Below are positions 1 through 64,000 of a stretch of 64,000 bases of DNA, one piece after another. Made by a program: the position numbers and the translations under genes. The notes beneath the pieces were generated by a model that did no database searches, was not told where the DNA came from, and saw only the letters and a list, made by a program, of their open reading frames with translations. Every line of letters starts with the position of its first letter. Positions within the stretch are counted from its first letter, which is position 1. The DNA is from Bolinopsis microptera (lineage: Eukaryota; Ctenophora; Tentaculata; Lobata; Bolinopsidae). The stretch is taken from NCBI RefSeq assembly GCF_026151205.1, contig NC_087080.1, forward strand, positions 7,171,096-7,235,095, read 5' to 3'.

Positions 1-1261
1 TCGTAAAACAAACCTATTCAGAGCGAGGAGCCTATTGGGAAACTTTGTAAATAAAGAAGTATTTCTCGTAAGTATTTGAAACAATACAGATCAAGAAGAG
101 CGAAGCTACAACCTGCTTCACAAACAAGAATGAGACCCTCCATCAATGTAACAAACGAATTTGCGTGCAATTACTGCACTCTAATCGAAGTTTACTTCGA
201 TCAATTGTGACGTACTTACGTTTGTTGATGCGCGGCTTCAGAACAAACCTATCGCTTAGCAACCAAGTAATTATAGCGCGAACTTATCGTAAAATTGCGT
301 TAGCGCGTTACATAACCTACATTCTGCATGTGTGTCCGAAACTGGCAATAGAAGATTACGAATTTGCGATGATCCATTGATCATCAATAACCGATATTGT
401 TAATTTAATCGATAAGATTGACGATTCAGTATTGTGGAATTTAGAATGTGCTCTTTCACCAAAGATGTAGGGCTACTACATTACTAATTACCAGTTAACT
501 AATGACAACTCTTTGATGCTTAATTATTTGGAATGAATTGAAGATAAATGATATGCCTCCAGAGTCCATTCTGAAATCTTGGCTCAACATCCTAAGAAAG
601 AATGTTTAAACAAAATTGAAGGCAGGCAAATCGATTTGCTGACAGGTCGTTGTCTTCAAATCGATGAATCACCTTTTTTACTCGACTGGAACAATAAGAA
701 CATGTTATGGGTGGACAGACTTATAAGTGAGTGGTTACACACATACCCCAGCTGAGATTCCTACAATACTTTTCAAATGAATACCTGTGAGTCCTTTCAA
801 CTTTCATATCAAAAACGAGGAAATGGGCGGTAAAACTAATAAAGATACCGCTCTGACAACTGTTCTGCGTCATAGTAAGGCATGAAATTGAAGGCATCAT
901 ATTTCATTTCTTATCGTATGTCACATGAAATACCACGCTGGCAACATTCCTTTTTTCGTATACTTGCAATCTCTGTTTTTTTTGCATTTCCTTCTTAAAT
1001 GAACGATAAGAACTGATTCTGCTAATGCTGTTATGTTATGTTCACCACCAAAATGATTTATTCTACTTTCTGTAGCTCTATCATTACTGCTTTAGTTTGG
1101 CGATTATCACATCTTTTTGTTATTTCTTATATAAAAAATAATAATGATTTGCTTAAATTACGTTTTTGTGAAGAAAGTACTTTATTTTTGCATTCTAAAC
1201 GTTCAAATTTAGACTGTTAATCTATTATATCAAATTACTCATCAATAATACCAAAGTAAAC
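1..1261. other. 5' intergenic stretch, no supported gene
   Basis: No reading frame longer than about 70 codons, no recognisable domain and no convincing exon are visible on either strand. The last few hundred bases are the upstream region of the first GPCR. I see no obvious tandem repeat or transposon terminus. It could contain 5' non-coding exons, which I cannot detect by reading. Confidence 0.5.
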
Positions 1262-2344
1262 ATGACCATATTTGGAACGGGCAACTTAACGAGCAGTACG
1301 ATTGGTCACAACGGCACAACATTAGACCTATCAATGAACTATGTATACGGTACACTACTAGCAATCTCCTTCCCCATCTCCCTCCTTCTAAACCCAATTG
1401 TGTTCTACTACAACTACAAACAGAAACTATCTCTCGTCTCCGGGCTATTTCTCCTTCTCTCTGGAATGGACTTCCTCTTCTCATTCCGCTCCATGAACAC
1501 CGCTTACAACTTACTTAAACCGGAGCTGGAACCCCTCTACGACCCTGATCCTAGTGTTTACCAAAGATTCCAAGCTCTGCTAGGCTACACTGTTGGGTAC
1601 ACCTCCATGTTTACTACCCTGATGATGTGCATTGTACGGTACATTAAAATCAAGGCTCCGTTCTGGGCAATGAGCAACAAGAGCCTTGTGGCCTCTGTGG
1701 TGATTACCTCGATATCAGTAGATGTGCTGTATAGTTTTGCAGTCGGCTTTATAATGAGTTGTGTGTACAGTGATGCCTGGTTCAGTGTGATGCAGGGAAT
1801 GATTAGCACTGAAGGGACAGAATCTAATAATGAGATAGCTACTTATCTTACCATCATGGTTCCCTTCTACATCAAGATAGGATTCTCAGTTATCTTCTCG
1901 CTTCTTACTGTTATACACCTCAGATCGGAGAGCGGCCAGACTATACCGGAGATTAGGAGGAAAAGTGTTGTGATGATAGTGCTGCTAAACCTGGGGAACG
2001 TTCTGTGGTTCGTGACATGCATGCTGTCCAATATCGTCACTGAACAACTTGATTTTGAGTGGGATTTTGATTCTGACGATCACTGGACCTACGAGTTCTT
2101 CTACTTGACCTTCTTTGACTCAGTGATGGCACAGTGTATCCTGGCTGCGTACAACCCACTTATATTCTGCACACGTACCACCGGGATTAGAGCTATGATC
2201 AGAAACTTCTTCAGAACTGGAACCATGGACGTGGACTCGGTTTACAAGGCAGGAACTTCAGAGGCAGGAAACTCTGTAAATACGGGGTCTTTCTATCGAG
2301 GCACTGCTGGTTCTCTGAGACCAATAGTGAGGGAGGAGGAGTAG
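1262..2344 (+). CDS. Class A (rhodopsin-like) GPCR, tandem copy 1
   Basis: This is an intronless 360-residue protein with seven hydrophobic segments, expected to be a plasma-membrane receptor that signals through heterotrimeric G proteins. TM1 is at about residues 28-50. The end of TM3 carries CIVRYIKIKAPF, matching the DRY region with Cys-Ile-Val in front of the conserved Arg. TM7 ends AAYNPLIF, the NPxxY position with Phe in place of Tyr. The short N-terminus (MTIFG...) has N-glycosylation sequons. The start was chosen because the neighbouring paralogue begins with the same MTIFG and the same bases around its ATG. The C-terminal tail is Ser/Thr-rich. It shares the strings YNLLKP and PFWxMS with the gene at 3038, so the two are tandem duplicates. 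The ligand is unknown. Class A assignment is confident, but no subfamily can be named. Confidence 0.85.
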   Translation: MTIFGTGNLTSSTIGHNGTTLDLSMNYVYGTLLAISFPISLLLNPIVFYYNYKQKLSLVSGLFLLLSGMDFLFSFRSMNTAYNLLKPELEPLYDPDPSVYQRFQALLGYTVGYTSMFTTLMMCIVRYIKIKAPFWAMSNKSLVASVVITSISVDVLYSFAVGFIMSCVYSDAWFSVMQGMISTEGTESNNEIATYLTIMVPFYIKIGFSVIFSLLTVIHLRSESGQTIPEIRRKSVVMIVLLNLGNVLWFVTCMLSNIVTEQLDFEWDFDSDDHWTYEFFYLTFFDSVMAQCILAAYNPLIFCTRTTGIRAMIRNFFRTGTMDVDSVYKAGTSEAGNSVNTGSFYRGTAGSLRPIVREEE

Positions 2345-3037
2345 GGGAGGAGAACGTGAGGGTGACAAGATTTGCACTTTTACCTGCATTCAAACAGGAA
2401 AATTTCAAGTGTGCTGGTAAGGATGTAAAGTGGGTTTATTGAGACTGGAGACGGCGATACAACGGAAAAGAGATTTAATTCAGAAAAATGAATTGGGAAT
2501 TGCAAAAAACCGAACAATAGAAATTATTCACTTCATGCTTCTAAACTGAGATTAAAGTTGAGATGTTATTCATAAGTTTTATTGCCCTGTGACCTACAGT
2601 AAAATATATTTACTACTATCTGCCTGTTAAATGTCAACCCTTAGTAATTTGATGCAAGTTTGCCGTTGTATATATTTACTAACTCATCATTTGATTACAA
2701 ACATTTTAAATTCAAAATACAATGGACAATATGAATTAAGCGTTATTTTTACGTTGGATAAAATGTGCTATAAAATACGTGATCGTATTACACAGCATGT
2801 GATAGATAAGGAGACTGTTATTTGCATTTGTCACGTTCGTAGTACCTGACCTGTTACATTTGTACATGTTGCTTCTGCTCTTTTAATTTATTACTTCAAT
2901 CGATGAATCCGTGACCCGAAATATTAGGGTTTACAGAAAAACATTTTACAAAATCAGTTTCTGCCAAAGATATATTCCACAAAAATTAAGGCACATACAA
3001 ATTAACCAAGTGTATGCTCTAAAACCAGGTAGCACAC
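2345..3037. other. Spacer between the two GPCR paralogues
   Basis: This 693-bp AT-rich spacer holds no supported gene. Its 3' end carries the start context of the second receptor, which resembles that of the first (CACATGACCATATTTGGAA against AACATGACCATATTTGGAA). This fits a duplication that included the region just around the start codon. Confidence 0.6.
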
Positions 3038-4108
3038 ATGACCATATTTGGAAACACCACCTCCTCCTCCTTAGTAAACACCACAGTGACCTACACCTAC
3101 AGCTCCCTCCTCATCATATCCTCACTACTCGCCCTCCTCCTCAACCCTCTCGTCCTCATCTACAACACTTTACAACGTTCCACTCTAGTAACCAGGTTAT
3201 TCCAGCTTCTCTCCATCATAGATATTATCTTTCTGATACGTCCTGTGAACGCTCTCTATAATCTCCTCAAACCTGGACTAGATCCAATGTTTATACCTGA
3301 CCCTTCTCTGGGCAGGAAGGTTGTGTGTTTAGTTACCTACGTTACTGGGTTCAGTTCTATGTTCCTGACGTTGACTCTTTGTGTTGTCAGGTACGTTAAA
3401 ATAAGGTTCCCTTTTTGGTCCATGTCACATGACACATATATAAGTGGTGGGGTGGTAGCGGGGGTTACAGTGGACTTTATCTGGAACTTATCAGCCAGTA
3501 TCTACACTAACTTTTACCCGAGTCAGCACTTCTGGGCGAGCGCTACACAATCAGTGCTGTACGAGCCAGCACATGACGACAGTATTGTTTACATCAGAAT
3601 AATACTGTTCATAGGACCGTTCTTCTTCAAGATTGGGTTATCAGTAGTGTTCTCTATCCTAACGTTGGTGTATCTGAAGACTGATAACGGACTGCAAGTG
3701 TCAGAGATAAAGAAGAGGAGCATCATGATGATCTTGATAATGAACCTGGGAAATGTGGGATGGTGTGTGGTTTCCATTATAGTTCAGACCATCACAAGGT
3801 TTCAGAACGCTCCCATCCCACCGGGGGAGGATACTGAGTGGAGGTACTGGTACTTCTACCTCCAGTTCGTAGAGTCAGTGTTAATGCAGTCGCTCCTTGT
3901 GGCATACAATCCTCTTGTTATCTGCTGTAGGAACTCTGGAATTAGAAGAATGTTGAGGGATCTGGTGAGGTATGGACAGTTAGTGGGTCCGGATAATGTG
4001 GAGTCAACAGATCCTGTTGCTAGAAGGGGTGAGGCGATTATTGGGAATTTAGGACGGTCTATTTCTAATGTTTCAGGTTGGTCAAGAGCGCGGTTATTAG
4101 GACGCTAA
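3038..4108 (+). CDS. Class A (rhodopsin-like) GPCR, tandem copy 2
   Basis: This is an intronless 356-residue seven-transmembrane receptor and the paralogue of the gene at 1262. The N-terminus MTIFGNTTSSSLVNTT has two N-glycosylation sequons. TM3 ends CVVRYVKIRFPFWSMS, aligning with RYIKIKAPFWAMS of copy 1, and TM7 has VAYNPLVICC at the NPxxY position, without the Tyr. The basic tail after TM7 (GIRRMLRDLVRYG) matches helix 8 of copy 1. The gene lies 0.7 kb downstream of copy 1 in the same orientation. A longer frame beginning at 2911 overlaps its start but shows no receptor features, so I treat that frame as a shadow. Family assignment is strong; ligand and coupling are unknown. Confidence 0.85.
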   Translation: MTIFGNTTSSSLVNTTVTYTYSSLLIISSLLALLLNPLVLIYNTLQRSTLVTRLFQLLSIIDIIFLIRPVNALYNLLKPGLDPMFIPDPSLGRKVVCLVTYVTGFSSMFLTLTLCVVRYVKIRFPFWSMSHDTYISGGVVAGVTVDFIWNLSASIYTNFYPSQHFWASATQSVLYEPAHDDSIVYIRIILFIGPFFFKIGLSVVFSILTLVYLKTDNGLQVSEIKKRSIMMILIMNLGNVGWCVVSIIVQTITRFQNAPIPPGEDTEWRYWYFYLQFVESVLMQSLLVAYNPLVICCRNSGIRRMLRDLVRYGQLVGPDNVESTDPVARRGEAIIGNLGRSISNVSGWSRARLLGR

Positions 4109-4470
4109 TTGGTAATTTGTTCAAATATACCGTAAATTGGTCGATGGATTTAGTGGACAAGATTGTGGCTGATTATTGAGATTATCTTTATGTATTAGTA
4201 CAAAAGAAATAACTTTTCTGAGGAGTTCACTAATGTGTAGTGAAATTTTCATAGTGTAACAATTAATTAATACAACCAGCATGACCGAAACTTGTCAATT
4301 GTCAGATATTTTACAAAACTATTGATTTAGATTTAACAGTAAACGCCTTTTCCACATCATTTCAAAATAACAATACTGAACACATTCAGTGCGAATAATT
4401 TTGTAAGAACTCAGTCAAAATCAAGCTACCAACTAATTTTTTCCCTTTTCAACTAAGATCAAATGATAAA

Positions 4471-4829
4471 TTACAAAATCACACAAATTTGACTCTCAAC
4501 CTTGTTAATCTTATCATAGTCCGCTTTACGTGTCTTATTAACGACCTTGGTGAATAAACTCTCAACATGATAAGGACCATCATACTCCTCTTTAACAGTA
4601 CACTCAATATACTCCACACAGCCCAGCTGCTGAGCCAGATTGTGTCCCAGCTCGTGGGTGATAACGTTATCTCCACGTGGATACGGCGTGTCCGCGCGTA
4701 CTGATGTTCCGGGGCGGGCGGAGGTGTCAGGGCGTGTGGAGGTGTCTCCGTGGATGCTGAGCTCGTTGCAAGATCTGTTATCAGCCTCAGGGGTCGGGTT
4801 GAGATCAGTGGGTGGAGCAACTGGGGTTC
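4471..4829 (-). CDS. Terminal exon of a zinc-metallopeptidase-like protein
   Basis: Read on the minus strand this interval is open for about 119 codons and ends at TAA (4473-4471). It contains GDNVITHELGHNLAQQLG, a HExxH zinc-binding and catalytic motif with a following Gly, in a metzincin-like setting, although the third His of HExxHxxGxxH is not present. After it come CVEYIECTVKEEYDGPYHVES and a basic Lys-rich C-terminus. An in-frame stop lies just upstream, so the frame must be entered by splicing. The only AG close by (exon start near 4829) has a poor pyrimidine tract. No upstream exons were found, so this may be the 3' exon of a larger gene or a remnant. Two other frames here are open but have no motif. 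Confidence 0.42.
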
Positions 4830-5419
4830 CTGAGATATCTCACTGTCATTTTCTGTGTAACATTATTTCAATCTCTCAGTGTTACAGAGATATAATGTTT
4901 TTGTACTGTATTATTGTTATCAAGTTCATTGGGTGACTTATTTAGAAATATTATAGGTGTCAAATATGGAGATCTCAGCACGACCAAAATGAAAATCTAA
5001 TTTCAGTAAATTATTGCCCTATATATTTCTATTCAGATTTGAATGTTTAGATTAATATTATATCTTTTGAAACGACAAAAGTGATATAGCTGGTAAATAA
5101 TTGTGGTAACAGCAGGACGTTTCTATCGAAACTGTACATTTTATTACAAAAGTTCCTAAGAAAGCTCGCTTTGCAGGACGGATTCGGTAATAGTTAAAGT
5201 AGAACGCCATGAAAGGGGGACAAATTCATAACAGTCCGTACTGACTGGAGATACCCTAGGTGTCAATACATTTCCCTCCATACCACTATTAGAAATACGA
5301 GACCTGCGTTCTTCAGATTCCATACTTCCAGCTGATGCCCGGGGGCGTAGTCCCCCTGCCTCTTACTCCCAGTCGAGTTTCAAGGTTGGCGCACTCCGTT
5401 CTCTGTACCAGTTCATAAT

Positions 5420-5911
5420 TCATATGCGAGGTCTTTGCCCCAAAACTGGCACACCTGCAGTTGATATGCGAGGTCTTTGCCCCGAAACTGGCACACCTGC
5501 AGTTGATATGCGAGGTCTTTGCCCCGAAACTGGCACACCTGCAGTTGATATGCGAGGTCTTTGCCCTGAAACTGGCACACCTGCAGTTGATATGCGAGGT
5601 CTTTGCCCTGAAACTGGGACACCAGTAGTTGATATGCGAGGTCTTTGTCCTGAAACTGGGACACCTGCAGTTGATATGCGAGGTTTTTGCCCCGAAACTG
5701 GGACACCAGTAGTTGATATGCGAGGTCTTTGCCCCGAAACTGGCACACCTGCAGTTGATATGCGAGGTCTTTGCCCCGAAACTGGCACACCTGCAGTTGA
5801 TATGCGAGGTTTTTGCCCCGAAACTGGGACACCAGTAGTTGATATGCGAGGTCTTTGCCCCGAAACTGGGACACCAGTAGTTGATATGCGAGGTCTTTGC
5901 CCTGAAACTGG
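5420..5911 (-). repeat. Coding 42-bp minisatellite, about 11.7 copies
   Basis: A 42-bp unit containing CCTCGCATATCAACTACTGG on the minus strand is repeated head to tail. Because 42 is divisible by three, all copies stay in frame and encode the 14-residue tail repeat. Copies differ at a few recurrent sites (G/A in the Arg/Lys codon, ACT/GCA in the Thr/Ala codon). Two other frames through the array are also open, one on each strand. Confidence 0.95.
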
Positions 5912-6412
5912 CTTCTCCTCAATGGAAAATAACTTTCTGTCCCCCTCAGAACTAGAAGCAGCCAGTTTCTTCATTCTCTCTTCAACCTTACATTTCTTCC
6001 TCAAAAACCATCTGATAATGGCCAGAAAAATGATCAACACTCCTGCACCAAACAAACTCAGAAGCACAATGGAGATCTTTGCGCCGTTAGGCATGTTACA
6101 ATCACACAACGCGTTTCCATTATCACTTGTATGACACTGGCAAATCTTGAAGAAGCTGCTGGGACAGATTACATCAGGTTTAGGCTGACTACCACCACTG
6201 GGCTCACAGCGTATTGCCAGGACACCCTCTTTGCTGGTTCTTTCGACACACTTTAAGGAGGGACGGTTACAGCGCATGGAGCTGTTCTGGTGTAGACAGT
6301 TCATGTTCCAGCATTGTTCTGAGGAACTTGAAGCTGACTTTGCTGCTCTCCCGGGATCCAGGAGGAGAAAACATGTGCTGAATAGCATGGGTAGAAACAG
6401 CTGGCTCTTCAT
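5420..6412 (-). CDS. Single-pass membrane protein with a repetitive cytoplasmic tail
   Basis: This 330-residue protein is not recognised by family. Residues 1 to about 23 are a signal peptide. Residues 24-112 are a Cys-rich ectodomain with 12 cysteines and one N-glycosylation sequon (NSS). Residues 113-137 form one transmembrane helix followed by RKKCK, giving a type I orientation. Residues 138-167 are a basic juxtamembrane stretch. From residue 168 to the end there are 11 complete copies and one partial copy of a 14-residue unit, PVSGQRPRISTTGV, with Arg/Lys and Thr/Ala variants. Each unit has RxRxxT and RxxS patterns, typical of AGC-kinase sites such as Akt or PKA. The stop falls inside the twelfth unit. 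The gene appears intronless, and the start is the first Met before the hydrophobic leader. Function is unknown; a receptor or scaffold is possible. Confidence 0.7.
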   Translation of the reverse strand: MKSQLFLPMLFSTCFLLLDPGRAAKSASSSSEQCWNMNCLHQNSSMRCNRPSLKCVERTSKEGVLAIRCEPSGGSQPKPDVICPSSFFKICQCHTSDNGNALCDCNMPNGAKISIVLLSLFGAGVLIIFLAIIRWFLRKKCKVEERMKKLAASSSEGDRKLFSIEEKPVSGQRPRISTTGVPVSGQRPRISTTGVPVSGQKPRISTAGVPVSGQRPRISTAGVPVSGQRPRISTTGVPVSGQKPRISTAGVPVSGQRPRISTTGVPVSGQRPRISTAGVPVSGQRPRISTAGVPVSGQRPRISTAGVPVSGQRPRISTAGVPVLGQRPRI

Positions 6413-7930
6413 TTCTCTAGTGTGTGATATATTGGTCGGGTTAAAATCAGATGATAAAGAAGTAACGAAAAGAATTGTATGAGAAACATAATACGATTGT
6501 GCCTGGAAATGAATGTGCGATCGCTGTGCTTCAAAATCATTTTTGCCTTACGATTTTGGCATGTCATGAAGAACAAGATTAAATAACGCTATTCCACACA
6601 ATAGATATCAAGACCACATGGCCTGGATAAAGCTAAGAATGCACAAAAGAAGCCTCAACTTAAGCAATCTATTGAGAAATTGAGAAATTGAGAAAATTGA
6701 TTCAAACATCTCCAGACCAAAACGACAATAGAAAATCTATGGAATGTACATACCAGTAAGCCAAGGAATTGCTTAGTAATGAAGTATAATCACAGTTCTG
6801 GCAATCGCCATATTCAGGTGCCTTAAAAACCATGTTAAAATTGAGTTAGAGATCTGAAATTTTGCAGAGCGTCTAGATGTTGACCAAATCGACTACCGCT
6901 CTTATCCCGAAATACAAGGTATCGACCAGAAAGCAACCGAAATCGAAACTTATTACAATTCGTAAGCCATGACATCATTTACTTTTGTTTGGGAAAGAGA
7001 GACACCGGCAGCGGTCCACTCTACCCAATTATGGGTTATGGTAAAATTAAGTAGATCCAAAGGTTAAACAAGTGCAGCGCCCCAGTACAATGCAGCACAG
7101 TACAAAGACTCTCTATGAAACACAAAGAGTTGAACTGAAACACAAAGAGACACAAAGAGACAACAATTAAATGAAGAAAAAATAAAACACGGTGTTAGTC
7201 ACTTTAACAATAACAGACTATTATAGTACTAGAAACTTACTAAACTTAAACTATTTTAAAATTTAAGAAAGTGCTGACTTTCGTCTTTTAAATTAATGTC
7301 CGAAGGCTTTTATTTAGTTATTATAGGTTTATAGGTGATTGCGAAAGAGTGGAGATGGTACACAGAATGCTGGATGGATTAGCTGTTTAAAACTTTTCTC
7401 AATTTTGCGTCCATCTCGTGACACTCCCCTCTCCCAAACGACATAAACCTTTCAAATGGGTTTATGACAAACCCGTACTCACTACAGTGCAATAGATTAG
7501 ATATCAGCTAATTTAAGTAATACTACAACCGGCCCAGAATTCACTTCCAAAGTTCCAACACGCAACTCTTGAATAGCTCACGCAATTTTCGTCAGAATTG
7601 AGAAGAATATCGGCCATCGGGGCAGGGGTTAGAGATATGGGTCAAACTTAGATATTAGATGTACAGAAAGTTTCGTAAAATATTTTCGAACACATGCAGA
7701 GTGGGCGTGTCACTCCCTCTTTTTAAGATCTGGTGGAAAAGTCATCGCATTACTTTAATCATGATTCAAGGGTTTCTGTTTGGATCGTATTTTCAACGTT
7801 CACGTTAGTATAAGCCGATAAAAAGTAAAACCCTTTCCCCTCCCCAATCTTAATGAACTAAACTTTTAAGTGTTATAACATTAACAAGCGCAAACCCTTG
7901 TTTAACTCAAAATAGCCCCCAGTAAAACTG
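6413..7930. other. Intergenic stretch upstream of the membrane-protein gene
   Basis: About 1.5 kb of AT-rich sequence without a supported gene. It contains short direct repeats such as the cluster of aacacaaagag words near 7130. It should hold the promoter of the minus-strand membrane protein, but I see no diagnostic motif. Confidence 0.45.
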
Positions 7931-8013
7931 TCTGACATACCACAACACCCCAAACCACAAGGCAACACCCCAAACCACAAGGCAACACCCCAAACCACAA
8001 GGCAACACCCCAA
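7931..8013. repeat. About 21-bp minisatellite, about 4 copies
   Basis: The unit CAACACCCCAAACCACAAGG is repeated about four times without interruption. It ends directly at the hairpin described next. It has no coding support. Confidence 0.85.
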
Positions 8014-8047
8014 ACCCCTGCTACCAGTGAAATGGTAGCGGGGGTTT
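8012..8047. repeat. Near-perfect 15-bp stem hairpin
   Basis: The arms AAACCCCTGCTACCA and TGGTAGCGGGGGTTT are complementary apart from one T-G pair and enclose a six-base loop (GTGAAA). The stem starts where the adjoining minisatellite ends. It could form a cruciform or an RNA hairpin, but there is no sign that it is transcribed. Confidence 0.75.
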
Positions 8048-8369
8048 ATGAGGAGTGAGGACTGTGATCGAACGCAATTCAATCGCCAAGATTAAGTGCT
8101 GTTCATAAGGGTGAAGACAAATAGAAAGCTACGATTGGAGGTCTCCCTGATTAAACCAAGAATGGAGCGAGTCACAAAAAGACAGTAGATAGTTGTGTGT
8201 ATAACTATGCACCAATGATTGGTATTGTTCTAGATTCTATGAAACGAGTCACCTGCTCACCTATTTCGAGTATTTTCACTTGTTTGAAATATTATGCTCC
8301 TGCTAATTGTCAGTTGAGCACTTTCTGCAGAACCATGCAACAACGACTAATTATATATTATATATATTG

Positions 8370-9170
8370 TACATATCTATATTATAATTCGGAGAATTAT
8401 CTTTGTTTGTACACTGTACACTGTACGACCGCCCACGTGCAAACTAGGTAAAAAGCAAAAGGTTGCAAAGTAACCATGGTAACGAGGGTTGTTACACGCA
8501 CTTGCACGTGCAAAGATTGTTAAAACGACATTTTTATCGGTTTTGTTGATATGACGATATGTTTAGTGCGAGCAACATTTTAATCGGATGTATCTTCGGT
8601 TGTGTAGGATATGTTTTGACACGATTTAAACTTACTAAAAAAAATAGTATTATTAGCTTCCTCCCTGTGACCACGGGTTTTCTAGTCTATATTATAATTC
8701 AAAGAATTATTTCTGTATGTATAATGTACGACTGCCCACGTGCAAATTATATGAGAAATAAGAAGTTGGTTAGTAACCATGGTAACGGTATTCAAAAGCG
8801 CACGTGCAAATATTTGCGAACGACATTTTGATCGGTTTTGTGGTAGTTACGTCATGTTCAGTGCAAGCTACATTTTAATCGGCTGTATCTTCGGTTGTGA
8901 CGGATATTTGTTGATGCTATAAAAAGTGACTACCAAAGAATATTATTAGCTTCCTCCGTGTGTCCACGGGTTTTCTAGACTATTTTAATTCAAAGAATTA
9001 TTTCTGTCTGTAGAATGTCTGTAAGACCGCCCACGTGCAAAGTAGGTAAAAAGCAAAAGGTTGCATAATTACCATGGTAACGAGGGTTGTTAAACGCACG
9101 TGCCCGTGCAAAGATTTGCGAGCGACATTTTGATCGGTTTTGTGGTAATTACGTTGTGTTTAAAGTGTTT
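8370..9170. repeat. About 300-bp tandem array, three copies, with CACGTG and X-box motifs
   Basis: Three diverged copies are spaced about 303 and 294 bp apart, judged from GCCCACGTGCAAA at about 8430, 8734 and 9027. Each copy has the same order of landmarks: an AATTC-rich palindrome, GCCCACGTGC, a CCATGG-centred palindrome, a second CACGTGC (or variant), GACATTTT(G)ATCGGTTTTG, a TCGGTTGTG element and TTCCTCC..GT..CCACGGG. The regular regulatory-type palindromes and lack of a conserved reading frame suggest a cis-regulatory or structural repeat rather than a gene. Short open frames in copies 2 and 3 are not conserved. Confidence 0.8.
8470..8483. promoter_or_regulatory. RFX-type X-box palindrome, first of three in the array
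   Basis: GTAACCATGGTAAC is a perfect 14-bp palindrome matching the RFX X-box consensus GTNRCC(N0-3)RGYAAC. The same motif recurs at 8774-8787 and, with one changed base (ATTACCATGGTAAC), at 9068-9081. Conservation of the palindrome while flanking bases differ suggests selection or recent amplification. No gene start is visible immediately next to it. Confidence 0.55.
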
Positions 9171-10262
9171 TACATTTAATTCGACTGTATGTTTTGAAAT
9201 TGCTGCATCTGGAATTAATTTAAAACATATAATTGAAAATGTTCTTCAACTCTCCAAAACGTGCTCCAATACCTCCACCAGACTTTTTCTAACTAAACAC
9301 CCTTACTTTCAGGAGTAAGTAACTAACGACTATTTAACTACTACTTACCAGTAGCCTTTACTAATAATATTGAGACTATTTTAGGAAACTGACATGTTTC
9401 CAAGAGGCGTCGGACACTTAAATTAACGGTAATTTAAGTTCTATTTTCACAACTGCAATTGAATACATTTATTAAGTAATATAATATAGCCGACCCACCG
9501 TTCTCGTCTAGACCTCACATGTGATCAACAGAGAGGACACAGTCCTCACATAAAGGTGTCTCAATACATCAACTTCTGCTCACATAAGGACTCGAATGAG
9601 GTGCTAATCAACGAAATCTATTTATTCAAGTTCGTTTAACTTTAATGATCACTTAAACGGTAAATCAATATCGACCCAGCGATAGATTAATTGTTTATTT
9701 GTTTAGTCTCGGTCGATATTTCAAACATCGCATCGATCAAAGATGAATCGAAAACGGAACAAATTCGTTTTATTCGATGTTGGTCTACATAAATCGACAG
9801 TTTTTGCTGAATTCGTATGAAAAAAAGCAAACACTGCTTGTATTAAATATCTCAAACCTCGCTAAGGGTTCGCACAAAGGGCTGGGTCTGGTGCACCAGG
9901 TTATTATAAACACCTAAACCAGGTTATAATTATGTGGAGGATTTCTGACAAAGAGCCAAGATTTTAAAAGGTTTTGGTCCTGTTAGCCATGTTTTTTAGC
10001 AGGGCGGTCTTAGAGAGGCTTGGGTTATTCAATACAATCATCAACACTGATCGTTTAGGTCTAGATCTTTTTCCGTTTTGTGGATTCAATATTGAAAATA
10101 TTCGAACCATTACGACCCTCAGATATCATTATTGGAAAAATATTGACTAACATTCGCTTTTTTTAAATATAATATTTATGATCAAATTTGAATCGATTAC
10201 GATCATGATCGATTTTTTCCAAACCGTTTATTGAATTTGTCCTTAAACGTTGTACTACTAGG
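9171..10262. other. Intergenic stretch, no supported gene
   Basis: About 1.1 kb of AT-rich sequence. A 72-codon frame starts in the last array copy but has no conserved counterpart in the other copies. The 3' part is the presumed upstream region of the small secreted protein at 10263. Confidence 0.45.
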
Positions 10263-10541
10263 ATGAAAGTTTTCTTGGTTCTCCTGTTGATTCTGCCTGC
10301 TGTACTGGCTTCAACTACCCCCACTCCTGGAGCCGCCCCGAATTGTAAGCGGTACCACAAGCTTTTATTTAAGCCCGGCAAATGTTTCCAGGAGGGAAAA
10401 TACCCAGATTTCCAACCATGTGAGCCAGGAAAGACGACGAAAGAAGCCTGGAAATCTAAATGCGGGAAGGCGTGGAGGAAATTACAGAAGTATTCTAGAC
10501 GTTACTCGTCCTGTAATGACCCTCAGCAGATATGCAAGTGA
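10263..10541 (+). CDS. Small cationic Cys-rich secreted protein
   Basis: This is an intronless 92-residue protein. Residues 1 to about 16 are a hydrophobic signal peptide (MKVFLVLLLILPAVLAS). A short Thr/Pro linker follows, then a mature region with exactly six cysteines (28, 41, 53, 67, 84, 91), giving spacings C-12-C-11-C-13-C-16-C-6-C and probably three disulfides. The mature part is strongly basic, with many Lys and Arg and few acidic residues. The architecture suits an antimicrobial, signalling or other secreted disulfide-rich peptide. I do not recognise the cysteine pattern, so no function is assigned. The ATG has an in-frame hydrophobic leader and no better upstream Met. The overlapping minus-strand frame is a shadow. 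Confidence 0.7.
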   Translation: MKVFLVLLLILPAVLASTTPTPGAAPNCKRYHKLLFKPGKCFQEGKYPDFQPCEPGKTTKEAWKSKCGKAWRKLQKYSRRYSSCNDPQQICK

Positions 10542-11454
10542 TCTGCTCTTTTAACTGAAGGACGTACAATTTTGCAGCTCTGGTTTTGAGATGGACGATA
10601 AGATACTCTTCAAAGTTTTCTTCATTTTAGTGGCTTGGTTCAACGAATGATTATTTGGCAATTAGTAGATGTATTTTAGCCCTCATTCTGTTATTCTATA
10701 GATACCTATTCAGTATTCACGCATTTAGAAACTAGTTTTAGTTTTTCTGGTACAAGATTGTCACAACTTAACTGTGCAACTTGATTAAGTTGATGTTCTA
10801 TCTCTATCTCTGTTTAGTAAGGGGAGGTAAAGTTTCAGCCTGATTGTTTTATGTATTTTTATATAACAGCTGTATGATAAACCAAGGACCGTGGCCGAAT
10901 ATTTGACCATAATATTGGTAAAATTATGTAATTAGTAAAATAATAATGCTATCTCAAAGTCAAGTTCCACAAAAAATCAGTTTGAAAACAAAGATAGGGG
11001 TGATTTTCATACCTCATGAACATCACGAGACTTAGATTATGTGACAAACTGTGTCGGCACGTATTGATGAGTGACGCTCCTTCACTAATATAATCGTTAA
11101 ACTTTACTCGGTTAAGAAAAATTGAAACATGTGCTCTAGAAAAGTTTACAAAAACGCTCTGGAGGGTATCTGGTGAACAGACGGTACCAAAATATCAGGG
11201 CGGTACCTTGAATACCGTTTAAAAACAAAGTACCTTGGCCTTGTACAAAGTGGACTACTTAACCATGCTTCTTTTAACTTGCGTCCTCGCACCAGACAGA
11301 CGATTATGCATTTTACAGCTATATCCAGCTGTTCCAACTAAATTTTAAACCATTTAAGAAGTAAAGTTGGGACCGCTTTTTTAAGTGACAAGAAGACTGT
11401 GGAACGTAAAAGAAGAATAAAATATAACACGCTGTTAACAAATACAGTACTTAC
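10542..11454. other. Stretch between the secreted protein and the GTPase exons
   Basis: The last exon or exons of the minus-strand GTPase gene should lie here, because its exon 3 ends in phase 1. I could not identify them. A 63-codon minus-strand frame at 11337-11146 has a possible acceptor but no GTPase-like sequence. Confidence 0.4.
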
Positions 11455-12252
11455 GAGCCAATGTCCCATTGATAGCATTCTTTATAGAAGTCATTGTAGG
11501 AGTCCTCAGCAGCACACTAGGAGTCCTCAGTATGGTGCTAGGAGACAATTCCACGTAGGGCAGTGTGTCGCTCTTTAACCCCACCAAGAAGAACTGTGCG
11601 TGCGCGGCGTGCTCGCGCACCACGTGGAACCAGTACTGTTGCACACTGTCGAATGTGCAAGGATCGTTCACGGCGAAGCATAGGAGAATTGCATCCAGCT
11701 GCGATTATACTGTGGTTAGTTATTTTGACATTTTCTTGACGTAATTACCGCACCTATATTTGGCTATACTAGTGTAATATATAACGGCTAGATAGTTTAT
11801 TAGCTTAACACGTGACCAAACAAACTTAACTTGACTGCACAGAGCCGTACAAAAGTTCAATAAATGAGAGAAAGGTACCTCGCTGAAGTTCTGAGAGCAC
11901 TGAGCAGCGTTGTTTGGGTTTATTCTACATGATACCTGTACCTCCACTATGACTCCGTCAAAACACTTAGTGTAACTGTGGGGATAGGGTATTGTTACAG
12001 AGACAGTTAAATAGTGGAATATGTTAACTAAGATTATAAATAGAACTAATGTCAGAGCTCAAATAACCTTGTCTAGTTTCCCCACTTGTTTCACTTAAAA
12101 CTGAAAACGTAAAACTTTAACGGCTGCAGATTCTGAGATTGTGACCTGTTGAAGGAGTTGGAAGGTATTATATCAGGGCATCTTCCCAGCAGAAAAGTAA
12201 GAGCTAGACTGTTCTTCCCGCATCCCTTATCTCCAAGTAACAGACACTTCAT
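11455..12252 (-). CDS. Divergent Rho/Ras-like small GTPase with degenerate nucleotide motifs (partial)
   Basis: Three exons join in phase: 12252-12146 (phase 2 out), 11975-11879 (phase 0 out) and 11698-11455 (phase 1 out); the 3' end is not located. The product begins MKCLLLGDKGCGKNSLALTF, clearly a P-loop, but the Ser/Thr after GK is Asn. Exon 2 corresponds to the switch region, yet the G3 motif DTAGQ is replaced by INPNNAAQ. Exon 3 has LDAILLCFAVNDPCTFDSVQ, matching the Rho-type beta-4/alpha-3 segment, and VGLKSD in place of G4 (N/T)KxD. A short LRTP-containing duplication follows. All splice sites are GT-AG. Ordinary GTP cycling looks unlikely. It may be a pseudo-GTPase acting as a binding module, or a decaying gene. 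Placement in the Rho family is by general resemblance. Confidence 0.62.
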
Positions 12253-13378
12253 ATAGCGTCCTCTTATCTTATCTTGAGTTTATCGAAGTTTGGTTTAAGT
12301 TGGCGGGTAAGCTGGAATTATATCAGTTATAAAACTGGTCAACACACACACGAACAAAAGTAACAGTGAGATAAGACAGAGAGAAGTAAGATAACTACTA
12401 ACAACACAGCTCTCTTCTTTCTGTGCTGCAACTATTTCTATACACTGTTTTTAACTGTGCATTGTGTGTCACGTGATGCACCGCCTATCAGATAATCCCG
12501 CAGTGACGTTATGTGGAGGTTATGCGGAGGATTATGCGTGATTTGTGTTGTGATTGTGACAAGATTGAGAATGTGGGCGTCCGGAGGGGAGGCTGAATTT
12601 ACGTAATTTTGGCGAAAGCAATTCCAACTATGCAGGACTGAGCATCATGATCAGTGATCTGGTAAGAGATACTTTGACGCAAATACCAGTTAAAATTCCT
12701 CTGTAGCAAGGTGATAAGTAAAACAACGGTTTAAAAAAGTTATTAAATAAAATCTTCATGCACATCAAGCATCTTTTAACATTTATATCGCACGCTAACC
12801 TCAGAGCTCAATTCTAAAACTTGATTCTCAATGAATAACTGCAAGCTACTCGGTAGATTTGGGGAAAATATGCTATTATAACTGCGTGAATATTGAAAAG
12901 CACTCAGTGCGTTATTTTCCAGAAATAGAAAGCTGTGAAACGACTCTGTTTTAACGATTCAGTGGCTCTTGTAAGCTTTGTTTTGTATCGATTACGTTCT
13001 AAAAAACAAAAGGCAGTTTCTGTATTTGAACGAAAGTAATAACTGAACATGTTAGTTTTGTCAGGCCCGTCGCATTATATCATGCTAACTATAACATAAT
13101 CTGAATAAAGAACAAAAACCAGTAAATAACAGGAAATTACATAATATCTTCAATTATCCACAAGTATTCCAGTACATCTCAAATCTCCAGTTATCACAAA
13201 AACCATCTCAGAGGAAGAAGAAGAAGACCCAGTTTCCAGACTGTTAGAACACTGGTACACATCACATGATCTTGTTACTAGGTGACGGTTACTATGCGAC
13301 AGTTACTAGGTGATCTTATTATCATCCACGTGATCTTGTTATCACCCACGTGATCTTATTATCACTCTGTGAGGGAAG
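12253..13378. other. Interval between the GTPase and CFAP184 genes
   Basis: About 1.1 kb without a supported exon. It includes the 5' side of the GTPase gene and the 3' flank of CFAP184. At about 13262-13370 there is a degenerate 20-30 bp direct repeat with CCACGTGATCTT(A/G)TTATCA words. Confidence 0.45.
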
Positions 13379-16300
13379 CTAGATAGCGTTTACTTTAGCA
13401 GCGTCCACTTTCTGTCGTACTCCGTCTACCTGCATTAACAGTTCCATGTGTTTTGTCTGCAGGTTTTCTATTGACGTGTTTAGACTCTCTGTGTCGTCCT
13501 TTCTCACCTGTAGTTTTTACATTGTAATGAAAAACAGGCTACTTTCTTATCATGGAATTGCTCAATTTAATGTTGAAAGGATGCATGGTTTTTTTCCATC
13601 TCGACGAGTTTCGTATTTTCAAATTTATATCACGACTAATAATGGTAATTTTTGTCTGGTAAAATAATTACCAGATAAAATAACATATACTAAAAAGTAG
13701 TGAGCCCACCTCTAGATCCCGTAACAGAGCTTCCTGTCCAATTAAACCGCACTTCTTTCTCAACTTCACGTTATCTATACGGAGTGAGTCACGTGCTTGT
13801 TTCGTCCGGGACAGGATATCTCTCTTTTTTGCCACCTGTGGTTACAGAAGTTGTTTTCAGTGGTTTGTACTTACTTTGTATTAACTAGGTTTTAGTGCTG
13901 ATGCTGCATGAATCATGATATGCGATGGTTAAAACTAATGTGTAATTTCATATTATTCACCAAGTTAAACATGCAGGATTAGCAAGTTTGTTGTTGTTGT
14001 GTTTTATAATTGTTATCAAAATTACAATCTTACAATCTTACAATCTTACAATCTTACAATCTTACAATCTTACAAACTTACAATCTTACAATCTTACAAT
14101 CTTACAATCTTACAATCTTACAATCTTACATCATACTCTACAAGTTTGAGGTTCTCTCTTTGGCCAGCGTTCTCGCCCTGTACAAACTGTAACTTTTCTT
14201 TAACGTGGGTCAACACCTGAATAAAACTGAGTCACTAAAACCTGGTGAGTTGTATACAGGCAGCTGAACTTCAATTCGACTCGAGTATATTGTCATAATC
14301 AGTTTTTCATAGTCAAGTAATTGATAAGTATCAGTTTGTAACTATCAAGTAACTGTCTAGTAACCAGTTTATAACAATCTAGTAGCCAGTAAGTAACCAG
14401 TAAGTAGCAAGTAAGTAACTAGTTGGCGATATAACCTGTACAGTCGTAGTGATCTTCTTTCTCAACTTGAGCAACTCCTCGTTTCGCTCCTCAATCTTCT
14501 CATTGTAAGTCTGGTTCTCTATCTTCAGCTGTTCAAAGTCTATCAGGTGGAGACCGTCTGCTAGCTCCTCTTTCTGCTTCAACTGTGTCTCCCTCTTCTT
14601 CAGCTGTGTGGTGAGGAGTTTTAGTAACCTTGTTGAGGAGTGTTAGTAACTTTGTTGAGGAGTGTTAGTAACCTTGCCTAGGAGTATTAGTAACCTTGGT
14701 GAGGAGTTTTAGTAATCTTGTTGAGGAGTGTTAGTAACCTTGTTGAGGAGTGTTAGTAACCTTGCCTAATGCTTATATTCAATGAATATTATTCATAATA
14801 TGTGAACAAAGCATATATTATCGGGGAAGGTTGTAATATATGTGAGATGAGCACGGTTTAAGTTTTAACAGGTGAACATCACCCACTTTGGGTGACCACT
14901 GACCAACAACTTCACCCAATTTGACCTAGTTCCCACACAGTTAATAGGGCATCCCAAAACGACAACTTCGCCCAGCCCATATTATAACTGAATTATAACG
15001 ACGATTGGGCGGAGTTGTTGTTTGGAAGTTAACTAGGTGGCTGATTGGGTTAATACTTATTTTCCCAAGCTAACCAGTCTATAAAAGTCCAAATTAGGTA
15101 AAGTTGCCCGGTAACTTTGTTCCCACTGAGTATCTTATCACACTCAATGAACATCATCCCAAACAACCGACCGTCTCACTTCCGGGTTTTACAGACTTCT
15201 CATATCATCAAAACGGGAATCAAGTCACAGCTCTTAAAAAGACAATTAGTGTTTTATCGGCGGTTTTCAGAGACCGCTTCACAGACTTGTACTCCTTATT
15301 GAAAATACCGGTAAAATGCGCGTTATTACATCAGATTTAACGAGCGCATTCAACCGATAGGAACTAAGGTGGAAAAGAAAACCCGGTAGAGTGTTCTCAT
15401 CTAACCTCAATTATCTAATTATCTAACCCCAATTAGCGAGTCATCTAACTCAAATTAGAACAGTAAGTTTCCTAAGTCAGTTCAAGTAAAGGTAGAGGTA
15501 GTTTGTTTTTGTGAAGATTCTAGAGAATTTATATCGTGATGTGGAGAATAACATTGAGTGTTTTGTGTTTGGTTGTCTTTGTATCCAGTAGAAGGTAATA
15601 ATCAGCTCCAATTAATTAATCAATATTAATAATTAATATTTTATTCTTTCGTCTGAAATATTGAGTAAATTCTGCTAGGTTTATCAATAATGTAATTTGA
15701 CTATGATAATACGCAAAATTTCACAGCGTGAATAGTATCGGACACGGCTTTTCTCTGCTGACGGATAGTGAAGAAGAGTAAGTAATGTACCTTATAATGT
15801 ACTTCATAATGTACTTCATAATGTACCTTATAATGTACTTCATAATGTACTTTATAATGTATTTCATAACATTACCTTGTAATGAACCTTATAGTGTATC
15901 TTATAGGATTATAAATAAATCAACGAGGTTACTTTTTTAAAGTTTAAAAAATAAAATATCATTTAAGCACCAAGTTTGAGGTATATAATATTTTCAGGAA
16001 CATAGGTCATGGACTTGATCTTACCAACAAGGAAGAGTGAGCCGATTTTATACATTTAAAAAAGTTTCTTATCAGTAATCTAACTAATTTTTCTCTTAAA
16101 AAAGAGGTAATAACCTACTACAATAATTTATGAGTTATAATCATGTTGATTAATCAATTATAAATTATATAACTATATTTATTTATAAATTATTTATAAA
16201 TTATAATTATGTTTAATTAATTTATTGTAGGGATATCACGAAGGGATTTCCTGCTCTAGATAATTCGGAGGGAGAGTAAGTAGTTTTCCTCTTTACACTT

Positions 16301-19219
16301 TATACTTTACAAGTACTGTAACCTTAATATTAAGAATAAGTGTACGAAATAAAACTCGTTTACATTTCAATCCACGCATCCAACTGTCCCCACGCGGAGG
16401 AAACATAAAAAAGGATTGAATTTTGTATCTTATAGCTTGCCTTAAATTTAAATTGTCAGCCGAAACGAACAAATTAAAAACATAAAATCTTAAATTTCAG
16501 TAAAATCGGACACGGCTTTAGTCTCCTCGAAGCAAAAGAGTAAGTTTTATTTTATGATGCAAAATTAAATAATCTTAAACATCTAATTGCTCAAGCCGTA
16601 ATGAGAAAAAAACTTTCCATCCATTCTGAGCACCTTAAAATGACGTTTAGTTAATACAGTAACACCCCAATTTACTGTGAAGTTTGGGGAAAAGGAGAAG
16701 GCCACAGTAAATCAGGGCTGGCGGTAAATCGGGGTTTTGATTGTTCACATTTTTATGTTTAGTTCTTATTTGGGGGAAGAAAATTGTCACTGTGTATAAC
16801 AGGGTCTGCACTTTGCATTAAATCAGGGCGCAGTTTATCAACGTGCGGTAAATCGGGGTTTACTGTATTTTGAAAATAAGAGGTCAGACACCATTGATGT
16901 AATACACATGATATAGTATTAACGACCTTTTCAACCCGACTTATTGAATCATTGATAGAATAAACTATTCTCCCTTTTAGAGCGGATTCTTTTGAGCACT
17001 AACTGACGTTAGCGAATGGTTAGAGAATGTCAGTATTAGTTGAAGGTGAGTTAAGGGGGCCGGGGGGGGGGGGGGGTCTTCATTAAGATTAGTTAGTCGA
17101 TATAATTTATTTGATCTATTCCAAGTAATATTGAAGTTTGAACATATTAGATACATCATGTGGTAGAATAATAGGATAAAGTGTTATAAACCTGATTTAT
17201 TTCAACTTCAAATAATCAAAGTCTTCTTCTGATACGCTTCTTAAAGATTCTTTTTCGGTTTATATGTAGATTTGTACCACTAACCACTTTGATATTATAT
17301 TATGTACTAGAGAATGTTAACAGTGACATTTTCAGATGGTCCAGTTAAAGTGTCTGCAACAGATATAACCAGTCAACAACTGCAGATCTGTTAACCTCAA
17401 CATATTATTACAGCTAGTTTTAATGTGCGTGTCTTGCCTATAACATTTCTATTCAATTATGTATTATACTTTTAGCTGGATTTTTGAATATTTTGACTTA
17501 TGAGCCAGTTTAAAATGTAACCTTTTCATTTTCTGAGAGTTACTTCCATTGAAGTCTTTGCAATATTAAAACTGTACATGGATCTAGATTACAGTATGTT
17601 GATCGATTTCAAAATTAATGCAAGAATTTCAATTGTTGTTAGTATACTTCTGTTTTGGACCGTGACTGATCACCAAAAAAACTTCGTCAAAATAAAGCAA
17701 AATTTGGACAAAAAAAAGAATATTAAATATCTAATATAATCTAAAAAGGAATAACCACGAAAATGCCATGTAGATAGTATAAATACCTTGTTAATGAGCT
17801 TGATATTCTCCAATCTAACAGCTATCACCTCTTCCTCTTTCTTCTTCTCATTTGCAATGTACTGTTCTATGTCTTTCAGTGCAAGAGGTTTTCCTGACCT
17901 GTAACGAAAAACTTGATGAGCGGTTGGGGAGGCCAAGCCTATTTGACCAAAAGTTTAGGAATAAATGGGCAAAAGGGGCATCATTTTCATCAGTTTTCGT
18001 TAACAAATATTATATGAATGATACAAATAATTCGATTGATACATATACTTCGAATGATGCATATTATAATAATACAATATATAATACAATCTTGGTCGAA
18101 TGTAGGCCAGGTCACAACTCATTAAAGAGTATTAACCCAAGCCTTAAGGATAAAACAAGCTATATTTCCTACCTGCTGTTAACAGCTTGTTTGGCGACTC
18201 CTTTCTTAAACTCGAAATACTGAGCAGTCATCTCGTCCACTAAATTCTTCTTCTCCTCCATTTTCTCCTTCTCTTCGTTACTTCTCGAGTCTGCTTCTTT
18301 CTGAGTTAACTCGTTCTCCAATTCTAGTTCGTCTAGAGCTTGTAGACACTTCATGTACCTGGCAGATACTTGGTTATCTTATGTTACATTCTGTTACATT
18401 TCATGACAGACGTTTTAGTCAGAGTTTATTTCCATTTAATCCAATTGCAATTGCGAAATCGCCAATATATAAATTTTGAAATAGAAATATGAATTTTTAT
18501 CGTTCAAAGTAAAAATGGATGAGTACGAGTTTAAACTTCCAAAAAAATACCTCTGCTCTTGATCTGTTACACTTTTCTCCACCTCCTGTCTCTCATCTGC
18601 TCCCTTCTTCTTACGGAAATGTTCAGCGATTTTGTGCTGACACTGACTGTTTTGATTCAATATCTTGTCCCGCTCGTTCAGGGCAACCTGGTATTTCTCC
18701 AGTAACTGGGCCCTAGTGAGTTTTGGGTTTTATTTCAAATAAAGCTACATAAAAATACCATAAACAGCACAAAAAATTATTAGATGAGCTTTAATCAGTT
18801 GTTCAATTTTCAAGAGACCTAACCTATGTCCCATACCTGTCCAGGCCAGTTTGTGAGGCACTATCATCAGGGCCTAGGTGCTCTTCCAAATCCTCTGATG
18901 GTGTTCCCCTGTCAGGAGTTGATGGACGTATTGATGGGATTCTAGGGATTGCTTTGTCCGAAGGTTTAGGACCTAATGCTGAAGTTGTTTCTTCTTCATC
19001 TTCAACACCCCCTGTAATCATGATTTGTTGAAATAACACCGATCAGGGTCTGTGTGAGAAACCAATAATGAAGTGCCATTTGTCAGCCTGGCATAATAAA
19101 TCAGGTATCATTCAATCAGCGAACATATTAATTATCATATTAACAAAGTTACCTGATCGGTCCAAGGGATCTATCTGGGGAGGACCATCTTTAACTGTGA
19201 CATTTTCTTCTCCACTCAT
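13379..19219 (-). CDS. CFAP184: CFAP184/CCDC96, ciliary coiled-coil protein (9 exons)
   Basis: Nine exons join in phase: 19219-19153, 19011-18837, 18712-18551, 18358-18173, 17898-17787, 14603-14436, 14216-14142, 13835-13710 and 13429-13379, giving about 373 residues. The N-terminus is acidic and disordered (MSGEENVTVKDGPPQ). From exon 3 onward the protein is continuous coiled coil. The block with GLHLIDFEQLKIENQTYNEK, LTHVKEKLQFV and KCGLIGQEALLRDLE is the hallmark of CCDC96 (DUF4201 family). This protein pairs with CCDC113/CFAP263 in cilia and flagella and supports axoneme structure and motility. It is shorter than the human protein (about 555 residues) because the N-terminal acidic region is short. 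Intron 5 (about 3.2 kb) contains an opposite-strand micro-exon gene. Two introns carry minisatellites touching their splice signals. Confidence 0.93.
14020..14135. repeat. 8-bp tandem repeat just past the CFAP184 exon 7 donor
   Basis: About 14 copies of CTTACAAT (minus strand ATTGTAAG) begin a few bases downstream of the exon 7 donor at 14141. On the transcribed strand every unit contains GTAAG, the consensus start of a splice donor. Apparent reading frames in this stretch are artefacts of the repeat. Confidence 0.9.
14612..14766. repeat. 22-bp minisatellite carrying a branch-point-like motif before CFAP184 exon 6
   Basis: Seven copies of GAGGAGTGTTAGTAACCTTGTT (two degenerate) end within ten bases of the exon 6 acceptor. 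On the transcribed minus strand most units read GGTTACTAACACTCCTC, so TACTAAC, the ideal branch-point sequence, followed by pyrimidine-rich bases is repeated. Confidence 0.85.
14919..15052. repeat. Imperfect fold-back upstream of the micro-exon gene
   Basis: An inner pair (CCAAAACGACAACTTCGCCCA with TGGGCGGAGTTGTTGTTTGG) and an outer pair (ACCCAATTTGACCTAGTT with AACTAGGTGGCTGATTGGGT) are inverted around an AT-rich loop. The structure lies about 0.5 kb 5' of the micro-exon gene start. It could be a small MITE remnant. Confidence 0.6.
15539..17002 (+). CDS. Micro-exon gene for a secreted peptide with repeated IGHGFSLL-like modules
   Basis: Six short exons join in phase: 15539-15594, 15727-15777, 15998-16036, 16231-16275, 16501-16539 and 16981-17002 (TAA at 17000). 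Every intron is phase 2 with GT-AG ends, so exons 2-5 (51, 39, 45, 39 bp) are symmetric and could be skipped or duplicated without a frame change. The 83-residue product begins MWRITLSVLCLVVFVSSR, a signal peptide. Each middle exon then encodes one diverged module: VNSIGHGFSLLTDSEE, ENIGHGLDLTNKE, EDITKGFPALDNSEG and DKIGHGFSLLEAK. The last exon encodes EADSFEH. Modules are separated by acidic residues, with no dibasic or amidation site. The layout resembles the micro-exon genes known from flatworms, and acidic spacers recall some cnidarian peptide precursors. The family is unrecognised. The gene lies wholly within intron 5 of CFAP184, on the opposite strand. Confidence 0.75.
15784..15900. repeat. 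13-bp tandem repeat just past the exon 2 donor of the micro-exon gene
   Basis: About eight or nine copies of TAATGTACTTCA/TAATGTACCTTA follow the donor GTAAG at 15778. The first unit overlaps the donor (GTAAGTAATGTACC). It lies in intron 2 and is non-coding. Confidence 0.85.
17063..17076 (+). repeat. Poly-G tract near the end of the micro-exon gene
   Basis: A run of about 14 G (interrupted GGGGGCC just before it) lies roughly 60 bases after the stop codon of the micro-exon gene. It could form a quadruplex or stall polymerases. Its true length is uncertain because homopolymers are often mis-sequenced. Confidence 0.6.
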
Positions 19220-19852
19220 GCTACGTAAAGATCTAGTGTAAGATTTTGTATTTTCGATACATTTAACAATGATTGAATTGTCATGACATTACTTCTTTGA
19301 CAATAGTTCGAATTATTAAATTGTAACAGGTATAACAAATAAAACTTAATCTGACTTCTTCTTAATCACAGTTTATTTATCTATTAAGTATTTTTAAATA
19401 GACGATATGTTTAGGCTTGAGGTGCATCCAGGATGCACAAACTCAGGAAGCGGGGCTTACTCTAGAGGGAAATTTATCCAAGCTTCCTGCCTTGCACTGT
19501 CTGATATACAGCAATCATAGAAGCTTGCAAACACCTCTCAACTTATACCAACATTCACATAATCATATGGACTTATAGCCTTTATGCACGCTCTCTCCTC
19601 TAAAGAAGTATGAGTAAAACGTTGATTTACTGTGCCCCGATTTACCACAAACCCTGATTCTCCCCCAAAGTCTGAGATAAATCAGTGTTATACTGTACAA
19701 GTTATTTCCTTGATGCTCTCAGAACCACAAATACTCTGGAGATCCGATGAAAAGCAGCAAAGACCGGATTGTAGGAAATGAGAAAGCAGGTGAACTGGCT
19801 AAGCTTGGCACAACCAGTGAATCCACAAAGAGGTGTTCCACACCACAATCTT

Positions 19853-20264
19853 TGTAGCGCGATGCGTTACTGTGCTGCGCCGCGCACTCAATAAGGCTTC
19901 TCACAGCCAGTGGCGTAACGTTGCCTGTTGGCGCCCCCCTGCCGAAAAGGCGCCCCCCCTGTTGGCGCCCCCTCCCCATTTGGTGTTCCTCCCTAAAATT
20001 GAACAAATTAGGTGATTTTAGAGGATACGCCGGTAAAATCTCTAAAAAAGTGTGTATCTAGAGCAAAACGTGCAGTTTTGCTAGTACTTTAGTTAAGTTT
20101 TCGAAATTGTCCCACATTCAAACGACGATTTGGCGCCCCCCTAAGACGGCGCCCCCCTGCACAGCGGGGTCAGCGGGGCCCTTCGTTACGCCACTGCTCA
20201 CAGCAACAGATCTGCGAGATGCGCTACTGTGCCGCGCCAAGCTGAGATGAATTGACATCGTCAA
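19853..20264. repeat. Dispersed repeat, copy 1, split by a hAT-type insertion
   Basis: The flanks of the 19908-20196 element belong to one older repeat. It runs from TTGTAGCGCGATGCG on the left to GAGATGCGCTACTGTGCCGC and AGATGAATTGACATCGTCAA on the right. A second copy without the insertion is at 24665-24729. The GTAGCGC...GCGCTAC palindrome suggests a short structured element. Confidence 0.65.
19908..20196. mobile_element. Non-autonomous hAT-type element (289 bp) with TIRs and 8-bp target duplication
   Basis: The element starts CAGTGGCGTAACG and ends CGTTACGCCACTG, a perfect 13-bp terminal inverted repeat. It is flanked on both sides by the identical 8-bp sequence CTCACAGC (19900-19907 and 20197-20204). 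Eight-base duplications and CAGTGGCGTA termini are typical of hAT elements. The interior has GGCGCCCCCC blocks and no transposase, so it depended on an autonomous copy elsewhere. Confidence 0.88.
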
Positions 20265-20643
20265 TTAACACAATCTTATATCAAGAAAACAACAAATTTT
20301 CAAGAAAACAACAAATTTTTATTTAAATCAATTATAGCAACAATTTGAAAAACTTTAAAGCTCTTCTATTACCATGGAATATACTACGGGTATGGTGACT
20401 TGGGCTATTGAGTTGTTAAGTAGATTAAGATTAGTAAACCTGCACTTGCATTGTATATTTTATAAAAACTAGAAATTAGGCTTCACGGTAAAATGGAGAA
20501 GCAGGCTGATCTTGGAGAGAGCAGACCGTAAAGTTTACGCACCCACAGGGCTACCTACCTACCCAGTTGTTCTTTTTGGTTTATCAGCTTGTATTGTTAT
20601 ATTTATGGACCCCAAGTCACCACACTAAGAAGGAGTATGTAAA

Positions 20644-20675
20644 AAATAATAAATAATAATAATAATAAATTAAGT
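20644..20675. repeat. (ATA)n tract at the likely 3' end of the retrotransposon
   Basis: An AATAATAATAAT-type microsatellite lies 3' of the minus-strand reverse transcriptase remnant. CR1-like elements often end in short microsatellite tails, so this may mark the 3' terminus. No target duplication could be confirmed. Confidence 0.4.
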
Positions 20676-20817
20676 TAATATCATCATATCTGTTTAAAAC
20701 AGTAAAAGTCAAGTTGAGGATTGACTTTCCTAGTTAATTTAAAGGTTCAAACGTTTGGGAATATAATAATGTTGGTATTTGTATCTGCTGCAGCAATAAT
20801 ATTGAAATATCATTTGT

Positions 20818-22851
20818 CTAGAAAATTTTCGCCACTTCAATAGATATTGGGTCGGCAATTTGGTGAGTGAGTGATGAAATGGTTTGGTCTGTGATTGAGT
20901 GAGGGGCGATGTGAAAGTTGTGGTAAGTCCAGGTGTTATTATTGTTGATGGATTGAGATCCCAGGATGATACTTTTACAGCGTAATTTAACCAAAGCTAC
21001 AGAAGTAGTGAGGATTTCCCCATTCTCATTTAGAATCCGTTTATGTATGCTATTCCACAATTTGGAGGCTATATAAAGAAAAGTGTTGGTTTTTCTTGGG
21101 AGGATTATGACATTGCTTGTATCACGTTTTGATGAGTCTATAGTACAATACAACGAGTATGGAGTGCGAAATTTCATAATTCGAAATATCTCAGATATAC
21201 AGTGGTATTTGTACAAGTTTTGAACAGTAAGCAATTTTAGTCGATTAAAAATGGGCTTGGTGTGCTCTTTTTCGAAAAAAGCAGCTCCTAACCTCTGTTT
21301 TGTATAAGGTCTGGCTCGTGCACAAGTGGCATGTTTGTCGAGGTATGCATTTAGGTCTCCAAAAAGGATTCTTATACAACGTTTCTGAGTTATGAACAGC
21401 TTATCGTTTGGTTGGTCTTTGAGAGCTGAGCCCCAAACACTTATTCCGTAAGCAAGATGTGATTCCATAATGCAGAGTATATTTTTTGGTAGTGTTCCCC
21501 TGGACTGAATGTTTAATCCTGTTAAGTGCTCCTGTAGTGGATCTAATTTTTTTTCTTAGATATTCTATATGTGGGCCCCAGCTAAGTTTTTCATCAATTA
21601 CTACACCAAGAAATTTGGTGTTGCTAACCTTGACAATTTTGTGTCCATTTATAAATATTCCTTGTGATTTGTCATGTTCATTGGCATACGGCCTAACCCT
21701 GGCGCAGGTTTCATCAGATTCGTATGCAGGTAGAAAATGTATGTAGCAGCATTTAGACATATTTATATGTAAGAGATTTACTCTCATGAATTTGCATACG
21801 AAATCAAGAACTTTATTGGCCTTCAAGTATGTTGCTTCTTTGGACGGTCCAGTGATAAATATATTTGTGTCATCAGCATAGAGCACAAATTTGCATTCAT
21901 CGCCTTTGTAACAGTTTATTATGTCGTTCAATATAATAAGAAAAGTAGAGGGCCTAGTATGGAACCTTGGGGAACTCCATATTTTACATTCATAGTCTCT
22001 GATGTAGTGTTGAGAAATGAAACATACTGTGATCTATCGGATAAATAGCTTTTTAGAAGTCCTAGAGCTAGACCTCTAACCCCATAATTTTCCAGTTTCC
22101 TCAGGAGAATGCCATGGTCAAGAGTATCAAAAGCTTTGCTTAGGTCAATAAAGATTCCTAGAACATGATTACCACTGGATGTTGATGTTGTGATTGAATG
22201 AACTGATTTGTGGAGTGCATGTGAGGTTGAGTGGCCTTTTCGAAAACCAAATTGTTCATTACTGAGAATGTCATTAGCAGTGAAAAAGGTATAAAGCCGT
22301 TTGTATATTATTTTTTCAAATATTTTACCAAAGATTGGCAATATTGACACAGGTCTATAATTTTCAATATTTTCTTTATTATCTTTTTTATGGATAGGAG
22401 TTACTTTGCCTATTTTGAATATGGATGGGAACGTGCCTTTTTGAATACATGTATTATACAAATTTGCTAATATGTTGGATAAGAGATGAGCCGGTTTCTT
22501 GATAACTGCTATTGGTATATCACTGGCTTTTCCGTTAACGAATTCTTGAATTATTTCAAGAATCTCCTCAGGATGAGTTTCTTCTAGATGTATTGAACTG
22601 TTGACTGATTTCGACATAAACTCAACAAATGATTGCATTGGTTGGATAGACAGTTGGTTCTCGGACAAAACCTTCTCATTTAAATTACTAGCTAAAGATG
22701 TAAAGTAACTATTGAATTTGTTTGCAATTGTCCGCCTACAAATTACTCTAGTTCCATCTATATCAAACACCTGATTGATGACAAAGTTACCAGACTGAAT
22801 CAGGAAGACTGGTCGAAAAATGTTCTCAGACACACCAAGATGACACTGCAC
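20818..22851 (-). pseudogene. CR1/jockey-like non-LTR reverse transcriptase, frameshifted remnant
   Basis: Three overlapping frames (22851-21928, 21931-21401, 21468-20818) together cover most of a reverse transcriptase. Visible blocks are TPIHKKDNKENIENYRPVS, the palm segment IFIDLSKAFDTLDHGILL, GVPQGSILGPLLF, the catalytic FVLYADDTNIF and the thumb-side FLGVVIDEKLSW. The region TCARARPYTKQRLGAAFFEK with VQNLYKYH is typical of the CR1/L2/jockey group. Single-base shifts occur near 21930 and near 21450, and no endonuclease domain precedes it, so the copy is 5'-truncated and dead. The two shifts split continuous protein motifs rather than falling between domains. Confidence 0.88.
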
Positions 22852-23864
22852 TAGGTATCAAACATGGTGGGCGGTGACCCATCATCAAAAAACCGTTTTT
22901 TGCCCAAGGAACTGAACCAAACCAGAGTGACCTAGTGCCTATCCTAAATCCTTGTGTTGTTTAAGCTCAATATTTCTGGTTGCCATCCTCTCGGCAATTC
23001 CTCCTCATTCCACCTGTTGATCAACTTCCCCGGCATCCTCTTCCTGGAAGGGTGCCACACCAAAAATTGCAAAAAAATCAATTTGGTACCACCTTCAGCT
23101 TCCTGAGGAATGTTAACTTCAAAATGATATTCTGCACCTGTGCAAGAAATTTAGAGTTGTATCATCCATCGATGCATTGCCCATCTCCAGAAAGTTGACA
23201 ACTTGCTAGGAAGCTACAATATTTAACCTAGTTCTGCTGAAACCGAAGTTACACATTATAACTACTAACTAGTGCCATAATTTGGTATCAAATATTCTTA
23301 AAAACTTGTTCAACTTTTTATGACTTTGCAATTTGCATGCATCCCCTACACCGGCCCAGCTACATCAATGAGATGATGGGCCGAACAGCGTTTCAAAAGT
23401 ACAATTGAAAACATAACCATGCATGTAGTACTCATACAATAACTATTTTTTAAACACTTTTTACCTAACGTGTTACTTAGAACTTTGTGGTGTTATTTCT
23501 TTGAATAAAATGATTGCAGTGTTGTACATATTATCTATGAAAGTTTCAAACCAATTCCAAAATAATTTGAATCAGCTTGGATCTAATATGAGAATTTACA
23601 AAAATTAAAAGCAAGTGATAACACAAACGGCTGTCTATGTAGCGCTCGATTTTGATAGTACGGTAAAGGTTGGTTAAAATACAAAATATGCGCGGCGGAC
23701 CACGGAAACTAGGCGCGGCACGCATCAATTTTAGCTCAATTTCAATATTTAAGGCGAATTTCATTCTATTAAATATCAAAAATACAATTTTTTTTGCTCT
23801 TTTAAGTGGGTCAGTTATCAATCATATAATTTGATAGCTGGAAACGTCGGAAACAAAGTGGAAC
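22852..23864. other. Interval with no supported gene
   Basis: About 1 kb between the retrotransposon remnant and the inverted-repeat block. Short frames are present but none shows a domain, conserved neighbour or credible splice pair. It may include older 5' retrotransposon sequence. Confidence 0.4.
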
Positions 23865-24235
23865 ATTGACCATTGTTAATGGTCTGGCCCGGCGCACTTG
23901 CCATCGGGCCTTTACTTAATATAACGGGTGATACTCGTAAAACGGGTGATACTCGTAAAATATCTGTTCCATATATCGACGAGTCCAACTCGGCGCGCGT
24001 CCTGGTTTGACGGATGTTACTCGTCTAAATTTCTTCGAAGTAGCGCGCGCCGCTTTCTTCTCGAAATGCCCGATGGCAAGTGCTACGAAGTAGCGTGCGC
24101 CGGGCCAGATCATTAACAATGGTCAAATCCTGGTAGGTTATAAACCTACAACATCGGGTTATAACATTTTGAGAAGAAAGCGGCGCGCGCTACTTCGAAG
24201 AAATTTACACGAGTAACATCCGTCAAAGTGTAACA
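23865..24235. repeat. Two interleaved long inverted repeats (A-B-A'-B')
   Basis: Arm A (about 23865-23909, with GACCATTGTTAATGGTCTGG and GGCGCACTTGCCATCGGGC) pairs with A' (about 24067-24127). Arm B (about 24003-24066, with GATGTTACTCGTCTAAATTT and CTTCGAAGTAGCGCGCGCCG) pairs with B' (about 24168-24234). Since A' lies between B and B', both cannot form as simple nested stems. Nearby GGGTGATACTCGTAAAA words at about 23927-23960 are related direct repeats. The block looks like a fold-back transposon or a rearranged pair of MITEs. Confidence 0.75.
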
Positions 24236-24664
24236 TCGACAACTAGAACTATTTGTTCATGTTTTAAACATTGAGTCATGAGTGGAATAAATTATTTTCA
24301 CTCCGTCCCGCCAACAATCAAATTAGAAATCAAAAACGTTAAATATCTCGTAAATATCATTTATAACTAGCTATAATTTTAGTTTTAAGCATATATAATC
24401 CAAGTTTAAACTGAATAGCGCTCAGCCTGTCATTCCATCATATAAATATAATCATATTTTTAATTATGTTTATGAACACTAACAACTAATTTAAGCTTGC
24501 ACTGGGGTTTTTTTACTTGTTACTGGTTGCCTGCATACGTTGTAGGCCTGCCCGATATACTCATTACTCATGGGCAAACGACGCGAAGTAATTAATGACA
24601 ATGGCCTGGTCATGGTATGGGGGTCACAACGTTACCAGTTACATAATGATTTAGCTCGTTTTCA

Positions 24665-24729
24665 CTTGTAGCGCGATGCGAGATGCGCTACTGTGCCGCG
24701 CCGAGCTGAGATGAATTGACATCGTCAAA
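24665..24729. repeat. Dispersed repeat, copy 2
   Basis: This copy shares GTAGCGCGATGCG, GAGATGCGCTACTGTGCCGC and GAGATGAATTGACATCGTCAA with 19853-20264. It has no hAT insertion, so it shows the empty form of the repeat. Confidence 0.7.
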
Positions 24730-25365
24730 TAAGTTCTCACCGGCTTCGTGGCAAAATTTAACCAAAATTTGCAGGTATTGCAACGTAACACATTTTATGG
24801 TGTGATTGGGACAGCAATCAAAATTTCTTTCGATCTTTGTGAAACTCGCTTGATTTATTATTGCAATTATTAAACCTGATATGAACGGGGGATACTTGTA
24901 AAATCAAATATTTGTTCAATTCCGAAACCGTCCGTCCGTCCAAGACTTGCCACACGTACGTGTCGTTATCATATGATTGTATATAACATTTTTCTTGCAC
25001 GCGTGCGAAAAGGGGGTTACAACGTGTATCAATCCAAAATCGTCGCCGAGTCCTCAGTCCAACTCGGCAGGCGTCTTGGTGGGTTATTAAACTACGAATC
25101 AAACCTACACTCGTCAAACTCCTCAATTACGTTACAGTTTATACGCATTACGTTATAGTTTATACGCTACGACTGACGACGCTATATGTTATATTACCTT
25201 TTAGTTTTATTACTAGCCATATTACGTTATATTACGTCATACTACGTTATATTATCGATTGTCGATTGAAATTGGTCTTAACTATCGGGGGCCCTTTTAG
25301 AAAAATTTCGAAGATCGACTGTAGAGTGATTTAGCACGCTCGATATTACGAGGTGGACCGTGGAG

Positions 25366-25423
25366 CCTTTGTTGTCTAGCTCAAGCTGAACGGTACTTCC
25401 GTACATTGTTCCAGCTAGACGGC
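25366..25423 (+). other. Strong hairpin in a possible retrotransposon 5' region
   Basis: GTCTAGCT and AGCTAGAC form a perfect 8-bp stem, extended outward by GCC/GGC across a bulge and inward by GAAC/GTTC and GTAC/GTAC pairs around a TTCC loop. It lies about 140 bases 5' of the endonuclease-like start at 25563. It may be a structured 5' UTR element. I tried to fit it to an HDV-like ribozyme fold and could not. Confidence 0.45.
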
Positions 25424-25562
25424 ATGGGCCGTGAATGAATAGGAAAAGCGAGCGACCAATTTAATTCTCGGTATTATTTTGCATGCATTTGAGAACGATA
25501 TTTTAAATTGATATCATTTATTTTAGTCAGGATGGAATGGAGTGAAGCCCCCCGCTAGCAGA

Positions 25563-25709
25563 ATGGCAGTTGTAACAGACGTGCTCGCTAGAAGTCTACC
25601 TTTGCTCACCTTACTTCTCCTTATGCCGATGTCTTCGACTTTGAACATTTCAAGTTGGAACCTCAATGGTATTAAAGGTAACATTCTTAGGAGAGAACAT
25701 TTAGTTTAA
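25563..25709 (+). pseudogene. Start of an APE-type endonuclease from a non-LTR retrotransposon
   Basis: The 48-codon frame begins MAVVTDVLARSLPLLTLLLL and reaches LNISSWNLNGIKG, the first beta strand and Asn motif of apurinic-endonuclease-like domains that open L1/RTE/CR1 ORFs. It then meets a stop at 25707, just before the smeared block begins. The rest of the element may lie inside that block but cannot be read. At about 28020-28060 a YADE string in a plus frame could be a reverse transcriptase trace, though this is weak. Confidence 0.5.
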
Positions 25710-28700
25710 TGGCGCTAAAGTTTTAATTTTTTAAAGTAGTGTTCTCCCAAAAGACAAAATTTCCGGGACTTCGGGAAAAACCCAAATTTAAATTTCCCGG
25801 GCACCCAAAAATTTGGGAACATAGCCCAAAAATTCAAAAATATTTTCATTATGGTCTCGGTTTTTTTAATCGCCCGCCCTTTGTACCTTCTATTGTTTCC
25901 TGGGATCCCCTTAAATAACCGGTTTTTCTTTTATTGAAATAAAGGGCCAAAAAGCACCAACGGATTTAATTTTTAAGTCAAGGGGCGTTAACGGACGGAC
26001 CCCAAAAAGAAGATTATGAGACATCAGAAAGGGCACAGGGGAAATCCCCCTTTTAAACCCTTTTCAAGATTGAAAACTGAAAACAATATCCCAGCTCGAA
26101 ACGAAAAAATTTTTTTGCGGGTTTTTAAAAGCCCCCGGGCCCTTTGGGGGGTGCCCCGTTGGAAGGGGATTTTGTGCCCCGGGCCCTTAAAAAACTTTTT
26201 GGTTGGACCCCGGGTTAATTGGGCCCCGGAAAAAGGAATATTTTCCTTTTGGAACTTTTTTTGTTGATAAAATTTGTTTGCCTTAATTTATGGGCCCCAA
26301 ACAAAAAGGGCAAAATTTCCCCATGGGGGCTTATTTGTTCCCCTGGGTTTGGAACCCCAAAGGGTTTTAAAAAAACTGTTTAATAATTTTAAACCCCCAA
26401 ATTTTGATTCCATTTTATGTCGTTTCTAAAATTTAAAGTCTGTTTAAAAAAGACTCCCCTCTTTTTTTCGGGATTTTGTGAAATTGACCAAAAACCCGTG
26501 GTCGCACGTTTTTTAAAAATTGGGTGAAAACATTTCAAAAAGCGGCCCCCGGTTTTGGACAAAAAAGGGTTTTAAGTCCCAAACGCCTTAATGTTTTGAT
26601 ATTAAAATCAAAATTTTTTTTTTCCTTAAAAAATAATATGGTTTGTAGAGTTTTAACTTTAATGCTTATTTTTGAAAATTTTGGGTGTATTTGGTTTTTG
26701 AGTAAAATTTTTGCCGTCCAGGTGGTTGGTTTGGGAAAGTGCCCCCCGGGGGCTCCTTTAGTACAGCGGGCGATTTCCCCCTTCGTTTAAAACTTTTAGC
26801 AGAGAGGAAAGTCCCCCTTAGCAAGAAATTTTGTCTCACAGGGTTTAAACGTCGGGGTGACCTCAGAAAAAGAATCAAAAAAACTCAAAGTACCATCCCA
26901 AAAAAGAGGGTTTAAATCCCCCTCAAAAGAGGCCACTTTCTAATCGCCCTAGGAGAAGGTTTTATCAAACAAACACCGACAAAACTTTTCCAGATGCCTT
27001 TTTTTGAAGCGAAATAAGGGCCTTTGGGCCCCCGTTTTGGGGGGGGGGGAAAAGGAGGAAAAGTTTTAAATAAAAATGTCCACCGGTGCCCCGCGGGGGA
27101 AAAAAAAACACCTTAGGTTCTGACTCAAAAAAAGCAAAAAAGCTATTAAAAAAATACTTTTTTAATGAGTTTAATGCCCAAAAGGAAACCCCCCCTCCCC
27201 GCATTCATAGACCCCCCTGGGAAACCTCCCCCTTTTTCCCATAAAAACCCGAAAAAGTTTGGGTTTTGTTATGGAAACTGAAATCCGGGGAGAAACGTTT
27301 TTGGCCCCGGCGGGTTTAAAAAAATGGCTAAGAAAGCTGTGGGATATCCCCTCCCCGTGGGTTGGGTTTGGATCCCATAAATTTTCCCCTTTTAGGGCCC
27401 CAAAAATAATCCCAAACAAATTTGGGGAAGGGATCCTACAAACCCCTTTAGAAGCCAGGAAAACCCCCAGGTCCGATAAAAGTCTATCCCGGCCCCCCAC
27501 ATTTTCTAAAAGGAAATTTGGAAAAGTTTAATATCCCCCGTAGCCCTTTTAAAAGAATCCCTTTTCCCCCCTTTTATTTTGGAACACTGGAACCCCTTTG
27601 GGAGGCCGGGGTTTTTCCCAAACAAGGGGCGCCGTTTTGCTGACTGGTTTGGTCCGGGGGAATGTTGAATAGTGGTTTCCGGCGCGGTTGAGTATAGTTA
27701 AAAACAACATTGACCCGACCCCTGCGTTTAATACTTCCGCGGGCCCGGGGCCATCATCAACCTCCCCCATTTTATGCAGGAAGCTCTTTGAGACGACATT
27801 TGCCTTGTTTTAGGGGATCCTTTTAAAATACAAAACTCAGGTGACGGTCCCAACCCGATCTGATTTTGGGAATTTTTGGGTTAAAAATTGGCCCCTTTCC
27901 GGGAGACGTCTTGGGAAAGGGAAAGTTTTTACATTTTACCCCTTTCCGGGCCCCGAATCAAACCGAGCCGGGGATCCGTGTTTTCATTCCTAGACCAAAA
28001 CCCCCAGTCTCTGAAAGAGGCTTCCCCTTAGAGTCCGCCTATGCTGACGAGCTGAGTTCTGAGTGAAAAAGGGGGAGGGGCCTGGGGAAGATAATGAGAT
28101 TGCCCGGGGATATTTCTAAAAGGGTGGGGAAAGGGTTTTTTGTTTTCCCAAACAAGGGCCCGGGGTTTTCAGAGTGTATTTGGCCCGATACAGGTTTCTT
28201 TAAGATGCCATGGGCAATAAAAATTTTGGGGGATGAAGAGTGGCGAGAGGGCGGGGCTTTAGGATTTAAAGCTCGGGGCCCGAAAGAGATATTTGTTTAA
28301 AAGACGGCAAAAGCCCAAAGTTGCCTTTACACCTCAAGAAAATCGGTTGGATAGTTTTTGTTCAGTCGTGAGAGTAGGGAAAACTGAAGCTGTAAAGAAA
28401 CTCTTGGGCACTTCCCGTGTTGTTGTATAACTGTTCGCTGGGGCTGGGTCCTGAAAAACCGTAAAGGCATCTGTCCCACCCTTTTTTCAAAAGGGAAAGG
28501 GTTTGAGGGCAGATAATCAACACCTTTTGGCCCACGGATCAGTAACGAGAAATTTTTTATAAGAGAGTAATGTCGACCCCTTACTGAAAGGATCAAGAAG
28601 CAAGATGGAAATGCTTTGGGGAAAGTTCCAAAAAGCGGTGATGACACTCCCCCTTCTTATCTTTTTAGATTTGGGATGTTTAGGATGTTTTGACTTTCAA

Positions 28701-31700
28701 AGGAAGGGGGGGCAAAAAACCCCGTTCAATTTAATTGGGTTTAATTTTTTAAAAAGGGGAAATTTTGACAAAAAAAAATTTTTTTTATTGTAAATAAAAA
28801 ATTTGTTTAAGTAATTTCAAAAAAATTTTTTGTGTACAAAATATGTAGGGCGTCTTTGGAGGAAGGTTTTGGGGTTTTAGTCGAACTACTCGGCCACTCG
28901 ATTTATGATTTAATTTCTTTTTATCTTGTGTTGTGAAAATAATTTTATTAATAAATAATATCATTTTAAATTTTTCGTTTGGGAAAAATTTAAAAAATAG
29001 CGAATGGGGGGCCCCAAAGGTTTATTTCCTTTTTTTCCCCCCTTTTGGGGTTTGGTTTTTTTTTTTTTTTATGACTATGTGCTATGGGGATTTGTCAATT
29101 TAATGTTGTGCCTTGATGCTTTACAGTTTAAAACAAAAAACCCCTTTTTCCAATTTTTTCATTATTAAATTTTTCTTAAAAATTGATGGTTTTAGCCCGG
29201 GCAAAAAGTTAACCTCCCAAACACGTTTCCCCCCGAGTAGGCATTTGGTTACGTTAGGTTTTCCCTAGGTGCCATGGCCCAAAGCACGCATCCGGGGCCC
29301 AATTTTTTTCCCTTAAGGGGAAAAAGAGAGAAAGCTTTGTTTTTGATGATCCAATATAAATTTTTTGTATGGGGGTTTTAAAAGGGAAAACTTGAGCCCC
29401 CAAAATTGGGGGCGTGTCATCAGGGTTTCATTTCCCCGGATTTTTTTTTAATTTATTTTCCCAAACATGTGTAATTTTTTTTAAAAAGAAATTTTTCAAA
29501 CCTTGTTTTTTCGTTTTTTGACTATTTAAAATGAAAAAAGTTTCATTTCTGCTAGAGGTTTTGACATAAATAGGCCTTTCCGAAATAAGGGGAAAATTTT
29601 CCAAACATTTGGGGTTTTTGTTTTCTTGGGAAAAAAAACCGGAAGTTCAAGGCAAGCCCTGTGGGATTATTCAAATTTTTTCCTTTCCCATTAAAAATTT
29701 AAATTTTTGGACGGGGCATGGGTTTTTGGAAAAAAATTTGTAGGCCCGTAGGTGCCTGGTTTTTAAAATTTTGGGCGAAATTTTTTTTTGTAAAGTTTCA
29801 ATCGTTTGATTTAAATTTTTAAGTTTGTTTTTAAAGTGGTAATTTTTATCACTTCAAAATCATAGGTGCCCCGATTTTGTTTTGGGGAACTTTTTTTTTT
29901 TTCCCGAGAATTTTTTCTTAAGTTTGCTTTTTTTTTCCTCGGGCAACCCTTCGTAACCTTCGGGCCAGGAAACCCCAAACACATATTGACCGTTAAGTAC
30001 GCCCGGAAATTTTTGAGGAGGGCCAAAATATTTTTTTGTAAAGGGAAAGTTTGGCCCGGATTTTTTATTTCGGGGGGGGGGGGGTGGGGGGGGGGTTTTC
30101 TGTGGGCGGCGAACTTGCCAAACTGTGGGAAACCTTTCCCCTGGCATGGCAGGGGTAAGGGGGCGGACCCCAATGGTGGGGGCTAGGGGGCACAGCCCCC
30201 CCGGAAAAAATTTTTTGAAATAGGGTCTTTTTTGGGGTAAAATGAAAAATTTAATGAATTTACAAAAATTAAATGGGTTTTTGGCAATTTTAATTTTCAT
30301 TTTTCCTTCCAAATCCTGACCCCGATTTAAAATTTTCCCCCCTTTAGACTTTATTTTGGGGGCGAAAATTGAGTTTATAATGGAGAAGCGGAAAACCTCT
30401 CTAAAATTCAATTTTTGGGTCCTGTTTGGGCCCGGTTTTAATTTTTTTTGTGGAGGTCACTTTTTTGCGCAGAAAGCGCTCGATTTTAGGGGCAGATAAA
30501 AAAAATTTTTGTTTGCCTTTTTTTTTTGGTTTTTCCTTTTTCGGCCCTGGAAAACGACGAAAACTGCAGGGGTGCTTCAAGTTTTAAAATCAATAAAATT
30601 TTTGCCCTTTTAAAAATTTAAAGTCCAAACGATATCAAAATCCTACCAAGTTAAACTTTTAAGACACACAAATTTAAGTTTGCAGGATTTCCCGGCTCAC
30701 ATCAAATACAGTTCCATTTCTAGAAAACCCATTTAGCTAAAACTGCTTGAAAAACCCTGTCTTTCCCGTTTCCCCTTCCTCCTACACACTTCCCCCTTTA
30801 ATTAAATCAGACTGGAAAAAATTTTAAATTTTAAAAAGGATAAACCCATTTAAAAAATGACTCATTTAAGGCTGGCTTTTAAAAAAAATTGGGGGGTGTT
30901 TAGTTGGCTAAAGGGGGCAAGCAGACTCCCCCGGGACCGGGGGTTCAAAAGTACCCCCCCCCCCCCCTTGTTGAGGTTGATAAAAAATGTCCGGGGGGGA
31001 GTTTTAACCGGTTATTAATTGTAACGTTGTTTGGGTCGGGGTGGGGTGGTTTGGCAGGTTGTTGTGGTAACTTGGCTATTTGCCCCATTTGGGGCCTTTT
31101 GGGTTACTTTTATTTGGGGTTTTTACGACTAATGAAATTTTTCTAAATGGTAAAACCCTGGTTCTTTGGCTCCCGCCTTTTTAGTTTAGGGTTTCCCCCC
31201 TGCCCTTTGGGAAAAAATTTTTTTCTTTTCTGTACTTCAAAAAATTTGAAACCCTTTTTCCCCCTTTTGGTAAAGTGGAAAAGGTAAAAGAGCACCTGGT
31301 GCCAAAATTTACGGTTTTACCTTAATTCCGTATTTAGCCCAACGGTGCACAAATTTTTCCCCTTTTATGTTTTATGTTTTTTTCCCCCCGGTAACCCGGG
31401 GTTCCCGGGGGGAAAACCCAAATAATTTTGAATTAAAAATTAAAACCCATCGGAAAAAAATTAAACCAAAGGGAAAAAAGTTGGGAAATTCTTTTCCCAA
31501 TTTCCGGGTCCGAAAAGGCCCTTTGGGGAAACAGTTAAATCCCACATTTCAATTTAAAAGTGGTTTAATTTTGCACTTTCACACGTCCTACCCACAAAAA
31601 CCCAAAATACCCAAGGGGCCACCAAAATGTGTTAAAATAGTTAAATAGCCGTGTAAAACTAGGGGTTTTTTGTCCCCCCCCACCCCCCCACTGCTTTGCC

Positions 31701-33383
31701 CATGGGGTTAAACCCCCCCCACCCCCCCCCCCTAAGAGGCCCAACCCCCCCTTCTCCAAGGGGGGTTTTTTGGGGTTTTGGGTGGAAAAAGGGGGTTTTT
31801 TCTCCTTTTTAGTTTCGGTGTAAAAAATTTTTTTTGGGGGGGGGGTTTCCCTGCCGGGTTGTTAAAATTTTCTGTTTCTCTTTGTTTGTTTTCTGGAAAA
31901 AAATTGTTTTCCCTGGAAGGGGAATTCACCTCTAAAGAGGGGGAAATTCTTGCTAGTGTTCGTTTTTTAAATACCCAATCTAAAGAGTTTGTTCTTGAAT
32001 CTTTAAGGGGGTTAACGTTGTTGTATTCACTCTTAAAAATACTTTTTTAAGGGAGTTGTTCTTTTATTTGAGGGGTTTTACCCCGTCTCGATTTCGGTTG
32101 CTTTAATTTTGGGGGATCCAGTAGGAAGTAGCAGGGTTAATTTCAACATTCAGAAAGGGACTCTCTTTTGTTTTAGGGTTCTCCCTTTACTTTTTGTAAG
32201 TTTTTCTGAAGTTTGGGGGATGGGTTTTTCCCTGTTTGGAATTTTTCCAAAAACGTTTTTTAGCATTAAAAATGGTTTTTTCTTTCTTTTTTCCCCAAAA
32301 TTTCCCCTCAATTAAAAAGACACAAACTTTTTGAGCAATAAAAAAAAAATTTTTAAATTAAAAATTTTTCCCATTTTTCAGAGGGTTTGTTTGGGGAAAA
32401 TCCCAGGGTTTGTTTGGGAAGGTTCAGGGGAACCTTGATTTTTAAAAAATTTCCCTAAAATTTTAAAAAGATAATCCTTCCGGTTTAAACATAAAACCCC
32501 CAATGCTTTTAAATTTTTATTTTGCTCCGGGGGGAATCCCTTTACGCGTTTTTTAATAAAAGTGGGAAGCTGGGAGTGTAGCTGTTTAAAGTCAACCCCC
32601 ATTGGTATGGTGGTTTAACTTGCCCTTTTCCCGGCAATCGGGAAATTTCCCCCTTGGTTTCATACCGGCCTAAGAAAGCCAACAGTGTGCTGATAGCCTT
32701 TTCATATGTTTTTCCTGAAGAAACACCGGGGGCCCCTTTCGGATTGCACGAGTTAAAATTAAAAATTTTTTAATTATTTATTAACCCCCCCCAACCCCAA
32801 ATTTTAAAAAGGAAAAAACCCCCCTGGGCATGATGTTTACATCTTTTTTTTAGCTTTTGTGTAAGTAGCGGAATGATAAGGAACTGTTATCTTTAACTAA
32901 AAAATTACCCCTTAAGGGTTAAAATGAGAAAAGTTTGTAAGATGATCCCCGTGTTTTCAGCCCCATGATTTTTAAAACCCTTCTGATTACAGGGCGGGGC
33001 TTTTATCTTGGGGGACCATCTTGCCTCTTTCGGTGCAGTTTCCCGTTACGACTGAGATCATTTTTCCATGACAGCAGAGTGCAGTAAAAAAGGGAATCCA
33101 TAATTCCCCCGGGCCGCATAGGCCTCACTAGTTTCCCAATTTAAAGTTCGCACATTCCTTTTTACCCTGTTTGGGGGGATGGCCGAAATTTTAATTTTAG
33201 TTTGGAAGGGGTATAAAATTAAATTTGCGAAGAAAATTTTTTGGGGCCCTTTTACGGAGTGTAAAATGGGGGGATTTTTCTTTGGGTTTGGGCCCGGAAA
33301 CCCGAAAAAGCTTAGTTGTAACCCCGGGAATTCCCCTTTTTCCTATTCGGCTTTTGCTGTCGAAAAAACCGGATCAATTTAAT

Positions 33384-33511
33384 TCCCGGCTTTTTATTTA
33401 GGGCCGGACTTTAAACAAATTAGTCCCGGGCTTTTTTTAGTTAGTCCGGACTTTTTTGTTAGTCCCAACTTTATTAGTTTGTCCGGACTTTTAATTTGTC
33501 AGGACTTTATA
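33384..33511. repeat. Degenerate about 20-bp tandem repeat (TTAGTCCGGACTTTT)
   Basis: About six copies of a unit resembling TTAGTCCGGACTTTT are visible within the smeared block, each differing by local base replacement. The palindromic core TCCGGA recurs. Copy number is unreliable here. Confidence 0.5.
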
Positions 33512-34269
33512 AGGGGCCCCATGGCCCCAATTTTCCCCCCAACCCCCGGTTGTTTGCCCCTTTTGGTGTCCTTTTTTTTAGGCTTTTTTCCCGGGGGGAA
33601 TTTTTATTAAAGTAGTTATCCAGTTTAGTTAAATGCTGTGAAATGGTACGGGAAATCGGGGTTTTATTTCAGGTTTAAATGGTTTCTGCCTTTTTTATTT
33701 CTTTTACGAAGAGTTATGCCCTTAAAACTTTTTGAGACGATCCAACTAAAAGTTTAATTTTACACCGCAATTTTTTCGTCTTTAAAAACGTTTGTCCAAA
33801 AACTGTCCAAAAACGCTGCTTTAACCCCCAAATTTCGGATAACCCTCAATTTCACAGTTCACACCAATTACATGATTTACATCCCCCTTTAATCAGAAAA
33901 AATACCCCTACAGGGGTGATGAGTTTGTAATTATTGTGATTAGTCCCCACCCCCCGGGGCTCAGGGGGGAAACATTTGCATTTTCTCCCTTTTTTCGCAT
34001 ATTTCCCGCTGGTTTTCTTAAATCCAGAGTCCCAAAAGGGTTTACATGATTTTTGTATATTAAAATTTCCAGTAAGTCCCTGGGTAAAATTTTGATACCC
34101 CGATACCAAAACACGGACCCGGGTTTCCCCCTTTGTTAAAACCCGTTACCAAATCCCCGTTTCCTCCCAGCCCCAGGGTTCCAAATTTCAAGATGTAAAC
34201 CGTACCCGTTAAAGTTAATTTTTCGTCAGTCCCCCTGTCCTTTAGGGGAAAATTGTTGTTTGCGGGGTT

Positions 34270-35460
34270 TGGGCAGTTGAAAATTTTTGGGTAGGGGAGT
34301 GGGAGGGTGTGTGAAACCCCCCCCCCTCCCCTCCTTTTTAAAATATTATTTACTTTGGAAGGAAAAAGGGGGGGTGTTTTAAACCCCTTTCCCCCTCCGG
34401 ACCTCCCCTCCTCCTTGTACGTATTATTTGCTGGGTAGGGAGAGAGGTAGAGGTGTATGAACCCCTCCCCCTCCCCTCCCTTGTTTGTAGTTTTTTGGTG
34501 GGAGGGAGGTGGTTTGGGTGTTATTAAACCCCCCCCCCTCCCCCCCCCCCTTGTACGTAGTTATTTGCTGGGAAGGGAGGTGGTGGGTGTTTTTGAACCC
34601 TTCCCCCCCTCCTTGTAGTGGGGTTTTTTGTGGGGAAAGGGGGTGGTAGGGGTAGGGGAAACCCCCCCTCCTCCTTTTTACGGTTATTTGCTGGGAAGGG
34701 AGAGTGGTAGAGGTGTATGAAACCCTCCCCCCTCCTTGTTTCGTAGTTATTTGCTGGGTAGGGAGAGAGGTAGAGGTGTATGAACCCCCCCCATTTTCCC
34801 CCCCTCCCCCTTTTTACGTGTTATTTGCCGGGGGGAGGGGGAGTGGTAGAGGTTTATGAACCCTTTCCCCCCCCCCCTCCCCCCTTGCCGTAGCTATTTT
34901 TTGGGTTAAAAGGAGAGAGGTAGGGGGTTTTGAAAAACCCCCCCCCTCCCCCTTGTTCCCCCTAATTTTTTTGTGGGTTTTGGAAAAAGGTAAGGGGGGT
35001 TTTTGAACCCCATCCCCCTCCCCCTCCCCCTTTTACGTAGGGAAATTTTTTGGGTGGGGAGAGGTAGAGGTGTTTTTGAACCCCTCCCCCCCCTCCTTGG
35101 AAATAGTTTTTTTTGTGGGGAGGGAGGGGGTAGAGGGGTTTTTTTTAAAACCCCACCCTCCCCTCCCCCTTGTACGTAGTTTTTTTTTTCCCCGGGGGAA
35201 ATTAGAGTGGTTTGAGGTGGGTTTAACCCCCCCCCCCCTCCCCTTCCCCCTTGTTTCGTAGGTATTTGCTCTGGGTAGTTAGAAATGGTTAGGTTGTATT
35301 TAAAACCCCCTACCCCCTCCCCCTTTTCCTTTGGTTTTGTAGTTATTTTGGGGTTAGGGAGGTGGTAGAGGTGTATGAACCCCCTTCCCCCTCCCCCTTG
35401 TACCCTATTTTATTTTGGGGGGGGGGGGAAGGGAGAGAGGTTGGGGGTGCGAACCCCCCC
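34270..35460. repeat. C/G-rich minisatellite, about 70-85 bp unit, about 14 copies
   Basis: The cleanest copies contain TTGTACGTAGTTATTTGCTG, then GGTAGGGAGAGAGGTAGAGG, TGTATGAACC and a CCCTCCCCCTCCCC run. About fourteen copies are recognisable, many degraded. C-runs and G-runs in each unit could form i-motif or quadruplex structures. The array may have helped cause the poor sequence quality around it. Confidence 0.75.
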
Positions 35461-38400
35461 CTCCCTTTAAAAAACCTTTTTTAAAAATTTTGGGGGAAAG
35501 TCCGGGGCCCGGGATGTTGTGGGGTTGGGTTTTAAGGGTTTATATGTTGCTATGGGTCTGGGACCCTTCCCGGGAAACATTCCCATAGATGATTTTTTTT
35601 TGGGCCCGGTTTTTAAAAAATTTTGTTTTAAAATGCTTTCTTTTTTTTTTTTCAAAGTTTTCTTTGGGCAGATTCCCAAAAAAATTGTTTTTGAAGGACT
35701 AAAACTATCCGTGCCCCTTATCAGGGCAATTAATGATTTAAAAGTGTTTTAAATCTGTTATCTCTTTTTGCGAGGCATTTCATTTTTGGGGGACCTCTTT
35801 AAATAGTTTACCTTTAAACCCCGTTTAAAAAAGCACCCAAATGTGCAGTTTCTAAACACCCTTTTCTTCTACGGGAATTTTTGCAACTTGACTTATTAAA
35901 ATAAAACGATTCCCCAAACCGTTTTTTAAAACAAAAACTCAAAAAAAAGGCCTTAACGTACTTATTGGGCCGGGTGCCCCAAAAAAAAGGTTTTCCCACC
36001 CTTTCCAGGGACAGAAAGCACAGCAAGGGGAATTCATTTCCCCCTTTTTAGCGGGAATGATCTACTCTCTCTCACGGGTAAAACAACCCGGTTTTAGGGT
36101 AGGGGAACCCCCGGGTCACTCTACGTAGAGGGGCACATTCTCTCTCTCTGCCCCCTCCCAGTTGGAGAAAAGAGGGGGGGCGGAAATTGATCAGTTTTTC
36201 AAACAGCTGCTTTGAGCGTGTAGTGTTTTTAAAAGGAGTCTGGGAGTATTGTAGGGTTTTTACTTACTTAAAAACAATGGGTGTCCCTTTTGTTCATTTT
36301 TGTGAGTCTTATATGCAAAGTATTTTTATTTTTGCTTTTGTTTTTTTAAATTTAAATGGTTTTAAAGATTTTCTACTCTGGGTCAGAAACTGAAATTGTT
36401 GGTTTTTTGCTGAAGTTCTCGATATTTGTTGAGATGGTGGCAAGTTTTTTGAGTAGGGAAAAAGTTTCCCAAAGGTTTTAGACGGCCCAGCATAATTTTT
36501 CCCCCAAAAAAAAAAAAAATTTCCCCTTAATGAAATCCCCTATCATGCACATGTATTTAAAAAATCTCCCTTTTACAAAGACAGGCTTTAAAAGGGTTGC
36601 CCTTTGGGCTTGGCCCCAGAAAAATAAATATAATTTGGGTACCCCCAATTTGGATAAATGAAATCCAAAAAAAGGGTTTTTATAACCCCAAAAAAAAAAT
36701 TTCCTAAAAGTTACCCTCCCTTTTTGGTTAGGGGGTGACCAAATTCTCCTTTCAGCGCTCATTTTCGGAATTCCCAAAATTTGGTTTATCTGGGGAACAA
36801 TTTTCGTGCAAATTTTTTAAAACAGTTGTTACGCCCCAATTCCCTTTGCTTTTATGGGGCCCAAAATTAAAAGTTCATCATGAACTTTTCCCCAAAAAGG
36901 CTGCATACGGTTACCCTTTTGGGGAAAAGTTTTTCAAGGACCCAAAAAATTACAAAAACCCCTTACCAAAACCCTCCAAAAACTCTTAAAACCACGAAAA
37001 AACCGTTACACCGTTTTCCCAAAACTTAAAAAAGTTAAACCCAAGGGCAAACGCAAAAACCGAAACCCTTGACAACGCTTCCCCCTTTAAAACCCTCGTT
37101 TCCTTTACAAACCCCAAAAAATCGTTTTCCCTTTCAACCAAAAACTCGTTCCATGGGCAACCCCCTTTCATCGTTAAACCCAAAAACAAACAAAATACAC
37201 TCTTTTTTTTTTTTTTTGAAATAAAACCCCCCTTAAAAACACCGTTTCCAATTTTCCCCTTTTCCTCTTTCCCAAAAAAAACCTTTTCACTCAGAGACAA
37301 CCCAAATAATTCCCTGTAAAACTTTTCCTGGTTTAAACCCCCACACACTATTTATAAAAGGGGACCAAAACAACCCCTTGGGAGTGTTGTTGGGTTTGGA
37401 ATTAAAATAAAATTAAAATTAAAAAATTTTAAGCAAAACCCTTAAAAAATTTTTAATAAATTTGTTTGGAAACTCTTGCCCCCATCTCGCCCAAAAAAAT
37501 TTTTCTGAAAGATATTACCCCCTTTTGGTCCTTAAGACTAAAAAAATTTTCTTTTTTAAAATTTCAAACCTTTAAACCCCTTATAAATTATTTTTCCCCA
37601 AAATTAAAATTGCCCCAAACCCTACCCCCCCCCCTTTTTTTTTTAAAAAACCCCAAAACCCCCCCCCCCCAAACTCTCCACTAGCCCCTTAAAACTTATA
37701 ATAATTTAAAAACCCCTCAGTACCAATGAAACCCTTAACCCTTTTGAAAATTTTCCCCAAACAAAATACCCCCTTCCTCCAACCCCACACAAAAACACCC
37801 TTTTCCCTTTTTTACCCCCTTTTTAACGGTAGGAAAAAAGTTTGAAAAATTTATAAAATTTTTCTTTAACCATTTATTTTAAAAGTTAAATAAAAATTTA
37901 TTAAACCCCTTAAATTTAAAATGAATGTTGGGAAACCTTTAATTTAAAAAACTTTATAAAACCCGGTAATAAACTTTAAATAACTTTAAATTTTTTTTAG
38001 GTAACCCTTGCATTTAAATTTTTTTTGGGGAAATGTGTGGTTTAATTCATAACCCCTTTTTTTCTTTGGGGAAAATTGCTTCATTTTAACATTTGGAATA
38101 TTTAAATTTAAAATTCATTAATTTAAAACTTTTATAATTTCCCCCTTTTTAAATTTTTATAAAAGTTTAAAACCCCGTTTTTTAACCTTATAAAAAATTT
38201 TTACCCTTTAATTAATTTTAAATAACTGGTTTGGTTTAAATTTTAAAATTAAAAAATTTTGGTAAACTTTTTTAAAAATGTTTTTTTTTTTAAAAAAATT
38301 CAATTTTAAATAGTTTTGGGTAAATTTTTACAATATTTTGGGGTTAAACCCCGCACCTTTTTAATGATAAATTTTGTTTGTTTAAACAACAAGGAAGGTT

Positions 38401-38742
38401 GGTTGGGGAATTAAAGGGTTAGATTTTTTAAAATTTTTTGGGCCCTTCTTACGGGGGGGGATGGGTTTGGGTTTTTCCGAGGGATTTATAAGGTTTTGGT
38501 AGAGTTTGGGGTTTGAGAAAGTTTGGTTTTAAAGAAAAATTTTGTTTAAAGGGTTTAAACCTTTTTGAAGATAATTTTAAAATTGGGTAACTGGGGTTTT
38601 TTTTAATAGGGGCAACCCCTGGGTCCCCCATGGAATAGGGTTTAGTCCTTTTTCCCCAAATTTTTTAATGCTTTTTCCAGAGAAAAATTTGCTTTAAATA
38701 CTGTTTTTAAAAAATTTAACCCAACAAAAGTCCATTTAAACT

Positions 38743-39007
38743 GTTTCCATGACAACTGGCTGGTAAGTAAGTGTATTTACCGGTATTTAAAGAACCAAAT
38801 TGGCGCTCATAGCAGATATTTTCAGCGGTTTTAGCCCTTTTGCTGTTTAACCTTTGCAACACTCAACTCGAGAGCTATTGCACATGTAATAATTGTATTT
38901 GGTAAAATTGAAAGTTGGACGGCAACTGATAGTGCTTACAATCGCAATTGTTGTCATTATTAAATTGTTGCCTCGGTAACTAGTAACATAATTGTTGCTA
39001 TAGTAAC
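38743..39007. promoter_or_regulatory. Cluster of three RFX X-box-like motifs upstream of a small gene
   Basis: GTTTCCATGACAAC (38743-38756), GTTGCCTCGGTAAC (38967-38980) and GTTGCTATAGTAAC (38994-39007) fit the X-box pattern bound by RFX factors, two half sites around a 2-bp centre. They lie 110-380 bp before the start codon at 39119. X-boxes in this position commonly mark ciliary genes, so the cluster suggests such a role for the downstream gene. The first motif is at the edge of the low-quality block. Confidence 0.5.
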
Positions 39008-39118
39008 TAGAATTAAAATCGGTTGTAAGAGTGTCCTAACACCCAAGCAAGTACAAGTAAATCCTAACACCAGTCACCAGCTAACCCTGAACCTCACCAG
39101 TAGGGTCACCATGACACC

Positions 39119-39894
39119 ATGATAAAGCCGGTGGTGGTGCCGGAGGAGGCATCACAAGATCAGTTGATGTTAGTGGTGGAGGTGGGCAAGGTTAAGTTAG
39201 CTCTACCCCCTAGACTCAGTAAGATTGTCCAGCTTTTTAACGAGGTGTGTGACAATTTTACTTGTTGTAAAAATTGTTTTAAAAACCGAATTGTTGGGTT
39301 TGTTTTTGATAATTCTTATGGTATAAGGTAACTGGATATTTCTCTTGAGAGATATTAACTTCTGACATGAAGCTGTTATTTTCAATAAGACTACTTTAGT
39401 AGAACTAAATAAGTACTTTTATAAAACAATAGTAATACAACTAACGGTAATGAAAGATGAAGTAAACATAACGTTACCCAGGGACACCACGCTAAAGTGA
39501 ACGGTCAATGTCACGTGGTATACGACCAAGATCACGTGTTCGGAGAGCTGGGATACTCTGATGGTAACCATAGCAATGGAACCAGCACTGTCCTTTTAAA
39601 CGGAAATGTAAGTAAACTTAATGCACGTGTTGGTAAATAACTAAACGAAAATAAATCATATACTATATTCTATAATATTTGTATTCAATCAATTAGGTGT
39701 TGGTATATCGATTAGCGCTTTATTTTATGAGCACCCCAAGCTCAAGTTTGATTTCCAAGATAACAACACGATCGAATTCCGGAACAACTGATCAAGATTG
39801 TTTGATAATGAAACTAAAAATTGCAACGAAAGAAGAAACTGGTCATGGTCTAAATTGTCATTTGATGGAACGTCAAAATTTAGAAAGAGCTTAA
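39119..39894 (+). CDS. Small three-exon gene of unknown function
   Basis: Exons 39119-39244, 39482-39607 (each exactly 126 bp, phase 0) and 39697-39894 form the model, about 149 residues. The product begins MIKPVVVPEEASQDQLMLVV and continues KVKLALPPRLSKIV; exon 2 includes GQCHVVYDQDHVFGELGYSD. Splice sites are AG/gtgtgt (weak donor), cag/GGA, AAT/gtaagt and ttag/GTG. In exon 3 the phase-consistent frame reads VLVYRLALYFMST. A frame one base off reads SALFYEHPKLKFDFQDNN to a stop at 39789 and looks more protein-like, so a base error or a missed splice variant is possible. A three-codon upstream ORF (ATGACACCATGA) overlaps the start codon. I do not recognise the family. Upstream X-boxes hint at a ciliary role. 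Confidence 0.45.
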
Positions 39895-41930
39895 ATATAA
39901 AATATCACAAGAACAGAAGGGTCGAAGGTAATGTATCACGTGTTCCAAAGTCCCGCACTAATATGAAATATCACAAATATTCGTCAGGTGGAAGACAATA
40001 GCTCACCAGTGAGGTTAACAAACGGTTATCACACACCCAGCCCAGGTAAGTAGACGTTAAAATGTCCAATTTATTTTACTTTGAACATTTCGCTGTTTCT
40101 TTCTGAAACCGAGCAAAAGTCCAGCAAGTTGAAACACACAATTTACAGACTGACAGACAATATTTCATTCTACTTTCCAGTCATTTAAGCGAAATAAAAC
40201 TGAAACATATTGGAAAATGCAAATACCAACCACTGCAACCAGGCACGGTAGACATGATACACAGTGTTTTAACTGCCACAATCTCCGCGCAGGAATGCTC
40301 CAAATATCATCAAAATAGCGCGTAGTACAACAACACGTGACATTGCCTCAACCAATAAGCGCGCGACATTACGGCACGTGACTGGACCTCCGCCTGTAAA
40401 CGCGCAGCTGGACCCTGTCCCATCAGACATTCCACACACCCCGTGTGTAACGTGTAGCCGTCTGATAACATACAAATCTGGTTCACATTATTTTGTACAT
40501 CCCCGCATTTTGTTTTGCTGTGATATAGTTCTGGTGGGTCTATGGGTAATGTGTGTCTGTTCGGGCGGCTACCATCTAACTTGCAATCGCATACAGGTAA
40601 CCTTGATACTATCGCTTATCAGTGCTTGTTGGGTATTTATATTCTTAACCTCTTCCAGGACCACTACCCTAACTTAAACTGTAGCAGATACAGATTTCAA
40701 ACTTTATTGGAATTATTATTAATGGAAGCTGACGATCGTTAAATTATGTGATGCGACAGAAATTGTTACGAAGATAGATCTCAATACAATGATTTGCAAG
40801 TCATATATAAGTATGTAGTTATTTACTATTTTAATTGTTCCTGGGCTTAAACATAATCAAATTAATATGCTTTAATGTTAATGAAGCAAAATATAATGAA
40901 AAATAATCCTGCTTGGTGCACAAAAAAATCCCTTAATTAATAGTGCTCGCCAATCATATCTTATCACGAATCTCCAACTTTGTAAAGTAAAACTCAGCGA
41001 CGAAAATGCAGATTATTCACCGGATCGTAATACATTGCCAAACATGTAATATAATGGTTTATTTTAGTTTAAATATGTACTTTATTTCCCAACGAGTATA
41101 AAGTTGCATATAATTATAAAGCCCATTTTGGCTGATCACACTGGTGTTCCTGTATTCAACATATCAAATTGGATTGAATGTTGTTTAACTCAAACAAGAG
41201 TCCAAATCTTATCTGAGAAAGACGCTCATATTAATATGTTCTCGGTGAACAATGTTATTTCGTAACTTCAAAAATAAATAAAACAACAAATTTCGAAAAA
41301 ATTATTATCGATAAATATGAACAAAGTTTTGATGATTAAAGTGAGAGAACAATATGCAAATATTTGAAGACTAAAACTGCTCCATCTGAATAGTTCACTG
41401 GGCCTTGTTAATAGTGTTACTGTTTTAGTGCAGCATGTCGTACTGTTATTGTCTTACACTTTCGGTCGTGCATTATTAAGTATATCCAGGAATAAAGTAT
41501 GTAAAACGTTATTAATAAGACATCTGATTAACATAGTTGTAACTCATCTTGAGAGCGTTAGTATTCAGTATTGATACCAGTTCAAGTAGCATCCTGCCAT
41601 GATAAAGGTACAATAAACTTTTTGAAAATAAGAAATCAGAATCTAGAGCCCCAGTATAGAATTTAACATAGCAGATAATGATATTGTAATGATGGATTCA
41701 TCCTGTGAAAGATTAAACGAATCAGAATGTGTTTATGTAAGTAACAAATATTGCTGAGGCGTACACTATAGATATATTCATATCTTAAGATAGAATACGA
41801 CGTTAATCGATTACAATTAAGTCAATTTTAAATACAAATTTTACATTGTAGATGAACTATGAAGTCAGAGCTGTTATACATGAGTAACAGTACCATCAGA
41901 ATAAACACTTCACAGATCAGAATAAACACT
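39895..41930. other. Intergenic stretch, no supported gene
   Basis: About 2 kb with several short frames on both strands (for example 40378-40677), none with a domain or supporting splice structure. The right end is the 3' flank of the receptor gene on the minus strand. Confidence 0.45.
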
Positions 41931-44900
41931 TCACAGATTTTCTGTCTCTGCTGATACTTGATTTGGAAGTTCCCGATCCTCTTGTACTCTGAAAGGTTCC
42001 ATCTGTATGACATCTATCTCATTGTTCCCGCTCTGTATGTTTTCACTCCTCGTCGAAATGAATCCTGTTAACGAAGACATAACTGCGGAGGTACTGAGCC
42101 TGATGAGTCTTTTAACCTCTCCTAAATGTCTACCTAAGAACTCTGTTAATTTTTTGTCGTATATCAGCGGGTTGATAACAGAGTTAAGTGGAAGAGCTAT
42201 CATTGCATACGTAACATACCATTTAGTCGCATCAAAAACGTCAAGATTATGCATACCGCTTATAACAATAAATGGTACCCAGCAAAGGAAGTCAGTTGCA
42301 ACAATGAGAGTAATTTTATTCTGTAAAGCCCTATTGTCCCTCACTCTTTCTGGGTTGTGATGCTGTCCTGATCTCCGTGAAGAAAGCCTGGTCTGGATAT
42401 TGATAACTAAGTAGCAACAAGTGATGATGATGAAGCAGACTAAGTTCACACAGAGCATTAGCCAAACTACTGGATCTCCTTTATGATCAGTTATGTCTGC
42501 TCTACTTTCTATTGATTGTCTGATCCTTCTTGCATCGTCACTCCGAACAAAGTACTTGAATAAGCATACACCGCCGTTACCATAAAAATGAACTGGACGT
42601 CTACTCAAAAGTCCATATTGTTGAGTGAACATACCGTCCACCTTATCACTGATTTCTTTCCAGGTCAAGTCCATAGTGATGTTAGTGGTATTGTAGTGAG
42701 CTTGAAGAACTTTAACATGTTTCTCTTTGTTGGGGAAGCCTATGAAAACTTTATAGATGGGGTCATAGTACATTCCTTGTACAAAATATTCCTCTAATGA
42801 AGGTATCAATGGTGTAACAGCTATAGCTAGTGAAGCAGTGATAATACCTGTTACCAAGAAAGCAAGCTTGATGACGGAATTTCTTTTTACAGGGCCTGGA
42901 ATACCCATTCTCTTAAAAGTCAGCCCATACATTCTGATGATACTTAAAGCTGTCATTGCGAAAAGAGACACTTGTGATCCAACTGTGCTGATGACCCCCA
43001 GTATCGAGCATGCTGTTCCGGTGTACCATTCGGCTTGATGTATGCAAAACCAGTTCCCATATACGAAACTATCATAAACGGACAACAGAACCAAGTATAA
43101 TCCGATAAATAGATCCCCTGATCCGATAAGACTGACTATTGCCTTGTTAGTTAACATAATATTTTCAGTCTCACTATCCTGTAGAGTTGTCAGCCCACAG
43201 AATACGGTGTACGAGTTGAAGATCAATGCTAGTACACCCATAACCCAGCATAATACCTGTAGTATCCAGTTCCCGAGGATTCTTTTCCCACAAGCGGTAT
43301 TACATTCATCTGAGAGGTCAAAGCAATCATAGATGCCGTCACATTTCTGTGATAAGGAAATGAACTGATGATCAGTTGAGTTTAAAGTGTCTTCGCAGGT
43401 CATGTGATTTGCACAGTTTGCCTCGTCACTCATGTCCCCGCAATCATCTATGAGATCACACACTTGCTTGTATTCAATACATCTACTATTATTGCATTGG
43501 AAATAGTCCTGGTGATAATGGCCGTGTTTTGATTTTGCAACAAACGTTAGAAAAGAGTTGTTAGCAAGCGTATAGATTCGGTTGGGATATTGTCCAGGAC
43601 ATGAATTATACAACAATGCTCTGTCTGTATTTAAAGGACATCGGGAATCTAAACAAAGATCCATGCAACTGAGAAACAGATAATATTCACCAAACAGACA
43701 GCTGCAATTAACCTTAGAGGTCGGAACAATTAACTCTAACTTTGTTATTCCGAATACATCAATCCAGGGTCGTATGAACTCTTTTACTTCACAGTTAGAA
43801 TCATTACATACATTTCGCAATCCTCCATGATAAAGAGCGGTATTCTTGATCGTTGGTAAATCTCTAGCGATTCTACAAACCTCGTTTTCTGCACCGTCAC
43901 CACACGTCTCCACTCCGTCACAGAGTTGTTTGAATTTAACGTATGGTTTATCACTTTCCGGACACAGATAGACGTTTTTGCAGATTTCACCATTTTGTTT
44001 AAAATGATAGGTTTTGTCAGTTTTGTTGCCGCAGACTTTCAAGTCGGACTCCTCAGGCTGTTCATCTAACCCGTCCATACAATCCACCACATCGTCCATT
44101 ATCCAAGAAACTGGTATTCCGAACTTCATACTTATTTTAAAGCTAAACCTACGGACACATGGAAATGTATTCGTCATGTATTCGCATATGTCATGAAGTT
44201 CGTCACTTCCATCATTACAATCCCACACTCCGTCACACATTCTGTGTTTGTGTATTGTACAGTTAGTGGAAGTAGACGGTGATGTACAGTTGTATTGAAT
44301 GTCATCGTCGCATAACTTAACTGGTAAACTAGTCTTCTCATCATATTCAAAACACACCATTTGCTTAGAAACACTCGAGTTATACCCATAAATATCACAA
44401 TACCCCCCTACTCGCTCTATATCAGAACAGTTAGTCTGATCTAGATAGTTCAGACAGTATGGATAGATGAAACTTTTTTTAATGTCAAAGACAGAGCACC
44501 TAGTATAGTTAAAAATTGGTACTGTTATAGTGACTCTTGTCCTCACTTTTCTGCTGTAACGTGTACACGAATGTGGCGTACTTTCAGTAACATTACAGTT
44601 CTGTTCATCCTCTCCTTCATCACAGCTCTTGTATCCGTTACATATCTTGCCTACAGACGTATACCAGTTACCCCATGTTCTGCAGTTAATTCCGTATTTA
44701 TACCTGTTACAATCACTTTCATCTATACATCTATTGTCGTCACATTTATAATTACATAGCTTTGTTGAGACGTCACTACTCTGTAATGCTGAACAATCTT
44801 TATCTGCACTGCAGTTCTTATCACATTTGATGTATTCGTTATTACAAAACAAGCCTCCACACAGCACATCCGTGTTAGTTATTTTTGTGTCAAATCCACA

Positions 44901-47900
44901 CGCCTGATACACGTGGGGATCTTTCTCACACACTGAAGTAACCCTGGCAAGCTGATAATCATTTAGACCAGATAGATCATGTTCAAAGTACACATCAGAG
45001 TGAGCACACTTGAAATTTTTTCGGTTCTTCGTTTCATTGAAACACACATTTTTTAGAAACCCGTCTACTGCTGTTACTGTACAATTTTCACCTGATTTCC
45101 TCAATTCGCTCACTATACTGTAATCTACACAGTCATGACAAGAACATTGCCTAATAGTGTTTCTACACTTTCCATGCCTCCAATGACTACAACACGGGTT
45201 CTCCCCGTCAGGGTCACACTCAGCAGGACTGTTATCAGGGAGGCAATACTGACTACCACATCTACCGTCATACCTCCACTTTCTCTTACCTCCTGATTCT
45301 TTCCATTCCCTATATATAAGACTGTAATCTACACAGTAAGTACAAGAACAGTGTCTAGTCGTGTTACCACACTCTGCACTCCTCCAATGACTACAACACG
45401 GGTTCTCCCCGTCAGGGTCACACTCAGCAGGACTGTTATCAGGGAGGCGATACCTTCTACCACATCTACCGTCAGACCTCCACTTTGTCATGGCTTCACC
45501 TGATGGAGTAAAGTATTGCATACTTTGCATTGTTTATACTGTCAACATGTACTTAATACCTATATATAATTCGGCTGTCCTGCATTAAATCATTGTTATA
45601 TTATTCTCGTGAAACGCCTTAATGTTGGAGGAGGAGGAATTTCCTCGGTTATTTCGGTTAATTGGTCGATAACAATTTGGATTAGATTGAATGGCTGTTT
45701 CAAATGCACTTATTTTCTTAAATAATAAGCTGTTCTTTGCAATCTGGGGAGACCGTGTACTTGAGCACATGACACGAAATCTGTTCATTGACACCTCAGT
45801 ACAGAAAGGTTTCATGAAGTGCCTGTCTATGTCTATGAAGTGTACTGGAGGAAAGTACAATACCTATGATGCAGAGTTTGTACTAAGCGAACAACAGGTG
45901 CCGTCCATTTGCATTATCCAAGCACCAATGAAGTTCCTAGGAATGTACATGTATGTAGATCTTGAGGTGAAGAAAATTCGATCTATGATTAAGAAGAAGT
46001 TGAAGACCTTTTGGAAACAACGTCTAATGATGAAATCACGGGTCCAATGAAGGCGTGGGTGTATAACCACCTCATCATTAGTAAGATGTCATGGGGGTTT
46101 ACTGTTTATAACCTACCCATCACATTTGTGAGAGAGCTTGAGGCACTGTGTAACAGATACCTTAAGAAGTGGCTAGGGATTGCGCATCCTTGTACCACCA
46201 CCGTCCTCTACAGGAGTAGAGACCAGAAAGGATTGCAGCTGAAAAACATCTGCACTGAGTACAAAGTCATCCAACTTATTAAGGGACACCAACTTTGTAA
46301 CTCTAGTGACCCCTACATCAAAAAAGTGTACTCTAACCATAAAGCTATTGCAGACACACAGAAGATGTGGTCTTATCCCAAAGAGCTGAAAGACCGTCAG
46401 CGCCAACTTTACTTCCAAGAGTTAGTTGGAAAACCTGCAGTTGGTACAACTGGCCTCGGGTATGGGACAAGATATGGGGACACATCAGAGAGGAAACTGC
46501 TAACCAACATGGTGAGGACCTTTGATGAAGAGACACTTATTTGTTCACTTTTTGACAAAAAGCGACAAAACCTCTTTCTCACATGGGAAAATACAATGAC
46601 ATTTAACACCACGTGGAATGACCTTATCTATCAACTTAGTCCGGAACTGTTAAAGTTTCATGTCAATGCTATCCATGACACTGCGTCAACACCTAGCAAC
46701 CTAAAGCTTAGGAATAAAGCCGTTTCAGGAAACTGTAAACTCTGCAGCAAACAAGGGACACTCAATCATATCCTCACGTTCTGCAAGGTTGCATTAAGAC
46801 AGGGACGTTTCAGCTGGCGCCATGATAAGATTGACGCGTTTAATTCCGACATCGCCAAGGAATCGAAGAGGGCACCCACCGTCGGTCTTTCACAAGGCAG
46901 GCAATAAGCGCGAGAAGGTTACCCTAGCTGACCCAACTCATCATAAGACCCAAAGATATTTCTTCTCAGATGCCAACGACTGGAAGATAATATTTGATGA
47001 GGATGAGAGACAGAGGAACTTGCCGCAGCACATTGCAGCTACACCACTAAGACCTGATGCAGTGATCTATTCAGATAAAGCAAAGAAGGTGTATCTAATG
47101 GAGCTGACTTGTGGAAATGAGCAGAACTTTGCTGATCAAGAGAAGCGAAAGATGAAGAGATATCAGCAGCTGACAGAAGAGATAGAAGTCAACGGATGGG
47201 CTTGCAAGCTCCAGACAGTAGAAGTGGGAGCTCGAGGCATTTACAACTATAGCCTCCCAACCTTTATGAACCACCTGAACGTAAAGAACAAAGAGAAAAA
47301 GAAAGCCTACATGAAGATCGCTGAGATCAGCCTGAGGGCATCGTATACCATCTATTTGTCCAGAAACACTACCATATGGACAGATAATTGGGAGTTAGTC
47401 AAGAGACCAGTAATAGCATAGTAGGAGCGTAGAATGTTTGGGCCCAGAAAAACATGTTTAATACCGCTATGAACCCGTCATAAGCCGGGGACTACTATGA
47501 AAGTGATGATGCTGTGTTGTTGAAAGACCTTCGACCAATCAAAGATGTACCTCGGCCTCATCACGCCAAGCAGTTATGCTTGTAGGTGAATATACACTTA
47601 TAGAGTACAACAACTTTATAACACTCCATAGAATATTATTATAGAATAATAGAATTTCCTACCTGATCCTGCTTCCTTTCGTTCTCGACTACTAGTAGTA
47701 TATCTTAATATACTACTAGAAGTATAATGCGGAGAAGAAGAAGAGGTTAATTGCTCTTCACTTCGAACCTTTTCTTCTTTTTGTCCACCTGTATCACCTG
47801 GATCAAAATTGTTAATCAAGTATCCTAAGCTATAATTGTGACAACTGTTGCCCGTTAAGAATAACGTTAATAGATAATCCATTATTGTGTTGTTTGCCCT

Positions 47901-50900
47901 GAGACCATTTTGAATTATATTTTTCCGTTTTCTATGCCAATCAGCTATCTTGCTGAATTAATTACTAGAATGCCCTTGATAACAGGGAGGAAGCTAATAG
48001 TATTCTTTGATAGTCAGTTTTTATCGTATCACAATCGAAGATACAGACCATTAAAATGTAACTCGCACTAAACACTACGTAATTATTAAATCATTTATTA
48101 AATCAAAGTTCTAAACAAGGGATAGTTTAAAAAACAACGCCCAAGTCTAATCTTTCCCTAAAATAAAAACTAAAAATCAAAAACTTCATTGCAATTCCCG
48201 CCAATATCTCTTGTCATACGCTAAATTACGGAGATAATGCAGGTCAAAGATATTATTCAAATAAATATTTCTTTTACATAAATCATGCACAATCAGCGAG
48301 AATAGATTGCTTTGGGGTCTTCCTCTTCTCCCTGGTAAGTCCAGTGTATTGATGGCAAAAATGAGGGAAGAAAACGCTGGTCCGTCAAAAGGACCCCTGG
48401 GTACTTTATATTCAAAATAGTGCGAAGATGTCTGCGGTGAACAACATCTAGTTTTTCAAGGAATATTTTGGGGACGGCCCAACAGGATGAGTTGTACATA
48501 AGAACCGATACGACTAAAGCATTGTACAGTATTAGACGTTTGTTTAGGGGCAGTTTATCACTCCAGGCCTTCTTGTAATTGTTGAAAGAAGCATATCCCA
48601 GGTTTATGCGACGCTGAATATCAGCTTTGCTACACAAGGCATACCCTAGAGTGATACTTTTCCTCCATGCTTCATTCCCTGACACTAATTTTCTATCACT
48701 GTCGACTTCACCCGTACTAGCTAAATAAACATGAGTGAAGTCCGTTTTGTCTTCATTGACAAAGAGGTTCCATTTCTCGAGTATAGCTGTTGCCTGGGGC
48801 AAAATAGCTCTCAAGTTGTCTTCCTCTTCATCATTGAAGTCAACATCATCAGCATATTCAGTGTCAAGTGGAAGGCCAGCAATAGTAATCGGGGGAATTG
48901 GCCTATCTAAACTGATTGTTATAGTCCATCTAAGTTCATTCAAAGCACCAGCCAAGACACTACGTAATATGACAACAAAACCGATCAAAAAGCCCCTACA
49001 ATAATCCTTACACCTGCACCTGCGCGTTTCCACCCGCTTTAATATGCAACTACCTATTCCTCATCAAATTTGCATGTGGTCGGTCAGACGACACAGACAG
49101 ACAAACTAGAGAAACTTTTGAATGATAAGTTAAATCATTAATTGCAGCCAAATTCTAAATATTTTTTGGCGCTTCAAGCTACAGCCTGAATTTTTTTTTG
49201 CTGTTTCAAAATGAATTTCTTTTCTTAAATATTTCAATAAGATTTCTAACCTGATCCTGTTTCCGTTTGTACGTGATTACTAGTACTAGAATTCGGCACA
49301 GAAGAGGTAACTTTCTCGTTTTGTCCACCTGTATCTGCACCTGTATCAAAGTTGTTTAATAAGTATACGTGTTGGGCGCTCAGAATTGAATTTACTTTAA
49401 TGCGGCCGGTTTCGACTGAGCGAGTTCATACTTTTGCACTGTTATAACTTTTTCACCGTTTATACTTTTGCAATTCAACTGCGACAGTGAAGTCCCGGCC
49501 GGAGGCACGGGTCACACTAGTGACTAGTGTATTCATAATATGAACACATTATTAGAGGCTTATTTTCAGTTGGGCCCTGGCAAGTGCCCTTGGACTTTGT
49601 TCCTATGATATTAACTATGTTAGGTTATGTATATATATCTATATTATATTTTAAACTTGACGAAATTTCCCCGGCAACGGGGACATAGAAGAAAAAACAC
49701 CGAAAATCGACCTCAAAATGACCCTCTGGTGATGCCAAACCCAGCTCGCAAATGGAGTTGAAACCTCACCATTTTTAGCAGGGTTGTAGAAAAAGGATAG
49801 GAATAGGCTATAGCATTCTTAGAATTTTGATTTAGGCTTTAGATTTTTTATAATTAACGTCGGAAGTGAGGTTAAATAATCGTTAGAATAATGGCGTTAT
49901 TTAAGCAAAGGTTTACTGCGCTGTTGCGTAGCAACGATAAAAATGCACGTGCGCGAGCAACCACAGATTAACAACGCGCGTTGTTATGCTGTATGATACG
50001 TCATAATTTCAAAACTAGCTCACATTTACGCTCACGCTATGACTTCTTATAACTTTGTTTGTGATTGCAATATTTTGATGCAGTAAAAAGTATCGATACT
50101 TTTTTTTCGATACTAAATTCGCTAGAGCTACACACAATGCTGACATGACGCCGCGCACACACAATCAACAAAAATATTGTTGTTTTCTAATTACGCAAAT
50201 AACTTTGCGCAGTTAAACATTTTAATTGCCTGGCAATAATTCAATTGACTGTCATTCTCGATTGAAATATCAGAGTTTCACAACTAGCTCACATTTACCC
50301 TCATGACGCTATACCTATATATATTTATAACTTTGGTTGTGATTGAAATTTTTTGATGCGGTAAAAAGTATCGTTTTGGGGCTATATGATGAAGAGAAAT
50401 TAAAACATAACTGATGCTTAAAATTTCCTCGAACAAAGCTTTCGACTAGCGGCGGGTTTCTAGTATTATATATGTATATAACTCCGGTTATGATCAATAT
50501 TTTTTGAAGCAGCAGTTTCTGGTAACTTTCACTGTTTTCTCTCAGATAAAATAGTGTTCAAGCTTTTTTGTTTCTGGAAAGTGCCCGGTAACTTTCGAAA
50601 TAAGTAATTTTGGGTTCAAAAGATTGGGTTAAAATCAAAATTTGGCTGTAGTTAGTAATACAATAGTTCCTTTTGATAGAGTGAGACTCCCAAGATCCTC
50701 GTAGTTGTGTCATTGGGAGTAAGGGACCCGGAGTAACGGGGAAAGAGGTCTAAAATAGCTAAAATTGGGCTTATGGAATATGTATGTTGTAGCCAACATT
50801 AGATCAATGTTGGCTACATGTTGGTGGCAGAATTTTAGTTATTCCTGGCACACACTTGCTTTTATAAGTTATAAAATTACAGATCATGTGATTTAAACAG

Positions 50901-51418
50901 AATCCAATTGGAAGCCTTGTATTTCTTAGTTCTTACCTTGTTGTCCTTTGCCGGGATCGTAGTCTGGATCGTAGTCTCTCATAACATCTCCATTTTCTGA
51001 AACATAAATTAGCAACAACTGAGTGCAATTAAAGAAACGATTAATGTAGAATTTATTATATTTCACTTCTTCATAGTTTGTTCAACTTTGTGTTAGGTTG
51101 AGATGAACGGAATTTCTTACTTGTTCGTTTTTCCCCATCAATATCATGTCCAACTTCTTTTTCTTCTCCTGATTTACCTGGAAAATAATGATATCACTTA
51201 TCGTAACGTAATTTGTACGGATATTCTCTGTTACTAGTATTTCATTTAACGTTGGAAATGTACACGAATAAAGCTGTCGTGCAAAGTATGCACAACGTGA
51301 ATATAATGACAGATTAGATAAAATCTGTTTAATTAATTTCAAACATCATACCTTGAATTTGACTTGAGTAACCCTGAACTAACAAGATCAGTATTACGAT
51401 CAAAAGTTTAACATCCAT
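41931..51418 (-). CDS. Large LDLa-containing GPCR, relaxin-receptor-like 7TM, no LRRs (6 exons)
   Basis: Six exons, all split in phase 1: 51418-51352, 51177-51121, 50996-50937, 49340-49251, 47797-47663 and 45499-41931, giving about 1325 residues. Exon 1 is a signal peptide (MDVKLLIVILILLVQGYSS). Exons 2-3 are charged; exons 4-5 are a duplicated Ser/Thr linker pair (TGGQ...GSG). Exon 6 opens with two Cys-rich repeats (DGRCG...AECDPDGENPCCSHW...CSC..CVDY), then a long ectodomain with LDL-receptor class A signatures (DGVWDCNDGSDE, DDCGDMSDEANC, DGIYDCFDLSDEC). The 7TM domain fills the last 400 residues, with TDFLCWVPF in TM6 and LNSVINPLIY in TM7 as in RXFP/LGR-type receptors. The TM3 DRY site reads SIIRMYG. 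It is probably a G-protein-coupled receptor for a peptide or extracellular ligand. Leucine-rich repeats, usual in RXFP, are not seen. Confidence 0.87.
45691..47421 (+). pseudogene. 5'-truncated non-LTR retrotransposon with restriction-like endonuclease (R2/NeSL/CRE-type)
   Basis: Three frames (45691-46050, 46011-46907, 46822-47421) form one C-terminal retrotransposon fragment broken by shifts near 46030 and 46870. The first part has PMKFLGMYMY, typical of the end of the reverse transcriptase domain. The second carries CKLCSKQGTLNHILTFC, a CCHC knuckle (C-x2-C-x7-H-x4-C). The third has RPDAVIYSDKAKKVYLMELT, matching the R/KPD-x(12-14)-E endonuclease core, followed by MKRYQQL. This CCHC plus REL endonuclease order defines the early-branching site-specific clades. 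The palm with the YxDD box is missing. It lies inside intron 5 of the large receptor, in antisense orientation. Confidence 0.82.
48293..49033 (-). pseudogene. Non-LTR reverse transcriptase fragment (palm and thumb)
   Basis: A 246-codon frame contains the catalytic box LDTEYADDVDF, then NLFVNEDKTDFTHVYL, ADIQRRINLGYASFNNYKKAW and VSVLMYNSSCWAV, with LRTILNIKYP near the end. This order is typical of non-LTR reverse transcriptases after motif C. Motifs 0-4 upstream are missing and the C-terminal residues drift out of homology, so it is a fragment. It sits in intron 4 of the receptor, on the same strand as that gene. Confidence 0.8.
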
Positions 51419-52666
51419 TCCCGTTCAACCTGATTTGCTGAGTCGTTGTCTTTAGAATTTAGCTAATACAAAATGTATATTGTGTTAACGAAAACATTTC
51501 ATCAAGAAACTAACTACAATGATATGCAAAAAAAGGAAACAGCTTGATTAAAACTAAAAATGCTTAAGCAAAGACGGTCAGGCAAACAAATAAAAGCCTA
51601 AATCAGTTTGACAATCGTTCACTCAACGGTTTGGTCATTTAAATGATTATAATGAAAAACGTTAAATAATTTATGAGGAACTGCAATCATGATTGTATTA
51701 GGTATCGCCTACGAACGTTTAAACGGTCAGATTTTTGCGTAAGGGATCATTCACACATAACTTAAGCAAGCCTAGAGGAGACAGGGTTTGGAAGAGCTCT
51801 GTGTAATTTCTACACTATGTTTTAATTTTAAATGGCTTACGGGGGGAAGGGAGGAGTAACATCTAGCTGAGGGGGTTGAGTCTAAAATTACTAACATCTG
51901 TCTTGGTGAGGGGGTTACATTATACGTGTAACTCATTATCAGCAGGCTTATTTAGCAGTTTAAAGATTTCTTAAAAGGAAAATAAATACTAATGGTCGTT
52001 TGAACTGAGATTATTGATGGTTTGAAACTGTGTGAACACACCTCAGTTAAATTCGTCACCAAATAAATAGTAAATACCCGCACTGGATTAATACCCCTGA
52101 TCTAAACCTAGGTAACCGTAAAGTCAGCGACTGCGATATTCTGAGCGCCAAATTTGTCTCGTGAACATCTAGGCAGTGTGTGATTGGTCTAAGCACGTTA
52201 CCAATTACCGAAATCAGCTGCTGAGTAGGCTGAGATATTTTAGGAAGAATCTCTTATTTTTTGGCAAGTCTAAATCCGGGTGATTATTTATCACATCGTT
52301 AGGTTTTGATTCAAATTTACACATGAGTAGATCCAATTCTTCGAGCTAAGCTTTACCTCAACCTGACTGTGAGTGTTGGATATACCGTACATGAGCTAAT
52401 CTAGCTCATTTCTGAGGTAGTGGTTCTGATAAATAGTAAGGTCATAAACAAAGTGCTAAATCACTGCCCAGTGCCCTGTTCTTACCCGAAATCATTGAAA
52501 TTTTCGAAAAACAAATATTCAATCATCACCAAATACTGACTATAAAAACTGACAAAAATGTTCTTAATACCTGACAATAGGAACAATTATTATGGGTAAA
52601 CTGCTGGAATTTTAAACAAATTCGTCTGTTACACGCCAACCTAACATATCTATTAACTCTCTTCAG
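51419..52666. promoter_or_regulatory. Head-to-head interval between receptor and 52.7-kb gene, possible bidirectional promoter
   Basis: The receptor is transcribed leftward from 51418 and the next gene rightward with its first recognised exon at 52667. About 1.2 kb separates them, and must also contain at least one upstream exon of the rightward gene, since exon 52667 starts behind a good acceptor in mid-codon. No TATA box or other core element is convincing. Confidence 0.35.
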
Positions 52667-55600
52667 ATCTATCAGAGGATGGCTACCCTGTAACTACCAC
52701 CAGAGAGAGACGGGATTACAGAGGCCTTGTCAAGGTGCACAAGAGCAAGAGGAAGTTGCCGGATCTTCCCACCGATCCTAAGATGAGCATCTTCAACAAC
52801 ATCGACAGGCTTGGAGGTGGGTTTCTAGTTACATGAATACTTGTAATTTTATTTTTTCCCTCTTGTATTGTGGGTTCGTATTGATCTCCCGAGGAATTTA
52901 ATATGCGGATATTCAGTAGGGACTCGTTTGGGTCGAATATTTCCTAGCGGAAATCTACAGGAAAGAAAACCCACAAGCAAGCTACGATTGCTGAATAAGT
53001 GTTACTAATCTGTATTTTCCGATCAACCATCGTATGGAAGCATGAAGTCTGTACTCTGTGCGTGCCCGTAGTGAATATCATTCAGCTATGCGGACTCTCG
53101 GACCATTCCACAGCGGGGTCTACTGACCCAACCATTGCTCGACCGGGGCCCCGGCAAAATGGAAGATTTCCCGGCCAAATGTCGATGGCCAACCCCGGCC
53201 CCGGCTAGATTGGGGATCCCCGGTTAAAATCCCGCCCCCGGTAAAAAGTAGATCCTGAACCCACCTCAGACAAAATTGTAGTAGAGTCCGTATGTGTTAA
53301 CGGCGAATTTGAGTCCGCCATTAAAATTGCATATTCTATAAGGAGGAGCTGTACTTCATTGCCGTCCAAACACTCAGTAGCGAACTTTGTTAACTTTATT
53401 TTAATATCCAATATTCTCGAAACATAACAATTTTTAGTATGATGTTCAATATTCCACAATCTACACCCACACACCCTCCAGTGCTAGAAGCGGAGCTGGA
53501 TGTGAAAAAGTTGGAGGTAAAGATCCGGAGACAGCGTCAGAAAGTAGCAGCAGAGTTCAGATCCCTTACTCCGGATCAGAGGCGGGAACTGGTCGTGGAG
53601 AGCCCTTACGTGAGTTTAAATTTCAATAACGCGGGAAATATTGCGCTCTATCCCATCTGCACTTGGAAACTGTTTATCTCTTTTTTAGTATTCTTCGATG
53701 AAAGATTTTATAGATCTTTTGCGATTCAACTATGAAATCAAACCATTAAATTCAACCCCACCATTTACTAATTACACTACTAATTAGCTAATTACACAAC
53801 ACCCATTAACCAATCTTCATCTCTATAATTTATTATTAATTTCTCTCCTGATGGTAAAACAGTAACTATGACTTCAGCTTCAAAAGCAAATCCAGCGAGC
53901 AATGAAGAGCAGGGTAGTTAATCGGAGCAGCACAATCGCAGGTCTGGTCTTACTGTTATTATACCTTATAATTAACTAATTGCTTGAGTTAATTAATTCT
54001 CACAGTCATTATCCCTTAACATTAATCACGGTTTTATCACATTTATCCCAAAACGTGCGTACTTTTTGCTGGTATCTCCTGACACTATGTATTCCATAGA
54101 TATCTCAACAGAATCAGAAGACAGCACAACCCCAGTATCAGCCCAGAATTCCATAGCAGCATCGCCGTGTAGCGCGACGTCATCACCATGCAACGTGACG
54201 TCATCATTTAACCGCGATACGTCATTTTCATCCTCTATCAGTACAGTGACCTGCAGCACACCCAAGCACTCGCCGCCGGAACCCCCAGATATCCTGTTCG
54301 ACTCAACGCTGGATTTGGACGATTCACTTGGCGTAGTGACGTCATGTAACGACCTCATAGGGTCCCAGAATATAGCCCGGTCTACGCGGAGTCCGCTACC
54401 TTTACCACAAACACTAGGTAAGTAGATATCAGTATACAAACACTAGGTAAGTAGATATCAGTATACAAACACTAGGTAAGTAGATATCAGTATACAAACA
54501 CTAGGTAAGTAGAAATCAGTATACAAACACTAGGTAAGTAGATATCAGTATACAAACACTAGGTAAGTAGATATCAGTATACAAACACTAGGTCAGTAGA
54601 TATTACGTACTGGACATGTGTACTACAGTACCAGTCTTATCTGTGTAGTGAAGTATCGGTGTAGTGAAGTATCGGTGTAGTGAAGTATCGGTTCGAATAG
54701 AGAGTGATTGTTTGTAGATTCCTGTTTTGGTAAAATCCTTATTTTTGTTCCTCGTCTCAGTTTCATGCCGTGTTCCATTTTTTCGTAGTTTTAAAGCTTA
54801 GTGACACAACTTTTTTTCAGAGGACGAGATAGTTTCAATTTGCTCGTCAGGTCCAGATAACCAGTTCAGCACTCCAACCACAACCCCCACTCCCCAACCC
54901 TCCTCCTCCTCCCCTTCACAAGAAACAGTTATCATTAGCACCAATCCTCTCCCTCAAGTAACTACTTCAGACAAACTGTCCTCTCAAAATGACATGCCAT
55001 CCCCACCACCATCAGATATAAACTCCAGCCCTGATCACCAGCCACAGATTAGCTTGGTTGATGAGCCGCTCATATCGCTGGACGAGGAAGAACTGCCACC
55101 ATATTCCGAGCATGATTTGACTTTTGTAACACCCCTCCCGCCTTCGCTTCACAGCTCGTATTCTACTGAAGCACTGGAGATCAGTCATACCCCAACTCAT
55201 GATCAGCCCAAAAAAGTGTTGTCAGACAGTCAAGTCAGTGTGGTCAGTGTACACACGCCTGTCAGTAACCATGACGACCAGGTCGCGCAGCAACCCTGTG
55301 CGCGGCGTGCCGAGCTGTGTACTCCCATACATTCTGTTTCACTTTCAGCATCCGACAGCCAGCTTCACAAGTAAGTTAACATCCGACACGAGAGCAACAT
55401 ATTTTAACATCATGTTTTTTATCTAATTCAAAACACTAATATACTGTCTCCAAACCCCAGTAATTTTCCAATATTATAAACCTATTTCACGTTGTCATGA
55501 CTCAGTGATTGTCTATCTCATGAGTTGTTATAGAAATTCAAAACACGGTTGTCTCCACTAGGAAGAAGGTAGGAGAGCAGGAGGAGAGTTACGAGAGGGC

Positions 55601-58600
55601 ACAGAGTGTCCCGTATGGTATAGAGAGGAACAGTGCATCCGACGTAGAGAACATCCTCGCTAAGAAGTTCATAAATCAGGTACAGAATCGATATTAACAC
55701 CTAGTACCATCTTTTTTAGCTCGAATAAACTGAATATTCTATTTGATTGTCTTGAAGGACACTAGTTAGACAGTACGTAATTCGGGTTGGGGTGTTGTGT
55801 TTACATGATCTGGCTTAGTTCGGACACTATGGCGCATCTTTGATACCTTTTATCTTGGGTATAGATTCTGCTACCATCATTACAAAGAGGCCTACTTCAA
55901 ATGTTAATATTTGAGAAGACGCTTCATAGTGGAATGTTATTAACGTTAAAGTGATAACTATGTTTTCAGAAAAAGAGCTATAGCAGTAAGTCTATCTCGG
56001 ATAAGCTGGAGGAGATCCAGTCAAAACACTCTCCGAGATCCTTCCTTAACAACTCTTGCTCACAGGTCAGCAAGTCACTGTTTTACTGTCAAACTTGTTC
56101 ACTTTCAAACAGTATTTTAACTTAACTTTTACTTTATTTTATTTTACTTTTATATTGCTTCATGTTTCACTGTTCGCTGTTTTTCACTAATCACTATCAC
56201 ACTGTTTCACTATCACACTGTTTCAATATCACACTGTTTCACTATCACAATGTTTCACTATCGCAATGTTTCACTATCAAATTTACAACCCAGGACGTGA
56301 GTTCGTACACTCTATCATACGAGGATAACTTAGGAGATATTGGCAATCTTGTGGACGTGAATAACCTGTATGATGACGTAATAACAAGTGACGTCATCAA
56401 CGGTGAGGCCGTGGAAACGGATGCTGGATGCAAAGTCGCGGTACAGCTGGATTTCGGTTAGTTGCTTGCACTGGCTTAGTGATATGTTGTTTATTATAAC
56501 CTTTCAATTATTATCTGCTTTTATCTAATCGTTGTCAGTTGGGGTGTAAGATCTTGTAGTTTCTGTTTTCTGTTCAAGAAGTCATAGAATTGTGTAGAAC
56601 TTGATTTTTTTGGGTATAAAGACTTAAGTATCCAAGATGAAATCATAATAACACTAGACATAACAGTTAATAATTTGGACGATCCCAAATTTCGATTCTT
56701 GTTCAACTGGTTCTTCAAAATTGCAGCCGAATTTTCGGTCTTATCATCCGATGTTTTTTCTGACCCTATCCGTCTCCTCTCAAAACCATGACGAAATAAT
56801 TAAGGACATAAAACGTAAGCCCGAAATCGGTATTTCAAAATATAATTCTCTCGGATTAAAGTGTTTTATATAGCTGCAAGATAATCTAATGACTGTATAG
56901 CTAGCTATCTGTAAAAAGTAAAGATAATATCTGTACTGATAATTGTTTGATTGTTGGAAGGTCTATTATGCCATATTGCTTGGGTAAAAGCAGACAAAAC
57001 ATTAGTCATTATTCATTTTGTACATTATCAACGATGGGTGGGACGATTGTTTACTTCTCCATTATTTCACAGTTATATACAGACACATTGATAGTAGTTT
57101 GTTCACGTGTCTCTGGCACCTGAGCTGAGAATTATCCCACGTTTTTATTTCCACTTTCTATATCCACTCTCCATACTCTCCTACCAGTTTTTATAATTTT
57201 ATCATAGTCAGATATGAGAGATGTCAACTTTTATATCCTAATTTTATATCCCACATTTACGTACCTTATGCCTTTTTCCCAAGTGAGCTCAACTAATAGT
57301 AATCTAAAGTGCGTTGGTGTAAACATGAAGATCCCATGAAATACCCGATTCAAACCGCAAATCAGCCTTTGTTTTAACGAGCCGTGGAATTTCAATCTAT
57401 TGTTTTGTTTCTCAGCTCTTCTTCTCAGTTTAATTGGTATGTGACTGCTTGATTATCTGTTACACTTACATTCTAAGTAGAGCTATATACTTTGCTTTTC
57501 AGGAGATGTCATGTTTTACATTTTAATTGTTTCGTTCAGTTTTAGTCTCCGGTCTTGTTCTGAAGGGAGGTGTTTTTCAGATTTTACTTTTTGTCTCGCA
57601 CCGACCAGAAAAAAATAACTTTACAAATTTGCGGCTTTTGAAAATTTCTCCATACTTTTCCGGTCCGAAATTTGTCCATGTTGCTGAAGTTAGACAAAAA
57701 CGTATAGATTACACAGTACACATCCTATTCAATGTACATTTTTGTCTGATTCCTGAGCTATCATATCGGATTCAGATGTATAATGCTTTTCATACAAAGT
57801 TACAACAAAGTCTTCATGTTATGTATCCTGGGTTTGGACAGGATATTACCCGTTTAAAATATTTCCATCACGTTACATAATTCTGAAATATATACAGTGT
57901 ACACTGTATACACAGTACACTGTATATACACTGCACCTCAATCGTGTAACACAATTACACTCCGTGTACTAATGACGTAATTCCTTTTCTGAACTGATTT
58001 AAGCTGGATTAAGTTCCACATGGGTAATATACAGTGTACACACATGACATAACTTGTTTACACAGTCCACCATCCTGACCTTCCGTACTCCAGACAATGT
58101 TAACTGATTGTTTATGTTGCAGTGCTGTAGCGTCACCTCACAATTGTAGGCGAAGCTTTTTATTTGTTTGGCCAACAGCTACAGTTTGGACTATTTCTGC
58201 TTCTCCCTCCTATTTTTTTGGTTCGCATACTATCGTTTCAGTTTTACTGGTTCTACCATTTCAGTTTTACTGGTTCCTAGGCTACCATTTTGGTTTTACT
58301 GTTTCCTAGGCAACCATTTTGGTTTTACTGTTTCCTAGGCAACCATTTTAGTTTTACTGGTTACTTGTTAAAAATCGTTAATTTTAAGCCCTTATTAAAG
58401 CTGTTGTGGTAAAGCATTTTGGTCGACACCGACATAAAGAGAGCTATTGTCTGGCCGATAAACTGCAGGGCGTTGCCCTCAATACAGCCTGTTAGTTCCT
58501 GTACCTGTTAGCGTACACAATATATATTATATATATATACCCCTAATTAAGAAGGGATTTTAACCTGTCGACAGCTAGTTTTTATTGAGATGCAGGGTTG

Positions 58601-61041
58601 TAAAGCTCCTAGCTGCTACTACCGAGTTTGTTGGAGTAAGTCCGCGCTGTGAAAAAGTGTTTTTGTGGAATTAACGTGTTATTGCTTTGTTGTGGGGTGT
58701 TTGTGGGGTGTTTTTGCTGATGTTGGACTGATTATTTGTGCCGATATTTCACTGTGTTTTGCCGATAATATGCTTTCTGTCATTTTAAAAGTAGAAACTG
58801 GAGCTGCTCTGACTATGTTCCTTTTGTAAAGTTAGACTTTAGCTCTGACGAACAACCAACTATTTCTCAAATTTATTAGCTTTTTGCTCCTCTCCTACTA
58901 CCTATCTGTCCTATAAGTACTTATGTCTGGCAACTTTTTTCAGATTCAGATGATTTTGTGACCCACATGAACGCACGCAATGAGAAAGAGAACATTCTCA
59001 GTAACTTGGTCTCCCTGGATACGGGACTTTGCTCCGATCCAACAGGAACAAAATCACGCGAAGTTAACTTGGAAACTGAAAGTGATCGGGTGAAGGAGCA
59101 GAGAGATCTCAGGCTTCTCAAGGTTTTTTTATAGATAACTAAGTGGCTTGCCTCCTTGAACGAAAAATGGAAGTTTTTGTTGAAATTAGATATAAAACCG
59201 TCAACTTGAAGATATTTACCCTGAAACCATCTCTGCTTCAGGAACTCGAAGACGAGAATAAGACTAATGATATTGTAGATCGACTGTCGAGTCTGGTCCT
59301 GAACGACATTATCAGTTCCTACACGGATACCTTCACCCCACCTCCCCCTCCTTACGTCTCTACTAAGGTCAGTGAATCTGCGGGATTTCATTGAAGTAGA
59401 TACCTCAATCTAACATGCTATGTTGCCCCACTCCAACCGGCTACGTTGCCCCCATTCTAACTTGCTATGTTGTCCCACTCTAACATGCTATGTTGCCCCA
59501 CTCTAACATGCTATGTTGCCCCACTCTAACCTGCTATGTTGCCCCACTCTAATATGCTATGTTGTCCCACTCTAACATGCTATGTCGCCCCAGGTTGAGA
59601 TGAGAGTAGCCCACTCTACAGATGATGTACGGGACATTGCAGATCAAGCTGTCAACTACTTCGCTTCCTGTGTTAAATGTGGCAAGCCCATCGACCTTAA
59701 CAGTAAGTCCTAAAATAATTGTTAACGGCATTATTCCTTACCTGTTTCAGGTACTGTTGCAGTTGCAGAGAGATGATGAAGTTATTTAGAGTATTTTCGT
59801 GTCTTGATACTTTCATTATTTTCATGTAATTTTTGACGATATTATGATCGCATTTACCGTATACAGCCGCACTCACGCATCCCATCCCACACTCACTCTA
59901 TTTTCTAAAAGCTAGTTAATCAGTTTATAAGTAACACAGTAAATCCCCTCTCTAATTTATCCCCTCCCAGGAGAACCAGATTCTATCCCAGACTACGCGG
60001 ACCCAGTCTCATATCGAGCCTTCTGTAAGCTCCTTACTTGTCAGGCTCATGAGCTCTTCATGCAGGCAGCCACTCATTTTAACCTGCTCGGATCCCCCGT
60101 CAAACCTCCGCCCTGGATTCGGTAATCAATTATCATTATTTATTATTTAATTGTCAATGATACAAATTGGATATTATACAAGGGATCTTTGCGTTATGCA
60201 GTAACATTGAGGGACGTTTTATGATACAATAGAAAAGCCATTTTAAAGACACAAGAAGTAGAGTAGAGGATTAGAACTCCTTAAGATTTGACAATTTACT
60301 TTTATATACAAAAAAATTATCTCCTACCTTCTTCTCAGCAACTCTTATTTCAGAGATCAGATAAAGCCGCCTCAGCCGCCCTGGCTCCTTAAACACCGGC
60401 GAACTAAACCCCACACTTTAGAAAGTATTAAACCTATGATATGTGAGGAAGTGGTGGCTGTTACCAATACCCAGTTCTATTCTATCGAGGCAATTTTGTC
60501 TAAGGTACGTGGAATTCATGATTTATATAACTTTCCTTCTCTCTTGATTTTGAGGTCTGACCCTACCTTTTTTAGTTCTTTCGTCAATATTTTATTTGGT
60601 TTACTCCTAAGGTTTCTCCAGTTTCTGTAGTTGCATAACAGTTTTAATCGCCAGCTTTACACCTCCAAGCTTTTAAATAAATACATAACAAAAGTGTCCT
60701 ATTATAAAGTTGACAGATATTCACTTATTTAAGTGACCATTTTAAAATTTGTTTAGTAATATCTCTTGCAACATCACTATAACCAATCCTCTCCACAGGA
60801 GGTTGTACAGGGGGATGCGCTTTGGCAGGATTTCAACAAAGATGAAGTAGCCATGAAGTTCCGACTTGCAGATATCCTCCTGGTAAACCTCCTTCAAGAT
60901 ACCGTCAATTCCTTTAAACGTGTAGCCTCTAAACAGAACAAGCAGACCAGTTCGCCCAACCAGACCTTATTTGATAAAACAGATTTTCACGTTCCGACCC
61001 CTAGACAAAGGTTTTCCAGACAACGGACGTTAAGCTTTTGA
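52667..61041 (+). CDS. 14-exon gene: Ser/Thr/Pro-rich protein with conserved helical C-terminus (5' end missing)
   Basis: Fourteen exons join in phase: 52667-52816, 53488-53609, 53878-53941, 54100-54417, 54821-55370, 55562-55679, 55970-56065, 56294-56456, 58944-59122, 59242-59367, 59594-59702, 59971-60121, 60354-60504 and 60799-61041, at least 845 residues. The first exon has DYRGLVKVHKSKRKLPDLP; exons 2-3 are basic coiled coil (DVKKLEVKIRRQRQKVAAEF). Exons 4-5 are long, disordered and Ser/Thr/Pro-rich. Exons 6-9 are acidic. The C-terminal third is helical and rich in conserved-looking residues (DIVDRLSSLVLNDIISSYTD, YRAFCKLLTCQAHELFMQAA, VAMKFRLADILLVNLLQDTV). The general layout recalls large centrosomal proteins such as CEP350 or Moonraker, but I cannot confirm homology. 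At least one 5' exon is missing. Four introns contain minisatellites or X-box repeats. Confidence 0.75.
54418..54610 (+). repeat. 29-bp minisatellite that repeats a splice donor
   Basis: The unit GTAAGTAGATATCAGTATACAAACACTAG is tandemly repeated about 6.5 times, starting exactly at the donor of exon 4 (54417/54418). The exon ends ACAAACACTAG, and this string recurs in every unit directly before a new GTAAGTAG. The array therefore holds about seven copies of exon-end plus donor. Confidence 0.9.
54637..54685 (+). repeat. 15-bp tandem repeat GTGTAGTGAAGTATCG, about 3 copies
   Basis: A short direct repeat follows the donor-containing array in the same intron. It is non-coding, and its relation to the 29-bp array is not clear. 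Confidence 0.75.
56165..56280 (+). repeat. TTTCACTATCACACTG repeat leading to the exon 8 acceptor
   Basis: About seven copies of a 15-17 bp unit (TTTCACTATCACACTG with variants) end 13 bases before the acceptor of exon 8 (56294). The units are pyrimidine-rich on the transcribed strand and so extend the tract preceding the acceptor. Confidence 0.75.
58225..58365 (+). repeat. 29-bp repeat with X-box-like palindrome in intron 8
   Basis: Three to four copies of a unit containing CAACCATTTTGGTTTTACTG and TTTCCTAGG are present. GTTTCCTAGGCAAC occurs at 58301-58314 and 58330-58343, with a variant (GTTCCTAGGCTAC) at about 58273. It is a near-palindrome similar to RFX X-box sites but with TA rather than AT in the centre. 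Confidence 0.6.
59405..59593 (+). repeat. 24-bp minisatellite ending in the exon 11 acceptor
   Basis: Seven or eight copies of CTAACATGCTATGTTGCCCCACT fill the intron. The last one is TGCTATGTCGCCCCAG, whose AG is the acceptor of exon 11 (59594). The acceptor therefore appears to be a modified repeat unit. CTAAC in each unit is branch-point-like. Confidence 0.85.
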
Positions 61042-62703
61042 AATTATTATTTATCCGTTTACACAAAGTTAAATTATTATTGGCTCAGATTTTCAGTTGT
61101 CCGAGAGATTAGTCAGAAAGCACATATTTCCAGAATTCTGTTTTTTGTTGGCCGATTTATTTTTATAATTTCAGTCCTGCGTTTTAATTAATAATAATGA
61201 TTTTATCCAACGCGAAATAATTATGATGTTTTAACGTGTTGACGGATCAGCTGCAGAGCTTCTTTATTTAGCTAATTATTTATATTCTATTTTTATTGAC
61301 TGTTATTTGAAATTGCCGTTTTTAAAACGATTGTTTTGATTCTCAAGATCCCATTTTTACGTATGGTAGGACAAATACTTACCGTTACTATATTATATTG
61401 TTCGCCATCACTGATTACGAACCAAAACCGTGATCTGGGTAGAGATCAAATTTTCGAGCAGTTACTGCCAAATAAATATTAAGGTGATATCAATCAACGG
61501 TAGCACTAGCAAGTACAGACTTTTGACCCCCAGCTCCAGGTTGGAGGTTCATCTGCCTTCATTCGACATACTTAATTTCTAACAGCATGAAAAATTGCCA
61601 CATCACTCAAAACTTAACAACACAAATATGACGCGATCATTCTACTGGTTACAATTGTATGCGAGAGACTGCCTCTTCGGGTGCTACAGTGTACGCGTAT
61701 CGAGCTAGTGACAGCCTAGCGGGAGGGTTGATCCGTGTACCATCATCTTAACGCTGAGCCCAAGGGTCAGGATCCACCGCGCGTTCAGGATCCATCATTG
61801 GTCATGCTATAAATATCTATGTTAAAAATGCATGCCAAATAATGAAATTGCAAAAATGTAAAACATTAGCAGTTATAGAATGCAGGATAAGAGATATCGT
61901 AGCGAAGATAATCCGTAATCGTGGAGAGCTGATTGAGAGTCTGCATGATATGAATATAATGGGCAAATTGTTCAACTTTATTATCAGGGCCCTAACGCGC
62001 GGCGTCTTGAAATCACGTGCGCGCGCGGAAAATAAGATCCTTTGTATATGTAAAGCTCCTAGCGGCGGATGTAACATGAAGCTCAAGCCATGAAGTGATG
62101 CGATTCACCCCACTTTTGGGGTTGCTTCATGGTTGTGTGTTGCGTCAGCCGTCAACCCCCGGACTCCGGAGATAATTTTTGTCGTGTTTCAACATCCACC
62201 GATCTCATGATTTTACTTCTGACCACACTCATGATAAACTAATTGATTCGAGAACAGCCGATTTTAATGATTCTTGGTTGTTATCACCTTCAAGACTGCA
62301 GTCATGGCGCCCATGGCAGAGAATGATTAATTCCAATCACGTACGTGAAGCAGAGGTACTACATTTCTTTTGATACAGAAAGATGATGCGACTATCGAAT
62401 TAGACACGTCATTAGCAGGAGTTCTTAAAGTCAACAACGTGACCGATATTATGGACTGCTAAAAATAATAAATCCAGTGTTTTTGGTCTCAATAATGTTA
62501 CAAATGGCACATTTGTGTGACTTAATCAGCCATGGCTGCATAATAAGCATTTTTGGTCTGAAATGTAGTTGATTAGGTCAATCTAACAATTCCAAATTCA
62601 AAACAGCGTTCAAATAGTGTTCAGTATAAGTTTGCCCAGTAAAAATGTGACAAAATTAACTTTTCTTTTTTTCTTAACAGTATTAATTATATGTGTTGAA
62701 ATT
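61042..62703. other. 3' flank of the 14-exon gene, no supported gene
   Basis: About 1.7 kb of mostly AT-rich sequence. A plus-strand frame at 61842-62093 (83 codons) has no recognisable domain. Nothing indicates an RNA gene. Confidence 0.45.
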
Positions 62704-63320
62704 CAGGCACGTAGCCAGGGGGGGGGGCTAGGGGGGCGGCAGCCCCCCCCCGGAAAAAATCGAACCCCAGAAAAAAGATAAGCCCCCTAGTCCCCATGGT
62801 CGCCTGGTAACTGGGCTGTGTTTATGACTGCAGTCAGTCAAAGATTTGAACTGTGGATTAGTAAATATATGTCATTAAATCCAAGCAAACATTCTAGAAG
62901 ACTTCTATAATTCTATAATTATAGTCAATAGTGTCCCCTAGACCGTAGGAAATGTAAAAATCTTAAGACGATGAGGCCTGAGTAAGTCGTAAATTCTGAT
63001 TGGAGAATGCAGATTGCTGTTGTGAAGTTACCAAATTTACGTGAGTACTTGATTCTTTTCAATCCCAGTTTATTGCTGTCCTACAAATTTCTTTAATGCC
63101 AAATGTCGTCTAAAACACCCTGTTTCGCAAAAAATTTCCGGGGGACTGCGCCCCCCTAGCCCCCGCCAAGGGGCTCCGCCCCTGGACCCCGCTGGGGGCT
63201 GCGCCCCCAGACCCCTGCCACAGCTTGCTCGCTTCGCTCGCTGCGCAGCTTGATTGGACGCGTCGGCTCGCTTCGCTCGCCGACAGCCCCCCTCAAAGAA
63301 AAATCCTGGCTACGTCCCTG
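62704..63320. mobile_element. Non-autonomous hAT-type element (617 bp) with TIRs and 8-bp target duplication
   Basis: The ends CAGGCACGTAGCCAGG and CCTGGCTACGTCCCTG are 16-bp inverted repeats with one mismatch. The identical 8-bp sequence TTGAAATT flanks both sides (62696-62703 and 63321-63328). G- and C-rich tracts (GGGGGGGCTAGGGGGG near the left end, CTCGCTTCGCTCGC near the right) fill the termini. There is no transposase. The termini differ from those at 19908, so it is a different hAT family. Confidence 0.88.
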
Positions 63321-64000
63321 TTGAAATTGGCATTGGCTGTTATATTCCATGTATTCATCAATTAAAAAACTGATGATGTGAGCATTTCGAAAAATTATGG
63401 ACGCTATCTTTTTGAATTATGCAGATTTGACTCCATGGTTGAAGCAGAACATGTGGGCATGTTCATTTGAAGTTGAGGATAAAACTTGTTACCCTATTAA
63501 AAGGCACAGTTTAGTTAACATCGTCATACTAAAAGGAAACAAACCCTTGATGGTTAGGATAATCGTCTCATCCTTTAGGTAAACTTTGTCACAAAACAAT
63601 ATCTTAATCAGGTGAAAAGATATCGCCAAAATCCGGCCGGCAGTGAGACGTAAACTTTGTCACACTACAAACATGTCACAGAGTTAACGTGGACCTCTTG
63701 CTGCAGCATACGCACCAAATTTGAAAGCTTTTGCCCAAAATTCGATCAAATTTCGATATTTTTGAATGAGACTAACTTAATGTGAAAGTATATAACTCAA
63801 TAACTGTTGAATAGTGGTAACTAAGTAAAAAGACCTGCATGAACAAAATTAAAATTGAAATAACTCAGGAAAATCAGATTCTATTAATGATCTTTATTCT
63901 AATTTCAATGTAGTTTCGAACACTAAGCATTCAACTCTTAAACTATGATCGTTATGATCACAGATGTCCGATCATTCTATATCTATCATATCTTAGTAGA
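63321..64000. other. Right edge, no supported gene
   Basis: AT-rich sequence without a credible exon. A 61-codon plus frame at 63397-63582 lacks a domain. The motif GTAAACTTTGTCACA occurs twice within 80 bases (about 63580 and 63650), a small direct repeat. Confidence 0.4.

Follow-up and report, generated by a model that had tools for sequence, protein, structure and literature searches.

Ctenophores are central to the debate on how nervous systems arose, and to our knowledge no relatives of their peptides have been recognised outside the phylum. Dibasic sites and Gly-Lys/Arg amidation sites are hallmarks of classical neuropeptide precursors. Such sites are not universal in neuropeptide precursors, as acidic cleavage sites are documented in Bolinopsis; in Bolinopsis mikado peptides, acidic residues are major cleavage sites (PMC9525235). 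The mass spectrometry survey of B. mikado, the main one in the genus, kept amidated peptides only, and ARVYKGYNGGNRVWYa, the Bolinopsis VWYamide peptide, was proven by mass spectrometry (PMC9525235). In Hydra, the gene for GRFamide preprohormone-C consists of ten exons, with the signal sequence in exon 1 and one peptide copy in each following exon. It is alternatively spliced, N-terminal cleavage of its peptides always occurs after Glu, and it encodes several non-amidated copies (pQWLSGRFGLXXX) together with amidated copies at both gene ends (PMC8638164). The Hydra LW-peptide is non-amidated and bioactive (PMC12440616). A design of signal peptide plus symmetric exons is also found in the micro-exon genes (MEGs) of schistosomes (PMC4350168). 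By definition, about 80% of the coding region of a MEG lies in symmetric exons, which are mostly 6-36 bp long (commonly 15 bp) and number 10-20 per gene; one source permits exon sizes of up to 81 bp. MEGs are reported as restricted to platyhelminths.

We analyzed a window of 64 kb from Bolinopsis microptera. It contains a chain of six very small exons, which lies inside an intron of a gene on the opposite strand. The features of this locus are as follows.

15080..15086, + strand: TATA-like TATAAAA, 459 nt upstream of the ATG, a consensus match only
15505..15538, + strand: possible 5' acceptor TTTGTTTTTGTGAAGATTCTAG/AGAATTTATATCGTG, followed by the ATG, which might be usable by a ctenophore spliced leader
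15539..15594, + strand: exon 1, 56 nt; ATG and signal-peptide-like MWRITLSVLCLVVFVSSR; phase-2 donor AG/GTAATA
15727..15777, + strand: exon 2, 51 nt; module 1, (S)VNSIGHGFSLLTDSEE; donor GTAAGT
15998..16036, + strand: exon 3, 39 nt; module 2, (E)NIGHGLDLTNKE; donor GTGAGC
16231..16275, + strand: exon 4, 45 nt; diverged module 3, (E)DITKGFPALDNSEG; donor GTAAGT
16501..16539, + strand: exon 5, 39 nt; module 4, (D)KIGHGFSLLEAK; donor GTAAGT
16981..17002, + strand: exon 6, 22 nt; (E)ADSFEH, then stop TAA
16651..16870, no strand assigned: dispersed repeat lying within the nested gene's fifth intron; its ends, AATACAGTAACACCCCAATT...AAATCGGGGTTTACTGTATT, are inverted
14604..17786, - strand: CCDC96/CFAP184 host intron enclosing the nested gene, 3.2 kb, placed by its flanking exons and splice sites
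17787..17898, - strand: CCDC96 exon on the 5' side of this intron (...IEQYIANEKKKEEEVIAVRLENIKLINK), placed by Pfam/PDB match and splice sites
14436..14603, - strand: CCDC96 exon on the 3' side of this intron (LKKRETQLKQKEELADGLHLIDFEQLKIENQTYNEK...), with an approximate 3' border of its own

On rebuilding from the sequence, the six exons had the boundaries given in the first-pass annotation to the base. They join to a coding sequence of 252 nt, corresponding to 83 codons plus TAA, and encode the product MWRITLSVLCLVVFVSSRSVNSIGHGFSLLTDSEEENIGHGLDLTNKEEDITKGFPALDNSEGDKIGHGFSLLEAKEADSFEH. The introns measure 132, 220, 194, 225, and 441 nt, and all five proved to be GT-AG introns in phase 2, as had been claimed. 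In-frame stops are present upstream of the ATG. The signal peptide that had been assigned to exon 1 agrees with its hydropathy: a single basic residue is followed by a hydrophobic core with a value of 2.94 for residues 4-14, so that MWRITLSVLCLVVFVSSR can be called signal-peptide-like by this measure. Trans-splicing is common in ctenophores (PMC8527503). Exon 2 contains a possible second in-frame acceptor (GAATAG/T at 15735/15736), with which the module would begin exactly at IGHGFSLL. A long G run at ~17058-17076, some 55 nt past the stop codon, may be sensitive to assembly.

The ciliary gene in which the exons had been said to be nested was identified as CCDC96/CFAP184. Its exons matched the Pfam family CCDC113_CCDC96_CC with an E value of 4e-22 and CCDC96 in the PDB with an E value of 3e-30. 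Nesting is ordinary in the phylum, since 2357 nested intronic genes have been reported in Hormiphora (PMC8527503). Further copies of the dispersed repeat in intron 5, at least ~40 in number and 71-84% identical, occur on most chromosomes.

The structure was weighed against the view that it is made up of chance or decayed exons and that no gene exists. An unsupervised scan, blind to the motif, collected open internal exons of 30-60 nt (a range picked with the nested gene in mind) between YAG and GTRAG, in any phase and on both strands, and the peptides of neighboring exons were compared. In the 64-kb window, the seven top-matching exon pairs under these splice rules all belonged to the nested gene. 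When the same scan covered 264 kb of contiguous chromosome, pairs from the nested gene scored 42, 29, and 28, compared with 22 for the highest-scoring unrelated pair. Among 2000 first-order shuffles of the window, the best pair reached 36 versus 42 observed and the best exon triple 13 versus 28 observed. A four-exon chain in the same phase appeared in 22 of the 2000 shuffles (~1%); taken alone, such a chain is weaker evidence, and its occurrence in shuffled windows speaks for the absence of a gene. Because bare chains of this kind arise by chance and the length range was chosen from the gene itself, statistical weight was placed on the mutual similarity of the exons. On this measure the no-gene view fares poorly: the similarity of the exon triple was never approached, neither in the 2000 shuffles nor in the 264 kb of real DNA. 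The start, frame, splice sites, and stop are all intact, and the synonymous pattern between the repeats described below likewise argues against decayed exons. We regard it as very improbable that no gene is present and are highly confident that the six-exon nested structure is a genuine gene.

The first-pass annotation had described four diverged modules, one per exon. Three of them, in exons 2, 3, and 5, are clear copies of the IGHGFSLL type, and acidic residues lie between the modules. The fourth was less convincing. The module of exon 4, ITKGFPAL, is clearly more diverged, its likeness to the others is weak taken alone, and it would be a distant member of the module family at best. Exons 2 and 5 have a block of 23 nt in common, which was detected by nucleotide identity alone. 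In the eight codons of this block, four of four differences are synonymous (P 0.004); among them is a Ser that is TCT in one exon and AGT in the other. When the IGHG of exon 3 was compared with that of exons 2 and 5, all four codons differed by a silent change in the third position (P ~0.0006, for an alignment chosen by protein similarity). Because the codon differences between the repeats are mostly synonymous, the repeats are taken to be coding and under selection. Exon duplication had been proposed as the origin of the array, and we likewise consider that it probably grew through duplication of a phase-2 exon.

Searches of the genome with the protein, with the DNA, and with three splice-anchored motif patterns revealed no paralog and no second copy of the module. 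The pattern in which an acceptor and four bases precede IGHG and a donor follows it was matched by exons 3 and 5 only across 264.65 Mb, with 1 match in the control. A few motif matches were present elsewhere in the genome, on C3, C5, and C7. The match on C3 was considered as a second gene and was rejected, as it had no fitting exon context. From these searches, the nested gene appears to be single-copy. The earlier statement that the product resembles no known family held up, as Pfam, NCBIfam, and PDB yielded nothing credible for it. A weak match to Attacin_N in Pfam (E 0.005), below the cut-off and spanning 11 residues, was discarded. Literature searches for the letters of the motif returned chance substrings only. 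Most likely, the precursor is previously undescribed; a Mnemiopsis ortholog may already stand among the predicted precursors of Sachkova et al. 2021.

As a yardstick from the same genome, we used the gene for the VWYamide peptide, which is encoded there letter for letter as ARVYKGYNGGNRVWY-G.

L018 807-1524 (C4): complete VWYamide precursor gene, three small exons with phase-1 introns, 62 aa

This precursor has a signal-peptide exon of 67 nt and an acidic spacer, and the peptide begins directly after EEE. The coding sequence of the mature peptide is interrupted by one of the introns, immediately ahead of NRVWY. NPWa, the second reference neuropeptide, was not found in the genome by two patterns, and only VWYa therefore serves as a yardstick. 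Judged by eye, the sequences of VWYa and NPWa are unrelated to IGHGFSLL. The nested-gene product resembles the VWYamide precursor (ML02736a family) in its small exon for a predicted signal peptide, in the acidic residues directly ahead of its putative peptides, in its very short length, and in its small exons. The VWYamide precursor differs in that it carries one amidated copy, ending in Gly-stop, and has phase-1 introns and no repeated exons, and the two products are without sequence similarity.

From exon 2 on, each junction of the nested gene splits an acidic codon (GA/G, GA/G, GA/T, and GA/A). Every later module is therefore preceded by an acidic residue. Because of these acidic junction codons, the cleavage at acidic residues in B. 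mikado, and the plan of the VWYa precursor, we consider it probable that the nested gene encodes a multi-copy, non-amidated, neuropeptide-like (regulatory peptide) precursor. The acidic precursor, with ~65 residues past the signal peptide and one copy of the IGHGFSLL type per exon, would enter the secretory pathway and be secreted. It may be cut at acidic residues, and perhaps also at single Lys residues, between the modules, whose cleavage borders are guessed. Several related short peptides (NIGHGLDLTN..., KIGHGFSLL..., and IGHGFSLL...) could be released in this way, and they would act on a receptor. Such IGHGF peptides would have been missed by the survey of B. mikado because of its selection for amidated peptides.

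A real gene could also be used differently. The mature region has no dibasic site and no Gly-Lys/Arg amidation signal, with 4 Lys and no Arg after residue 18; it is acidic, with a pI of ~4.4, and free of cysteine. The lack of dibasic and amidation sites counts against the neuropeptide reading, as does the poor conservation of the exon 4 module. These properties of the mature region, together with the lack of a family match, would suit a product that is used whole, i.e. a low-structure, acidic secretory protein of gland, mucus, adhesive, or antimicrobial type in which the repeats are mere repetitive sequence. However, the silent divergence is centered on the 8-residue motif, whereas the acidic linkers vary freely, which resembles selection on a short ligand. 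Moreover, acidic linkers serve as cleavage sites in Bolinopsis (PMC9525235). Use of the product as a whole protein is thus a possible but rather unlikely explanation.

The likeness to flatworm micro-exon genes that had been remarked upon turned out to be a poor fit. The nested gene resembles schistosome MEGs in its predicted signal peptide, in its short symmetric exons, in the longer introns between them, and in the predicted secretion of its product. Its symmetric exons, however, make up 69% of the coding sequence, are four in number, and measure 39-51 bp, as opposed to the 10-20 exons of 6-36 bp in MEGs, and the genome that harbors it is that of a ctenophore and not of a platyhelminth. A related idea is that the gene works as a device for variability, in which symmetric exons yield many secreted variants by exon skipping. 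All internal exons are symmetric in phase 2, allowing 16 in-frame combinations, and this design is shared by the schistosome genes (PMC4350168). On the other hand, the exons exceed those of MEGs in length and are far less numerous, and they are near-repeats of one motif, so that leaving one out would mainly alter the number of copies and less their kind. The repeats are also conserved rather than fast-evolving. We therefore hold such a device to be quite improbable. A peptide precursor with acidic residues between its modules, like the neuropeptide precursors of ctenophores and hydrozoans, fits better than the comparison with micro-exon genes. In a precursor of this kind, skipping of an internal exon would alter the dose or the mix of peptides and leave frame and cleavage sites unbroken, because the internal exons are symmetric and bounded by acidic codons.

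The closest design is that of the Hydra GRFamide preprohormone-C, which combines a signal sequence in exon 1 with one peptide per exon; the corresponding signal sequence and cleavage after acidic residues are putative for the nested gene. The Hydra gene differs in its unrelated QW...GRF peptides, its ten exons, its occurrence in a cnidarian, and its amidated copies at the ends. A peptide of the QW(L/F)SGRF type is absent from the nested gene, the modules of which are of the IGHGFSLL kind. Since the sequences are unrelated, the likeness is one of working and not of membership. Precursor A of the Hydra LW-peptide (PMC12440616) is similar in being taxon-restricted and in lacking the C-terminal Gly needed for amidation, but it differs from the nested-gene product in sequence.

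A more far-reaching proposal, which we put forward tentatively and with considerable doubt, is that the gene represents a ctenophore-specific family of non-amidated IGHGF neuropeptides. Its tandem exons would set the copy number and exon skipping would tune it, and introns placed inside acidic cleavage codons would let splicing and proteolysis share the borders of the modules. This would be an exon-per-peptide solution as in Hydra, either independent or inherited from the earliest animals. Any exon-modular precursor of non-amidated peptides would add to the signaling chemistry known from ctenophores, and it would offer a direct test of whether ctenophores and cnidarians share exon-per-peptide precursors with acidic cleavage. 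Such a precursor would be nearly invisible to the usual searches, as it has no dibasic or amidation sites and very small exons.

Several further reading frames were observed in the window. Two adjoining, similar single-exon ORFs at 1199-2341 and 3023-4105 (+ strand) are like rhodopsin-type GPCRs, the first matching 7tm_1 with an E value of 7e-4, below the family cut-off; possibly, they form a lineage-specific tandem receptor pair. The ORF at 5423-6547 (- strand) encodes a signal peptide, a Cys-rich part, and a transmembrane helix, followed by ~13 near-identical units (PVSGQRPRISTTGV) of ~15 residues each, which presumably face the cytoplasm. At ~10263-10538 (+ strand), a small secreted Cys-containing ORF (MKVFLVLLLILPAVLASTTPTPGAAPNCKRYHKLL...) is present, which has no Pfam match. 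A single open frame of 1200 codons at 41934-45533 (- strand) combines an LDL-receptor class A repeat with 7tm_1 and corresponds to a large intronless LDLa-GPCR.
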